Source: an uncultured Bacteroidota bacterium (GTDB taxonomy: Bacteria; Bacteroidota; Bacteroidia; AKYH767-A; 2013-40CM-41-45). From it: 55,467 nt of DNA. Positions 1-55,467 of the stretch are shown piece by piece. Every line of letters starts with the position of its first letter. Position 1 is the first letter of the stretch. The position numbers were made by a program, and so were the translations under genes. The stretch lies in NCBI GenBank assembly GCA_937871435.1, contig CALMQM010000124.1, forward strand, positions 1-55,467. The letters are read 5' to 3'. The notes under the pieces are model-generated. The model made no database searches. It saw only the letters and a program-made list of their open reading frames with translations, and had not been told where the DNA came from.

Positions 1-90
1 TTCAAGAAGGAAATAATTTTAATGTGTGCATCTCCTTATGAAGCGATCGCTAATTCTCACTACGACGGATTTGTTAACCAATTGTCGTAG
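1..90 (+). CDS. 3' end of an unidentified gene
   Basis: An open frame enters from the left edge and stops at TAG 88-90. The 29 readable residues end in NSHYDGFVNQLS and look like ordinary coding sequence with mixed residues. The tail of a response-regulator-like or enzyme domain is possible, but I do not recognise the family. The gene would converge on the minus-strand T9SS gene that follows. The call rests only on an open frame of 30 codons, so it may be wrong. Confidence 0.4.
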   Translation, partial: FKKEIILMCASPYEAIANSHYDGFVNQLS

Positions 91-216
91 GCATTCATAT
101 TCTAAATATAAAAAAAATTTAAAGCGCTTCGATTGACATTCGTCCGGTGAAGAAACGTCGTGTGCTTAATTGAAAGTGAAAACAAATCAGTCCAAGCAGA
201 AAATGTTATAGTTCCA

Positions 217-1806
217 TCAATATTTCAACAACTTAGCAACAGTACCATCTTCCATTTTTATATAATAAACACCGGGAGAAAGATCGGAGATGTCCAGTTT
301 TTCTTCAGTTGACTTTAATTCGAATTGCTTGATTTTTAGTCCGGATTGTGAATATAAATTGGCATATTGAGATTTGTGTAAATTCATAAGCCACATATAG
401 TTCTGTGCTGGGTTTGGAAAAAAAATCAACTCTTGATTTGTAATCTCAGAAAGTGAATTGACAATCGGGTTTAATTTTGTAACGAGGACATCGTATCCTC
501 CATAGAATCCTGGAACATCCCCTCCCAAGCCTGTTGTATACCCCACTATAGCGTATCCTCTATCGTAAGATTGAAGAATATCCAAACCTTCCTCTCCAAA
601 TGGCCCGCCGACACAGAGCTGTGATTCAATTATTCCATTTGCAGCTATTTTTAAAAACCAAATATCCCAATCGTGATTCCCAATAACATCACCATCATTG
701 GAACCAGCTAAACCGGTCAATGCATATCCACTATCTCTTGTATTAATCACTGAATTCATCTGGTCCCAAGAAGTGCCACCATAAGCATTTTGCCACTCGA
801 TACTTCCCGAACTATCGGTCTTAATAGTCCATCCGTCTCCTGCTGATTGGTCATGTCGATTTAGTACATCGTCATCGTAAGAAATAGCACGACCAGTTAT
901 CACAAAACCAAAATCATCTGAAACACAACATGAGGAATTTCTTTCATAAAGACTCCCCCCATAAAATCTGGACCATTGAAATAATCCAACACTGTCTGTT
1001 TTAACTATCCAGTAATCTTTACCTCTATCCAATGGCAATTGCGCTTGTCCATCGTTACTTTCTGCAGTCCCGCTTAATATAAATCCCTGATCAGCGGTTT
1101 GTTTTACTTTATTCGCATTTTCATAACAACATCCTCCATAACATTGACTCCACAGTACATTACCCATTGAATCCATTTTTACTAACCAATAATCCTCAGA
1201 GCCATGATTCCCTGGGACAAGCGAATCATTGGATGTAGTTCCACCACATGCAATTAAGGATTTATCACTCAACTCAAGCAGAGAATAAAAACCTTCATAA
1301 CCCGAACTTCCAATACATTTTTGCCACAACAAATTTCCAGAACCATCCATTTTTATCAACCATGCATCACTTCCTCCATGATTTCCAATGACATCCCCAT
1401 CGCTTGAAAAGGTGGTACCTCCAATAATAAAATTAGGGCCAGATGTAATAACGCAAAGAGCCATATCACGCATGGTACCTCCCATTGTCTTAGCCCATTC
1501 CAAAGATCCATTTTTACTCACTTTGAATATCCAAAAATCATCACATTGAAAGGCGGCACAATTCCCACCGTGGTATCCTGTCACATCAAAATCACTTGAT
1601 GATGTTGAACCAACAACAACAAATCCTGAATCTTGTGCCTGACAAACAGCATATGCAAAATCATCCCTACTACCACCAAAATTTCTAACCCAATCAACAG
1701 ATTGAGCGGAAAGCCCATTGATATAAAGGGTACAGAAAAAACAAAATATGACAAATCCCAAAAAAGTATGCCTACGCCCAGTATAAATTATCAAACGTGA
1801 CATCAT
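217..1806 (-). CDS. T9SS-sorted beta-propeller-like repeat protein
   Basis: Predicted secreted protein of 529 residues. A signal peptide covers about residues 1-35 (hydrophobic FLGFVIFCFFCTLYINGLSAQ). The body is made of about eight repeats of roughly 50 residues with the pattern GGS-DD-A, D-GF-G-T-S-DGDV-G-HGG-D-W-K-D-G-W, as in SBBP/delta-60-type propellers. The last 75 residues are a type A sorting domain: FFPNPAQNY, then YSQSGLKIKQFEL, then LSPGVYYIKMEDG and a C-terminal LLKY. It would be exported by Sec, then by T9SS to the cell surface. Two adjacent ATG codons (1806 and 1803) are possible starts, and the ATGA at the start overlaps the stop of the sorting-domain remnant upstream. The ligand or function cannot be read from the sequence. 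Confidence 0.85.
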   Translation of the reverse strand: MMSRLIIYTGRRHTFLGFVIFCFFCTLYINGLSAQSVDWVRNFGGSRDDFAYAVCQAQDSGFVVVGSTSSSDFDVTGYHGGNCAAFQCDDFWIFKVSKNGSLEWAKTMGGTMRDMALCVITSGPNFIIGGTTFSSDGDVIGNHGGSDAWLIKMDGSGNLLWQKCIGSSGYEGFYSLLELSDKSLIACGGTTSNDSLVPGNHGSEDYWLVKMDSMGNVLWSQCYGGCCYENANKVKQTADQGFILSGTAESNDGQAQLPLDRGKDYWIVKTDSVGLFQWSRFYGGSLYERNSSCCVSDDFGFVITGRAISYDDDVLNRHDQSAGDGWTIKTDSSGSIEWQNAYGGTSWDQMNSVINTRDSGYALTGLAGSNDGDVIGNHDWDIWFLKIAANGIIESQLCVGGPFGEEGLDILQSYDRGYAIVGYTTGLGGDVPGFYGGYDVLVTKLNPIVNSLSEITNQELIFFPNPAQNYMWLMNLHKSQYANLYSQSGLKIKQFELKSTEEKLDISDLSPGVYYIKMEDGTVAKLLKY

Positions 1807-1967
1807 AGCTTTACAATTTTATAACTATTTCCTTTTTCATCTGTGATATAATAAACACCACTTGGATAATTTTCTAAATTGATCATAGAATTATTGGCAA
1901 CAATATTTCCACATAATATTTGCTTCCCAAAAATATCATACATGGTAGATTCAAGGTTCTAATGCAA
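1803..1967 (-). pseudogene. Truncated T9SS sorting-domain remnant
   Basis: On the minus strand a 5'-truncated frame of about 54 codons encodes the second half of a type A sorting domain: NLESTMYDIFGKQILCGN, then a segment ending NYPSGVYYITDEKGN, then SYKIVKL and TGA at 1805-1803. No signal peptide, body or first half of the sorting domain is present, and an in-frame TAG lies just upstream of NLEST. The fragment begins inside one arm of a 25-base inverted repeat. Its stop overlaps the ATG of the next gene by an ATGA. It reads as the tail of a lost T9SS cargo gene. Confidence 0.7.
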
Positions 1968-2010
1968 CATAAAAATAATACTATATTGCATTAGAACCTT
2001 AAATCTACCA
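1943..2010. repeat. 25-base quasi-palindrome with 18-base loop
   Basis: Arm one is 1943-1967 and arm two 1986-2010. They are reverse complements with a single mismatch (C at 1952 in arm one, A at 2001 in arm two gives T on the other strand). The right-hand side of the coding remnant lies inside arm one, so arm one looks native and arm two looks like an inverted copy. Transcribed on either strand it would form a long hairpin. There is no U-run of the kind expected for a terminator. Confidence 0.85.
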
Positions 2011-2244
2011 AACAATAAATCAATAGTGTGCGAAACGAAACGATAAATAGTTATGAACAGATGGCGAAAAATGCATGAATTTCAAGAATAATAAATTCAG
2101 AGGAATGTTAAATTATTACGTACGATTCTATGGTATAATCGTTCTAAATGAAATTCCCAGAAAATATAAAGTCATTTTGAATGTAAAATATTAGTTGTGA
2201 ATTTCTGTACTACGATAAAATTCTTTGCTTTCCAATGATCGTAA

Positions 2245-2316
2245 ATCCTGAAAGGATGAAATTATTATAGAAAATAAATAGAAAAGGAAACAAAACCCTG
2301 AAAGGGTGAAATTATT
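2245..2316. repeat. Two hairpin-bearing direct repeats
   Basis: The repeats lie at 2247-2266 and 2297-2316, are identical at 19 of 20 positions and are spaced 50 bases apart. Each, with its preceding base(s), contains a five-base-pair hairpin around GAA: ATCCT-GAA-AGGAT in the first and ACCCT-GAA-AGGGT in the second. The T-to-C change in one arm is matched by A-to-G in the other, so pairing is kept. Each hairpin is followed by GAAATTATT. This suggests short REP-like intergenic elements. Confidence 0.7.
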
Positions 2317-2467
2317 GGGAGAAATTTCGAAGAATAAATTTTGGATCGTATTTATACAATGACTACTGAAAAAACATGACTTTAGTACTAAATTGATTGA
2401 TTAGACATATTATTTAAATTGAAGTTCACCTATAAAATATTTATCCTATTATATTGGCTACATATTA

Positions 2468-2512
2468 AACCACAGAGGAACGCAGAGGACGCACAAAAGG
2501 ACTCAGAGAAGG
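2468..2512. repeat. CACAGAGGA-type intergenic repeat
   Basis: A purine-rich run with imperfect internal repeats of about 11 bases (CCACAGAGGAA, CGCAGAGGACG, CACAAAAGGAC, TCAGAGAAGG). Motifs of this style recur between genes in Bacteroidota and some other bacteria. No coding frame supports it as protein. Function unknown. Confidence 0.4.
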
Positions 2513-2556
2513 GAAAGTATTTTTCACTTCGTTTCTGCTGAGCCGGAAAAAGCTTG

Positions 2557-2592
2557 AAAAAAAAGCGGATACCAAATGGCATCCGCTTTTTT
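2557..2592 (-). terminator. Intrinsic terminator after psd
   Basis: A ten-base-pair stem AAAAGCGGAT / ATCCGCTTTT (2561-2570 and 2581-2590) with a ten-base loop, flanked by A and T runs on both sides. It lies 22 bases past the psd stop and could work in both directions. Confidence 0.9.
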
Positions 2593-2613
2593 GTTACTTA
2601 GGAAATGTAAGGG

Positions 2614-3270
2614 TTAAAGCTCTGCGAGGATTGTTTCTCCTCCACGAACTTTTTGATCCATGTTCACTTTAATTTTGGCAGTCAATGGCAGGAAAACATC
2701 CACACGCGAACCAAATTTTATAAATCCCAGTTCATCTCCTTGTTTTACTACATGATCTTGTTTGGGATAACATACAATTCTTCTGGCGAGTGCGCCGGCG
2801 ATTTGTCGAACGAGAACTGACACTCCGGAATGTGTTTCAATCACAACTGTTGTTCGTTCATTTTCAGTAGATGATTTTGGATGCCATGCAACCAGATATA
2901 AGCCGGGATGATATTTACAAAAAGTGATCTTTCCGCTCACAGGATAACGATTCACATGTACATTGATGGGCGACATAAAGATTGACACCTGGATTCTTTT
3001 GTCCTTCAATACTTCGCCTTCTTCAGTTTCTTCTATCACTACTACTTTTCCATCAGCCGGACAGATCACGAGTTTGTCATTCGAAATAAGGTTTCGTGAA
3101 GGGTGACGAAAAAATTGAAGCACGATTAAAAATAATGCAATTGTTACAATCAATATACATGTTCTGATGAAAGGGTAATCTTCCAGAAATTGTAATGCCA
3201 ACAGATTCAATGCAAGCGACACTACAAGTGTAATGGCAAGGGACGCATATCCTTCTTTGTGAATGGTCAT
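2614..3270 (-). CDS. psd: Phosphatidylserine decarboxylase
   Basis: Decarboxylates phosphatidylserine to phosphatidylethanolamine at the inner membrane. The 218-residue protein has two N-terminal membrane segments (about residues 8-28 and 33-53). Then comes the catalytic core: PADGKVV, FMSPINVHVNRYP, the YHPG motif, and a self-cleavage site at GFIKFGSRVDVFLP, where the Gly-Ser bond is cut to form the pyruvoyl group. This is the short proenzyme type common in Bacteroidota. It is the last gene of a same-strand run after cdsA, with a strong terminator behind it. The start at MTIHKEG leaves the first membrane segment whole. Confidence 0.93.
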   Translation of the reverse strand: MTIHKEGYASLAITLVVSLALNLLALQFLEDYPFIRTCILIVTIALFLIVLQFFRHPSRNLISNDKLVICPADGKVVVIEETEEGEVLKDKRIQVSIFMSPINVHVNRYPVSGKITFCKYHPGLYLVAWHPKSSTENERTTVVIETHSGVSVLVRQIAGALARRIVCYPKQDHVVKQGDELGFIKFGSRVDVFLPLTAKIKVNMDQKVRGGETILAEL

Positions 3271-3432
3271 GTGTTCAAAGGGTTTTTTCGCTATTCGCGG
3301 ACGAAGATACTATTTGTGGCGAATTACGGATAGTATTGAAAGCAAAGCATTTGAATTTCATTGAAAAAATGTGATTCTTTGGAATTGAAGCGCTTGGAAA
3401 GCCGTACAAGAATCGAAATGACGATCTGTCAA

Positions 3433-4251
3433 TCAGGCGAACATCAGCAGATAGAAAAAGACAAATGGCGCAGCGATAAACAAACCGTCAAAACGATCCA
3501 ATACTCCACCATGACCCGGCAGGAGAGAAGAGGAATCTTTGATTTGGATACTTCTTTTGAATAATGATTCAACGAGATCACCAAGTGTGCCGGTCACGAT
3601 GATGATTGCTGCCATGATGTACCAGTTCAATGGATCCAGGTTGGTATAGTACATCGCGATGATATACGCTACAACAGCAGTCAGGAGAACACCACCGCCG
3701 ACTCCTTCCCAGGTTTTCTTTGGCGAAATACGTTCGAATAATTTCGTTTTACCTAACCAACGACCTGCCAGGTATGCACCGGTATCGTTGGCCCAAAGCA
3801 GCAGAAAGAATCCAAGAATATTTGTTCCGTGGTAATTTTCTTTATCATGTCCCTGGAAAGCGATGAGATAAAACATAAATACAGGAATCGCGATATAAAA
3901 AATACCGAGTAGTGTATAGGCAATATTGCTGAACGGTTTTTCCGCTTTGGTAAATAATTCACGGATAAAAATAAAATACGGCAGAATGAAGAGCAGGGGA
4001 AGTAAATTGAGTTGAATCATAAAACTGCTGTTCAAAAACGGAGAAAGAAAAGGAGCAAGTCCAATAATAATTCCGTAAGTACTCTGCGGTTTTATTCCTT
4101 CACCGGATGTAAGCGAATAAAATTCACGAAGAGCGAGAAATACCATCAGCATGAGGAGTAAAAGAAAACTCCATTCACTGTAAAGGATAGCGAAAATTAC
4201 AATCGCGGAACCGATAAGAGCAGTAAAAAGTCTTTGAAAAAAATTGCTCAC
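3433..4251 (-). CDS. cdsA: Phosphatidate cytidylyltransferase
   Basis: Makes CDP-diacylglycerol from phosphatidic acid and CTP, the precursor for phosphatidylserine and phosphatidylglycerol. The 272-residue protein is a string of about seven to eight membrane segments. Near the C-terminus it has the CDP-DAG synthase signature: SLFKRSIQIKDSS, then LLPGHGGVLDRFDG. Its start overlaps the DUF2007 stop by four bases (ATGA), so the two are translationally coupled. Grouping with psd places two steps of phosphatidylethanolamine synthesis side by side; the phosphatidylserine synthase itself is not in the window. Confidence 0.95.
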   Translation of the reverse strand: MSNFFQRLFTALIGSAIVIFAILYSEWSFLLLLMLMVFLALREFYSLTSGEGIKPQSTYGIIIGLAPFLSPFLNSSFMIQLNLLPLLFILPYFIFIRELFTKAEKPFSNIAYTLLGIFYIAIPVFMFYLIAFQGHDKENYHGTNILGFFLLLWANDTGAYLAGRWLGKTKLFERISPKKTWEGVGGGVLLTAVVAYIIAMYYTNLDPLNWYIMAAIIIVTGTLGDLVESLFKRSIQIKDSSSLLPGHGGVLDRFDGLFIAAPFVFFYLLMFA

Positions 4252-4454
4252 AGTTGATTTTGTTCAATGATATTCCGTGCAAGAATAGCATTTTCTTCCG
4301 TCACATACAATTCAATTTCACCGATGGTGATATAACTGGAGTCTCTCTTGTCAACGGATACCGATTCAATTCCGGCATCACGAAGAACGGCCTGAACAAT
4401 CTCCGCCATGTGAAGCTTGTCGCTTGAATAAATGCATTCCCAGCCGCTTTCCAT
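4248..4454 (-). CDS. DUF2007 family small protein
   Basis: A 68-residue protein of the DUF2007 type, sometimes described as putative signal-transducing proteins. Visible traits are WECIYSS near the start, an amphipathic helix AEIVQAVLRDAGIES, and IELYVTEENAILARNIIEQ near the end, a compact alpha/beta fold without signal peptide or membrane segment. It sits three bases after the LUD gene and overlaps cdsA by four bases. Biochemical function is unknown. Confidence 0.8.
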   Translation of the reverse strand: MESGWECIYSSDKLHMAEIVQAVLRDAGIESVSVDKRDSSYITIGEIELYVTEENAILARNIIEQNQL

Positions 4455-4457
4455 AAT

Positions 4458-5114
4458 TTAATTTTCCGGAGGAGTCTGATCATCGACGAGAAAAACCATA
4501 ATATCTCTCGGGCCATGTGCGGGTGTTACAAGTGTTTTCTCAATATCCGCTGTTCTGCTTGGACCTGTAAGAGAAGCAATCATGGATGGAAGTTGTTCCC
4601 CGTATTTACTTTTTAATTTTTGCAAAGCATCTTTCAACTCAGGAACAATCTGAGAAGTATAAGCAAGGATAATGTGTGTGGTAGGTACAACAAACAACTG
4701 TCGCCCGGAACCTAATTTGGAAGAAATAATAACTGAACCGAGTCGCGCTACCAATGCTTCGCATGAAGTAACAGCAACAACACCTTCCGGATAATCAACA
4801 CTGTTTTTCAGGTAAGGGAATTCAACCTGATCCATAAGCTTCGTAATTTTTTCTTCACGACAATGGATCATTTTCCAGCCCTTCTCTTGTGCAAGTGTTA
4901 CCAGGTGTTCGAGGAATTCCAGTTCTGTTTCACAAAAAACAAACTGACCACCAATTTTAGAAAAAGAGCGTGCAAATTGTTCTTCCAGACTCTCATTGGT
5001 CGTGCTGTACACATTTTTATCCCAGTCAATGTTGGGGAAACGTGCATTGGTTTTATGAATCAACGCTTGTCGAATCTTCTTAAGTATCTTTTCACGTGTT
5101 GTACTATCCTGCAT
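4458..5114 (-). CDS. LUD domain protein (LutC/YkgG-like)
   Basis: A 218-residue cytoplasmic protein of the LUD family, related to LutC of the lactate oxidation complex. Supporting stretches are EGVVAVTSCEALVARLGSV, then SGRQLFVVPTTHIILAYTSQ, then SLTGPSRTADIEKTLVTPAHGP with LVDDQ at the end. No lutA or lutB partner is nearby, so a role in lactate use is not supported here. Neighbours are ftsH upstream and DUF2007-cdsA-psd downstream, an arrangement common in this phylum. Confidence 0.85.
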   Translation of the reverse strand: MQDSTTREKILKKIRQALIHKTNARFPNIDWDKNVYSTTNESLEEQFARSFSKIGGQFVFCETELEFLEHLVTLAQEKGWKMIHCREEKITKLMDQVEFPYLKNSVDYPEGVVAVTSCEALVARLGSVIISSKLGSGRQLFVVPTTHIILAYTSQIVPELKDALQKLKSKYGEQLPSMIASLTGPSRTADIEKTLVTPAHGPRDIMVFLVDDQTPPEN

Positions 5115-5175
5115 AATCAGAAGGTCGATGTTGGCTTTGTGTTTGATGCCGTTTACAAATTACGTGAATAAGAGA

Positions 5176-7263
5176 TCAGGATGGTTCTTTGTTTTCATCT
5201 ACGGCAGCAGGTGGATTGACAGGAGGGAGGGCAGCAGGTTTTTCTTCCTTCCCATTGGAAGAGCCGTTAGGTGTTGAAGCGGAGAGCAGAGGAATTTCAG
5301 GTTTGTCTTCCCATTTCCGTTTGCCGAAAATCTGTTCCAGATCTTCCTTGAAAATAACTTCTCTTTCCAATAAACGACCTGCAAGCTGCGACAGTTGTTC
5401 TTTATGCTGCAACAGAAGATCTTTCGTTCTTGCATAAGCAAAGTCAATCATTTTCTTTACTTCCGTGTCAATGGTTTCCGCGGTTTGTTCACTATATGGT
5501 TTGTTGAAATTATATTCCTGCTGACCGGAACTGTCGTAGAAGCTGATGTTTCCAATCTTCTCATTCAATCCGTAAATCGTCACCATGGCATACGCTTGTT
5601 TGGTGATTTTCTCGAGATCACTGAGAGCACCGGTAGAAATTTTGCCGAAGATGATGTCTTCAGCAACACGTCCGCCTAAAGCTGCACAGATTTCATCCAT
5701 TAACTGATCGGTGGTTGTGATTTGTCGTTCTTCCGGAAGATACCAGGCAGCTCCGAGAGAATTCCCGCGTGGAACAATCGTTACCTTGATAAGTGGATGC
5801 GCGTGTTCAAGCAACCAGCTTACCGATGCATGTCCGGCTTCATGGTAGGCAATAACTTTTTTCTCCTGCGGTGAGATGATTTTATTTTTCTTTTCCAGTC
5901 CACCGATGATTCTGTCGATCGCATCAAGAAAATCCTGTTTGTCGATGCTGGTTTTGTTTTTCCGTGCAGCGATCAAAGCAGCTTCGTTACACACATTAGC
6001 AATATCGGCACCGGAGAAGCCGGGAGTCTGACGTGCAAGAAAATCAATGTCAAGCGTGTCGTTAATTTTCAAAGGCTTCAGGTGAACAAGGAAAATTGCT
6101 TTTCTTCCGTTGACATCCGGAAGTTCAACATAGATCTGACGATCGAATCGTCCGGGACGAAGCAATGCGCGATCCAGAATATCCGCTCTGTTGGTAGCGG
6201 CAAGAATGATCACACCGGAGTTGCTTCCGAAACCATCCATTTCGGTGAGTAATTGGTTGAGTGTACTTTCCCGTTCATCGTTCGCGGAGAAAGAAGGCGA
6301 TTTGCCGCGCGCTCTTCCGATTGCATCAATTTCATCAATGAAAATAATACAAGGCGCTTTTTCTTTGGCCTGACGGAAAAGATCGCGAACCCTGGAAGCT
6401 CCTACACCCACAAACATCTCAACGAAATCGGAGCCGGACAGAGAAAAGAAAGGTACTTGTGCTTCACCGGCAACAGCTTTTGCAAGCAAGGTCTTACCGG
6501 TACCAGGAGGTCCTACAAGCAAAGCGCCACGTGGAATTTTTCCTCCGAGTGTAGTGTATTTTTTAGGGGTCTTCAGGAAGTCGACGATTTCCATCACCTC
6601 CACCTTTGCTTCTTCCAAACCTGCTACATCATTGAAAGTAACACGAACCTGCAGGTCTTTATCGAAGAGTTGAGCTTTTGATTTTCCGATATTGAAAATC
6701 TGGCTTCCGCCACCACCACCTCCCATACGTCGCATGATGAACACCCAAATAACAATGAAGAATCCGATCGGCAACAACCAGTTCAGGATGATGTCCCAAT
6801 AGGAATGGCTGTCCTGCTCGTAATCAATACTGATCTTTTCTTCAGGCGCAAAAGATTTCTGGGCTTCATCCACTTTCTTGGCGAAAAGTTCAGCCGGGCC
6901 TGTGTTGAGGTAATAATGCGGTCCGGGATTTTCTACATTGCCCCAGGTTTTAAAACGGACATCTTTGTATTTCGGATCACTAAGCTTGTCTTTTTTAATG
7001 GTGATGTGCGCGACATCGCCGGTGACAACAATTTTATCTACATCTTTTGTCATGAGCATAGTACGTTCGAAATCATCGAACATAATTTTACGCTCTGCTG
7101 TTCCCCACTGAAAAAACTGTGTGATGATCAGGATGACAATGATGATACCGTAGATCCAATAGAAATTAAAGTTGAAGCGGGGAGAATTTGGAAATTTTTT
7201 TCCGTCTTTCCCGCCTTTAGGCTGACCGCCCTGTGATTCGTTGCTTCTGTTGTTATCGCTCAT
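5176..7263 (-). CDS. ftsH: ATP-dependent zinc metalloprotease FtsH
   Basis: Membrane-anchored AAA+ protease that degrades misfolded membrane proteins and short-lived regulators. From the ATG at 7263 it has 695 residues: a charged N-terminus, membrane helix at about 34-53, periplasmic domain, second helix at about 165-177, a GGGGGG linker, Walker A GPPGTGKT at 251-258, Walker B IIFIDEID at about 306-313, and zinc site HEAGH at 474-478. The C-terminal tail is rich in Pro and Glu. A further in-frame Met at 7320 would add 19 residues unlike the family, so the start [10 protein letters not shown] is preferred. It lies 83 bases after rsfS on the same strand. Confidence 0.97.
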
Positions 7264-7346
7264 GGAAAATATAATCGTATACGAATGACAAACATGATAC
7301 CTCAATACGGTATCCGACAATTCGTCATCTTTAACAAAGTTAAGGA

Positions 7347-7763
7347 TTAATAGTTACTTGCAATGCGCTGAATTTCGGCGTCTGCCCACAGCCGCTCGAT
7401 ACCATAAAATTCCCGTTGTTCCTGACGGAAAATGTGGGCGACTACGTTGACATAATCAAGCAGAATCCATTCGGAATTTGATATTCCTTCACGGTGAAGT
7501 GGATCTTCCTCCTGTTTTTTGAATACAAATTCTTCTACAGAACGCGCAATGGCATCGACGTGAGTCCTGGAATCAGCGTGGCAGACTACAAAAAAATCAG
7601 CCACAGCATTTTTTAAATTTCGGAGATCAATACAGACTATGTCTTTCCCTTTTTTTTCCTGCATGCCTTCCACTATCCAATCCTTCATGCGCTCAGATTC
7701 GTCTATCTTTTTCGCAGGTTTTTTTGTTACCTTTCGCGAAGGAGATTTAGTCTTTTTGATCAT
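7347..7763 (-). CDS. rsfS: Ribosome silencing factor RsfS
   Basis: Binds L14 of the large ribosomal subunit and blocks subunit joining when nutrients are scarce. In this 138-residue protein the core spans about residues 25-135: DIVCIDLRNLKNAVADFFVV, SRTHVDAIARSVEEF, GISNSEWILLDYVNVVAHIF and REFYGIERLWADA. About 22 lysine-rich residues precede the core. It is the first gene of the rsfS-ftsH run and divergent from birA. A TACTTTTG box on the minus strand at 7805-7798 is a candidate -7 element, though I see no good -33 match. Confidence 0.95.
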   Translation of the reverse strand: MIKKTKSPSRKVTKKPAKKIDESERMKDWIVEGMQEKKGKDIVCIDLRNLKNAVADFFVVCHADSRTHVDAIARSVEEFVFKKQEEDPLHREGISNSEWILLDYVNVVAHIFRQEQREFYGIERLWADAEIQRIASNY

Positions 7764-7863
7764 TCTTCAGTTTAAGTGGTTATCAGGATTTAGGACGCAA
7801 AAGTACTGAAAATATTGTCGACACTTAAAGGTATTCCGTTCCTTAGCCTTGCTTTATTGTCTT

Positions 7864-8625
7864 ATGCAAAAAGAGTTAACAACCTTATTCACAGGAAGGC
7901 AGCTCATTTCGTTGGGAACTGTAATGTCTACCAATTCCTATCTGGCGGATTTGTTGAAAATGCGCATGATGCCGGAAGGAACTTTGCTTAAGGCTTCCGT
8001 TCAATCCGCGGGCAGAGGGCAAGGGGATTCCCGTTGGTTTAGTGAAAAAGGGAAAAATATGCTGCTTAGCTTTGCCTTTTACCCTTCTTTTCTGGATGTA
8101 AAAGACATTTTTCTACTAAATAAAGCATACTCCCTGGGTATTTTCGATTACACCTTTCATCTTCTCGGTGAAAAAGTGAAAGTCAAATGGCCCAATGATA
8201 TTTACTGGGAAAACAAGAAGATTTGCGGAATTCTTGTTGAAAACCAAATTAACAGCAGTTCTGTAAATCAATCTATTCTGGGGATAGGTTTGAATCTTAA
8301 CCAGGACACTTTTCCGGATCATTTGACACAGGCAGTTTCGGTATGCCAGATACTCGGTAAAGAACTGCTTCTCGAACAGGAGATTTTTTCACTCTGTAAT
8401 TTCATTGAATACAGGTACCTCCAGTTAAAAAGAGGGGAATTTGATGCGCTGAATTCCGATTATTTAAAAGTTCTCTACCGTTTTGAAGAGTGGTTCCCTT
8501 ATACCAGTAACGGAGAAAATTTTGAAGGTAAAATCACAGGAATTGATCAACATGGTAGATTGACTCTGGAAAGAAAAGATGGGAGAATTCAGCATTTCGA
8601 AACAAAAGAAATTCAGTTTGTCTGA
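7864..8625 (+). CDS. birA: Biotin--protein ligase
   Basis: Attaches biotin to the carrier domain of acetyl-CoA carboxylase. From ATG 7864 it has 253 residues with the catalytic motifs STNSYLADLL, SAGRGQGDSRWFSEKGKN, VKWPNDIYWENKKICGILVE and ILGIGLNLNQ, and a small C-terminal beta domain. There is no N-terminal helix-turn-helix, so it is a ligase without the repressor role. An in-frame start at 7849 would add only MLYCL and is less likely. Divergent from rsfS. Confidence 0.94.
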   Translation: MQKELTTLFTGRQLISLGTVMSTNSYLADLLKMRMMPEGTLLKASVQSAGRGQGDSRWFSEKGKNMLLSFAFYPSFLDVKDIFLLNKAYSLGIFDYTFHLLGEKVKVKWPNDIYWENKKICGILVENQINSSSVNQSILGIGLNLNQDTFPDHLTQAVSVCQILGKELLLEQEIFSLCNFIEYRYLQLKRGEFDALNSDYLKVLYRFEEWFPYTSNGENFEGKITGIDQHGRLTLERKDGRIQHFETKEIQFV

Positions 8626-8653
8626 TAAAAACCTGAACTCTCCCGGATTAATA

Positions 8654-9973
8654 TTATTGTTTGATAAACCTTTTTCGTTCCAGGCAGGTTCCATTTTCAT
8701 TGCTTATTTCCAGACTATACATTCCACTTGAAAGTTTTTCAAGATCGATGATAGAGTTGATGTTTTGTAAATGTCCGGATTGACACATTTTCCCGTCACT
8801 TGCCAAAATGCGATAGGTACTCTTGTTGTTTGATGAAGCACAATGAACTGCTATAGCTTCTGAAGCAGGATTTGGAAAAAGGATTATAAGATCAGATGCC
8901 TGGATGGAAGGAATAGCTGTGCTTTCAGAATATTTCAGAATCGTCCCGTCATCACCTGCTGCATACCCGGCATTGTCTTCGAACATCTGGATGTCTGACA
9001 ATGTATCAGCTGTGGAAGAGTAGGAATTGACCCAATTCACTCCACCATCATTTGTTTTGAAAATTTGTCCACCACCGAATAATCCATAACCTGTTTGTGT
9101 ATTCAAAAAGTCAGCAGCAAATCCGTAACCCGGAGTAGAAGAGTTTACAATCTGACTCGTGAAATGATAACTGGTATCTCCCGGAAAATTTACAACAAGA
9201 TTAAATCCGCTTAATTTCCACAAAGCATTCTGATTGGATGGAACAAATCCATTGTAATGGTTGGTAAACATAAAACCGGTATCAGGATCCGGGAAATCCA
9301 GGGTTGTATATGCATCCGCATTCGGAAAGGAAAATACATCACCGGAATACCATGTGCTTCCATCTTCCGTGCGAGCCATGTTGGCTGAGTAAGTGGAAAA
9401 TCCTGAATTCAATCCACCTGCCATTCCAGCCATAGAGTTCACGAATTGTATCTGGCTAAGTGAGTTTATTCCTCCTGTATAAGCAAAAATTGTATCCCAG
9501 CTTGTACCGAGGTTGGAAGACTTCAATAAACTGCTTCCAACCGAATACAGAATGGAATGATCCGGAGTAGTCAGTTGAGTCGAATGGGAGGAGCCGGGAT
9601 CATTGCCGATGGTGGTCCAGTTTGCACCACCATTAAACGTAATATATGTTTCACCGGTAAAAGTGTTGTTGTCAAAAGTGCTTACTACAATAGTGTCCCG
9701 GTGCAGGATCAATCCTGAATGAACATTTCCTGAAAATGAATGCACATTAATATTAAACCAGGAGCTTCCGCCATCAGTGGTGAGCAAAACTGTTCCATTG
9801 TCTCCGACAACCAGACCGTAATCCGGATTCAGAAAATTCACATCGTGCAATTTTTCTGTTGTTCCGGAATTCAATACTGTCCATTGTGGTGTGCTGGCAA
9901 ATCCAGCAGATGCACAAAATAATATGTAGAGAAATTGGTGGTAGAAGAATTTGAAGAGAGTATACTTTTTCAT
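8654..9973 (-). CDS. T9SS-sorted YCF48/BNR-repeat protein
   Basis: Predicted surface or secreted protein. From the Met at 9973 it has 439 residues with a signal peptide (MKKYTLFKFF to about residue 28, AGFAS). The body consists of photosystem-stability-factor-like (YCF48/BNR) repeats: WTVLNSGTTEKLHDVNFLN, GLVVGDNGTVLLTTDGGSSW, SSLLKSSNLGTSWDT and GYAAGDDGTILKYSES, typical of a beta propeller. The end is a type A sorting domain with LFPNPASEAIAV and LEKLSSGMYSLEI. An upstream in-frame start (10027) would bury the signal peptide, so 9973 is chosen. Ligand unknown. Confidence 0.88.
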   Translation of the reverse strand: MKKYTLFKFFYHQFLYILFCASAGFASTPQWTVLNSGTTEKLHDVNFLNPDYGLVVGDNGTVLLTTDGGSSWFNINVHSFSGNVHSGLILHRDTIVVSTFDNNTFTGETYITFNGGANWTTIGNDPGSSHSTQLTTPDHSILYSVGSSLLKSSNLGTSWDTIFAYTGGINSLSQIQFVNSMAGMAGGLNSGFSTYSANMARTEDGSTWYSGDVFSFPNADAYTTLDFPDPDTGFMFTNHYNGFVPSNQNALWKLSGFNLVVNFPGDTSYHFTSQIVNSSTPGYGFAADFLNTQTGYGLFGGGQIFKTNDGGVNWVNSYSSTADTLSDIQMFEDNAGYAAGDDGTILKYSESTAIPSIQASDLIILFPNPASEAIAVHCASSNNKSTYRILASDGKMCQSGHLQNINSIIDLEKLSSGMYSLEISNENGTCLERKRFIKQ

Positions 9974-10174
9974 TTGAGGGGTTTTAAAATATCCGCAAAG
10001 AAAAAAAGCAAAAAGCAATTTTTGCAAACTCTAACAAAGTTTAACGGAAAGTATATTTATAAGATGAATTGACAGTTGAATTTCTACGTTAATTCAGACT
10101 TCAGGCACATGTGAAAACCTGCTTATTTCGTGAAAGTTGAAATTCAACAAAAAGTATAGATTAGATCCTGCTTT

Positions 10175-10570
10175 TTACGGAAGCTCATTGAGTTTGTGTA
10201 CCAGTAGATTCAGAAAATTTGTCAACGGTTTTACTGCCATCATTTTCAACATCGGATTGAGATCGGCATCAAATGCAAGCTGAACTTCACTTTGGGTTGA
10301 CATATCCCTGATGGCGCAATCCAGATTAAAATCAAAAGGAGCTTTTCCGTTGCGAGTAACCTTGATAAGAGAGTGCGGAATTTTTTCAGTAATCTTCATT
10401 CCTAAACTTGCCATACCGGCGATGGTAAAACTGCATTCATCATCTGTGGATTGCCAGTTCGTCACTTGCTCAGGCATGAGTTTTTGAAAATTGTTGAAAT
10501 TGCTCAGGAAGTTAAAGATTTCAACCGGTGTTTTGTTGACGATTACTTTATCACTTTCGATTCGTGTCAT
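10175..10570 (-). CDS. SRPBCC-fold protein
   Basis: A 131-residue cytoplasmic protein with the layout of the START/SRPBCC ligand-binding fold: an N-terminal strand KVIVNKTPVEIFNFLSNF, a central antiparallel sheet (CSFTIAGMASLGMKITEKI, FDFNLDCAIRD) and a long C-terminal helix (LTNFLNLLVHKLNELP). Related small proteins bind hydrophobic molecules. It lies 42 bases after pyrE on the same strand and is probably co-transcribed. The ligand is unknown. Confidence 0.75.
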   Translation of the reverse strand: MTRIESDKVIVNKTPVEIFNFLSNFNNFQKLMPEQVTNWQSTDDECSFTIAGMASLGMKITEKIPHSLIKVTRNGKAPFDFNLDCAIRDMSTQSEVQLAFDADLNPMLKMMAVKPLTNFLNLLVHKLNELP

Positions 10571-10612
10571 TGGTATTACTTTCTACTGAATAAAATTTTA
10601 TACGTTGAAATT

Positions 10613-11254
10613 TTAATTATTCCAATTCTCAGGAGCTTCACGCCATTTTCTAAGTGTGTTCAGATCGTTTGCTGAAATGTATTTTGCTTCCAGGGCTTTT
10701 TCAAGCAAAGTTTCATAATCACAAAGTGATACGACAGGACAATTATCTGCTTCAAAATTTTCATCAGCTACTCGAAATCCATAAGTAAAAACAGAAATCA
10801 TCCCTTTCACTTTGCATCCGGCATCCCTGAGTGCCTGTACAGCTTTCAGGGAAGATTTTCCGGTTGAAATCAGGTCTTCAATCACAACTACGGATTGTCC
10901 GGGAGCGACTTCACCTTCTATCAGATTTTCTCTTCCATGATCTTTGGGAGAAGAACGAACATACACAAAAGGTACACCCATCGCCTCAGCGACCAACGCT
11001 CCTTGTGCGATTGCAGCTGTGGCCACACCGGCTATGCAATCCGGCTTTCCGTATTTTTCTTCAATTGCCTTCACAAGAGCCTGACGGATGTACGTCCGTA
11101 CTTTTGGATACGACAAACTGATTCTGTTGTCGCAATAAATGGGTGATTTCCATCCTGAAGCCCAGGTAAATGGACGATCGGGCTGGAGTTTTATTGCTTT
11201 GATCTGAAGCAGGTATTCCGCAATACTTGATGCGGTTTCGTCTTTCACGGCCAT
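10613..11254 (-). CDS. pyrE: Orotate phosphoribosyltransferase
   Basis: Joins orotate to PRPP to form orotidine 5'-phosphate in pyrimidine synthesis. From Met 11254 it has 213 residues with FTWASGWKSPIYCDNR at the substrate site, the conserved GVATAAIAQGALVAEAMG helix, KDHGRENLIEG in the flexible loop, and the PRPP motif VVVIEDLISTGKSS. The in-frame Met at 11281 would add MGEIVYVCF, unlike the family. Divergent from the Nudix gene and followed by the SRPBCC gene. Confidence 0.94.
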   Translation of the reverse strand: MAVKDETASSIAEYLLQIKAIKLQPDRPFTWASGWKSPIYCDNRISLSYPKVRTYIRQALVKAIEEKYGKPDCIAGVATAAIAQGALVAEAMGVPFVYVRSSPKDHGRENLIEGEVAPGQSVVVIEDLISTGKSSLKAVQALRDAGCKVKGMISVFTYGFRVADENFEADNCPVVSLCDYETLLEKALEAKYISANDLNTLRKWREAPENWNN

Positions 11255-11362
11255 GAAGCAAACGTACACGATTTCTCCCATTTGTCAAAGCTGATAAATT
11301 TCATTTCGTATTATTTTAGTGCTGTCCGAAAATCAGCACTGTGAATTAGACTTTACAGGTTG

Positions 11363-11370
11363 TACCTTTG
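11363..11370 (+). promoter_or_regulatory. Candidate -7 box for the Nudix gene
   Basis: TACCTTTG fits the Bacteroidota TAnnTTTG element and lies 26 bases before the ATG at 11397. No clear TTTG is seen at the -33 spacing. Confidence 0.5.
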
Positions 11371-11396
11371 CAATCATTGGCTAATCCGGCAGATGT

Positions 11397-12032
11397 ATGA
11401 AAACAGAACAAACAGAATACAAAGTCTTCGTCAATGACAAGCCTTTCATCATCCGGGAAGTGTATCAGTCTGAGCCTGCTCGTGAAGAGGATGTTCAGGT
11501 ACTCAGCGAATCAACGACTGAACTGAGTAAGGCAATTGGCGATCTGGAAAGAAACAAGAAATGGAAGGCAGTAATTTATTTGTGTGACTCTCCGCTACAA
11601 GTATGGAGGCAATTTGTTGATGCTTATTCATTGATTGAAGCAGCCGGTGGACTTGTAAAAAATGATCAGAGTAATTATCTGCTCATTTACAGAAGAGGGA
11701 AATGGGATTTACCCAAGGGAAAACTTGACTACGAAGAATCGCCGGAACAGGCGGGTGTGCGTGAAGTGGAAGAGGAATGCGGAATCGGGCAATTAAAAAT
11801 TGTAAAAAATCTGCCAACTACTTTTCATACATATCCTGAAGGAGGAAAAAGAATATTGAAAAAGACGCATTGGTATCTCATGGAAAGCAGAGATAAACGT
11901 CCATTGGTGCCTCAACTTGAAGAAGATATTCTGGAAGCAGTCTGGATGGATGAAATGCAAATTAAAAAAACTGTTTATCCAAAAACATACAACTCCATCC
12001 GGAGTTTGCTGCAAAGTTATTTTGGAAATTAG
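11397..12032 (+). CDS. Nudix hydrolase
   Basis: A 211-residue protein whose Nudix box is at about residues 104-126: GKLDYEESPEQAGVREVEEE followed by CGI, with the catalytic REVEEE intact. This fold cleaves nucleoside diphosphates linked to another group. The N-terminal 80 residues form a separate domain seen with Bacteroidota Nudix proteins. WDLPKG before the box and THWYLME after it are typical of the ADP-sugar or dinucleoside polyphosphate types, but the substrate cannot be fixed. It converges on the next gene with only six bases between stops. Confidence 0.88.
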   Translation: MKTEQTEYKVFVNDKPFIIREVYQSEPAREEDVQVLSESTTELSKAIGDLERNKKWKAVIYLCDSPLQVWRQFVDAYSLIEAAGGLVKNDQSNYLLIYRRGKWDLPKGKLDYEESPEQAGVREVEEECGIGQLKIVKNLPTTFHTYPEGGKRILKKTHWYLMESRDKRPLVPQLEEDILEAVWMDEMQIKKTVYPKTYNSIRSLLQSYFGN

Positions 12033-12038
12033 TTTTCT

Positions 12039-12839
12039 CTATTTTAATTCCACGAAACTCGTAGTGATTAAAATATTTTCAGTGGAATAGAGTGTGACCT
12101 TGTATGCTGCAGGCTCTGGAAAATTAACTGCGGCGACGCCTTGAGAATTTTCCGGTGAAAATTTTACGGTTGTGGAAGTAACAAATCTGCTATACTCTTC
12201 TCCCTCTTTTTTCCAGATGTCCACAATTCGCGAGGGGCTTGTCGCGTCAAAAGGCTCAATATGCAAATACAATTTACCTCTTGTTGCTCGAAAAGAGAAT
12301 TCTGTGTTTTGTGTTGTATTGTCACCGGATAAACCGTCTGAGAAAAGAATCTGGGTGCTGTGAACAGAGTCTGCAGCGAGCGCAACCACATTGGTTTCAT
12401 GTTGTGAATCACTTTCCTGCATAGCATCGGAAACGCTCAGAATTTCATCGGCCATCAGTTGATTGTCATAGTCGTAATAGCGAATACGGTAGTCTCCGCT
12501 TTTTGTCACATGAAAATCATTGACGATTCCCGACTGCTTGGGTTCACAGAAAAATGAGATTTCATCAAATTTTTGAAAGGCGCTTTTAACGAGCTTTTCA
12601 AAAGTGATTTTTACTTTGCGCGTATTTAGTTGTCCGGTTGAAGATTTGTAATAAAGTTTAACTGTATAACCGCCCGGATCCATGATCAGTGATTGCATTT
12701 CACCAATGGCTTGTCCGGAAGCAGTTACGCTATCGCAGAAAATCAATTCTCCCTTTTGTGCTTGTGACTGAGTTGAAGAGAGCGAACAAAACAAAATGAA
12801 CACGGCTATCTTTAAAATCATCAGACAATTTCTTCTCAT
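12039..12839 (-). CDS. Secreted protein of unknown function
   Basis: From Met 12839 it has 266 residues with a signal peptide (MRRNCLMILKIAVFILF, cleavage after about residue 27, SQAQ). The rest is rich in beta strands, with two regions that look like Ig-like folds: about 30-135 (GYTVKLYYKS, SGDYRIRYYDYDNQLM) and 150-266 (GKLYLHIEPFDATSPSR, AAYKVTLYSTENILITTS). No T9SS sorting domain, lipobox or catalytic motif is visible. It is not related in sight to its neighbours. I do not recognise the family. Confidence 0.7.
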   Translation of the reverse strand: MRRNCLMILKIAVFILFCSLSSTQSQAQKGELIFCDSVTASGQAIGEMQSLIMDPGGYTVKLYYKSSTGQLNTRKVKITFEKLVKSAFQKFDEISFFCEPKQSGIVNDFHVTKSGDYRIRYYDYDNQLMADEILSVSDAMQESDSQHETNVVALAADSVHSTQILFSDGLSGDNTTQNTEFSFRATRGKLYLHIEPFDATSPSRIVDIWKKEGEEYSRFVTSTTVKFSPENSQGVAAVNFPEPAAYKVTLYSTENILITTSFVELK

Positions 12840-12927
12840 GAAGGATTGAGGTGCATTTTGGATCATGAAGAATAGGGAGGAGATTTATTAATGAACTATT
12901 AATTCCAAAAATAATTTAACTCATCAT

Positions 12928-13392
12928 TTACATTGTAACTGCATCCGGTACAAATTTGGAAACATCGCCCTGATACAACAAAATATCCCGAACGATGGTA
13001 GACGAGATGTGTGAAAGTGCGGGATCCGCAACGACAAAAATTGTATCAATAGCAGGAACCAATGCTCTGTTCATTTGTGCAATAGCTCTTTCAAATTCGT
13101 AATCAGCGGAGGTTCGGAGACCACGAAGAATATATTGAGCATTGATAGATTTACAAAAATCTACAGTCAGTCCACTGTATCGCTCTACACGAATTTTAGA
13201 TTCTCCTTCAAAAGTTTTCCTGATGAAATGTTCACGACGATCCTGAGAGAAATAATAATGTTTGTTGGAGTTGTAACCAATCCCGATCACGATTTCATCA
13301 AACAAATTCAAACAGCGGTGGACGATGCTTTCATGACCTTTGGTGATTGGATCAAAAGAACCAGGGAAGACAGCTATTTTCTTTTCAGGCAT
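12928..13392 (-). CDS. coaD: Phosphopantetheine adenylyltransferase
   Basis: Fourth step of coenzyme A synthesis: transfers AMP from ATP to 4'-phosphopantetheine. The 154-residue protein matches the usual length and shows the nucleotidyltransferase motif GSFDPITKGHESIV, the RREHF and LRGLRTSADYEFE loops, and ISSTIVRD near the end in place of the usual ISSSxVRE. It precedes rsmD in the reverse direction of many genomes; both lie on the minus strand with a 109-base gap. Confidence 0.95.
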   Translation of the reverse strand: MPEKKIAVFPGSFDPITKGHESIVHRCLNLFDEIVIGIGYNSNKHYYFSQDRREHFIRKTFEGESKIRVERYSGLTVDFCKSINAQYILRGLRTSADYEFERAIAQMNRALVPAIDTIFVVADPALSHISSTIVRDILLYQGDVSKFVPDAVTM

Positions 13393-13501
13393 GTAATTTT
13401 GTATTGTTGAAAGTGAGAGATTAAAAGTATGAAATTGTTTTTAATCAAAATATCCTTCTTGAATAGCAGAGCCGGATGTAATTCATTACATTATTCATAC
13501 T

Positions 13502-14038
13502 CTAAGTTTGTTTATAAAAGCTAAAACCGCAATTTCCATATTTTCTGATATCGGAAAGCGGAATTGGAGTTTGAAGTTGTCGGTTCGACTGATGCTCTAC
13601 AATGAGCATTCCTCCGGCTTTGAGCATATTTTTTTCAAAGATCAATGCAGGAAGGGTATCTGTTTCTTCCTGTTCGAAGGGCGGGTCCGCAAAAATCAAA
13701 TTGAATTGCTGTGAATTTTGTTTGATAAACCTGAAAACGTCTGATCGGATGCATTTGAGATTCGTTAATCCAAATTTTGACGCAGTTTCATTCAGGTATT
13801 TCACGCATTGAAAATGAATATCGACGGAAACAACATTCCGTGCTTCTCTGGAGGCGAATTCGAGGCTGATCCCACCGGCACCACTGAATAAATCCAACAC
13901 AGACAATTCTTCAAAATCAAGTTGATTTGAAAGGATGTTAAACAGTCCTGATTTTGCATAATCAGTCGTTGGTCGCACCGGGAGAGAAGCTGGAGCAATG
14001 ATATTCCTTCCGCCCAATTTTCCTCCTATGATTCGCAC
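13502..14038 (-). CDS. rsmD: 16S rRNA (guanine966-N2)-methyltransferase RsmD
   Basis: Methylates G966 of 16S rRNA using S-adenosylmethionine. The 178-residue protein begins MRIIGGKLGGR, followed by RPTTDYAKSGLFNIL, the SAM-binding LDLFSGAGGISLEFASR, and the catalytic DPPF in LIFADPPFEQEE. The order matches RsmD. It overlaps the upstream DUF3822 gene by 13 bases. Confidence 0.94.
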   Translation of the reverse strand: MRIIGGKLGGRNIIAPASLPVRPTTDYAKSGLFNILSNQLDFEELSVLDLFSGAGGISLEFASREARNVVSVDIHFQCVKYLNETASKFGLTNLKCIRSDVFRFIKQNSQQFNLIFADPPFEQEETDTLPALIFEKNMLKAGGMLIVEHQSNRQLQTPIPLSDIRKYGNCGFSFYKQT

Positions 14039-14931
14039 AGGGAAAGACTCAATAAAGGGTGATAAAAATGACCGGGTACGGATTGAAAACCATAACTGTA
14101 TTCCGCAGGAGCCGGTCGTTCGCTGAAATATAAATTACGAATGTAGCGGAACAAGAGCTTGTAAAGAGCAGATTCTTTTTCGATTGTTCCTGCCAGTCGA
14201 ACAGAAATATCTTCAGGATTCATTTCCAATTGCTCCAGTAAGAAAAGGATAAAATACAAACTGTCTTCAATTCCTTTACAGGAAAAAGAATTCATCAGGA
14301 TCAGTTTCTTACCTTCTGTTACGACAGCATCAAAATCATTCCCATAAAAATTGAGGAATAGTTGTTTTTCATTTTGATTCCGGGAATTCATGCTGATACT
14401 TTCGAGGAGAGACCTTGAATGATGAATGATCTCAGGGTCTTCAAACAAATGGTTCAGTTCCGTTACCAATGAAGATGGCAATGCAAAGATGGAGTAGAGC
14501 TGGAAATAAGATACAGGTTCTGCATATACTACAGCATCCTGATCCAGAGTAAAATGATATTGAAGATAACCAAGTTCATCACCTTTTCTGAACAGGCTGT
14601 CCGGAACAAAAGTGAAAGTTGGAGAATGAACATTGACAAGGACTTTTGCGAATTCATATTTGCGTAACAAACTGCTGTTCGCTGATACTTTTTCCAGCAA
14701 TTCAGTCCAGTAATTTTCACCGCCGGATGAATCTGATGAAAATGATTCAAGTGCAAGAAATCGGTTTTCCTTTCTTTCTTTCAGCGCAATTTGTATTCCG
14801 TGTGGCTCAACAGAAACAAGCAAATCGCATCGTCCGGCTGAACGAGTTTCAAGGCTCTCATCCAAAACAATGATGGACGAAGCATCCGTGTGGTTGCGGC
14901 TTCGGAAAATATTTTCAGTAGTAGAACTCAA
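14026..14931 (-). CDS. DUF3822 family protein
   Basis: A 301-residue protein of the Bacteroidota-specific DUF3822 family, usually found next to rsmD. Two weakly similar halves with an actin/hexokinase-like look are visible, the first with YWTELLEKVSANSSLLRKYE and the second with QLFLNFYGNDFDAVVTEGK and IEDSLYFILFLLEQLEMNP. No signal peptide or membrane segment. The overlap with rsmD suggests coupled translation. Function unknown. Confidence 0.82.
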   Translation of the reverse strand: MSSTTENIFRSRNHTDASSIIVLDESLETRSAGRCDLLVSVEPHGIQIALKERKENRFLALESFSSDSSGGENYWTELLEKVSANSSLLRKYEFAKVLVNVHSPTFTFVPDSLFRKGDELGYLQYHFTLDQDAVVYAEPVSYFQLYSIFALPSSLVTELNHLFEDPEIIHHSRSLLESISMNSRNQNEKQLFLNFYGNDFDAVVTEGKKLILMNSFSCKGIEDSLYFILFLLEQLEMNPEDISVRLAGTIEKESALYKLLFRYIRNLYFSERPAPAEYSYGFQSVPGHFYHPLLSLSLCES

Positions 14932-15144
14932 TGATTTTAGCTTGATCTGACAAATCTACAAATTTATTTAAGGCATGAATTGTTGATTTGGATTTGTCGC
15001 ATGACAGCTATTCATCTGCAAAGCAACGGGTTTTGTAATACCAGTCCATAGTTGCATTCTTTGGGAATTATCTGAAGAATGCATTTTTGAACGATTCCGA
15101 CAGTTCTGAAATGAAAAAATGATCGTGAACTCAGCAAATATTTT

Positions 15145-15152
15145 TAGTTTTG
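15145..15152 (+). promoter_or_regulatory. Candidate -7 box for tRNA-Val
   Basis: TAGTTTTG fits TAnnTTTG and lies 24 bases before the tRNA start. No good -33 partner is seen. Confidence 0.45.
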
Positions 15153-15176
15153 CGCCCTTCCTGATTTTCATTGAAT

Positions 15177-15251
15177 GGACGCTTAGCTCAGTTGGTTTAG
15201 AGCATTACCTTGACAGGGTAGGGGTCACAGGTTCGAATCCTGTAGCGTCCA
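15177..15251 (+). tRNA. tRNA-Val (GAC)
   Basis: Full cloverleaf. The acceptor stem is GGACGCT with AGCGTCC (15177-15183 and 15244-15250), the discriminator is A at 15251. The D arm contains AGCTCAGTTGG, the anticodon loop TTGACAG gives GAC, and the T arm is ACAGGTTCGAATCCTGT. CCA is not encoded. GAC reads valine codons GUC and GUU. Confidence 0.96.
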
Positions 15252-15303
15252 CTTTTTAATCAGAATCGGATTGAATTTTTTTCTTTGAAACCGGCGATCA
15301 ATA

Positions 15304-15918
15304 TTAAATCACTTTCCAGATCATGTGAATGCCGAATCCGATGAGCGCGCATCCTATCACACGATTCACCCAAACAATTACATTTTGCTTTAAAAGATTT
15401 TTTATTCTGTTTGCAACAAAAGATTTTAGAAGATCCGTTCCCAAAACAGTGAGTAATACAGAACCAAAGAAAGCGATCTGATCATTTTTGGTGTAATTTT
15501 CTTTCAGGCTGACTATCCCTATTACACTTAACCAAAACAACAGTACGGCAGGGTTAAGTATATTGAGTAAAAATCCCTGAAGCATGAATTTTGCATGCAC
15601 AGTTTTTTTATCGTCATCGACTTCTTTGACTTTTGTTTTCTTAATGAAATTTACAATCCCGAAACCAATCAGCAAGCAACCACCAATCCATCCCATAACA
15701 GATTTGTTTTGTTCCATCAGGTTGAGTTGCGCCGCGAAGAAATAGCAGATAGCAATTACAGTAGCATCACTGATGCAGACGCCAAGTGCCATGTGAACTC
15801 CGGCTTTAAATCCTTCGTGTAAACTTGTTTGAAGCAACGCAAAAAAAACCGGTCCCAGCATAATGGCCAGTAAAAGTCCGAAGGTAAATCCGCTGAAAAC
15901 GGGTTCAAGCATTGGCAT
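15304..15918 (-). CDS. LysE-family exporter
   Basis: A 204-residue membrane protein of the LysE/RhtB amino-acid exporter family with about six hydrophobic segments. Family features include an N-terminal helix FGLLLAIMLGPVFFALLQTS, GVCISDATVIAICYF, and the second-half helix LNILNPAVLLFWLSVI. Substrate unknown, as usual for the family. It is the gene after the GH3 enzyme on the same strand, 47 bases apart. Confidence 0.88.
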   Translation of the reverse strand: MPMLEPVFSGFTFGLLLAIMLGPVFFALLQTSLHEGFKAGVHMALGVCISDATVIAICYFFAAQLNLMEQNKSVMGWIGGCLLIGFGIVNFIKKTKVKEVDDDKKTVHAKFMLQGFLLNILNPAVLLFWLSVIGIVSLKENYTKNDQIAFFGSVLLTVLGTDLLKSFVANRIKNLLKQNVIVWVNRVIGCALIGFGIHMIWKVI

Positions 15919-15965
15919 TTATATTTCTGCTTGCAGGATGTGAGATAATTCTTGTCATAAGCAAA

Positions 15966-17489
15966 TCAACGTTTACTTACATACTCTTTCCATTCCTGTA
16001 ACTGAGTAGATTTCAAAACCCGTGGAAATTTATTTTGTCCGCCAAGGCGTCCATTATTACTCATGTAAGTGTAGAACATTCCGGCAGGAACAGTGTCGAT
16101 GATCAATTCTTTGAGGGCGGAAATTCGTTCGACTGCATAGTCGTCGTTCAGTTCCTTTAACTTTTCATCCAACATTGATTTTGCTTTCTCCCGGTCAAGA
16201 TTTCCATTTACCCCGAGGAACCAATGATGAGCGAAAGATCCTTCATACGGTATTCCGGCGACAGTGAATTCCGGAATTTCTACATTCAATTCCCGGGCAA
16301 CAAATTCGACGGCTTTGTTCATGTTGTCGACGCTCAGATGTTCACCAACAAGACTGAGGAAATGTTTGGTACGGCCGCTGATGACAATTTCGCATTGTTC
16401 TTTGTTGACAAAACGTACTGTGTCACCGATCATATATCTCCATGCTCCCGCGCAGGTACTCAGCAGCAACGCATAATCAACTCCTTCTTTTACTTCATTG
16501 ATGAGCAGACTCTGTGGGTTTGCGATGAGATCTCCATTCGCATCAAAATTCTCATCGTTGAAAGGAATGAACTCATAAAACAATCCATTATTCAAAATGA
16601 GTTTCATGTGACGGACATTGGGCTCCGCCTGAAACGCGATGAATCCCTCGGATGCCGGATACATTTCGATGAAGTGAACAGGCTTGGAGAAAAAGCGTTC
16701 GAAACTTTTTCGGTAAGGTTCAAACGACACACCACCGTGTGCAACAACCTGGAGGTTAGGCCAGATGTCGTGAATACTCTTCAGTTTGTATCGTTCAATC
16801 ACCTTTTCCATGAGCAACTGAACCCATGAAGGAACACCTGTGATGATACCAATGTCCCATTTATCAGCTTGCTTGGTGATTTCCTCCAACTTGATGTTCC
16901 AGTCTTTTTCTTTAGAAATATTTTTACCGGGCTTGTAATAACGCTGAAACCAGATAGGAACACGGCGGGCGGAAATTCCACTCACGTCTCCTTCGTAATA
17001 TCCTCCATGACGGTTGAGTTGAGTAGACCCGCCGAGCCACAAAATTCCTTTTTCAAAGAATGCTGCCGGTAGATCGTATTTACTCAATGTCAGAATCTGG
17101 CGAATGCTTGCTTTACGCAATGCTTTCACCATGTCATTTGTTACAGGAATATGTTTACTGGCAGATTCTGAAGTGCCCGAACTTAAAGCAAAATAATCGA
17201 CGTGGCCGGGCCAGCAGACGTTTTCTTCTTCAGCCAGACATCTGTGCCACCAATTCTGGAAAATGGAATTGTAATTGCAAATCGGGACATCCTGTTGAAA
17301 CGCCCGAACAAAATTTCTGGAACCAAGCATTTTGCTGAAACCATAATGATTTCCGAATGCAGTGTTCTCCGCTTTACGCATAAGTTTACGTAACTCTTTA
17401 CGCTGGTATTGAATGGGAGTATAATCCCGGAGTTTTACCCGGGTACTCAACTTCAAACCTTGTTTTATAAGAGCTCCAATTAACGGCAT
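15966..17489 (-). CDS. GH3-family acyl-adenylate enzyme
   Basis: Member of the GH3 (auxin-responsive) family of adenylate-forming enzymes; plant members join amino acids to acyl acids. From Met 17489 it has 507 residues. Motifs are the ATP loop FALSSGTSESASKHIPV, GSTQLNRHGGYYEGD, the segment IGIITGVPSWVQLL, EMYPASEGFIAFQ, and MIGDTVRFVN, with C-terminal GPAGxF-like VPAGMFYTYM. A same-strand Met at 17531 would prepend an unlikely MLNLCPPK segment. The bacterial substrate is unknown. No lipid or pigment synthesis genes lie beside it. Confidence 0.88.
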   Translation of the reverse strand: MPLIGALIKQGLKLSTRVKLRDYTPIQYQRKELRKLMRKAENTAFGNHYGFSKMLGSRNFVRAFQQDVPICNYNSIFQNWWHRCLAEEENVCWPGHVDYFALSSGTSESASKHIPVTNDMVKALRKASIRQILTLSKYDLPAAFFEKGILWLGGSTQLNRHGGYYEGDVSGISARRVPIWFQRYYKPGKNISKEKDWNIKLEEITKQADKWDIGIITGVPSWVQLLMEKVIERYKLKSIHDIWPNLQVVAHGGVSFEPYRKSFERFFSKPVHFIEMYPASEGFIAFQAEPNVRHMKLILNNGLFYEFIPFNDENFDANGDLIANPQSLLINEVKEGVDYALLLSTCAGAWRYMIGDTVRFVNKEQCEIVISGRTKHFLSLVGEHLSVDNMNKAVEFVARELNVEIPEFTVAGIPYEGSFAHHWFLGVNGNLDREKAKSMLDEKLKELNDDYAVERISALKELIIDTVPAGMFYTYMSNNGRLGGQNKFPRVLKSTQLQEWKEYVSKR

Positions 17490-17660
17490 TATCGGGATTG
17501 GATTTGCTTTGGGAGGGCACAAATTAAGCAAATTCTTGAATCAGTTAAATCTTTAAGAATGCGAGTTTCAAAGGAGTGATACCTGATAATCCGGATCATA
17601 TCACAGCGCGTTCTTTTGAATTTATTCTCAATAAGAAAACCAAGTGGTATGGAATGAATC

Positions 17661-17689
17661 AAAAAAAAGCCCCGGAAACCGGAGCTTTT
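17661..17689 (-). terminator. Intrinsic terminator after icd
   Basis: AAAAGC-CCGG / CCGG-GCTTTT hairpin with one bulged C-A mismatch and an AAA loop, followed on the minus strand by a run of eight T residues. It lies about 22 bases beyond the icd stop. Confidence 0.85.
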
Positions 17690-17710
17690 CAACAAATCGT
17701 TTATGAATGA

Positions 17711-19039
17711 TTACATGTTAGAAATGATTTCGTTGCCAAACTCAGAGCATTTGAGCAAAGTAGCTCCTTCCATGAGTCGTTCAAAATCGTATGTCACACG
17801 TTTTTTAGCAATACTTTTTTCCATTCCGGAATAGATAAGATTAGCAGCTTCTATCCATCCGAGGTGTTCAAGCATCATAGCGCCGGATAAAATTACAGAA
17901 CCCGGATTTACCTTATCCTGATCTGCATATTTGGGAGCTGTACCATGTGTTGCTTCAAAAATAGCATGGCCGGTAACATAGTTGATGTTGGCTCCGGGAG
18001 CGATTCCAATTCCACCGACTTGCGCGGCTAATGCATCACTCAGGTAATCTCCGTTCAGGTTGAGTGTAGCAATGACATCAAAATCTTCAGGGCGGGTGAG
18101 TACTTGTTGCAGAGTTATGTCCGCAATCGCGTCTTTCACAAGAATTCGTCCTGACGCAAGTGCGGCTTTTTGTTCTTCGTTCGCTGCTGCTTCTCCTTTT
18201 TCTTTCTTCGTCTTCTCCCAGGTCGACCAGGTGTATACTTTGTCGCCAAACTTTTTCTCAGCAATTGCATATCCCCAGTCACGGAAAGCACCTTCGGTGA
18301 ACTTCATGATATTTCCTTTGTGAACGATGGTAACCGATTTCTTCTTGTGCATGATAGCATACTCAATCGCGGAAGAAATCAATCGTTCAGAACCGATTTT
18401 CGAAACCGGTTTGATCCCGATACCAACGGAAACAGGAGCATTGTCTGATTCGCCGGATTCCTGTAAAAATGCTTTGCCTTTATCTTCTGTTCCGAAACGA
18501 ATTTTATTGAAATCCTTTGGAAATTCTTTAGCAATAAAGTCCAATACTTTTTGTGCTTCCGGAGAGCCGGCTACAAATTCTATTCCCGCATAGATATCTT
18601 CTGTGTTTTCACGAAAGATGACCATATCAACAGCTCCGGGATTCTTCACCGGAGAAGGAACACCTTCAAACCAACGTACGGGACGAAGACATACATACAA
18701 ATCAAGAATCTGGCGCAAGGCTACATTGAGGGACCGGATTCCGCCACCAACCGGAGTTGTGAGTGGTCCTTTGATTCCAACGAGATATTCTTTAAAGGCT
18801 GCCAGAGTTTCATCTGGGAGCCAGTTGCCGTTTTTCTTAAATGATTTTTCTCCTGCCAGCACTTCCATCCAGGTAATTTTTTTCTTTCCCTTATATGCTT
18901 TTTCTACTGCAGCATCCAACACGCGTACTGATGCACGCCAGATATCAGGGCCTGTTCCGTCTCCTTCGATAAATGGAATAATAGGTTGATCAGGTACCAG
19001 TAATTTACCGCCTGACATGGTGATTTTATTTCCAGACAT
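17711..19039 (-). CDS. icd: NADP-dependent isocitrate dehydrogenase
   Basis: Converts isocitrate to 2-oxoglutarate in the TCA cycle. The 442-residue protein shows [49 protein letters not shown], the substrate serine region, [29 protein letters not shown] and [20 protein letters not shown]. This fits the prokaryotic homodimeric NADP type. The first Met (19039) precedes a second at residue 8; both are usable. It is alone, with its own terminator. Confidence 0.96.
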
Positions 19040-19194
19040 AGTATTGATTGAATTAAAAATGGAGGCCGAAATTAAGCATTATAAAAGAAGAATGAAACGA
19101 TGTGAATCATTTGACAGCTTCTTCAAATTATTCTGGTAAAACCGGAATATGCTGATTATTGGGACAAGGAATACTGTATTTTCAGGGGGAATCT

Positions 19195-19202
19195 TATTTT
19201 TG
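19195..19202 (+). promoter_or_regulatory. Candidate -7 box for ribF
   Basis: TATTTTTG matches TAnnTTTG exactly. It lies 19 bases before the TTG at 19222 and inside any longer reading frame that starts at 19159, which argues for the shorter gene. A TTGG sits at 19159-19162, further upstream than the usual spacing. Confidence 0.6.
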
Positions 19203-19221
19203 CTCCCTCAATTCGGTTCCA

Positions 19222-20148
19222 TTGAAAGTATATTCATCAGTAGACGATTTTCCCGGTTTGCCAAACGCAGTAGTAACGATTGGTACATTTGACGGTGTGC
19301 ACACCGGACATATGAAAATCATACATCGTCTGAATGAAGTGGCCAGAGAAACTGGCGGTGAAACGGTAGTGCTTACTTTTTTTCCTCATCCACGCATGGT
19401 GTTACAGCCGGATGACAGTGATTTAAAGCTGATTACGACGATGGAAGAGCGTAAGTCATTGCTTCAAAAAAATGGAATTCACCACCTGATCATACAGCCT
19501 TTCAGTAAGGAGTTTTCCAGAATTTCTGCCACAGAATTTGTACGCGATGTGCTGCTTTCTAAAATGGGAATGAAAACACTGGTGATAGGTTATGATCATC
19601 ATTTTGGACGGAATCGGGAAGGGTCGTACAAGGAGTTGGAAGAAATGGCTTCCATTTATGGCTTTCGACTTGAAGAAATTTCCAAACAAGTAATTGATGA
19701 AGTCGCTGTCAGTTCAACTAAAATCCGCAAAGCATTGCAGGTAGGTGATGTCGAAGCAGCGAACAAATTACTCGGACATGAATTTACCCTGCACGGAGAA
19801 GTGATCAAAGGAGATAAAATCGGTACCAGCCTCGGTTTTCCGACTGCGAACATCCGCATTCAGGAAAGTTATAAACTCATCCCGGATGACGGGATTTACG
19901 CCGTACTTGTTGAAGTCGACAAAGTCATTCATAAAGGAATGCTCTACCTTGGAACCCGTCCGACAGTAGACGGGAAAAAGCACACATCAGAAGTGAATAT
20001 CCTTGATTTTAACAAAGATATTTATGGTAAATCCATCACAGTTTATCTCAAAACGCGTATTCGGGGGGATATGCATTTTGAAAACCTCGAACAATTGAAA
20101 GAAAAAATGAAGGAAGACCTGCGGAATGCAACAAAATTGCTTTCCTGA
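19222..20148 (+). CDS. ribF: Bifunctional riboflavin kinase/FAD synthetase
   Basis: Makes FMN and FAD from riboflavin. From TTG at 19222 (LKVYSSVDDF, which matches the typical start of the family) it has 308 residues. FAD synthetase motifs are TIGTFDGVHTGHMKIIHRL, VIGYDHHFGRNREGS and SSTKIRKALQVGDV. Riboflavin kinase motifs are GDKIGTSLGFPTANI and GMLYLGTRPTVDG. The open frame runs upstream to 19159 but crosses the predicted promoter box and has no family-like residues, so TTG 19222 is preferred. The LRR gene follows after 25 bases. Confidence 0.93.
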   Translation: MKVYSSVDDFPGLPNAVVTIGTFDGVHTGHMKIIHRLNEVARETGGETVVLTFFPHPRMVLQPDDSDLKLITTMEERKSLLQKNGIHHLIIQPFSKEFSRISATEFVRDVLLSKMGMKTLVIGYDHHFGRNREGSYKELEEMASIYGFRLEEISKQVIDEVAVSSTKIRKALQVGDVEAANKLLGHEFTLHGEVIKGDKIGTSLGFPTANIRIQESYKLIPDDGIYAVLVEVDKVIHKGMLYLGTRPTVDGKKHTSEVNILDFNKDIYGKSITVYLKTRIRGDMHFENLEQLKEKMKEDLRNATKLLS

Positions 20149-20173
20149 CGTTTTCTCTGAATAAAACACCCCA

Positions 20174-20785
20174 TTGTTTTTCTCCAAAAACACATACATT
20201 TTTTTCTTCCTGTTTTTTGTGCTTCTGTCTAAAGCCGGAGCACAAGAGACTGCTGTTGTATTGCATGATTCCACCTACATATACAGGAGCCTGAAGGAAG
20301 CCAGACAAAATCCTGAAAATGTTTACCGGCTCAATCTGAGCAAATCAAAACTGGATACTTTTCCTGCCGACATATTTCTTTTTACTCATCTGGTTGAGTT
20401 GGATTTGAGCAGAAACAGAATTGATTCAGTTCCCCCGCAAATTGGTCAACTCAGCAACCTGGTCAGACTCAATCTGGCGAATAACAAACTGACAGCACTT
20501 CCTGATGAAATCGGCAATTTGAAAAACCTTGTTTATCTGGGACTCAATCGAAATGTGCTGGAGTCACTTCCTCCAGGCATAGGGAAGTTGGAAAAACTGG
20601 AAGTATTGGAATTGTGGGACAATGAACTGGCGGATGTTCCCGATGAAATCGGAAATCTTGGAAACCTGAAGATGCTTGAATTAAGAGGTATACTTTTTTC
20701 TGATGAACAACAGGCAAGAATTGATTCTCTCGTTGTGAAAACTGCCAAAGTGTACATGTCGCCCAGCTGTGCCTGCAAGAATTGA
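20174..20785 (+). CDS. Secreted leucine-rich-repeat protein
   Basis: A 203-residue protein with a signal peptide (about residues 1-24, FFFLFFVLLSKAGAQ) and five to six leucine-rich repeats of 23 residues: LVELDLSRNRIDSVPPQIGQ, LVRLNLANNKLTALPDEIG, LVYLGLNRNVLESLPPGIG and LEVLELWDNELADVPDEIG. The repeats end with a short cap carrying SCACKN. Such folds bind other proteins. No sorting domain is present. In frame there is no ATG between the stop at 20162 and the signal peptide, so TTG at 20174 is the best start. Confidence 0.85.
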   Translation: MFFSKNTYIFFFLFFVLLSKAGAQETAVVLHDSTYIYRSLKEARQNPENVYRLNLSKSKLDTFPADIFLFTHLVELDLSRNRIDSVPPQIGQLSNLVRLNLANNKLTALPDEIGNLKNLVYLGLNRNVLESLPPGIGKLEKLEVLELWDNELADVPDEIGNLGNLKMLELRGILFSDEQQARIDSLVVKTAKVYMSPSCACKN

Positions 20786-20875
20786 AAGTCCATCAACATA
20801 TGAATGCCCTGGCATCATTCCAATAAAATTCAAGAAAGTAGAACTCTCTTTTTTCTTTAATCTCAGTTCTGAATT

Positions 20876-22081
20876 TTATAATTTGAAAAATTTTCCCTGC
20901 TGAATTTTTGATTCATCCATGATTACTGCATAGAAATAAACTCCGGCAGAAAGTGAAGGAAGATGAACTGTTTTTTCATCGCCGGCATTCAGTACAAGTT
21001 CTTTGAGTTGTTGTCCCGTTGCAGTATAAATGGAAACGCGCATCTTTTGAATTTGATGTGTGCCACTATTCAGGTACAAATCATTGCTGTGTGAATTATA
21101 TTCAACAGAAATAAAATCATGCACAGTTTCTACTTCATGAATCCCGACTCCTTTGGCACTGTACTCGAGAAGATCATTAAGGAAATTTGAACCATCTTCC
21201 CCCATCGCGATATAACCTTTTCCATGAGCGGAAAATCCGCCCTTGGTTGCTCTCGCGGGACCGGCGTTGGAGAAATCAGCGATTGCGGTCCAGCTGTCTG
21301 ATACCGGATCGTATTCATAACCGTCGCTGTGAAAACCTGTAGTGTAATTTACGCCACCGCAGGCGTAAGCGTGTGTACCGAGTACAAAGAAAGGAATCGC
21401 GTAACGTCCATCAGCATCAGGATAACTTGCTTTTGGTGTCCAGGAATCATTTGCTGGATTGTATTGGTACATGTCATTGTAAACATCAACATCTGTAGCG
21501 CCCAGACCAACATATCCGAAGGATCCAATTGCAAATGCAATTCCATTTTGTCTTGCCGCGCCGGGAAAACTTGTTTTTGCTGTCCATGTATCAAGAGCAG
21601 GATCGTATTCATACCAATCGTTGTACCAACCACTGCCTTTTCCAAGTCCGAAATATGCTTTGTTATTTAATCCAAATGCAAAAGCATGGTACCTGGATGC
21701 ACCGGGGAAGGATGCTTTTTGAATCCAGGAATTTGTTCCTGGTGTGTATTCATACCAGTCGGTATAATAGGTAACATTATCGAATCCGACACCAACATAT
21801 GCTTTTCCATTCAAAACAAGTTTGGTTGGAGAATAGCGTCCTGGTCCGGGCAAAGATGCCATTTGTGTCCACTGATCCAATCCCGGGTCATACTTCCATA
21901 GATCATTGTAGATGTTGGCAGAATTATCTATCCCTCCAAATAAATAACCATAACTGCTGATACCGAAAAACTCAGTACCCGCTCTTGGGTTCCCCGGAAA
22001 AGAAGCTTTAGCTGACCAGGTATTCTGTGCGGTTGAATGAATGGAGATGAAAAGCAGAATAAGGATAAAAGTATTTTTCAT
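20876..22081 (-). CDS. T9SS-sorted kelch-repeat protein
   Basis: Predicted secreted protein of 401 residues with a signal peptide (about 1-18, MKNTFILILLFISIHS then TAQ). Residues 20-300 carry six kelch motifs of about 47 residues: W-KASFPG-R-FG-GYLFGG-D-LWKYDP-D-WTQMASLPG and equivalents, which would form a six-bladed beta propeller. The C-terminal 75 residues look like a type A sorting domain: MRVSIYTATGQQLKELVLN, then LSAGVYFYAVIMDESKI and GKFFKL. Function unknown. Terminal convergence with the LRR gene. Confidence 0.88.
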   Translation of the reverse strand: MKNTFILILLFISIHSTAQNTWSAKASFPGNPRAGTEFFGISSYGYLFGGIDNSANIYNDLWKYDPGLDQWTQMASLPGPGRYSPTKLVLNGKAYVGVGFDNVTYYTDWYEYTPGTNSWIQKASFPGASRYHAFAFGLNNKAYFGLGKGSGWYNDWYEYDPALDTWTAKTSFPGAARQNGIAFAIGSFGYVGLGATDVDVYNDMYQYNPANDSWTPKASYPDADGRYAIPFFVLGTHAYACGGVNYTTGFHSDGYEYDPVSDSWTAIADFSNAGPARATKGGFSAHGKGYIAMGEDGSNFLNDLLEYSAKGVGIHEVETVHDFISVEYNSHSNDLYLNSGTHQIQKMRVSIYTATGQQLKELVLNAGDEKTVHLPSLSAGVYFYAVIMDESKIQQGKFFKL

Positions 22082-22221
22082 GGAATGAAGATAAATAGGT
22101 TACTCAAATATGCAATTTTTATTCATAAGAAAGAATGGAAAATTAAAATAGATGTACGGGCTGTTTTTCCAGACCAGTCATGTTCAATTACCCATTGTTT
22201 ACCGGGCCAATCAGCCCTGGT

Positions 22222-24645
22222 TTATATTTTTATTTTAATTCCAAGCATAAAATTCGCCCCGGCTTGAGGGAAATAATTATTGAAAGTAGAAAGACTTCCG
22301 CCATAAATATAACTGTATGTATATCCATTGGATTGATATTCTCGGTCAAAAATATTGTAAGCAGCTGCGGTGAAAATTAATTCTGAAAATAATTTGGGAT
22401 GAAATGTAAACGAGAATCGAAAATCATTTAGCAGATATGCATCCAGCTTTCTTTTTGTATTCATTGTATTATCCAGAAATTGCTGACTGACATATTTCCC
22501 TGTAAATTCCAGATCCATATTTTTTAGCGGTGACCAGAGAAGAATACCCGACGCGATGCAATTCGGAGAAAAAGAGATGTCTGTATTTTCATACGAATTT
22601 TTTTGCTGTGTGTAATCATCGTAGTTGTCGATGTATTCTTCGAATCGGCGGATTTTATTTTTACTAAATGTGATATTACCTGAAAAATTTACTTTGCTGC
22701 TCACATTCCAGCCGGCTTCCAGTTCAATTCCTTCACGGTAACTGTCGGCTACATTCTGTCTGGTGTATTCACCGACATCATTAATTTCTCCTGTCAGAAT
22801 AAGCTGACTTGAGTACGACATTCTGTAGAAGTTGGCTGCACAAAAGAATTTTTTTCTGCTGTAACGATAACCTGCTTCGATGTCCACCATCGATTCCGGA
22901 GTGGGTCTGCTGTCTGGAGATGAATTGACATAATCGTCGCGAACCGGTTCTTTGTGAGCTGCTGCAATAGAGGCGTATACAAATTGATGCTCGTTCAATT
23001 GCCACGAAAATCCTGCCTTCGGATTAAAAAATACAGAGCGTGTTTCCTGTGGCAAGTTTTTGCCTTCCCTTGAATAACCTATGAAGTGATAATTCACCGT
23101 TCTGCCCTGCAGATCACCAAATAAATAAATGCCATTTTTAAAACTGTATCCGATTTTAATAAATGCGCTGGCTTCCTTCTTGATCGCATCATCATCGTAA
23201 TACTGAAGTTTCCCATTGGGAATGGAAGCATCCTTCGACCAGATTACTTCACCAAAATGTCCACCATCGTATTCATTCGCGGAAATTCCGATAATTCCGT
23301 TGAACTGTTCTTTTGCATAGTGTAAGTCAGCGGTGATTCCATAAAAATCATTGTTGAGCCAACGTCTGCGAATGAAGTCGGATTCCTCAATGGTATCTGT
23401 TGATGTAATGACTACAGGCAAACCATACTTTGAAAGATTGTCACCCTGACTGTATTCTTCATAATATCCTTTCCCCTTTGTGTAATGCAAAGCGGTGTTG
23501 AGTGTGAAGAAAGGGTTTAATGAAGTAGCATACAGTAGTTGATAATAATCTTGTTGGTAATTGTCGGTTTGGTTTTCATAATAATGTACCGAACCGTTGT
23601 TGTCAAAATACATTCCTGCCGGATTGAATTTCCGGTTGGAAACAAGAGAGTCCTCCGGCACTCCGTACCATGCCTGGTATGTTTTCTCGTTTCCTGAAAG
23701 TAAAATTGCACGAAGAGAACTCTTCTTGCCATAGTATCCGCCGGAAAGAAAGAGTGAATGCAAATCACTCCTGGCCCTGTCGATATACCCGTCAGAATTG
23801 ATTTTTGAAAAGCGTCCATCCACGGAAAATTTGTTCTCAATCCAACCTGTACCGAAAGCTAAAGTGTTTTTCCAGGTGTTGAAAGAACCAACAGAGGAAT
23901 TTATTTCAGCGAAAGCTTTTGACTGAAGAGTAGAAGATAAAATGTTCACACTGGCACCGAATGCTCCGGCACCATTGGTTGATGTTCCGGCTCCTCGTTG
24001 AATCTGTATGTTTTCACAGGAGGAAGCTATATCCGGAAGATCCACCCAGTAAACCTGATGGGATTCCGCATCGTTTACAGGAATTCCGTTAAGTGTGACA
24101 TTGATCCGGCTTGGATCACTGCCGCGAATGTGCAAACCGGTGTAACCAACACCGTTTCCTGCATCGGAATTGACTACAAGAGAGGGAGTCAATTGAAGCA
24201 AATAAGGAAGATCTGTTCCAAGATTTCTTTTTTCCAGCTCTTCTTTGTTTTGTGTAGAGTAAGCAATTCCGTTTCGTGTGTCCATCCTGGTTGAAGTGAT
24301 GGTCACTTCTTCGGATAGATAATTCTTTACCACCAATTCAATGACCAGATTATTTGTCGGTGCATTTACGTGAATGGTTTTTGGTTCATAAGAAATATGC
24401 CTGAGGGAAATATCTGCATCAGGAGTTTTAATATCAGAGAACGAAAACTTTCCTGCATCATCGCTGAGAACAGAAAGAAAACTATGTTCCAGATGCACCG
24501 CAACTCCGGCGATGGGTTGTTTTGTTTCGGCATTCACAACAACTCCTTGGACGGATTGCTGGGCGGAAACAGGTTGGACGAGAATAATCATCAGGAATAT
24601 CAGGATTTTCCCAATGGTCGTGAATGGTCGCTGAAAGAATCGCAT
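22222..24645 (-). CDS. TonB-dependent receptor under TPP riboswitch
   Basis: Outer-membrane active transporter of 807 residues. It has a signal peptide (1-28), an N-terminal carboxypeptidase-D-like domain (about 30-105, GVVVNAETKQPIAGVAVHLE), a plug domain (about 130-235, GLHIRGSDPSRINVTLNGIP, QRGAGTSTNGAGAFG) and a long beta barrel ending YIYGGSLSTFNNYFPQAGAN and MLGIKIKI. A TPP riboswitch lies directly upstream, so the cargo is probably thiamin, thiamin phosphate or a precursor. TonB, ExbB and ExbD are elsewhere. No SusD-like partner is encoded beside it. The start is set by the signal peptide. Confidence 0.92.
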   Translation of the reverse strand: MRFFQRPFTTIGKILIFLMIILVQPVSAQQSVQGVVVNAETKQPIAGVAVHLEHSFLSVLSDDAGKFSFSDIKTPDADISLRHISYEPKTIHVNAPTNNLVIELVVKNYLSEEVTITSTRMDTRNGIAYSTQNKEELEKRNLGTDLPYLLQLTPSLVVNSDAGNGVGYTGLHIRGSDPSRINVTLNGIPVNDAESHQVYWVDLPDIASSCENIQIQRGAGTSTNGAGAFGASVNILSSTLQSKAFAEINSSVGSFNTWKNTLAFGTGWIENKFSVDGRFSKINSDGYIDRARSDLHSLFLSGGYYGKKSSLRAILLSGNEKTYQAWYGVPEDSLVSNRKFNPAGMYFDNNGSVHYYENQTDNYQQDYYQLLYATSLNPFFTLNTALHYTKGKGYYEEYSQGDNLSKYGLPVVITSTDTIEESDFIRRRWLNNDFYGITADLHYAKEQFNGIIGISANEYDGGHFGEVIWSKDASIPNGKLQYYDDDAIKKEASAFIKIGYSFKNGIYLFGDLQGRTVNYHFIGYSREGKNLPQETRSVFFNPKAGFSWQLNEHQFVYASIAAAHKEPVRDDYVNSSPDSRPTPESMVDIEAGYRYSRKKFFCAANFYRMSYSSQLILTGEINDVGEYTRQNVADSYREGIELEAGWNVSSKVNFSGNITFSKNKIRRFEEYIDNYDDYTQQKNSYENTDISFSPNCIASGILLWSPLKNMDLEFTGKYVSQQFLDNTMNTKRKLDAYLLNDFRFSFTFHPKLFSELIFTAAAYNIFDREYQSNGYTYSYIYGGSLSTFNNYFPQAGANFMLGIKIKI

Positions 24646-24670
24646 GGCAATTCATTTAAGGTTAAACAAG

Positions 24671-24696
24671 GCATGCACTTCCGGGTGAATGCATGC
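24671..24696 (-). promoter_or_regulatory. Hairpin between riboswitch and receptor start
   Basis: A perfect seven-base-pair stem GCATGCA / TGCATGC (24671-24677 and 24690-24696) with a 12-base loop lies between the aptamer and the ATG at 24645. It has no U-run, so translational control is more likely than termination. Candidate expression platform. Confidence 0.55.
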
Positions 24697-24707
24697 ATTA
24701 AATAGTG

Positions 24708-24790
24708 TTTACCTCGTTCCCTTCGCAGGCATTACCCTGAACAGGTTCGATGGGTATAATCTCAGCCCCGTAGAACAGGAGCACCCCAGT
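24708..24790 (-). ncRNA. TPP riboswitch aptamer (THI element)
   Basis: Read on the minus strand the order of conserved pieces is GGGGTGC (24787-24781), CTGAGA (24765-24760), ACCC, ACCTGTTCAGGGTAATGCC (24746-24728) and TGCGAAGGGAA (24727-24717). This is the thiamin pyrophosphate sensor. It begins just downstream of a predicted promoter and sits 63 bases before the receptor gene's ATG. The terminal P1 stem is only partly matched. Confidence 0.95.
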
Positions 24791-24799
24791 TTGATGGAA

Positions 24800-24827
24800 C
24801 AAAAGTATAAATTTATTTCAGCAACAA
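24800..24827 (-). promoter_or_regulatory. Promoter of the thiamin riboswitch transcript
   Basis: On the minus strand TTG at 24827-24825, a 17-base spacer, and TACTTTTG at 24807-24800. Transcription would begin near 24793, right at the aptamer's edge. Confidence 0.65.
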
Positions 24828-24918
24828 TATTTTTTCTTACATGACATATGAAAATACTTGTTTTTTCCCCTTTAAATGATCGGGGAAATATTTAACTTGG
24901 GTCACCAATTGAAATACG

Positions 24919-25440
24919 ATGAAAAAAATAATTTTATCCCTCGTCTGTTTTTTGTTTTTTTCAGCAGCACATGCGCAACTGTATGTGTTCGGAGTAGGAG
25001 CTCGCGCAGGTAAATTCAATACCGGTATCTCAATCAAATCTTTTTTTAATGCCGACAATGCTACCGGACTGTTGCTTGACGGATATTACACGAATATTGC
25101 TTCCAAAGGCTACACGATAAAAGCAATACTTATTAAACAGATTCCTTTCAAAATGCCTATCGTGCAATTGCCTTTGGACTTTATCTATGGCGGAGGTGTA
25201 CATGGAGCGTATTTCCCGTATAATAAACAAGGTTATTACAAAAGACGTAACGGTGAACCGGTTTACTATGAGAAAAGTGTCATGAGTGCCGGTGTGGATG
25301 CAACAATACAGATTGAATATCAGGTGAAGAAAATTGCTCCTTTCACAATTGGTATAGATGTGGTTCCATACTATGAGTTTTACAATCCCGGACCGGAATG
25401 GATTGATTTCGGAGTCACGGTACGCTACGTTTTCCGCTGA
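24919..25440 (+). CDS. Small secreted outer-membrane-like protein
   Basis: A 173-residue protein with a signal peptide (about 1-19, FFSAAHAQ). The mature part alternates hydrophobic and polar residues and ends in VTVRYVFR, with aromatic residues throughout (YGGGVHGAYFPY, VVPYYEFYNPGPEW), as in small outer-membrane beta barrels of Bacteroidota. It is divergent from the riboswitch and its last bases overlap the 3' end of the NadR-like gene on the other strand (25425-25440). Function unknown. Confidence 0.72.
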   Translation: MKKIILSLVCFLFFSAAHAQLYVFGVGARAGKFNTGISIKSFFNADNATGLLLDGYYTNIASKGYTIKAILIKQIPFKMPIVQLPLDFIYGGGVHGAYFPYNKQGYYKRRNGEPVYYEKSVMSAGVDATIQIEYQVKKIAPFTIGIDVVPYYEFYNPGPEWIDFGVTVRYVFR

Positions 25441-25964
25441 GTTCTTAACAGTTTGTCTACCTCTTTTATTGCTGAACGAATTCTGATTTCTCCCTGCCCC
25501 TTGATAATTGCATAGTTCAGTTTTCTTTCTTCTAATTCCCGCTGGTACCAGTCGAAAAAATATTGTCGTCGCAAGGGATTTTCTCTTACAGGATCTTCTA
25601 CAAATGGAAGGTCCGGGCTTAGCAGGAGATACAAATCATAGGGATAATCAGCAATAAGGTTTTCTATTTCTTCTGATTTTTCGTGATACACATCCTGCAT
25701 CCAGACTGAAGCAATAATCGGATCCGTGTCTGAAAAAAGAATGTGTTCAGTTTGAATCAGTGCAGTTTCCTCCAACTTACATTGTTCACGGATCGTAAAT
25801 AGTATATCTTCTTTTGTATACGGACGATTCAAAGCGGAAATGTAATCTCTCGAATATTCCGGCACCCATAAAGTCCGGTAATATTTTGCCAGCGCATCAC
25901 ACAAAGTTGTTTTACCTGCAGACTCAGGACCAATGACTGCTACACGAAGGATATCTTTTTTCAT
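25425..25964 (-). CDS. NadR-like P-loop kinase
   Basis: From Met 25964 it has 179 residues and a Walker A motif RVAVIGPESAGKTTLCDALA at about residues 6-25. WVPEYSRDY follows, then SDTDPIIASVWM, a DLYLLLSPDLPFVEDPVREN segment, and a C-terminal YAIIKGQGEIR. This fits the ribosylnicotinamide-kinase domain of NadR, which phosphorylates nicotinamide riboside. Its ATG overlaps the PnuC stop (ATGA at 25964-25961), so the two genes are coupled. Phosphorylating the imported vitamin would trap it. Substrate could also be thiamin given the neighbourhood. Confidence 0.82.
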   Translation of the reverse strand: MKKDILRVAVIGPESAGKTTLCDALAKYYRTLWVPEYSRDYISALNRPYTKEDILFTIREQCKLEETALIQTEHILFSDTDPIIASVWMQDVYHEKSEEIENLIADYPYDLYLLLSPDLPFVEDPVRENPLRRQYFFDWYQRELEERKLNYAIIKGQGEIRIRSAIKEVDKLLRTQRKT

Positions 25965-26566
25965 GAAACTGTTCGCATAAGTTTTTTCCATTCCATATAA
26001 CCGGAAATTGCCATCCAAAAAAATATGCAATACAGCAACGAAGTAAGTGGCAAATGTTTTATGTAGAAAAGCGGAATGTAGATGGCATTCGCCAGCATCC
26101 ACAATCCCCAGTTTTCAATTTTCTTTTTGGCAACCATCCATTGTCCGATCACGCTGGCGGAAGTGAGAGCAGAATCAAGCCAGGGCAGGGCGGCATCAGT
26201 AAATTTCATGAAGAAATATCCAAGTGTAACTGATCCCGCGACGAAAAGTAAGATACAGTTTTTCCATTCTTTTATCGTAAGTTTTTCCGGAGAAAATTCT
26301 TCTTCTGTATTATCCTTTTTATTCCATTGCATCCATCCATATACCAACAAAACAACATAGATGCACTGCAACAGAGTGTCAGCATATAATCTTACCGAAG
26401 GAGAAAAGAATAACCATGCATACAAAAGAACATTTACAATACCGATCGGGAAACACCAGACTGAATGTTTAACAGTAAGCCATACACCAAGAATTCCGGT
26501 TAACATGGCAGCTATTTCCAACAATGAAGTTGATTGCCCTAATAGAGTAGTAAATTCCTCATTCAT
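25961..26566 (-). CDS. pnuC: PnuC-family vitamin transporter
   Basis: From Met 26566 it has 201 residues with about seven membrane segments. Family signatures are LTVKHSVWCFPIGIVNVLLY and ENWGLWMLANAIYIPLFYI, the WxxW pair that lines the substrate site. PnuC-type carriers move nicotinamide riboside, thiamin or riboflavin by facilitated diffusion, driven by phosphorylation inside. The partner kinase is fused in the operon downstream. Nearby TPP control of a receptor makes thiamin (PnuT) a real option, but this operon has no riboswitch of its own. Confidence 0.87.
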   Translation of the reverse strand: MNEEFTTLLGQSTSLLEIAAMLTGILGVWLTVKHSVWCFPIGIVNVLLYAWLFFSPSVRLYADTLLQCIYVVLLVYGWMQWNKKDNTEEEFSPEKLTIKEWKNCILLFVAGSVTLGYFFMKFTDAALPWLDSALTSASVIGQWMVAKKKIENWGLWMLANAIYIPLFYIKHLPLTSLLYCIFFWMAISGYMEWKKLMRTVS

Positions 26567-26712
26567 CCTGCAAATATGCAAAACAGCCATTATCCGCGAC
26601 CTTAATTGGATTATAATAAGAGCCTGAATGAGTAAAAAATGGCATTTGTTGAAAAAAAATGGATGTATACAGGTTATTCGGTCATTGTACTGTCAGGAAA
26701 TTTCGAAAACAC

Positions 26713-26744
26713 TTGTATTTAAATAATATTGTTCGATACATTTG
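26713..26744 (+). promoter_or_regulatory. Promoter of the AraC-type regulator
   Basis: TTG at 26713-26715, 21-base spacer, and TACATTTG at 26737-26744. It would give a leader of about 55 bases containing G-runs (GGGGGGG at about 26756 and GGGGG near 26794). Confidence 0.7.
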
Positions 26745-26806
26745 TATTATACCAAGGGGGGGTATTATTCAAGTAAGAATAATCTTTTTAATCGGGGGTT
26801 TTTATC

Positions 26807-27730
26807 ATGGCATTACTTAGCAAGTTCATCGATTCTTTGAATGTGCGTCTTTATCGCACTGCTTTCAGGGAAGTTGTCCATCCTGTTAAATTAAATGGCA
26901 GTTTCGACAAACACAATGTGATCATTCATCTAAACAGAGGGAACTTATCGGTCGGAGCAGAAGACGAAATGATGGCACAGGATAGTTTTTATTTCTTTCC
27001 TGCAGGTCAGCCCATTTTTGTCAAGCATGCGATGGGCAATCATCACGATCTCGGTCCGGATGGATTCATCGACGATGAACACCGTTCTCGTTTTCTTCGG
27101 ACTATTAGCGGACTGGAAGATTTCAGTAAGCTGAAAGAAGTGTTTACCATTCTGGCATTCGATGTTACTTTGTATGATGCCATTCCTTTTTTCGAAGTAC
27201 TTGGTATGCCTCCGTTCGCGCTTACGAAAGACGAAGAGTTTGGTTTTCTGGTTAAGCACATCGCTCTGGAAAACGAACAAAGTAAACTCGGAAGAGATAA
27301 GTTGATCCGGAACTACATGGAAGAAATTATGATTCACATGTGTCGCTACATTGAATCACAGGAGAAATTTAAAAAGTATGTAGACAAACTGGAATTTTTA
27401 TCTGACCGTCGATTGGTTGACATCGTCAAATACATTCAGGAGAATCTGGAAAAAGATTTGTCGAACAAAACTATTGCAAATATTGCATATGTGTCTGAAG
27501 ATTATGTCGGACAGTTTTTCAAATCATTGACAGGAAAAAATCTGCAGGATTATATCGAAAATCAACGTCTGGATCGCGCGATGTTTTTACTACGCACCCA
27601 GCCTGATAATATCCAGGAAATCGCTCATCGGGTTGGATTCAAGGACCCTGCTTATTTCAGCAGGAGATTTAAAATGAAATTTGGTTCCAATGCAAATGCT
27701 GTCAGACAAAATAAGAGTCAGCTGGTGTAA
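26807..27730 (+). CDS. AraC-family transcriptional regulator
   Basis: A 307-residue protein. The N-terminal 200 residues are an unassigned sensor-like region (FREVVHPVKLNGSFDKHNVIIH). The C-terminal 100 residues are an AraC/XylS DNA-binding domain with two helix-turn-helix units: LSNKTIANIAYVSEDYVGQ and then IQEIAHRVGFKDPAYFSRRF. No membrane helix or response-regulator domain. It has a good promoter of its own. Target genes cannot be read here, although no divergent neighbour lies beside it. Confidence 0.85.
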   Translation: MALLSKFIDSLNVRLYRTAFREVVHPVKLNGSFDKHNVIIHLNRGNLSVGAEDEMMAQDSFYFFPAGQPIFVKHAMGNHHDLGPDGFIDDEHRSRFLRTISGLEDFSKLKEVFTILAFDVTLYDAIPFFEVLGMPPFALTKDEEFGFLVKHIALENEQSKLGRDKLIRNYMEEIMIHMCRYIESQEKFKKYVDKLEFLSDRRLVDIVKYIQENLEKDLSNKTIANIAYVSEDYVGQFFKSLTGKNLQDYIENQRLDRAMFLLRTQPDNIQEIAHRVGFKDPAYFSRRFKMKFGSNANAVRQNKSQLV

Positions 27731-27775
27731 AATCTGATTTGAGATTAAATCTTCAGAATGCTTCTGAGTAAATGA

Positions 27776-28522
27776 TTATTTCAGTATGCCATGCATGGCT
27801 GCTGCCATTTCGCCTATTAACGCAGGATCTTTTTCAATGGCGTTACCAATGACGATTACATCCGCACCTGCCTGACAAATGTCAATCGCTTTTTCAGGAG
27901 TACGAATACCGCCACCAACGATGACAGGTGAACTCACTGATTTTTTAACTGAAGCAATCATGGAAGGACGTACAGGAAATCGTGCACCGCTACCTGCATC
28001 CATGTACATAAGTTTTAATCCCAGCATCTCGCCTGCCATAGCTGTACAAACAGCGATATCATCCTTATCGTGGGGAATGGGAAAAGTATTGCTCATGTAA
28101 CTGACGGAAGTAGGAGCTCCGCTATCGATCAGCATGTATCCGGTTGGAAGAATTTCCAGTCCGCTTTTTTTGAGCATAGGCGCAGAGATCACATGTCTGC
28201 CAATCAGCATTTCAGCATTTCTGCCACTGATAAGTGAAAGAAAAAGAATCGCGTCGGCTTTATCAGAGATCTGCATCGTATTTCCCGGAAATAAAATCAC
28301 CGGAATATTGCTGTTTGCTTTCAGTACTTCTACGCATGCATCCAGATCTCCGTGAGTGAGAATACTACTTCCTACAAAAAAATAATCAGCGCCGGCGTCA
28401 AGTGCATTATGGGCGAGTTTTTCGCAATCAGCTAAGGATGTTTTGTCTGGATCAACAAGCACCGCAAGAGATTTTTTACGTCCTTCACAGCCGGCGAGAA
28501 TACGATTGTAAATCTGGTTCAT
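27776..28522 (-). CDS. Geranylgeranylglyceryl phosphate synthase family
   Basis: A 248-residue TIM barrel of the GGGPS/PcrB family: it joins a polyprenyl diphosphate to glycerol 1-phosphate. Motifs include LAVLVDPDKTSL, ADYFFVGSSILTHGD, PVILFPGN, PTGYMLIDSGAPTSVSYMS, and MYMDAGSGARFPVR with VIVGGGIRTPEKA and VIVIGNAIEKD. The bacterial group makes head- or tail-linked glycerol ether lipids of unclear use. Adjacent to a phosphopantetheinyl transferase on the same strand, 40 bases apart. Confidence 0.9.
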   Translation of the reverse strand: MNQIYNRILAGCEGRKKSLAVLVDPDKTSLADCEKLAHNALDAGADYFFVGSSILTHGDLDACVEVLKANSNIPVILFPGNTMQISDKADAILFLSLISGRNAEMLIGRHVISAPMLKKSGLEILPTGYMLIDSGAPTSVSYMSNTFPIPHDKDDIAVCTAMAGEMLGLKLMYMDAGSGARFPVRPSMIASVKKSVSSPVIVGGGIRTPEKAIDICQAGADVIVIGNAIEKDPALIGEMAAAMHGILK

Positions 28523-28562
28523 GAGCTAAATGTTCGAAACGAAGATACAAAGAAGCATTGAA

Positions 28563-29195
28563 TCATTCACCGGTGGCATAGGCCAGCATTCGGTTTTCTG
28601 TTCTTTCAAAATGAATCAGAAAAGTTCGTTCAAAATCAGGCATGCGGATCGTTGCTTCGGTGGTTCCTTTGTCGGCACATTTAAAAGGAGCTACATACAA
28701 ATGCCCGCGAAAATCAACATTGCCTTTTCCGTAAATTTTATAAAGGACTTCTTTCGCGCCCCATAGAATGTGTAAATGCTGACGTCTGTTTTTTTCATCA
28801 ATATAATTTGCTTCCTCGTCGTTGACAAATTTGTGGGCAATCTTTTCAATCTGCGGACGAATGGTTTCAAGATCCAGTCCGACATAGGGCAGAGGAGAGA
28901 ACAAAACCGAAACATAATCCTGCGTGTGTGATATAGACAACGAAAGCATATTGTCGAGATATGGTTTTCCGTTCTCGTCATACTGAATCACCAATGAAGA
29001 TGTTGGATGTAAGTTATGAAGCAGAGCGCGTACGCTCAGGAACTCTTTTTTTCTTAATTCGCTTTTAAAGCTTTGAACCATCCTGATTTCGGATTCCCTC
29101 AGCCCTGCCAGTTGCTCCAGCTCTTCCATGGATTCGGAGCTTTTCCATATACCCAGTTGAAGCTGATGGGTTTTGTGATGATAAGTCAGCGGCAT
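28563..29195 (-). CDS. 4'-phosphopantetheinyl transferase family
   Basis: Transfers the phosphopantetheine arm of CoA to acyl or peptidyl carrier proteins. The 210-residue protein has LSISHTQDYVSVLFS, the catalytic VGLDLETI, a Mg-binding region and WGAKEVLYKIYGKG, the WxxKE motif. It is the Sfp-like two-part type, larger than AcpS. No carrier protein or synthase lies beside it. It could serve fatty-acid synthesis or secondary pathways. Confidence 0.88.
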   Translation of the reverse strand: MPLTYHHKTHQLQLGIWKSSESMEELEQLAGLRESEIRMVQSFKSELRKKEFLSVRALLHNLHPTSSLVIQYDENGKPYLDNMLSLSISHTQDYVSVLFSPLPYVGLDLETIRPQIEKIAHKFVNDEEANYIDEKNRRQHLHILWGAKEVLYKIYGKGNVDFRGHLYVAPFKCADKGTTEATIRMPDFERTFLIHFERTENRMLAYATGE

Positions 29196-29290
29196 AAGAA
29201 CCAGGGAGAATTAAAGTTTCAAATGTAGGTTAAATCAGTCCGGATTTCTAAAAAAAGATGTAGAGAGGAAAGTGTTGGACTTATTTGGTA

Positions 29291-29298
29291 TAAATTTG
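29291..29298 (+). promoter_or_regulatory. Candidate -7 box for the next T9SS cargo
   Basis: TAAATTTG fits TAnnTTTG 70 bases before the ATG at 29368. No -33 match at normal spacing. Confidence 0.4.
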
Positions 29299-29367
29299 CA
29301 ACACAAAGACTGTTGTATAATTTGCAATTTTATTTTAAAATTCTAAGCTTGTTTAAATTCTGACCTT

Positions 29368-30951
29368 ATGTCAAGACACGTTTTTCTATTTTTGATTCTA
29401 TTCTTTTTTGTAAAAAATATTTCTGCTCAGATTTCCTGCGACCAATTTATGGGAGCCGGATTTCCCGGAGAGCATAATATCAATGGTCTGGCTGCCGATG
29501 ACAGTGGAAATGTTTTTATCACCGGTTTTTTTAAGGATAGTTTAAATTTAGGCGGACAAAGCATCGTCGGACAAAAATACAATAGTTACATCGCTTCCCT
29601 TGATGGAGCACAACATTTGCGTTGGATCCGGGTTTATGCTCATGATCAGAATGACATTACTTGTCGTTTGCTGTATTCTCCGGATGGAAATGTGTACGTA
29701 GCGGGATCATTTATCGACAGCATTTCAATAGATGGATTTTCTTATTCAACGTTAGGGATCTGGGATATCTATGTGGCAAAATTAAATGCATCAACCGGAA
29801 CTTGTCAATGGTTGTTTCGCGGAGGAAGTAACGGCTCGGATATATGCCGGGAAATGCAACTCGATAATTCAGGGAATCTGCTACTCACCGGCGGGTTCTG
29901 GGGGTTTTGCAGACTGGGAACGTTTACGCTGATCTGTTCGGGAACGATGGATGTCTTCCTGATGAAAATGGATCCACTCGGTAATGTGGTCTGGGCGAAA
30001 CAAGCAAGTACACCCAATGGTTCGCTTCCATATGGACTCAGTACTGTTGGTGAAAATGGAATTGCAATCAGTGGGAATTATAGTCATACCTTAAATTTCG
30101 GAAACAGTGTTGTATTGAATGCAGCTAACAATTCTTCTTTTGTAGCTTGTTATGATTCGAGCGGTTTTATTCGTTGGGCAAAGAATGGAATTTCCACTGC
30201 CTTCATCAAAACGGCCGGCGATGAACATGGGAATGTTTATGCATTGGATGGTAATTACGATTTCATCACAAAATATTCACCACTCGGAGATTCATTGGTG
30301 TCTTTGAATATGGATATAGGAGCGCCGCCATCTCCGACATTTGCTGTCCTGCAGGGTTTTGAAAATAATTTGTATTTGTCGGGAAGATATTCCGATTCCA
30401 TGTCTATAGGAAATCATTCGTTCTATTCTGCGAATCATAATGCAAAACTCTTCCTTGCGATCCTTGACACCAGTTTTAATCTTACCAGGATTTCTGAATA
30501 CGAAGATAGTCTGGCGGGTTTTGCTCCCGGGATGATGTGTTTTGGTGTTCAGGATCGAGCTTTGATCGGAGGTTTTTATCAATGCAATCCGGATGTTAGC
30601 TACGACAGCATCGCCAATCTGCCATGTGATTCTGTCGCAGCCACCAGCGTTTTCATTCTTGATGTTTGTTTGAATAATGTCGGTATAGCTTCTTTGGAAG
30701 ACGAAGCAGAAAAACCTGTCGTTTATCCAAATCCGGCGATTGCTAATCTGAATGTCGAGCTGAATAGCCCGATTACAGAGTCAATAAGCATCCAACTCAT
30801 CGACCCAACCGGTCGATTGATCCGTCAATGGTCTGCTTCCAGCCAAAAAAACAAGCTCGATCTCACGGGAATCAGCACCGGTATTTATTTCCTGATAATT
30901 CTCAAAAACTCAAAACTACTCACCTCCAGGATTTCTATAGTGCATCAATAA
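29368..30951 (+). CDS. T9SS-sorted propeller-type protein
   Basis: A 527-residue secreted protein with a signal peptide (about 1-20, LILFFFVKNISAQ), and a body of repeats of the type D-GNVFITGFF-D-L-LGG and LRWIRVY, as in SBBP-type propellers. It ends with a type A sorting domain: VVYPNPAIANLNVEL, SIQLIDPTGRLIRQWS, LTGISTGIYFLIILKN and ISIVHQ. Function unknown. No other T9SS genes lie nearby. Confidence 0.86.
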   Translation: MSRHVFLFLILFFFVKNISAQISCDQFMGAGFPGEHNINGLAADDSGNVFITGFFKDSLNLGGQSIVGQKYNSYIASLDGAQHLRWIRVYAHDQNDITCRLLYSPDGNVYVAGSFIDSISIDGFSYSTLGIWDIYVAKLNASTGTCQWLFRGGSNGSDICREMQLDNSGNLLLTGGFWGFCRLGTFTLICSGTMDVFLMKMDPLGNVVWAKQASTPNGSLPYGLSTVGENGIAISGNYSHTLNFGNSVVLNAANNSSFVACYDSSGFIRWAKNGISTAFIKTAGDEHGNVYALDGNYDFITKYSPLGDSLVSLNMDIGAPPSPTFAVLQGFENNLYLSGRYSDSMSIGNHSFYSANHNAKLFLAILDTSFNLTRISEYEDSLAGFAPGMMCFGVQDRALIGGFYQCNPDVSYDSIANLPCDSVAATSVFILDVCLNNVGIASLEDEAEKPVVYPNPAIANLNVELNSPITESISIQLIDPTGRLIRQWSASSQKNKLDLTGISTGIYFLIILKNSKLLTSRISIVHQ

Positions 30952-31109
30952 CCTGTTTTGACATTTGAATAAACCTCCACTTACTTCATCCCCCGTTCCC
31001 CGCCTTTCGTCCCTCGTCCCCCGTCCCTCGACTCCTCCTTCAAAACAATTCCCCCCAAATTCTTGTTTCATACCCTAAATCGGGGCTCTAAAGGAATTCC
31101 AATGATTTC
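30952..31109. other. Gene-free spacer with pyrimidine-rich repeat
   Basis: Between the T9SS gene and the ahcY promoter. It contains a pyrimidine-rich run of repeats like CCCTCGTCCC (30989-31030). Nothing else recognisable. Confidence 0.5.
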
Positions 31110-31140
31110 TTTGAAAAAAGAGAGGCTTTGGTTATCTTTG
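31110..31140 (+). promoter_or_regulatory. Promoter of ahcY
   Basis: TTTG at 31110-31113, a 19-base spacer, and TATCTTTG at 31133-31140: an exact match to the Bacteroidota consensus. The leader would be about 35 bases, which leaves no room for a large riboswitch. Confidence 0.85.
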
Positions 31141-31182
31141 CAGCCTGAAATTCAAGACTATCCAAAAACCCTTTATCTTATC

Positions 31183-32505
31183 ATGGCAAACGCAACATCC
31201 GTTGAAAAATTTGTGAAATACAAAGTAAAAGACATTTCCCTGGCCGAGTGGGGCCGTAAAGAAATCCAGCTTGCTGAGGCAGAAATGCCCGGTTTGATGT
31301 CCCTTCGTGAAGAATATGGCAAACAGAAACCTCTGAAAGGTGCACGCATTGCCGGCTGTCTCCACATGACGATTCAAACTGCAGTTTTGATCGAAACTCT
31401 TGTTGAACTTGGAGCTGAAGTGACCTGGTCATCCTGCAATATCTTTTCTACTCAAGACCACGCCGCTGCAGCGATTGCGGCTGCCGGAATTTCTGTTTAT
31501 GCCTGGAAAGGTATGAATGCTGAAGAATTTGACTGGTGTATAGAGCAAACACTTTTCTTTGGCGAAGATCGCAAGCCACTCAACATGATTCTGGATGATG
31601 GTGGTGACCTCACCAATATGGTGTTGGATAAATATCCTGAACTGGTTCAGGGAATCAAAGGTCTCTCCGAAGAAACAACTACTGGTGTTCACCGTTTGCA
31701 CGAACGCGTGAAAAACGGAACTCTTCCGATTCCCGCAATCAATATCAATGACTCTGTAACGAAATCCAAATTCGACAATAAATACGGTTGCCGTGAATCA
31801 CTTGTTGACGCGATTCGTCGTGCAACTGATCTGATGCTCGCAGGTAAAATTGCTGTCGTTGCCGGATTCGGTGACGTTGGTAAAGGTTCAGCTGAATCTT
31901 TGAAAGACGCGAAAGTACGTGTGATTGTAACTGAAATCGATCCAATCTGTGCTCTTCAGGCTGCTATGGAAGGCTACGAAGTAAAACGCATGGATGAAGC
32001 AGTAAAAGAGGCAGACATCATTGTTACCGCTACAGGTAATTACAATATCATCAAGGATCGTCATTTCAAATCCATGAAGCACAATGCAATTGTGTGCAAC
32101 ATCGGTCACTTCGACAATGAAATTGATATGGCCTGGTTGAACAAGAATTATGGTTCAACAAAAGATACAATCAAACCGCAGGTTGATAAATACACTGTTG
32201 ACGGAAAAGATATCATCGTCCTTGCAGAAGGACGTTTGGTGAATCTTGGTTGTGCAATGGGTCACCCATCTTTTGTGATGTCGAATTCATTCACGAACCA
32301 AACAATGGCGCAATTGGAATTGTGGCAGAATCACAGCAAATACGAAAACAAAGTTTATACACTTCCAAAACACCTCGATGAAAAAGTAGCCCGTTTACAC
32401 CTGAAGAAAATCGGTGTTCAGTTGGATGAACTTACTGACGAGCAGGCAAAATATATCGGAGTGTCGAAAAACGGTCCGTTTAAATCTGAGCATTACAGAT
32501 ATTAA
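31183..32505 (+). CDS. ahcY: Adenosylhomocysteinase
   Basis: Splits S-adenosylhomocysteine into adenosine and homocysteine, closing the methyl cycle. From Met 31183 it has 440 residues. Motifs: [52 protein letters not shown], the NAD loop [15 protein letters not shown], and [14 protein letters not shown] with KSEHYRY at the end. The longer frame from 31063 crosses the predicted promoter and has no family match, so Met 31183 is preferred. Confidence 0.96.
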
Positions 32506-32525
32506 TCCTGAAATTAATTTTTGAA

Positions 32526-32560
32526 GAGGCGTGCAGTTAGATATTGCACGCCTTTTTTTA
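32526..32560 (+). terminator. Intrinsic terminator after ahcY
   Basis: Stem AGGCGTGCA / TGCACGCCT (32528-32536 and 32545-32553) followed by seven T residues. Confidence 0.92.
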
Positions 32561-33589
32561 TTGTGTAGCCAGACTTACCGGAGCTTTTTGAGCATCTGCC
32601 GGTACTTCTCCACTCAGTGCATTCAGAAAATTTACGATCAACCGGATTTGTTCATCATCAAGTTCTTTGTCCAATTGTGTCTTGGCCATAATTTTTACAG
32701 CAGTACTAAGATATTCAACCGTGCCGTCATGAAAATAAGGATAAGTTCTGCCGATATTTCTTAATCCTGCAACTTTGAATTTATCCTTGTCGAGTTCGTT
32801 TCCTGTTTTGTTTTTTAAACCTTCATCGTGATGTGAACTGCCTGTGAGTGGATGGTAGTCGTGTGCTTCACCAAACTTTCGCACCATAGATCCTCCAAGC
32901 ATTGTTCCTGAATGACAGTCTGTACAACCTGTTTGAATGAATAAACGAAGTCCTTCCCGTTCATCATAATTCAACGCAAATACATTTCCCTGCAGAAATT
33001 TATCGAAAGATGATGGAGTAAGAAGAGTTCGTTCAAATGAAACAATTGCTTGTTGGAGATTTTTAAGAGTCAGAGGTGTGTCAGATTCAGGAAAAGCTTC
33101 TGCAAAGAGTGATTTGTATTCAGGAATGTTTACAATTCGTTTTGCGAGAATATCCTGATGCGGAATTGCAAGACTGTCTTCACTTTCACTTTCTTCAAAA
33201 GTACCATCCCAGGATGAAATATGATTCATGATCGCATTCAATACTGTTGGAACATTTCGTGCAATTTCTTTTTTGGAACCGGTTGCAATGGTAGGCTTGT
33301 TGTCCACACCGGCAGTCGCTAAATTGTGACATGAGTTGCAACTGTAGTTTCCGTATTTCGACAAGCGTGGGTCATAGTAAAGCATCTTTCCCAGATTGAC
33401 CTGAAGAGCTTTGGAAGAGTGATCGTATTGAAACACCTCGAGAGGCAAAGGCTGGAAATATTTATTTGCTTCCTGAACCAACGCTTCGTTGGCTTTTCTG
33501 TCAAGCTCATTGTAATCAATTTCCGGCTGTGCATCGTGGCAGCCAAGAATGATGAGAAGTAAAGTAAGAAGTGTAAAATATTTATTCAT
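32558..33589 (-). CDS. Di-haem cytochrome-c peroxidase lipoprotein
   Basis: Periplasmic-side peroxidase of the MauG/CcpA family that reduces hydrogen peroxide using haem electrons. From Met 33589 it has 343 residues with a lipoprotein signal (LLLIILGC, Cys at about 17), haem site one CNSCH at about 87-91, haem site two CTDCH and RKFGEAHDYHPL nearby. ARNVPTVLNAIMNHISSWDG and AGLRNIGRTYPYFHDGTVE are family segments. Its stop overlaps the ahcY terminator region by a few bases. Confidence 0.9.
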   Translation of the reverse strand: MNKYFTLLTLLLIILGCHDAQPEIDYNELDRKANEALVQEANKYFQPLPLEVFQYDHSSKALQVNLGKMLYYDPRLSKYGNYSCNSCHNLATAGVDNKPTIATGSKKEIARNVPTVLNAIMNHISSWDGTFEESESEDSLAIPHQDILAKRIVNIPEYKSLFAEAFPESDTPLTLKNLQQAIVSFERTLLTPSSFDKFLQGNVFALNYDEREGLRLFIQTGCTDCHSGTMLGGSMVRKFGEAHDYHPLTGSSHHDEGLKNKTGNELDKDKFKVAGLRNIGRTYPYFHDGTVEYLSTAVKIMAKTQLDKELDDEQIRLIVNFLNALSGEVPADAQKAPVSLATQ

Positions 33590-33917
33590 CCGAAGGAAAA
33601 TCAATCTAAGTTAACTTGTTTTAATTTTCAGACGAATGACCGCAGTCATACACTGAAGCCGGGGGAATGACGTTCATGTATGCAAACCTTATAAAAATCT
33701 GCTTCATGATAATTCTCGTTTTACGGACGACACAACTCAGAGTTTCATCTGCTGCCGGAATGCGTTATTTTAACAGTATTGTCCTGTTCTAATGAAGGAA
33801 ATTGCTGAAGAGAATTGTAAGAAGTTTTAAAACGGATTTGTTAAAAATATAAATAAACAAGAATAAAAAAAGGGATTGAATGTCAATCCCTTTTTCGCGT
33901 TCGTGATGTTGAGAATT
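33590..33917. other. Spacer with the subtilase terminator
   Basis: No gene on either strand. It contains the terminator at 33866-33895 and a small palindrome ATGAC-CGCA-GTCAT near 33635. Nothing else seen. Confidence 0.6.
33866..33895 (-). terminator. Intrinsic terminator after the subtilase
   Basis: Stem AAAAAGGGATTGA / TCAATCCCTTTTT with an ATG loop, symmetrical and U-rich on both strands. Confidence 0.9.
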
Positions 33918-35462
33918 TTAATATGTCGCGGCAAGTGCAACCGCGGCGGCTGCATTGACATTCCCAAAACCCCGGCTTGAATTCGGATTGGGGTAGTATT
34001 GTGCAGTTTGTTGCATGGCTGTGATGATCTGAGCTCTGGTAAGACCGGGTTTTACTGACCAGATCAGACCGGCTATACCGGCTGTGATTGCAGTCGCACA
34101 AGATGATCCTCCGATGTAGGTAGGATTAAATCCACTTGGCGCAAGTGACAATGAATTTCTGTTTGAATTGCTGTTTCTTTCCATTGGAATTGTAAAATCA
34201 ACCTGACTGCCATCATGGCAATCGTTACAGGTAGAATTACTTTCTTTTACTCCGGTCACTGCCTGGCATTGTGTCCACACTGCGGGATAGATAACTCCCC
34301 ACCAGCTTGTCCAGGAGAATGAAGTTCCTGCAGCTGCAAAAATCAATTTTCCTTTATTGTAAGCATAAGTTACTCCGTCTTTCAGGACATTACTTGAAAA
34401 TGGAGTACCTACAGACATACTGATAATTTTGATATCGTTCAGATCACCCATACGGATCAAGGCATTTTTTACACCGGATAATTCAGCTGATGCGTCAAGC
34501 ACCACATCATCACAAGCACGAATAAAATGCAGACTTGCTTTGTACGCTACACCTGTAGTTGCATTTTGAGCATTGCGTGGACCGGCAGCTAATCCTGCCA
34601 TGGAAGTTCCATGTGCGCAGCTTGTGTATGCAGTGTTTCCGTATGTATAATCGGTGGTAATTGTTCGATTGTTATTGCTCATACCATCAGTAAACTGACT
34701 TCCCAGCAAAGTCTGACTGGAGCTGATTCCCGCATCAATGACGCCGATTTTAATTCCTTCTCCCTGAGCAGTGTTCCATGCGTTCGGAATATTTACATTG
34801 TTGAAATCCCATGGCAATTTACATCCGGGTGTGATTGTCGTATAATCAGCTGCATTCACAGCCGTGGAAGATCCGCTGCAACCTGATGAAGAACGATTGT
34901 CCCATTGAGCGGGCCAATAACCATATGGTTCTAGATAGCGGACATTTTTCAGATTGGTCAGTTGTGTAAGAACATCCTTGTCACTCACTTTAAGAATGAG
35001 AATAGGAAGGACGGCATCGTCTTCTACGATGATGTCATTGAGAGTAAATTGTGCTCCATTTTTGTTCAGGCCCTTCAAAACCAACTCCAGCAAAGCATCA
35101 TGAACAGATTTCCATTCTTTGTCTTTAATATTGATCTGATGAATGATCGGTTCAATTGAAGTGAGATTCGCAGGTTGATAACCTACGGCCACCTGGTTGC
35201 ACTGCAATGCAGCACTCCAAATGGTTCGCATGTCTGTCCATTCCCAGTGAAAATCATGACGGTCAGCTTGCAGAGCAACAACTTTGTTGTCTAAGTCGCT
35301 TTTAGAATAAGCAGCTTCAGTTGGAACGGAAACAGGATTGGCTTTTTGAACCAACACCGGAGTATCCTGATTAATTTGCGGGACGGGATTGTTATCATCC
35401 ATTCGGTTACACGCAGCAATTACTACGATTGAAACAATGAGAAGGTGGTAGATTTTTTTCAT
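33918..35462 (-). CDS. S8 subtilisin-like lipoprotein protease, atypical
   Basis: Secreted serine protease family member of 514 residues. It has a lipoprotein signal (IVVIAAC, Cys 18), and about 200 residues of N-terminal domain before the catalytic domain. Catalytic residues are D243 in IGVIDAGIS, H284 in SCAHGTSMAG and S454 in GGSSCATAI. Where most subtilases have Asn for the oxyanion hole (AAAGN), this one reads FAAAGTSF with Thr 380. It also contains CNDCH at 412-416, a CxxCH haem-c type motif, and several other cysteines (195, 214, 282, 317, 399, 455). The triad suggests activity, but the altered residue makes this uncertain. Confidence 0.85.
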   Translation of the reverse strand: MKKIYHLLIVSIVVIAACNRMDDNNPVPQINQDTPVLVQKANPVSVPTEAAYSKSDLDNKVVALQADRHDFHWEWTDMRTIWSAALQCNQVAVGYQPANLTSIEPIIHQINIKDKEWKSVHDALLELVLKGLNKNGAQFTLNDIIVEDDAVLPILILKVSDKDVLTQLTNLKNVRYLEPYGYWPAQWDNRSSSGCSGSSTAVNAADYTTITPGCKLPWDFNNVNIPNAWNTAQGEGIKIGVIDAGISSSQTLLGSQFTDGMSNNNRTITTDYTYGNTAYTSCAHGTSMAGLAAGPRNAQNATTGVAYKASLHFIRACDDVVLDASAELSGVKNALIRMGDLNDIKIISMSVGTPFSSNVLKDGVTYAYNKGKLIFAAAGTSFSWTSWWGVIYPAVWTQCQAVTGVKESNSTCNDCHDGSQVDFTIPMERNSNSNRNSLSLAPSGFNPTYIGGSSCATAITAGIAGLIWSVKPGLTRAQIITAMQQTAQYYPNPNSSRGFGNVNAAAAVALAATY

Positions 35463-35697
35463 GTGATTAAAATTAAGTAAACAAGAAGGGAGAAGAACAA
35501 ATATACCTATCCTGACGGAAAATCAAAATGAAATTATATTTCTGGTTTTACCTCAAACAAGGGATACGAAGGGCTATTGGCCAGTAAATTTCATCAGGTA
35601 TTTGAATGAATTCAGATACTATCATACTGAATTCCGAATTTATGTATTTTAGTCAGGAGAATTTTCATAGCAGAACCAAAAAATTACTTTGCACTTT

Positions 35698-36273
35698 ATG
35701 GGAAAAGGAAGGCTTGAAGCATTTAGCGATGGTGTACTTGCGATCATCATCACCATTATGGTTTTAGAAATTAAAGTGCCGCATGGAGCAGGCTGGAATG
35801 ATCTGTTCGCGTTGTTTCCTGTCTTCGTCAGTTATATCATGAGTTTTGCTTACATCGGCATTTACTGGGGGAATCATCATCACCTGATGCATACTGCAAA
35901 GCATGTTGATGGTAAAATTATTCTTGCCAATCTTCACTTGCTTTTCTGGCTCTCTCTGATTCCTTTCACGACGGGATGGATGGGAGAAAATCATTTTGAA
36001 CCGAATCCGGTTGCTTTGTACGCGACCAATTTGTTGATCTCCGGTTTTGCCTATTTTATTTTGCAAAAAGTGATTGAGAAAAGTACTCCTGCAGATGAAA
36101 AGCTGGGTCACGCTTTTAGAAAGCACACCCAGAAAGGAATTATTTCGCAAGTAGCTTATGCATCGGCGATTCCTCTTGCCTATGTTCATCCCGCTATTTC
36201 CGGAGCAATATTTATATTCATTGCTGTGCTGTGGATTCTTCCCGATAAAGAAATAGAACAGGCTTTGAAGTAA
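35698..36273 (+). CDS. TMEM175-like channel protein
   Basis: A 191-residue membrane protein of the TMEM175/DUF1211 family, which includes potassium channels. The marker RLEAFSDGVLAIIITIMVLE lies in the first helix. About six membrane segments follow. The frame begins at a TTG at 35689; the ATG at 35698 gives MGKGRLEAF, which fits better. A near-consensus -7 box (TA-C-TTTG, one base short) ends seven bases before the ATG, hinting at a leaderless or very short-leader mRNA. Confidence 0.88.
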   Translation: MGKGRLEAFSDGVLAIIITIMVLEIKVPHGAGWNDLFALFPVFVSYIMSFAYIGIYWGNHHHLMHTAKHVDGKIILANLHLLFWLSLIPFTTGWMGENHFEPNPVALYATNLLISGFAYFILQKVIEKSTPADEKLGHAFRKHTQKGIISQVAYASAIPLAYVHPAISGAIFIFIAVLWILPDKEIEQALK

Positions 36274-36313
36274 TTCCTGATACTTTTCATACCGGAGATA
36301 AATTACTGTAAAT

Positions 36314-36349
36314 AAAAAAGGACAATGTTTTTAATCATTGTCCTTTTTT
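36314..36349. terminator. Bidirectional terminator between TMEM175 and atpC
   Basis: Stem AAAAAAGGACAATG / CATTGTCCTTTTTT (36314-36327 and 36336-36349). It would serve both convergent genes. Confidence 0.92.
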
Positions 36350-36367
36350 ATTGTTTGCCTGATTTGT

Positions 36368-36607
36368 TTAAACCGATTCGGCAAGGATGATAATTTTGTT
36401 TTTCAAATTCTCCACTACGCCACCTTTTACATCAAAAGATTTCACTCCTTCTTTGTCTTTTATTTTTACTTTACCATTCAGTAAAGTAGAAATAACAGCC
36501 GCGTGATTGTTGAGCATTTCAAAGCGACCTTTCGCGCCCGGAACGGAAACGGAACTCACTTCTCCGCTGTACACTTTTTTATCCGGGGTAATTATTTCAA
36601 GTTGCAT
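36368..36607 (-). CDS. atpC: ATP synthase epsilon subunit, short form
   Basis: A 79-residue F1 epsilon subunit: MQLEIITPDKKVYSGEVSSV, then PGAKGRFEMLNNHAAVIS and VKGGVVENLKNKIIIL. Only the N-terminal beta domain is present; the usual C-terminal helical pair that inhibits rotation is missing. This short form is common in Bacteroidota. It follows atpD on the same strand after 152 bases. Confidence 0.93.
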   Translation of the reverse strand: MQLEIITPDKKVYSGEVSSVSVPGAKGRFEMLNNHAAVISTLLNGKVKIKDKEGVKSFDVKGGVVENLKNKIIILAESV

Positions 36608-36639
36608 GTTATTCTTCTAGATAAGTTATGGACGTTTTA

Positions 36640-36700
36640 ATTGATGATTGCTGATTGTAGATTTTGAATTGCTGATTTTGGATTGCTGATTGTTGATGTA
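36640..36700. repeat. ATTGCTGATT repeats between atpD and atpC
   Basis: Three copies of ATTGCTGATT at 36647-36656, 36668-36677 and 36682-36691 inside a low-complexity run of GATT-type words. No gene or stem explains them. Confidence 0.6.
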
Positions 36701-36759
36701 TAAACTTTGAATTATTCCAAACTCTAAGCACTTAGCACTAACCACCAACCACCAACCAA

Positions 36760-38292
<1,533 letters not shown>

Positions 38293-38536
38293 TTATTTTG
38301 AGAGCGCAAAAGTACTCCTTTTTTTGAAAAAATCCGGACCTGTTAGTAAATTCCTGTATAAAATTACGGTCATATTTGGAAAATAAAATATTGAAAATCA
38401 ATTATATATATTAACAACATGTTGCTGCTTTTTCGTTCAGAATTAAAGCTGGAATTATCCCTGAAATTGAACAAAATTGAACCGGTGCATTTTATATCTC
38501 TTTGAATGAATGTAGCCAGACTCGGCTCATGTCGCA

Positions 38537-38544
38537 TACATTTG
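38537..38544 (+). promoter_or_regulatory. -7 box just before murF
   Basis: TACATTTG, an exact TAnnTTTG match, ends four bases before the ATG at 38549. If used, the mRNA would start at or next to the start codon. Confidence 0.55.
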
Positions 38545-38548
38545 CAAT

Positions 38549-39850
38549 ATGACGTCCATCGAAGAACTCTATGCCTTGTTTTTACAACATCCTCAGGTGT
38601 GTACAGACAGCAGGGCCATTATTCCGGGGTCCATTTTTTTCGCACTGAAAGGTCCGAGCTTTAATGGGAACACTTTCGCAGAACAGGCATTGAGCCTCGG
38701 CGCAGCCTATGCTGTAGTTGATGAAGATGCTTACGCTAAAAATCCTCGTTGTCTGCTGGTGAAAGATGGACTTGCAGCCTTGCAACAACTTGCGAATTAT
38801 CACCGACATCAGTTGAAAATTCCTGTTCTTGCAATTACCGGTTCGAATGGGAAAACTACTACAAAAGAATTGGTGCGAGCTGTTCTTGCAAAAAGATACA
38901 GGACTCTCGCAACAAAAGGTAATCTGAACAACCATATCGGAGTTCCGCTTACGCTTCTTTCAATCACAAATGAAATAGAATTTGCTGTGATTGAAATGGG
39001 AGCCAATCATCAGCATGAGATAGAAGCGTATTGTAAGATTGCTGAACCACATTATGGATTAATCACCAATGTTGGCAAAGCTCATCTGGAAGGTTTTGGG
39101 GGTTTCGAAGGAGTGAAGAAAGGGAAAGGGGAATTGTATGAATGGATTGCTCAGCAGGCAAAGCCGGTATTTCTCAATGGGAATAATTCCATTCTTTCGG
39201 AAATGGCCAAAGAGCACAAAGTACAATATCAGGTGATTTATGGTACCGATTCCAATTTTGATTGTTGCGGTGAATTGGTCAGTGATTCTCCTGCTCTTGA
39301 AGTGAAATGGAAACAGGGTGAACATTCAGGACATATCCATTCGCAACTTATCGGCAGATATAATTTTGAAAATGTGCTCGCAGCTATTTGTATCGGTAAC
39401 TATTTCGGCGTGGAGGCACATGATATCGATGAAGCAATTGCGGCTTATGTCCCGGATAACAGCAGGTCACAGGTGATCACCAAAGGTACGAACACCATTA
39501 TTCTTGATGCATATAATGCCAATCCTACAAGTATGGAAGCGGCCTTGAAAAATTTTGCTTCACTTTCTTCCTCACATAAAATTATTTGTATTGGTGATAT
39601 GGCTGAACTCGGTGAGGAAACAACAAAAGAACATGGTCGAATAGTTGAGATGCTGAAAAACATTCCTAACGAACAAATAATTTTAGTCGGCAAAAACTTC
39701 GGAGTTTATTCCGGACAAATCCCCTGTCTGCATTTCGAAACATCAGACAAAGCGGCGGACTGGGTGAAAAAACATCCGTTTAGCAACAAGAATATTCTCA
39801 TCAAAGGTTCGAGAAGTACACGGATGGAAAAAATCCTGGATTCTATCTGA
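38549..39850 (+). CDS. murF: UDP-MurNAc-tripeptide--D-Ala-D-Ala ligase
   Basis: Last cytoplasmic step of peptidoglycan precursor synthesis. The 433-residue protein has the Mur ligase domains: TDSRAIIPGSIFFALKGPSF, the ATP loop ITGSNGKTTTKELV, GNLNNHIGVPLTLLS, EMGANHQHEI and LDAYNANPTSMEAAL. No other mur gene is adjacent. Its stop TGA abuts the stop of wzc on the other strand. Confidence 0.95.
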   Translation: MTSIEELYALFLQHPQVCTDSRAIIPGSIFFALKGPSFNGNTFAEQALSLGAAYAVVDEDAYAKNPRCLLVKDGLAALQQLANYHRHQLKIPVLAITGSNGKTTTKELVRAVLAKRYRTLATKGNLNNHIGVPLTLLSITNEIEFAVIEMGANHQHEIEAYCKIAEPHYGLITNVGKAHLEGFGGFEGVKKGKGELYEWIAQQAKPVFLNGNNSILSEMAKEHKVQYQVIYGTDSNFDCCGELVSDSPALEVKWKQGEHSGHIHSQLIGRYNFENVLAAICIGNYFGVEAHDIDEAIAAYVPDNSRSQVITKGTNTIILDAYNANPTSMEAALKNFASLSSSHKIICIGDMAELGEETTKEHGRIVEMLKNIPNEQIILVGKNFGVYSGQIPCLHFETSDKAADWVKKHPFSNKNILIKGSRSTRMEKILDSI

Positions 39851-42238
39851 TCAGGAACGCGAGCTCTTTGTGAACCGGCTGAACATTCCTTTTTTCGAAT
39901 GCTCCTCATCATAATAACCATGTCCATAATAGCCATAGCTATATCCATAACCATAACCATAATGATGATTTGTACCCGCGTCATTCAATAACACACAAAG
40001 ATTTTTCACTTTTCCCTGAGTGTAATACTCATTGATGGTTTTCATATATTCCTTCTTCGAATAATTTTCACGAAGAATAAAAATATTAATATCCGATAAA
40101 TTCATCAGCATCATCGCATCACTTACAATGCCAACCGGAGGTGTGTCAATAATGATGTAATCGTATTTACTTCGCAATTCATCCAGTAATAAATTCGTTT
40201 CTTTTTTAGCAAGCAACTCAGCAGGATTCGGTGGAATAGGTCCGGAAGGAATGATATCAAGATTTTCAACGGAAGTTCGCTGAATCACTTCTTCCAGTTT
40301 TGCTTTGCCAATCAGGTAGGTACTTACTCCAATATCATTTTTTATTCCAAGATCCTGCACCAATTGCGGTTTGCGTAAATCCATTCCCACAATAATCACC
40401 TTGTGGTGTTGCAATGATAATACCGCTGCCAGGTTCAGACTGGAAAATGATTTTCCTTCACCACCAACCGAAGAAGTGATCAGGACAATTTTATGTTGAT
40501 CTGCCAGCCCGAAAAACATGAGATTTGCCCGGATGGAACGGAATGCTTCCGTAATCGACGACTTGGGTTTACTGGATACAACCAGTCTTTCTCCGGTGTT
40601 ATGATGACCAACCACTCCGATGATCGGAATTTTGCTCATCTTTTCAATGTCCTCTTTGTTGCTGATTGTATTCTTGATATAGCCTTGGAGGATGATCAGG
40701 ATAACAGGCACAATGAGTGCCAGCATCAGCGTGATGATAATGACAGCCTTTGTATTCGGGATTACAGGAATATCATTGATACTTGCTTCATCCAATACCT
40801 TGTTGTCAGATACTGCTGTGGCTTTGGCAATACCTGTTTCAGCTTTCTTCTGTAATAAATACAGGTAAATATTTTCGTTGACGCTGAAGTTCCTTTGTAT
40901 GCCGAGAAGTTCTCTTTCGATATTCGGTATTTTCCTGATGCTTCCTTCGTAGCGAACCAACTCCGAGTTGATGCTGGATAAATTTACCTTCGTGACATTT
41001 CTCAGATTGTTGATATTCTCAACAAGTGTTTTCTTCGTCTGTTCTATTTGCTGATCTATCACCTTGATAGCCGGAGATTGCATGCTACTGCCATAGGCCA
41101 GGCTTTTTCTCTTGCTTTGTAATTCTTTCAGTTTAGTGATAAGGTCAATCAGTAATGGATCCGGATTGCCTAAGCTGCTTGGGGCAAATTCCTCTATGTC
41201 TCTGTTGTTGGTTACGTAGGAGTAGAGATAATCCAATGACTTGAGTTCAATTTCCGCTTTTACACGATCCTGATCAATATTGGTAACGCGTTCGAGATAT
41301 GCTTTCGACTCCTCACTCAAATCAACTGTGCCTTTTTGTTCTTTGAATTTCTGCAATTCAAGTTCTGTCGCGTTGAGTGTTTTGCTGATTTCTTCCAGCT
41401 GTTGATCAACAAACTTTAACGTCAATCCTGCAACAGATGATTTGTCTTTCACATCCCTGTTGATATACACTTTTCCAAGTGTATTGAGGAAATCAGTCGC
41501 CCGCTCCCGTATTTTATCCTGCACAGAAATTTCAACGATAGTCGCGTCTTTGTTTTGAGGTTCCGCTTTCATTTTTTCCTGATAAAATGCAATCATTTTA
41601 TTCATGGAATTGATTGTGAAAACAAAATCTTCATCTGAAACCGCATTTATTGCTGAATCATTTTTTACTACAATAATTGTAAAATATGGACTACGAATTT
41701 CTTCTCCGTAATGGTGTACTTCAGAATAAGAATATCCATTGAGAATGTGATTGTCGGCATCGAGTTCCAGCTTGAAGGAATTGCTATCAAGGAAATTGAT
41801 GTGGAAATACTCATCGTAAATCCCTTCTGTCATTCGAACAGGCCTGACAAGAAAAGGCTGGTTTTTATAGAGCGGATACTTGAAAAAAGTTGATTTGCCG
41901 TAATAACTCACCCCAAGATTCAATTCGTTAATTGTTTCTTCGAGAACGGAGCGCGACTTCAGAATTCCGATTTCTGTGGCTATGTTCTTGGTATTACCAA
42001 AAAGGTCGCCGGTCAGAAAGTCTTCAATATTGTTGGATGTATTCTTTGTATCCTTTACCAGTACACTCGAGCGTGCTTCAAATACAGGGAGAGTAAATCG
42101 GATGTATAAAAAAGCGCCGATACAAAAGAGTACAGCGGAGATGAGGAAGTAATGCCATTTTCTCCGCATGTTGTAAAACAACAGACGCAAATCAATTTCA
42201 TCGTCATTGCGGCGTTGTGCTCCTTCTGTTGTACGCAT
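39851..42238 (-). CDS. wzc: Wzc-type polysaccharide tyrosine autokinase
   Basis: Inner-membrane copolymerase and BY-kinase of 795 residues. It has a first membrane helix at about 33-52, a long coiled-coil-rich periplasmic domain (about 260-480), a second helix at about 510-530, and a C-terminal kinase domain: Walker A VGGEGKS near 592-598, IIVGMDLRKPQL, and IIIDTPPVGIVSDA. The last 45 residues form a tyrosine and glycine rich tail (YGYGYGYSYGYYGHGYYDEE), the likely autophosphorylation cluster. Partner of the exporter upstream, three bases away. Confidence 0.93.
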   Translation of the reverse strand: MRTTEGAQRRNDDEIDLRLLFYNMRRKWHYFLISAVLFCIGAFLYIRFTLPVFEARSSVLVKDTKNTSNNIEDFLTGDLFGNTKNIATEIGILKSRSVLEETINELNLGVSYYGKSTFFKYPLYKNQPFLVRPVRMTEGIYDEYFHINFLDSNSFKLELDADNHILNGYSYSEVHHYGEEIRSPYFTIIVVKNDSAINAVSDEDFVFTINSMNKMIAFYQEKMKAEPQNKDATIVEISVQDKIRERATDFLNTLGKVYINRDVKDKSSVAGLTLKFVDQQLEEISKTLNATELELQKFKEQKGTVDLSEESKAYLERVTNIDQDRVKAEIELKSLDYLYSYVTNNRDIEEFAPSSLGNPDPLLIDLITKLKELQSKRKSLAYGSSMQSPAIKVIDQQIEQTKKTLVENINNLRNVTKVNLSSINSELVRYEGSIRKIPNIERELLGIQRNFSVNENIYLYLLQKKAETGIAKATAVSDNKVLDEASINDIPVIPNTKAVIIITLMLALIVPVILIILQGYIKNTISNKEDIEKMSKIPIIGVVGHHNTGERLVVSSKPKSSITEAFRSIRANLMFFGLADQHKIVLITSSVGGEGKSFSSLNLAAVLSLQHHKVIIVGMDLRKPQLVQDLGIKNDIGVSTYLIGKAKLEEVIQRTSVENLDIIPSGPIPPNPAELLAKKETNLLLDELRSKYDYIIIDTPPVGIVSDAMMLMNLSDINIFILRENYSKKEYMKTINEYYTQGKVKNLCVLLNDAGTNHHYGYGYGYSYGYYGHGYYDEEHSKKGMFSRFTKSSRS

Positions 42239-42241
42239 GTC

Positions 42242-43009
42242 TTACTTTGTTTGAGTGATAATAAAAGTGAGTGCAATCACGGCAGTGGTGACAATTGAAG
42301 TGAAAATGGTCACGGAAGGACTGATATTTTGAAATGCTCTGCGTTTCAGCGGCTGAACATATACGATATCATCAGGATGCAGGTAATAGGTTTCAGCAGA
42401 CAGACTGGCCGCGCTGCTCAAATCAAGATAAAAATCTTTTGTCTGTTGATTTTCTTCACGAATTATTCTGACATGCTGACGATCGCCATAAATACTCAGA
42501 TCGCCGGCCATTCCTAATACTTCCGGAAGAGTCACATGTTCATTCAGTATCGGATAAGTTCCCGGTCGGTTGACTTCACCTAATACTGTAACTTTGAAAT
42601 TTAATTTTTTCAATGTAACAATCGGGTCTTCCATGAAGTCTTTGAATTTCTGTTCGAGCAACTGCGTTGCTTCGGAAATTGTTTTTCCGGTCAATGTAAC
42701 CGAACCCACAAGAGGTAATTTTACTTCTCCACGTTCATTAACCACATACCCTTTTTCATAAGCTGAACGGTTATCACTGGAAGGTTTGTCTGCAGGAACT
42801 GACAGATAAGGATAAGCCTCGGTGTTTATTGTGAAAACGTTGATGGATAAAATGTCACCGGGATAAATCCGCAGTTTGTATGCATCAGATTCTTTCAAAG
42901 AGGGAATTGCACCCTGAAAGTAAATGAGCTTTTTTTGTGACGTGCAGCCGGCCAGCACACTGATGGCAATAATTAAAAAGATGTGCAGAGTATAACGGTA
43001 CATCGACAA
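42242..43009 (-). CDS. wza: Wza-like polysaccharide export lipoprotein
   Basis: Outer-membrane polysaccharide channel of 255 residues. A lipoprotein signal (IISVLAGC-like, Cys about 22) precedes a Poly_export domain (YPGDILSINVF, about 48-150), an SLBB domain (VTVLGEVNRPGTYPI, about 165-215) and one C-terminal membrane segment (TIFTSIVTTAVIALTFII), the usual alpha-helix of such channels. No glycosyltransferases or Wzx/Wzy are in the window. Confidence 0.9.
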   Translation of the reverse strand: MSMYRYTLHIFLIIAISVLAGCTSQKKLIYFQGAIPSLKESDAYKLRIYPGDILSINVFTINTEAYPYLSVPADKPSSDNRSAYEKGYVVNERGEVKLPLVGSVTLTGKTISEATQLLEQKFKDFMEDPIVTLKKLNFKVTVLGEVNRPGTYPILNEHVTLPEVLGMAGDLSIYGDRQHVRIIREENQQTKDFYLDLSSAASLSAETYYLHPDDIVYVQPLKRRAFQNISPSVTIFTSIVTTAVIALTFIITQTK

Positions 43010-43027
43010 AGGTTGTATGAATAAAAA

Positions 43028-44170
43028 TTATTTTCCGAGGATGGAACGGGAAATCACAATTTTCTGAACTTCTGAAGTTCCTTCGTAAATCTGAGTGATT
43101 TTCGCGTCGCGCATGAGACGTTCGACATGGAATTCTTTCACAAATCCGTATCCTCCGTGAATTTGAACAGCTTCAACTGTTGTTTCCATTGCTACTCTTG
43201 AAGCGAACAATTTGGCCATTGAAGAAGAAAGTCCGTAGTCCAGATGTTGGTCTTTCATCCAGGCAGCTTTCAGGCACAGCAAGCGGGCAGCTTCAATTTC
43301 TGTTGCCATATCTGCCAGTTTGAATTGAATAGCCTGGTGTTGTGAAATCGGAACTCCGAATGCTTTTCTCTCTTTGCTGTATTGAAGAGCGAGTTCATAA
43401 GCGCCGGATGCAATGCCAAGTGCTTGTGACGCGATACCGATTCTTCCACCGGTGAGAGTTTTCATAGCGAATTTAAAACCAAATCCATCTTCACCAATGC
43501 GGTTTTGTTTTGGAACTTTCACATCGGTAAACATCAATGAATGTGTATCACTTCCACGAATACCTAACTTATTTTCTTTCGGTCCCACAGTAAACCCTGG
43601 CATACCTTTTTCTACAATCAACGCGTTAATTCCTTTGTGACCTTTTGCAACATCTGTTTGTGCAATCACAAGATATACGGATGCTGTTGATCCATTCGTG
43701 ATCCAGTTCTTTGTACCGTTCAATACATAATGATCTCCCGCATCGATGGCGGTTGTATGTTGTGAGGTAGCATCAGAGCCTGCTTCTGGCTCTGACAAAC
43801 AAAATGCACCAATGATTTCTCCTTTAGCCAGAGGAACAAGGTATTTTTGTTTTTGTTCTTCTGTTCCGAAGTTTTCGAGTCCCCAACAAACCAATGAATT
43901 GTTCACTGACATGACAACTGAGGCGGAAGCATCTACTTTGGAAATTTCTTCCATTGCGAGCACATAACTTATGGTATCCATTCCGCCACCACCGTATTTT
44001 GGATCTACCATCATTCCAAGAAATCCAAGCTCTCCCATTTTTCGGATTTGTTCAGCAGGAAATTTTTGGTGTTCATCTCTTTCAATTACACCCGGTTTCA
44101 AATCGTTCTGGGCAAAATCGCGTGCCGCTTTTTGGATCATCAGGTGTTCTTCACTCAATTCGAAATTCAT
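43028..44170 (-). CDS. Acyl-CoA dehydrogenase
   Basis: FAD-dependent enzyme introducing a double bond in acyl-CoA, 380 residues from Met 44170 (MNFELSEEHLMIQKAARDFA). Motifs: CLSEPEAGSDA, NGTKNWITNG, QAIQFKLADMATEIEAARLL, IHGGYGFVKEFHVERLMRDA and IYEGTSEVQKIVISRSI with the family's catalytic Glu. It resembles short-chain (butyryl-CoA) types. The longer frame from 44368 adds 66 unlikely residues. It precedes wza by 18 bases on the same strand, though the roles do not match. Confidence 0.92.
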   Translation of the reverse strand: MNFELSEEHLMIQKAARDFAQNDLKPGVIERDEHQKFPAEQIRKMGELGFLGMMVDPKYGGGGMDTISYVLAMEEISKVDASASVVMSVNNSLVCWGLENFGTEEQKQKYLVPLAKGEIIGAFCLSEPEAGSDATSQHTTAIDAGDHYVLNGTKNWITNGSTASVYLVIAQTDVAKGHKGINALIVEKGMPGFTVGPKENKLGIRGSDTHSLMFTDVKVPKQNRIGEDGFGFKFAMKTLTGGRIGIASQALGIASGAYELALQYSKERKAFGVPISQHQAIQFKLADMATEIEAARLLCLKAAWMKDQHLDYGLSSSMAKLFASRVAMETTVEAVQIHGGYGFVKEFHVERLMRDAKITQIYEGTSEVQKIVISRSILGK

Positions 44171-44282
44171 ATTCGTGTGCTTTTGTTGAAATGTTTCCTG
44201 TTTTTCAGGATTCCGGGAGGATTTGTTACTTTTATTTGAGCGAACAAACCTACACGATTTGCACGTGATTCCCAAAGGAAAA

Positions 44283-45767
44283 ATGACCTTCAGTCTGAGC
44301 GCGACATTTGCAAGTAACTGTCTGAATTTCTGTAATAAAGAGAAAGTCGCATCACGTTTGCGTATCACTTTTTTAACTGGAATCCATATCTTTTTTTCAA
44401 TCGGGATACTGATCTCAAATGGATTCGCGCAAACAAGCTTTGAACGCTCGCTCGATGTGATTTCCGGAGCAGCTCATACCGGAATAAAAGGAATGGAATT
44501 GCCGGATAGTTCATTGCTTGTTGTCGGATGTGTTGCCGACAGTAGTACACGACAGAAAATTTGCCTGCTCTGGACTAATCCTTATGGTGACACTTTGCGA
44601 AGTGTGAAACTGCAACCTCCTACATTACGTGAAAAAGCCTACGATGCGTTACATAAAGTATCCGGAGAAATAGTTGTTGCAGGTAGTGCTGAAGATAGTA
44701 CCAGCAGTGATGCATTGGTCATGCAACTGGATGCCGCAGGAAATATTTTGTGGAGACATCAGCAGGGAACTTCTCTAAGCAATGAACGCTTCAATTCTTT
44801 ATCACAAACTCAATCAGGAAATATAGTTGCAGCAGGAAGAGCGGTCAGAATTCAGACCAACAGTTATTATCTGAAGGCGGAATTGCTACAATCCACCGGG
44901 GTGGTATCCTGGTCAAAGGAGTGGAGGACCCGACTCGGCGAAATTAATTCGGTAATGGAATCACCTGACAGTTCTGTTTTTTTCTGCGGTTACCTGCTTG
45001 ATTTCGGTGATACAAGCGGATCTATGTTTCTCATGAAAGTAAATGCCGCAGGTGATTCACTCTGGACAAAAAAATATTTTGGTTCAGGATGGGCTACAGG
45101 AAATTCCATTCTGATTTTACCGGATGGATTATTAATTGCCGGAGCAACTTCATATTCTTCTCTTTTAGCCGGCGATCATTTTTTAGTAAGAACAAATTTT
45201 AACGGTGATACACTGTGGACCAGGCGAATTGGTTCGGTTAATGCCGATGAAAAAATAGTTGATGTAGCCGGTACTCCTGACAACTGTTACATTTTATGTG
45301 GCAATGCTCAATCTAATCTTGAATTGATTAAAACGGATACTTTGGGGAATGCCGAATGGATCCATGATTACAATTCCGGTGATGCTCTTGCTAAAAGTGT
45401 CTGTTCAACACGCGACTCAGGGTATTTTGCTGTTGGTAGTTCCGGATTGTCGACCGGCTTACCCTTTTTCTATCTGGTGAAAACCGATGCGAACGGAGGT
45501 ATTTTATTAGGCGGAACCTTAACAGAACAACGACCCAATGAAATCCGGTTCTACCCGAATCCTTCCAATGGTCATCTTCATTTTATGCCGGCAGAATTAT
45601 TTTCAATGGAAGTGAGAGATGTGAGTGGAAAATTAATTTATCGTCGGGATAAATGCAGTGATGCGATCGATCTGACATTTCTTGCTTCCGGAGCATATTT
45701 CCTTTTTGCAAGATCATCGAATGGAGATTTTATGCAGGGCAAGCTTCTTCTTTCCACAGAAAGATAA
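44283..45767 (+). CDS. T9SS-sorted repeat protein
   Basis: From Met 44283 it has 494 residues. A hydrophobic signal segment lies further in than usual (about residues 24-46, FLTGIHIFFSIGILISNGFAQ), so the real start may be a later non-ATG codon. The body has propeller-type repeats (GMELPDSSLLVVGCV, VMQLDAAGNILWRHQQG, FLVRTNFNGDTLWTRRIG). The end is a type A sorting domain: FYPNPSNGHLHFM, MEVRDVSGKLIYRRD and LASGAYFLFARS. Function unknown. A longer frame begins at 44223 on the same strand. Confidence 0.8.
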   Translation: MTFSLSATFASNCLNFCNKEKVASRLRITFLTGIHIFFSIGILISNGFAQTSFERSLDVISGAAHTGIKGMELPDSSLLVVGCVADSSTRQKICLLWTNPYGDTLRSVKLQPPTLREKAYDALHKVSGEIVVAGSAEDSTSSDALVMQLDAAGNILWRHQQGTSLSNERFNSLSQTQSGNIVAAGRAVRIQTNSYYLKAELLQSTGVVSWSKEWRTRLGEINSVMESPDSSVFFCGYLLDFGDTSGSMFLMKVNAAGDSLWTKKYFGSGWATGNSILILPDGLLIAGATSYSSLLAGDHFLVRTNFNGDTLWTRRIGSVNADEKIVDVAGTPDNCYILCGNAQSNLELIKTDTLGNAEWIHDYNSGDALAKSVCSTRDSGYFAVGSSGLSTGLPFFYLVKTDANGGILLGGTLTEQRPNEIRFYPNPSNGHLHFMPAELFSMEVRDVSGKLIYRRDKCSDAIDLTFLASGAYFLFARSSNGDFMQGKLLLSTER

Positions 45768-45791
45768 TTCAAAAAGACAAAAGGATCCTTG

Positions 45792-46853
45792 ATGGAAAGT
45801 TATTCAGTACTCGGAATCATGTCAGGAACTTCCCTCGATGGAGTAGATCTGGCTTTATGTCATTTCGAAAATAATTCCGAAGGATGGAGCTTCAGAATCA
45901 GTTACGCTGAAACGATAGCCTATTCAGATGAATGGAAGAAACGTCTGCTTTCGCTTCCTGTGAGTTCTGCGGAAATATTTGTACAAACGGATGCGATGCT
46001 TGGAAAATTATTTGGAGAAATGGTGAAGAATTTTTGCACTAAAAATAAATTGAATCCTGATTATATTTCTTCTCATGGTCATACGATTTTTCATCAGCCC
46101 GGTGCCGGATTCACAAGTCAGATCGGAAATGGGGCAATGATAGCTGCAACGTGTGGCTATCCTGTAGTCTGCGATTTCAGGACTCTCGATGTAGCCTTGG
46201 GTGGACAAGGAGCGCCATTGGTTCCAATTGGTGATCAGATGTTATTTTCAGATTATGACTACTGTCTGAATCTTGGTGGCATTGCCAATATTTCATCTAA
46301 TGAGAGTGTGAAGAGAGTCGCCTTTGACATCTGTGGATGCAATCAGGTGTTGAATTCATTGGCAAATCGTGTGCATAAAGCATATGATGCAGGAGGAGAA
46401 ATGGCAGCAAAAGGAAAAATCAGGAAAGAACTGCTGGAAAGACTGAATTCTTTGCCCTATTATAGTCAGCCATTTCCAAAGAGTTTGGGCAGAGAAGATA
46501 TGGAGTCAGATATTTTTCCGATGATGGATAAGCCAGGAATACCGCTGGAAGATTTGCTTGCAACCTTCTGTGAACATATAGCGATTCAGATTTCCAACTA
46601 TGTAAAGCCCGGAAAAATGTTGGTGAGTGGAGGAGGAGCATTCAATACATTTTTAATTGAAAGGTTGAGGCATCATTCACTTTCAGAAATAGTTGTTCCC
46701 GATCCGATGATTATCAATTTTAAAGAAGCCTTGATTTTTGCTTTTCTTGGATTGCTTAGATGGACGAATAAAGCGAATAGTTTATCATCAGTTACCGGTG
46801 CCCGACACAATCATTCCGGAGGAGTAATTTGGTTGCCGGGAGTAAGTAAGTAA
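45792..46853 (+). CDS. anmK: Anhydro-N-acetylmuramic acid kinase
   Basis: Recycles peptidoglycan: opens and phosphorylates 1,6-anhydroMurNAc. The 353-residue protein shows GIMSGTSLDGVDLALCH, ISSHGHTIFHQPGAG, GQGAPLVPIGD and VSGGGAFNTFLIERL. Start at ATG 45792; the TTG just before is in frame too. It follows the T9SS gene after 24 bases. MurQ and other recycling genes are elsewhere. Confidence 0.94.
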   Translation: MESYSVLGIMSGTSLDGVDLALCHFENNSEGWSFRISYAETIAYSDEWKKRLLSLPVSSAEIFVQTDAMLGKLFGEMVKNFCTKNKLNPDYISSHGHTIFHQPGAGFTSQIGNGAMIAATCGYPVVCDFRTLDVALGGQGAPLVPIGDQMLFSDYDYCLNLGGIANISSNESVKRVAFDICGCNQVLNSLANRVHKAYDAGGEMAAKGKIRKELLERLNSLPYYSQPFPKSLGREDMESDIFPMMDKPGIPLEDLLATFCEHIAIQISNYVKPGKMLVSGGGAFNTFLIERLRHHSLSEIVVPDPMIINFKEALIFAFLGLLRWTNKANSLSSVTGARHNHSGGVIWLPGVSK

Positions 46854-47052
46854 TCTGTTTTCTTTTTTTAATTATTCTTTGAATCTGCTCGACTGCGATA
46901 GACAGATAATACAGAGTTCGAATACGCATCACATTTTTTTTTAGAATAGAATTACAATTTTTTGATCGAGAAAGCGGGAAGATTGATTTTTATGGTAAAA
47001 AATCTTTTTGATTCTATAAATTGATATTTCATTATTGAACTCTTTGTGAGTT
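46854..47052. other. AT-rich spacer without genes
   Basis: Between anmK and the histone-like gene's terminator. AT-rich, many T runs; no coding frame or stem I can support. Confidence 0.6.
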
Positions 47053-47090
47053 GCAAAAAAAAAGAGCATCCTCATTTGAGAATGCTCTAA
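47053..47090 (-). terminator. Intrinsic terminator after the H1-like gene
   Basis: On the minus strand AGAGCAT-TCTCA-AA-TGAGG-ATGCTCT (47088-47063) is followed by nine T residues. Confidence 0.9.
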
Positions 47091-47164
47091 ATTTTCATTG
47101 GGACAATATTCACCATCTGCGCGCAACAAATTTGCCACAGCAGAACGAAAGAAAATCCCAAATA

Positions 47165-47620
47165 TTAAAAGTCGTCGTCGTCGTCTTCAAAATCGCTCAT
47201 CGGAGCAGGATCGTCAAATCCTTTGATATCCTCTTCCATTGGAAGATCCATATCCTCGTTGCTATCTATATCAACCGGAACGATTGGAGTGATTTCTAAA
47301 ATTTCAGTTTTAGTAATCATTGCTTTTGGTTCTGCAGCTGGTTTAGCTTTTGGTGCTGGTTTTTTAGCGGCAGGTTTTGGAGCAGCTTTAGGTGCAGCTT
47401 TTTTCGCGGCAGGTTTTTTCGCGGCAGCTTTTGTCGCGGCAGCTTTTTTCGGAGCAGGTTTTTTAGCAACTGCTTTTTTCGCAGCAGGTTTCTTCGCAGC
47501 TTTTTTCTTAGGAGCCGGTTTTTTCTTTGCTACTTTTTTAGTTGCTTTTTTAGCAGGAGCTTTTTTCTTAGCTGGTTTTTTTCCAGATGATTTTTTAGCT
47601 GGTTTCTTTTTGGTTGCCAT
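47165..47620 (-). CDS. Histone H1-like PAKKA-repeat protein
   Basis: From Met 47620 it has 151 residues. Residues 1-100 are almost only Lys, Ala and Pro in repeats such as KKPAKKA, AAKKPAAKKA and PAPKAKPAA, as in H1/HctB-like nucleoid proteins. The C-terminal 45 residues are acidic (DSNEDMDLPMEEDIKG then DFEDDDDDF). The basic part should bind DNA. A strong promoter and terminator flank it. The antisense frame across it is an artefact of the repeats. Confidence 0.82.
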   Translation of the reverse strand: MATKKKPAKKSSGKKPAKKKAPAKKATKKVAKKKPAPKKKAAKKPAAKKAVAKKPAPKKAAATKAAAKKPAAKKAAPKAAPKPAAKKPAPKAKPAAEPKAMITKTEILEITPIVPVDIDSNEDMDLPMEEDIKGFDDPAPMSDFEDDDDDF

Positions 47621-47673
47621 GGCTGGTGAATTGAATTTGATTAGACGATGGTGCAATATTAGATGGTGATCTT

Positions 47674-47706
47674 CAAATTTACAATATCAAATGAATTTCT
47701 TCCAAA
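47674..47706 (-). promoter_or_regulatory. Promoter of the H1-like gene
   Basis: On the minus strand TTTG at 47706-47703, 21-base spacer, TAAATTTG at 47681-47674. It matches the consensus exactly. Confidence 0.8.
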
Positions 47707-47929
47707 AAAATATGCAATTTCTTTGAAGGCGGGATTTTGTACTTATCATATTCTAAAAGCTCAGGAGATCTTTTCTCTAAAGTAGAGATTGAAAGTGGTA
47801 GTAATTGAGACTAAGAAATGGTCGGTTAAGAGGCAATTTGGTAGAACAAATGTCAGAAGAACGTACGTTCGAACTGGCATTGGATGAAGATGACTCCAGT
47901 CAGGTTTTGACGAATAAAACTTGTCAAAC
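47707..47929. other. Divergent spacer without a supported gene
   Basis: Lies between the H1-like promoter and the dehydrogenase promoter. The only notable motif is a 12-base palindrome GAACGTACGTTC at 47859-47870. A minus-strand frame over 47761-47979 has no convincing traits. Confidence 0.6.
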
Positions 47930-47960
47930 TTTGGCTTTTGGTTGATTTCCCGTAGGTTTG
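47930..47960 (+). promoter_or_regulatory. Promoter of the Glu/Leu dehydrogenase
   Basis: TTTG at 47930-47933, a 19-base spacer, and TAGGTTTG at 47953-47960. A full consensus match with a leader of about 12 bases. Confidence 0.85.
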
Positions 47961-47977
47961 CGGCACTTTTACAAGCC

Positions 47978-49240
47978 ATGAGTCAACAAACTGCGACATT
48001 CGAATCTGCCCGATTAAAAGAACTGATCAGACGCTTTGAAGAAAAGCGTCCCGAAATTGTCTTTGAATGGAAGGACCCTGAAACTGAGGCGGAGGGGTGG
48101 ATAGTAATTAATTCCCTGAGAGGCGGTTCCGCAGGAGGGGGAACCCGGATGCGTAAAGGCCTGGATATGCGGGAAGTTGAATCTTTGGCCAAGACCATGG
48201 AAATCAAGTTTTCTGTGAGTGGTCCGGCGATCGGTGGGGCCAAATCAGGAATCAATTTTGATCCGGCCGACCCACGAAAAAAAGGTGTTCTTGAAAGATG
48301 GTTCAAGGCAGTAATGCCATTGCTGAAAACTTATTATGGTACCGGGGGAGATTTGAATGTGGATGAGATTCACGAAGTAATTCCGATTACTGAAAAATAC
48401 GGATTGCGACATCCGCAGGAAGGGACTGTAGTTGCACATTTTAATGCTTCCGAAGAAAGAAAAGCAGCCATCATTGATCAGCTCAGGAAAGGGGTAAAAA
48501 AACGTCTTGACGATTCCAGCTTTTCACCAGATTCATCCCGAAATATTACAGTGGCTGACATGATTACAGGATACGGTGTTGCAGAATCAGTACGGCATCA
48601 ATATCTACTCCAGGGTTCGGATGTGAAAGGAAAGAGGGCATTGATTCAAGGCTGGGGAAATGTTGGAGCAGCTGCCGGTTTTTATCTGGCCCAAATGGGA
48701 GTGAAAATTGTGGGTGTGCTCGACAGGAGTGGCGGTTTACTCAATCCTGAAGGATATTCATTTGAAGAAGTTAAAAAGTTATATTTAAATCGCAACGGCA
48801 ATCAATTAGAGTCTCCGGATTTATTACCTACTGAAGAGATTAAAAAAGATTTCTGGACGACTGAAGCGGAAATTTTTATTCCGGCTGCTGCTTCAAGACT
48901 GATCCACAAAGATCATGTGAAAAGTTTGGTAGGGAAGGGACTTGAAATGATTTCTTGCGGAGCCAACGTGCCATTTGCTGACAATGAAATTTTCTTTGGA
49001 CCAATTGCTGAATATGCCGATTCACAGGTAACAGTTATTCCTGATTTTATTGCGAATTGTGGAATGGCAAGAGTCTTCCGTTACCTGATGGGAGATCAGG
49101 TTGAAATTTCTGACAAAGCAATTTTTTCAGATGTTTCAGCATGTATCAGTGATGCGTTGAAAGAAGTTGCGAGTCGGCATTCCGACGAAACTCACCTCAG
49201 TCAGGCCGCCTTGGAGTGGTCTATCGGTAAACTGATTTGA
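47978..49240 (+). CDS. Glu/Leu/Phe/Val dehydrogenase family
   Basis: NAD(P)-dependent oxidative deamination of an amino acid. From Met 47978 it has 420 residues with GGSAGGGTRMRKGL in the N-terminal domain, the catalytic Lys in GPAIGGAKSGINFDP, GGDLNVDEIHEV, and the Rossmann loop ALIQGWGNVGAAAGFYL. The substrate is not settled between glutamate and a branched or other amino acid. The start is set by the promoter at 47953; a frame beginning at 47921 would cross it. Confidence 0.9.
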   Translation: MSQQTATFESARLKELIRRFEEKRPEIVFEWKDPETEAEGWIVINSLRGGSAGGGTRMRKGLDMREVESLAKTMEIKFSVSGPAIGGAKSGINFDPADPRKKGVLERWFKAVMPLLKTYYGTGGDLNVDEIHEVIPITEKYGLRHPQEGTVVAHFNASEERKAAIIDQLRKGVKKRLDDSSFSPDSSRNITVADMITGYGVAESVRHQYLLQGSDVKGKRALIQGWGNVGAAAGFYLAQMGVKIVGVLDRSGGLLNPEGYSFEEVKKLYLNRNGNQLESPDLLPTEEIKKDFWTTEAEIFIPAAASRLIHKDHVKSLVGKGLEMISCGANVPFADNEIFFGPIAEYADSQVTVIPDFIANCGMARVFRYLMGDQVEISDKAIFSDVSACISDALKEVASRHSDETHLSQAALEWSIGKLI

Positions 49241-49293
49241 ACTATTCGTAAGGAATTTCTTTTTTTAGGTAATATTTTTCGTTCAGATCCGGG

Positions 49294-49325
49294 TTTGTTG
49301 TTTCATGCAGCATGAATTAGTTTTG
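49294..49325 (+). promoter_or_regulatory. Promoter of the mechanosensitive channel gene
   Basis: TTTG at 49294-49297, 20-base spacer, TAGTTTTG at 49318-49325, 21 bases before the ATG. Confidence 0.8.
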
Positions 49326-49345
49326 TAAACTATTTAATTCATCAT

Positions 49346-50464
49346 ATGGAAGAATGGGACAATTCACTTCAGCAGTCATTTCTTGATAATAGTCTGGCCG
49401 ACTACCTCTGGTTTGCAGGTATTCTTGTGACAGGATTGATTCTGAAAAAATTTCTATCCAAGCTTCTTAGCCGTTTACTTTACCGGGTTTTCAGACGTTA
49501 TGGAAAGCATGTTGGAGTAGAGAAATTTATTGCATTGCTTTCGGCACCTGTTGGGTTTTTATTGCTTGTTGTAATCGTCTATTTTTCTTGTGACCGCTTG
49601 AAATTCCCAAGAGAATGGAACCTCGATCCGGAAAATGTTTTTGGTGTCCGGTTTGTGTTGATCCAGGTATTCCAGGGAGCAATGGTGCTTGCATTTACCT
49701 GGATAGCGACTCGTGTTATAGAATTCATAGGTCTGGTAATGAAATCGCGTGCCGCGCAAACGGAATCCAAACTGGATGATCAACTGGTTCCTTTTGTAAA
49801 AGAAATCGCCAAGGTGATTGTTGCCGGAGTCGGATTTCTCATCATGCTTGCCGTCACATTTGATCTGGATGTTTTGTCTTTGGTTGCCGGTCTGGGAATT
49901 GGCGGACTTGCAATCGCGCTGGCAGCAAAAGAGACTCTTGAAAATTTACTCGGTTCATTTACAATTTTTCTCGACAAACCTTTTATAGTTGGAGACCAGG
50001 TAAAGGTCGGGAGTATTGAAGGAATGGTAGAAAGTATCGGATTCAGATCTACAAGGATTCGTGCACTGGACAAAATGATGGTCACAGTACCGAATAAAAA
50101 AATGGTAGATGCGGAACTGATAAATGAAACAGCACGTTCAGTAAGAAGGGCGAAGTTCTCCATTGGTCTGATGTATACCACAACTGAAAATCAATTGAAG
50201 AATATTCTAAAAGAAATTCGTCAGTTGCTGAATGGACATGCTTCCCTGGAACCTCATCCTGTAGTTCGTTTCGAACATTTCAATAATAATTCTCTCGATA
50301 TTCTTATTATCTATGTTGTAATGACTCCTGTTTATGAAGAATTTTTGCAGGTGAAAGAAGAGTTAAATTTTAAAATTCTGGAGATTGTAAAAAACAATAG
50401 AAGTGAATTTGCATATCCATCATTGTCGGTTTTTCTGAACCAGGCAAACACCGAGAATTCCTGA
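49346..50464 (+). CDS. MscS-family mechanosensitive channel
   Basis: Pressure-gated channel, 372 residues, with about four membrane segments (about 17-37, 66-90, 100-125, 150-175) before the pore-lining helix GLGIGGLAIALAAKETLENL, then the beta domain FIVGDQVKVGSIEGMVESIG and RIRALDKMMVTVPNKKM. The C-terminal 120 residues form the alpha/beta part. It protects against osmotic downshock. Single gene with its own promoter. Confidence 0.93.
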   Translation: MEEWDNSLQQSFLDNSLADYLWFAGILVTGLILKKFLSKLLSRLLYRVFRRYGKHVGVEKFIALLSAPVGFLLLVVIVYFSCDRLKFPREWNLDPENVFGVRFVLIQVFQGAMVLAFTWIATRVIEFIGLVMKSRAAQTESKLDDQLVPFVKEIAKVIVAGVGFLIMLAVTFDLDVLSLVAGLGIGGLAIALAAKETLENLLGSFTIFLDKPFIVGDQVKVGSIEGMVESIGFRSTRIRALDKMMVTVPNKKMVDAELINETARSVRRAKFSIGLMYTTTENQLKNILKEIRQLLNGHASLEPHPVVRFEHFNNNSLDILIIYVVMTPVYEEFLQVKEELNFKILEIVKNNRSEFAYPSLSVFLNQANTENS

Positions 50465-50513
50465 TTTTTAAAATCGAATCTTACAAGGGAAAAGTATTTT
50501 CTTCAGATTAAGA

Positions 50514-50948
50514 TTAATTGTGAATATATACAGTTTGGTTTGCTGCGTCATATTCACAAACATATTGTTTCATCGATCTGGTTGCCGGACCCTGGATAAT
50601 TGATCCATCAGCAAAACTAAAGCGGCTACCACAATTCCTGTCAACTCCAATTACCTGGCTGGTATCGATATCGATGATGGCAGCATTAACAGAAGGGTCA
50701 TAGGGACAAGCCCGTTCAGAGGCGGTGAATTCATCAATACTTCTCCGGTAAACAATAATTCCTTTAACACCACCATCGATTGCCAATGAGTTACCAATAC
50801 TGTTCAAAGCTGCATATTGTGGAAGTCCAAGGGAAACAACGCGATCCACACTCACATTTGGAATATTGTTTTCTCCGTTACTTTTTTTACAGGCATTCAC
50901 AGAAATCAGAATACAAGCTAATGAAAAATAGCAGATAAATTTGTTCAT
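50514..50948 (-). CDS. Degenerate Rieske-fold lipoprotein
   Basis: From Met 50948 it has 144 residues with a lipoprotein signal (LISVNAC, Cys 20). It resembles the Rieske fold: EFTASERACPYDP at 74-85 for motif one and VDRNCGSRFSFADG at 102-115 for motif two, then GPATRSMKQY. The four ligand positions read C81, Y83, D103 and C106 where a Rieske has C, H, C and H. It should not bind a 2Fe-2S cluster. Divergent from the metal-binding lipoprotein gene. Confidence 0.75.
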   Translation of the reverse strand: MNKFICYFSLACILISVNACKKSNGENNIPNVSVDRVVSLGLPQYAALNSIGNSLAIDGGVKGIIVYRRSIDEFTASERACPYDPSVNAAIIDIDTSQVIGVDRNCGSRFSFADGSIIQGPATRSMKQYVCEYDAANQTVYIHN

Positions 50949-50988
50949 AATAAATAAGACGTTCGGAGATGGTCTTTTTCGCATTATA

Positions 50989-50996
50989 TATCTTTG
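50989..50996 (+). promoter_or_regulatory. -7 box for the metal-binding lipoprotein
   Basis: TATCTTTG fits TAnnTTTG and lies 18 bases before the ATG at 51015. No clean -33 partner. Confidence 0.55.
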
Positions 50997-51014
50997 TAAT
51001 TCAAACCAACAACT

Positions 51015-51245
51015 ATGAAAAAAATAATCTTATTCCTGGCAATTCCTGCCATCTTTCTAGCCTGTAAAGGTAATGAAAACAAGTCGGATGCAACAGCAAC
51101 TGATTCTACGAGTACTGCAGCTCCTGTGGATACTGCGAAAGCAACCAGTGCAATTCAATACACTTGTCCGATGCACCCGGATGTTATTTCGGATAAACCG
51201 GGAACCTGTCCGCAATGCGGCATGGAATTACAGGTAAAAAGCTAA
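51015..51245 (+). CDS. Heavy-metal-binding-domain lipoprotein
   Basis: A 76-residue lipoprotein (IFLAC, Cys 17) with a threonine and alanine rich linker and a heavy-metal-binding domain: YTCPMHPDVISDKPGTCPQC followed by GMEL. This YxCPMHP type is found in copper/silver efflux proteins. Here it stands alone, so a small metal scavenger or chaperone at the outer membrane is likely. Copper is the best guess. Confidence 0.87.
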   Translation: MKKIILFLAIPAIFLACKGNENKSDATATDSTSTAAPVDTAKATSAIQYTCPMHPDVISDKPGTCPQCGMELQVKS

Positions 51246-51317
51246 CCTTTTCGGACAGGAAAATTAATTTCGTATAGACGTTTAGAATAGTTACCGGAGA
51301 TTTTCGTTATATTCATT

Positions 51318-51632
51318 ATGGGTCGAAAAATAAAAATCCTTTTTTTTGTAATCATGATTTTTATGGGGAAAGCGTTGCATGCTCAGGATCTTGATGCACG
51401 CTCTCCCCAACCTGCTCCAGTGGGAAAGCAACAAAAAGCTGCTGAAAAGAAAAAAGAAATCAAACAAAAGAAATTTGAAAAATCTGTTGAGAAAGCGAGA
51501 AAGCAACACCTGAAAAATCAAAGCAAGAATACCCGCAAAATGATGCGAAAGAGCCATCATTCTTCAAAACGCTGGAACGAGGACCGTAAAGGTTTTTTCC
51601 TTACTCGCTGGTTGAGAAAAAAGAATCATTAA
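51318..51632 (+). CDS. Small basic secreted protein
   Basis: A 104-residue protein with a signal peptide (about 1-22, KALHAQ) and a mature part dense in Lys, Arg, Gln and Glu (KKKEIKQKKFEKSVEKARKQ), predicted to be helical. No sorting domain. Function unknown. An intrinsic terminator follows. Confidence 0.65.
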   Translation: MGRKIKILFFVIMIFMGKALHAQDLDARSPQPAPVGKQQKAAEKKKEIKQKKFEKSVEKARKQHLKNQSKNTRKMMRKSHHSSKRWNEDRKGFFLTRWLRKKNH

Positions 51633-51659
51633 TATATTTTGGAAATTTATTTTCTGTTC

Positions 51660-51690
51660 AACCTGTTAAATTGTAACAGGTTCTTTATTT
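51660..51690 (+). terminator. Terminator after the small basic gene
   Basis: Stem AACCTGTTA / TAACAGGTT (51660-51668 and 51674-51682), followed by CTTTATTT. Confidence 0.75.
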
Positions 51691-51700
51691 AACATTTTTT

Positions 51701-51794
51701 CGCCAAGCTTTCATTCCCATTCGCCAAAAACCGCTACCAGAGCGGCTTTCAAAGGCTTATGTTTGTTTTCTATTCTGAAAAGCCTTAATTGGCG
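51701..51794 (+). other. Candidate structured RNA, three-way junction
   Basis: An outer pairing CGCCAA / TTGGCG (51701-51706 or 51722-51727 with 51789-51794) encloses two hairpins: CCGCT / AGCGG (51731-51735, 51741-51745) and AAGGCTT / AAGCCTT (51752-51758, 51780-51786). CGCCAA is doubled on the left, so two folds compete. No frame is convincing here. A candidate only. Confidence 0.35.
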
Positions 51795-51879
51795 CAGTTT
51801 TCAGACCATGAAAGAGTATAAAAAAATATTTTCAAATGACTTTGCTCCGAGCATTTCAATGGAAAATTTTATTCGACCA

Positions 51880-51899
51880 TGTTGACATAAATGTCAACA
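51880..51899. promoter_or_regulatory. 20-base perfect palindrome, possible operator
   Basis: TGTTGACAT-AA-ATGTCAACA: nine-base arms around AA with no mismatch. Size and symmetry resemble a dimeric repressor site. No gene start is within 300 bases that it clearly controls. Confidence 0.45.
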
Positions 51900-51965
51900 A
51901 TTTGCAGTGGCATATTTCTCAAACACGTATTCTGATTTTTGGTTCAAAAAAATTCCGATTTCTTA

Positions 51966-52249
51966 ATGGTTTTGACGTGGTATCAAAGCCTCATCATACT
52001 TTGAGTCAATACCTGATAAGAAATAATAACAGGAGTATGCCACATAGAGAATGTGCTTAAAGTCCTGAATATTCTCAGTCCGTTCGCCATGTAAATACAG
52101 GCATTCGCCACTGTTAATAATTGCATAAACAAGAAAATTTGGTTCAGGGGTAGCGGTAGAAATATCTTGCCCTGCCTTAAGATAAAATCGAAAAATTCTG
52201 TACAAACACGGAGTCTTTCTTCAAATAAAATTAATTCATAATCAAACAA
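51966..52249 (-). pseudogene. Possible frameshifted coding remnant
   Basis: Two overlapping minus-strand frames join into one protein-like text: FDYELILFEERLRVCTEFF in the first, and RFYLKAGQDISTATPEPNF then LVYAIINSGECLYLHGERTE in the second, ending with ALIPRQNH and TAA at 51968-51966. The switch point is near 52190. No ATG heads either frame. I do not recognise the family, so a decayed gene is possible but unproved. Confidence 0.35.
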
Positions 52250-52289
52250 TCAACATACGTCGAACGAAAATTCTTCAATGCCCCCGCTC

Positions 52290-55200
52290 ATGAAAAACAA
52301 TTACAAAATGCTTAAACAGTTATGCTTCTTGGCCGTATTCCTGTGTGGGAGTACCGCTGGCTTTGCGCAAACTCAAACCTTTTCCAGTTCCGGAACATTT
52401 ACAGCTCCTGCAGGAGTGACCTCAGTTGTTGTTGAATGTTGGGGTGGCGGAGGTGCCGGTGGAGGAAACTCATCAAACTCAGATGGAGGCGGCGGAGGTG
52501 GTGGCGGAGCTTATTCCAAAGCTACAATCTCGGTTACACCTGGTACAGGTTATACTGTAAATGTTGGAAATGGTGCTTCCGGTGGTTCCGGAAGTGGATC
52601 TGCAGGCGGAGATTCCTATTTTATAAATTCCAGTACAGTGATGGCCAAGGGTGGAAGTGGCGGAGGAGCTGTCTCAGGAGGTAATCCGGGTGCTGGTGGC
52701 GCCGGTGGTTCAAGTACCTCAAGTGTAGGAACAACTAAATTTGCAGGTGGAACCGGTGGAGCCGGAAGGAATAATAATAGCGGACAAGGTGGTCCAGGAG
52801 GATCTTCTGCGGGCACAGCTGCAGCAGGTACATCCGGTGCAGGTACCTGGACAACAGTAACAGCTGGTGCTGCTCCAAGTGGAGGAGGTATTGGTGGTAA
52901 TGGAGGAACTTCCGGAAATGATGGTTCGAATGGAACTGTTCCCGGTGGTGGAGGTGGTGGTGCAGGTGATAACAACTCTAGTGGCGGAGATGGGGCAAAA
53001 GGTCAGGTAATCATTACATGGACTTGTTCAAACACACTGACTTCAGGAGCTGGAACAAATATTCAATCGGTTTGTAAATCCAGTCCGATCACAAATATTA
53101 CTTATGCTTTAGTAGGTGCTACCGGGGCCAACGTCACAGGTTTACCGACTGGTGTAACCGGTTTGTACAGTTCGGGAACTGTAACAATCAGTGGTTCCCC
53201 TTCTGTGAGCGGAACTTTTAATTATACGGTAACTCCAACCGGAAGCTGTACAAGCAGTACTGCGACCGGTACAATTACTGTGAATGCGCCTACAGCAAAT
53301 GCAGGCGCTGCTCTCAGCAATATTTGTCAGGGTGGGACATCAGCGGCCCTGGGTGGCAGTGTTGGCGGAACAGCAACAGGTGGCACCTGGTCGGATGGCG
53401 CATTGGGGGGTTCGTTCAGTCCCAATGCAACAACACTAAATGCAACATATACTCCACTTAGCAATTATACTGGAACAGTGGTTTTGACTCTCACTACCAG
53501 TGGTGGTGCCTGTGGTACAACAACAGCTTCTAAAAATCTGAATGTTGTTGCTCAACCTTTAGCAACAGGTTCAGGAGGCAGCCAAACTATTTGTGTTGGA
53601 GGAACAGCTACAGTTTCCGGAATCACGGCTGCAAACGGAACAATTTCCTGGTCAGAAAATGGAGCCGGGTCTATTACAAGCGGAGGAACTACTACATCAC
53701 CAACTTATACTTCTCAGTCAGGAGATGCCGGTAATACCGTTACTCTTACCATGACTGTATCAGGGAGTCCTTGTACAGCAGCAACTGCTACCTACTCCGT
53801 TATTGTAAATCCACTGCCTTCTGTTTCGGTTTCACCTTCCGCACCAAATGTTTGTGCTGGAAGCGGGGTTTCACTTACAGCATCAGGTGCATCAACGTAT
53901 TCATGGTCTCCTGCCGGTAGTCTCAATGTATCAACCGGGGCAACTGTAATTGCTTCTCCATCCGTAAATACCACTTATACTGTTACAGGGACAAATGCTA
54001 ATGGTTGTATCAATACAAATACTGCTGCAGTGACTGTAATTTCTGCACCTTCAGCCGTTTCAGTAACACCATCGTCAACAACAATTTGTCCGGGAGGCCA
54101 TGTGTCTCTTAATGCATCCGGTGGATCTCTCAATTCAACCTATACTTCCGGAACAGGATCGTCAACAACATCTTCGAATACAAGTAATTCTAATTTGGGG
54201 CCTAATCCACTTCAAAATTATTATGGCGGTAGCAAAGAACAAACCATGTGGCGTGCTTCAGAATTGTCAGCCCTGGGGTTGGTGAATGGATCAATAATTA
54301 ATTCTGTAACTATCAATCTTAACGCAGCAAATACAACGTATGCACTTTTGAATTACCGAATTAAATATCAATTGTCTTCCTCAATTACTTCTTTGTCAAC
54401 CACACCAATTACTTCAGGATGGACAACAATCTTTGGTCCTCAAAGTTATACACCATCAGTTGGTATAAACACATTTACATTTTCCACACCAATTGTCTGG
54501 GATGGATCAAGTTCCCTGATTCTGGAATTCAATTTCAGTAATAACAATACAGGTGCTTCCGGTACACTGAATACAGCAACTTATAACACCGGAATTGGAT
54601 ACACAGCAACTAATTTCTATCGCGCAGATAATGTTACTGCCGCTTCAGTGGATGCATTTTCAAGCACTGTAAATTTTTCATATAGTTCAAGAAATAATGT
54701 TCAATTCAATGTCACGCATCCTGTAAATTATTCCTGGTCACCTGCAGGGGGATTAAGCGCAACAACCGGTAGCCTGGTTACTGCAAGTCCATCTTCTGCT
54801 ACTACCTACACGGTAACTGCAACCCTTACGAATGGTTGTAGTACGACATCCACATCTGCTGTAAGCATCAATCCGGCTTTATCAGTTTCTTTCACTCATA
54901 CGGATGTGAGTTGTAATGGCGGTTCAAATGGATCCGCAACGGCAATTCCTTCCGGTGGTAATGGAACATATGTTAGTTACTTGTGGTCTAATATTCAGAC
55001 TACGGCAACTGCAACAGGATTGAGTACCGGTACATATACTGTAACTGTTACAGACGGCTTGGGATGTACTGCAAGTAATTCAGTAACAATTTCGCAGCCT
55101 GCATTACTTGTTGCAAGTTGTTCAGTTATTTCCAATGTTACCTGTCCGGGGGGGGCAAATGGGTCAGCTTCCGTAAGCGCTTCAGGTGGTACTTCGCCAT

Positions 55201-55467
55201 ATACAGGAACAGGAACATTTAGCGGTTTGGCCGCAGGTTCCTACACGTATAATATTTCTGATGCAAACGGATGTACAGCTTCTTGTAATGTAACAATCAC
55301 ACAGCCTGCTGTATTGGTTGCCAATTGTACAGTTGTTTCTAACGTTTCTTGTAACGGAGGTTCCGATGGAGTAGCTTCAGTGAGCGGTTCAGGTGGTACA
55401 GCTCCATATACAGGAACAGGATCATTTACTGGATTAGCGCCTGGTTCCTACACATACAATATTTCTG
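52290..55467 (+). CDS. Large Gly-rich, SprB-repeat adhesin (3' end beyond window)
   Basis: The reading frame stays open from the ATG at 52290 (or 52278) to the right edge, more than 1050 residues. Order: signal peptide (about 1-26, FLCGSTAGFAQ), a glycine-rich domain (about 40-240, GGGGAGGGNSSNSDGGGGGG), several PKD/Ig-like repeats (SVCKSSPITNITYALVGATG, TICVGGTATVSGI, WSPAGSLNVSTGATV), and SprB repeats from about 54880: VSCNGGSNGSATA, VTVTDGLGCTASNSVTISQP, SDANGCTASCNVTITQPA. SprB-type adhesins drive gliding or surface attachment and are T9SS cargo. The C-terminal sorting domain is off the window. Confidence 0.88.
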   Translation, partial: MKNNYKMLKQLCFLAVFLCGSTAGFAQTQTFSSSGTFTAPAGVTSVVVECWGGGGAGGGNSSNSDGGGGGGGGAYSKATISVTPGTGYTVNVGNGASGGSGSGSAGGDSYFINSSTVMAKGGSGGGAVSGGNPGAGGAGGSSTSSVGTTKFAGGTGGAGRNNNSGQGGPGGSSAGTAAAGTSGAGTWTTVTAGAAPSGGGIGGNGGTSGNDGSNGTVPGGGGGGAGDNNSSGGDGAKGQVIITWTCSNTLTSGAGTNIQSVCKSSPITNITYALVGATGANVTGLPTGVTGLYSSGTVTISGSPSVSGTFNYTVTPTGSCTSSTATGTITVNAPTANAGAALSNICQGGTSAALGGSVGGTATGGTWSDGALGGSFSPNATTLNATYTPLSNYTGTVVLTLTTSGGACGTTTASKNLNVVAQPLATGSGGSQTICVGGTATVSGITAANGTISWSENGAGSITSGGTTTSPTYTSQSGDAGNTVTLTMTVSGSPCTAATATYSVIVNPLPSVSVSPSAPNVCAGSGVSLTASGASTYSWSPAGSLNVSTGATVIASPSVNTTYTVTGTNANGCINTNTAAVTVISAPSAVSVTPSSTTICPGGHVSLNASGGSLNSTYTSGTGSSTTSSNTSNSNLGPNPLQNYYGGSKEQTMWRASELSALGLVNGSIINSVTINLNAANTTYALLNYRIKYQLSSSITSLSTTPITSGWTTIFGPQSYTPSVGINTFTFSTPIVWDGSSSLILEFNFSNNNTGASGTLNTATYNTGIGYTATNFYRADNVTAASVDAFSSTVNFSYSSRNNVQFNVTHPVNYSWSPAGGLSATTGSLVTASPSSATTYTVTATLTNGCSTTSTSAVSINPALSVSFTHTDVSCNGGSNGSATAIPSGGNGTYVSYLWSNIQTTATATGLSTGTYTVTVTDGLGCTASNSVTISQPALLVASCSVISNVTCPGGANGSASVSASGGTSPYTGTGTFSGLAAGSYTYNISDANGCTASCNVTITQPAVLVANCTVVSNVSCNGGSDGVASVSGSGGTAPYTGTGSFTGLAPGSYTYNIS
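54880..55467 (+). repeat. Tandem SprB-type repeats inside the adhesin
   Basis: Three repeats of about 70 residues: unit one at about 54880-55104, unit two at about 55105-55311, unit three from about 55312 and cut by the edge. Units two and three are close at DNA level (for instance CAGGTTCCTACACGTATAAT against CTGGTTCCTACACATACAAT), which suggests recent duplication. Confidence 0.75.

Follow-up and report, generated by a model that had tools for sequence, protein, structure and literature searches.

The 55,467-nucleotide window, i.e., the whole stretch of DNA analyzed here, harbors a locus with a TPP riboswitch, a TonB-dependent receptor, a PnuC-family transporter and a stand-alone P-loop kinase, which probably serves vitamin B1 scavenging in a thiamin auxotroph, whereby receptor, PnuC, kinase, ThiL and TPP feedback would act together. 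According to this model, the receptor would carry thiamin over the outer membrane, the PnuC-family protein would pass it through the inner membrane, and the kinase would convert it to thiamin monophosphate (TMP) and thereby trap it, after which ThiL would convert TMP to TPP. The receptor mRNA begins with the riboswitch, to which TPP would in turn bind, so that less receptor is made. The riboswitch and receptor part of the locus is of an already known kind (OMthi/Omr1), and the new part is the neighboring pair of pnuC and stand-alone kinase. It is reasonably likely that this pair of PnuC and a NadR-type AAA_28 kinase is a vitamin B3 pair that has been re-purposed for vitamin B1 and, with ThiL, replaces thiamin pyrophosphokinase (TPK) in most TPK-less Bacteroidia, and that the riboswitches act from the 5' end of the mRNA with a C-rich hairpin loop capturing a GGGG strand. 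A search of open-licence papers turned up none in which a NadR-like or AAA_28 protein is called a thiamin kinase.

The TPP aptamer (24701..24798, minus strand) was identified by an Rfam search of the window, where it matched the complete RF00059 model (positions 1-105) with 63.8 bits, above the gathering score of 54.3, and an E-value of 2.9e-10. A whole-genome search at E 0.001 yielded this aptamer as the sole match. The core motifs are intact over the full model. The closing helix P1, the weakness of which had been overlooked in the initial annotation, has one of five standard pairs in the Rfam register, other registers being possible. The motif TACTTTTG (24800..24807, minus strand), which matches TAnnTTTG, presumably the Bacteroidota -7 box, ends one base ahead of the Rfam model start, and transcription should start roughly on the first aptamer bases. 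The position of this box is conserved across riboswitches: a TAnnTT[TGC]G box ending within -4 to +12 nt of the aptamer start is present in 25 of the 30 non-thiC riboswitches (including L006, whose downstream gene is cut off), compared to 2.2% of base-shuffled upstream sequences, which are an approximate control. A scan for sigma-70 type promoters and terminators was set aside because it gave fewer promoter-like sites (19) than the shuffles (26.1), and the Bacteroidota -7 box was tested in its place.

Downstream of the aptamer, folding predicted an expression platform with an inner hairpin that carries CCC in its loop (24671..24696, minus strand) and has undergone some compensatory change within the own family. 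Folding and the own-family alignment further suggested an outer helix of GGUAAACA and UGUUUAACC (24660..24713, strands 24713-24706/24668-24660, minus strand), which encloses the hairpin and lies beside the 3' strand of P1. The own-family riboswitch alignment predicted 14 pairs, 8 of them with at least one compensatory change and several also with breaks, and its covariation term is just -0.47. As the alignment took nine of 11 own-family riboswitches, with G002 and G003b dropped after their folds had been seen, its result is favored by this choice. RNAalifold gave no structure for the 11 own-family tails and a consensus for six of the tails. Folding of the whole leader is not distinctive (z -1.19); the post-aptamer region alone reached z -2.25. 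A CCCC stretch 3' of the aptamer was counted in 14 of 29 riboswitches against 3.3 expected, the window sequence having CCC only. This count was superseded by a duplex test of anti-aptamer pairing, in which two of six thiC riboswitches likewise reached p 0.05 and the pairing in the window sequence was not significant (p 0.40). That TPP represses the receptor gene, and how the switch would operate, is our inference: the aptamer would compete with the downstream hairpin, and the C-rich loop may pair with the 5' GGGG strand of the aptamer. The weak P1 and the non-significant pairing could also be read as signs that the window riboswitch is decaying and that the receptor is expressed constitutively; we consider this quite unlikely given the score and intact core motifs over the full model, as well as a -7 box position and a hairpin that are common to the relatives' riboswitches.

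The riboswitch is followed by a gene for a TonB-dependent receptor of 807 aa (22222..24645, minus strand), a predicted thiamin receptor of the OMthi/Omr1 type. It matched the Plug and CarboxypepD_reg domains at E 0.001, and the barrel model, unreported in the window protein, is present in its homolog L117. Across 61 genomes, the 30 best TPP riboswitches comprise 23 that are directly followed by a homologous receptor gene, six located before thiC on the same strand and one cut by a contig end. The order of promoter, aptamer, hairpin and receptor claimed by the initial annotation was thus confirmed by the Rfam match, the -7 box, the hairpin and the receptor domains. The receptor start codon lies 55 bases behind the end of the Rfam model; the 63 bases given by the initial annotation depend on the choice of aptamer end.

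No match to ThiC, ThiE or TPK (catalytic domain PF04263) was found in the own genome, which is rated 100% complete; the TPK search matched in seven of 14 control genomes. ThiL is present with 319 bits and is encoded away from the locus. The organism seems unable to make vitamin B1. As ThiC, ThiE and TPK matches are missing, a joining of imported precursors looks unlikely, and the receptor probably takes up intact thiamin. TPP riboswitches can govern precursor transporters, and the receptor might accordingly take up the pyrimidine or the thiazole precursor in place of thiamin. YjbQ can replace ThiE, as noted in PMC5613172, and is a possible stand-in for it. We nevertheless regard a precursor cargo as very improbable, as the genome has no ThiE match for joining the two. 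The uptake of a thiamin-type compound under TPP control, as proposed at the outset, is therefore the best reading of receptor and riboswitch, and thiamin is the probable substrate.

The PnuC-family transporter gene (25961..26590, minus strand) and the kinase gene (25425..25964, minus strand) are located on the strand of the aptamer, at least 0.6 kb upstream of it. The pnuC stop codon overlaps the kinase start codon by four bases (ATGA), whereby the kinase ATG is at 25964 and its stop at 25425. Neither gene has an Rfam riboswitch of its own, as the initial annotation had remarked for its PnuC and NadR-like genes. The transporter, a predicted thiamin facilitator of the PnuT type, matched NMN_transporter PF04973 with 181.7 bits (cut-off 27.3) and exceeded the NCBIfam cut-off for nicotinamide riboside transporters (94.3 versus 42.45 bits). 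An alignment of its residues to 4qtn was uninformative with regard to the substrate. The kinase, a protein of 179 aa and a predicted thiamin kinase, matched the NadR model with 95.8 bits (cut-off 341) at positions 164-320 of 325 only, the adenylyltransferase part being absent. Because eight of ten comparison proteins (L100-L106, L109), which match both NadR halves with 163-241 bits, also score below 341, it is the model coverage and not the cut-off that separates NadR from this kinase. Among PDB entries, the structure model (pLDDT 95.5) comes closest to the kinase domain of NadR (Z 23.2 to 20.8; next family 16.9), and the catalytic motifs are identical to those of NadR. Position 88 is Trp in 55 and Tyr in nine of 64 kinases, compared to Tyr in all 11 comparison rows labelled NadR, a label that denotes open frame length and includes L107 and L108, which in the scan of L100-L109 match the kinase part plus little more. 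In a tree with the same labels, the kinases do not fully form one clade apart from NadR, as four class NadR rows share an unresolved fork with them.

The Pfam and NCBIfam names of both proteins point to nicotinamide riboside, as do the best solved relatives, NadR and PnuC, and the catalytic motifs common to NadR, which would make the nearness to a thiamin receptor a matter of chance. We consider this explanation rather unlikely. Gene order and class-wide co-occurrence most likely tie PnuC and kinase to thiamin, not to nicotinamide riboside, and we infer thiamin as the substrate of both. Of the 46 kinase-bearing relatives, 30 loci were examined, and pnuC adjoins the kinase gene in 28 of these; in G001 (L049) both are fused in one open frame of 392 aa. 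Furthermore, five kinase-bearing genomes (G055, G244, G204, G130, and G240) possess a two-domain NadR as a separate gene beside the kinase, in four of the five with a PnuC of its own, which argues against nicotinamide riboside as the substrate of the stand-alone pair. The import and trapping role that had been suggested for the PnuC and NadR-like genes was strengthened by gene order and co-occurrence; the NadR-like protein itself is not NadR, as only the kinase half is present.

The distribution of the kinase also speaks against nicotinamide riboside. Among 107 sampled class genomes, in which three genomes shared by the relatives and the phylum sample were counted once and DUF4301 fusions were set aside, a kinase separate from NadR is present in 79 and TPK in 16; no genome combines the two, and 12 lack both, nine of these 12 carrying ThiC and ThiE. 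The 61 relatives (own genome included) comprise 46 with the kinase, the same nine with ThiC and ThiE together, three with TPK and three with none of these, and the kinase overlaps in no case with TPK, ThiC or ThiE. Kinase, TPK and ThiE are all absent from the family f4 relatives G033 (high quality), G036, and G038. In the relatives, kinases were counted by sequence match to the window kinase only, at E 0.001, and the open frames holding the best matches are 169-287 aa long, with G001 (392 aa) as the exception. In the phylum sample, 49 genomes were labelled as own or same class and tabulated; 36 of them have a kinase apart from NadR and DUF4301 and 13 have TPK, none having both or neither. Here, strong matches to the kinase profile were counted except in frames of about 300-410 aa (NadR length) or 730-800 aa, and G130, whose frame of 498 aa joins the kinase to an aldose epimerase, was taken as kinase-bearing. 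Within each of the mixed-state families f3, f5, f26, and f28 the exclusion of kinase and TPK has the same direction; the co-occurrence p-values were computed without kinship correction. Seven Flavobacterium-like genomes have TPK and a kinase inside a frame of 730-800 aa, which is a DUF4301 fusion in the single one scanned. Among the 61 relatives no genome with ThiC has the kinase, but this exclusion is imperfect in the phylum sample, as G062, G146, and G240 carry ThiC as well as the kinase. Outside the class, 149 genomes were covered (TPK in 83, ThiC in 53, either in 134, neither in 15). Strong kinase-profile matches, NadR included, occur in eight of the 15 genomes that lack TPK as well as ThiC and in none of the 134 with either, whereby at least two of the eight are two-domain NadR (L105, L106).

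The exclusion of kinase and TPK would also fit a kinase that converts thiamin to TPP in one step and replaces TPK in full, and G001, which has the kinase and no ThiL above the cut-off, could be taken as such a case. However, 60 of the 61 relatives have a ThiL above the cut-off, as do the 49 genomes that represent the class in the phylum sample, and kinases of related fold transfer a single phosphate. We therefore see a one-step reaction as having only a slim chance. An orphan ThiL is no proof that the kinase makes TMP, since ThiL is likewise present without ThiE in the three relatives that have TPK. A kinase making TMP, followed by ThiL, is the reading we prefer.

A TPP riboswitch match lies within 5 kb of the kinase in 20 of the 46 kinase-bearing relatives (G027, a contig-end fragment, G031, and G049 being under the Rfam cut-off). 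All 20 are downstream of the kinase and 18 are on the same strand, which again argues against nicotinamide riboside. A TPP riboswitch beside every kinase was refuted by the phylum sample, where four of 40 loci have one at the Rfam cut-off. These loci, each taken with 5 kb of flanking sequence in either direction, cover 40 of the 45 genomes with a kinase; left out are G225, G085, G232, G241 (4 kb examined), and G000 (the window). Two of 11 named kinase loci have a TPP riboswitch, and four receptor-bearing Pedobacter loci are not among the two. At a lax threshold, three of six searched loci gave weak riboswitch matches (37.3-41.3 bits) directly ahead of the receptor. In the set of 80 loci, six come from genomes already sampled.

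Several known systems resemble parts of the locus. NadR (ribosylnicotinamide kinase/NMN adenylyltransferase) with PnuC is alike in kinase fold, catalytic motifs and PnuC pairing, whereas the window kinase differs from NadR in the absent adenylyltransferase part, in Trp88 as the commonest residue instead of Tyr, and in its distribution over genomes. ThiK (YcfN) of enterobacteria is a thiamin kinase that converts thiamin to TMP, with ThiL acting next, and belongs to an aminoglycoside phosphotransferase-like fold family. Set side by side by description only, the reaction proposed for the window kinase is alike and the fold family is different. PnuT is reportedly, in work of Jaehme and colleagues from 2018, a thiamin facilitator; the window PnuC is likened to it, by description, as a PnuC-family protein with facilitated thiamin diffusion, and facilitated transport of thiamin would need phosphorylation for trapping. 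A close parallel is the OMthi-pnuT-tnr3 type of Bacteroides (BT2390, BT2396-2397; Costliow and Degnan 2017, PMC5613172), which is described there as widespread among gut Bacteroidetes. It likewise combines a TPP riboswitch, a TonB-dependent transporter, a PnuC-family transporter and a thiamin-phosphorylating enzyme. In that description the enzyme is Tnr3 and most genomes have thiamin synthesis, whereas searches of the genome studied here yielded neither TPK nor a biosynthesis gene, and its locus has a stand-alone NadR-type kinase beside pnuC, upstream of the riboswitch.

Of the 49 sampled class genomes, only 14 have a ThiC match, so many bacteria of the class probably rely on outside thiamin, and a coastal survey (PMC10881298) mentions Bacteroidota clusters without described B1 synthesis or transport systems. 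A family-wide thiamin kinase, if true, would fill the step after uptake in genomes that depend on outside thiamin, would correct a misleading vitamin B3 label of transporter and kinase, and would offer a single-gene test for TPP acquisition in Bacteroidia. The gap between kinase and riboswitch contains, on the opposite strand (24919..25440, plus strand), a gene for a 173-aa protein that matched no known family in the family search; among 150 loci searched, 13 have a homolog of it, four of the 13 being the same genomes repeated.

On the minus strand of the window, a promoter box (24807-24800), a TPP aptamer (24798-24701), a hairpin (24696-24671) and a TonB-dependent receptor gene (24645-22222) follow one another in one line, as the initial annotation had proposed. 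The aptamer covers the whole Rfam model with 63.8 bits (cut-off 54.3). No second TPP riboswitch was found in the genome (4.36 Mb, completeness rated at 100%). On the same strand lie pnuC (26590-25961) and the gene of a stand-alone NadR-like kinase (25964-25425); an ATGA contains both the stop codon of pnuC and the start codon of the kinase gene. That these two genes lack a riboswitch of their own was borne out, as none was found upstream of them in the window; they probably form a separate transcript. A 173-aa gene (24919-25440) on the plus strand is oriented opposite to its neighbours. Its product belongs to no known family, and homologues occur in 13 (four of them repeats) of 150 kinase loci searched, of which six are repeats and many are short; in several loci of the same family, the gene likewise separates the kinase from the riboswitch and runs on the opposite strand. 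In the same 150 loci, homologues of the AraC-type regulator divergent from pnuC (26807-27730), a possible second regulator of pnuC-kinase, were found in 21. The PcrB-like and phosphopantetheinyl transferase-like genes at 27776-29195 have homologues close to pnuC-kinase in several families, the former in 25 and the latter in 19 of these loci; these surroundings are conserved for no obvious reason.

The riboswitch, the receptor and the PnuT-type transporter represent the same kind of system as OMthi/pnuT of Bacteroides (PMC5613172), where the enzyme is named Tnr3. Surveys (PMC10881298, PMC12442306) report two Flavobacteriales clusters with omr1 near a riboswitch, transcripts of omr1 and pnuC from Bacteroidetes, and clusters without described systems. 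A naming of the kinase as a thiamin kinase was not found in searches of open-licence literature. Thus, we regard the locus as an import locus of known kind with a new part, the kinase. In the proposed mechanism, the receptor would take up thiamin, its predicted substrate, across the outer membrane, the PnuC-type facilitator would pass it inward, and the kinase would trap it as thiamin monophosphate (TMP), which ThiL would convert to TPP; TPP would then reduce receptor synthesis via the riboswitch. Thiamin would thus seem to be handled by the same pairing of transporter and kinase that PnuC-NadR provides for nicotinamide riboside.

Of 61 genomes (the own genome and its relatives), 46 gave a kinase match, and none of these 46 contains ThiC, thiamin pyrophosphokinase (TPK) or ThiE above the cut-off. 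The 15 kinase-free genomes comprise nine with ThiC and ThiE, three with TPK and three with none of these (G033, G036 and G038, family f4, two of them less than 90% complete). The exclusion from ThiC/TPK genomes yields a Fisher p of 2.6e-10, kinship being ignored. Among the 49 genomes of the same class in a separate phylum sample of 198 genomes, 36 have the kinase (leaving out NadR and DUF4301 fusions) and 13 have TPK, with neither overlap nor gap. Both states occur within families f3, f5, f26 and f28, each time in the expected direction. Outside the class (149 genomes), strong matches to the kinase profile, which include NadR, were obtained in 8 of 15 genomes without TPK and ThiC vs. 0 of 134 with either. 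ThiC and the kinase occur together in three genomes of the phylum sample; thus, a genome can combine synthesis with salvage. Among the 13 TPK genomes, seven, all from one Flavobacterium-like genus, carry the kinase within a 730-800 aa frame, and the only such frame scanned (locus L145, 4873-7086, genome G081) is a fusion to DUF4301. Frames of this type adjoin pnuC, often upstream of the receptor, despite the TPK in the genome, and DUF4301 may have a role related to thiamin. Another fusion, to an aldose-1-epimerase domain, is found in G130 (L113, 2166-3659), where a TPP riboswitch precedes the receptor (L133).

In the own genome, profile searches gave no match to TPK (PF04263), ThiC (PF01964) or ThiE (TIGR00693), and ThiL is present with 319 bits. 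Since ThiL is kept without ThiE, the organism needs another source of TMP. ThiL is not decisive, however, because the three TPK relatives likewise possess it without ThiE; no ThiL above the cut-off was found in kinase genome G001. ThiE above the cut-off was restricted to the nine relatives with ThiC, and weak matches in two kinase genomes (G047 and G058) reached 33.1 and 22.5 bits vs. a cut-off of 145.1. YjbQ, mentioned together with ThiE in PMC5613172, may stand in for it.

The kinase itself (179 aa) matches PF13521, and NadR models match in their kinase part only. For its AlphaFold model (pLDDT 95.5), the closest structures were kinase domains of NadR, with Z 23.2 to 20.8 and rmsd 2.3-3.1 Å, followed by thymidylate kinases (Z 16.9). 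Catalytic motifs fail to tell it from NadR, and in the tree the kinases form no clean single clade apart from NadR. Only a few positions separate them, such as position 88, with Trp in 55 and Tyr in 9 of 64 kinases vs. Tyr in 11/11 NadR rows, labeled by length and borne out by a scan for 8 of 10 scanned. Five genomes (G055, G244, G204, G130 and G240) contain, as a separate gene besides the kinase, a two-domain NadR, and in four of them a PnuC adjoins this NadR.

Of the relatives' 46 kinase loci, 30 were fetched, and 28 of these have PnuC directly beside the kinase; PnuC is also present within 30 of 40 kinase loci of the phylum sample and 53 of 80 from named or metagenomic genomes (six repeat others; some are short). 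In L049 (877-2052, G001), one open frame of 392 codons spans PnuC and kinase and, judged from sequence, looks like a natural transporter-kinase fusion. In 20 of the 46 genomes, there is a TPP match no more than 5 kb from the kinase, always downstream and 18 times on the same strand; three of these matches do not reach Rfam's cut-off (G031, G049 and G027, the last a contig-end fragment). In the 40 phylum-sample loci, a TPP riboswitch at the cut-off was found in four and a receptor within 5 kb in 14, and a lax search of six loci gave weak TPP matches right before the receptor in three. The search of 11 named loci showed the same arrangement in two, from Mongoliibacter ruber (riboswitch of 69.4 bits) and Mongoliitalea lutea (66.9 bits); four Pedobacter loci with pnuC, kinase and receptor have no TPP riboswitch at the cut-off.

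Homologues of the receptor directly follow 23 of the 30 best TPP riboswitches in the 61 genomes; six others precede thiC in the same orientation and one is cut by a contig end. The kinase-free TPK relatives G051, G054 and G057 keep a TPP match straight before the receptor (below Rfam's cut-off in G051 and G057), so the link between receptor and thiamin is independent of the kinase. In G051, pnuC adjoins this receptor.

Of 30 riboswitches without an attached thiC (one, L006, cut by a contig end), 25 have a TAnnTT[TGC]G box that ends within -4 to +12 bases of the aptamer start, vs. 2.2% of shuffled upstream sequences; four of six thiC riboswitches have it too. Therefore, transcription of these mRNAs should start at the edge of the aptamer, as initially predicted. 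When nine riboswitches of the own family were aligned, with two others excluded, a hairpin within an outer helix was predicted after the aptamer; 8 of the 14 predicted pairs carry one or more compensatory changes, several are also broken, and the covariation term is small. In 29 non-thiC riboswitches, this stretch shows more complementarity to GGGGUGC, the 5' strand of P1/P2 in the aptamer, than its dinucleotide-shuffled versions (p ≤0.05 in 12/29; combined p 2.6e-10, too small because the sequences are related), vs. p between 0.07 and 0.79 for four control strands; for the own sequence alone, it is not significant (p 0.40). A C-run is located in the hairpin loop in several own-family members, which suggests that loop and aptamer vie for the GGGG strand. 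The first open start codon, chosen automatically, is no more than 31 bases away from the aptamer end in 17 of the 29, which would favour control of translation rather than termination. The own P1 helix is poor (1/5 pairs; most relatives 3 to 5). PMC5613172 calls the functioning of TPP riboswitches in Bacteroidetes uncertain. Several kinase loci of Flavobacterium-like and related genomes also contain matches to Flavo-1 RNA; the one in L131 (5724-5793) stands about 90 bases ahead of a weak TPP match. In Mongoliibacter and Mongoliitalea, fluoride riboswitches (L172, 905-972, and L236, 767-833) are separated from the kinase by about 5 kb.
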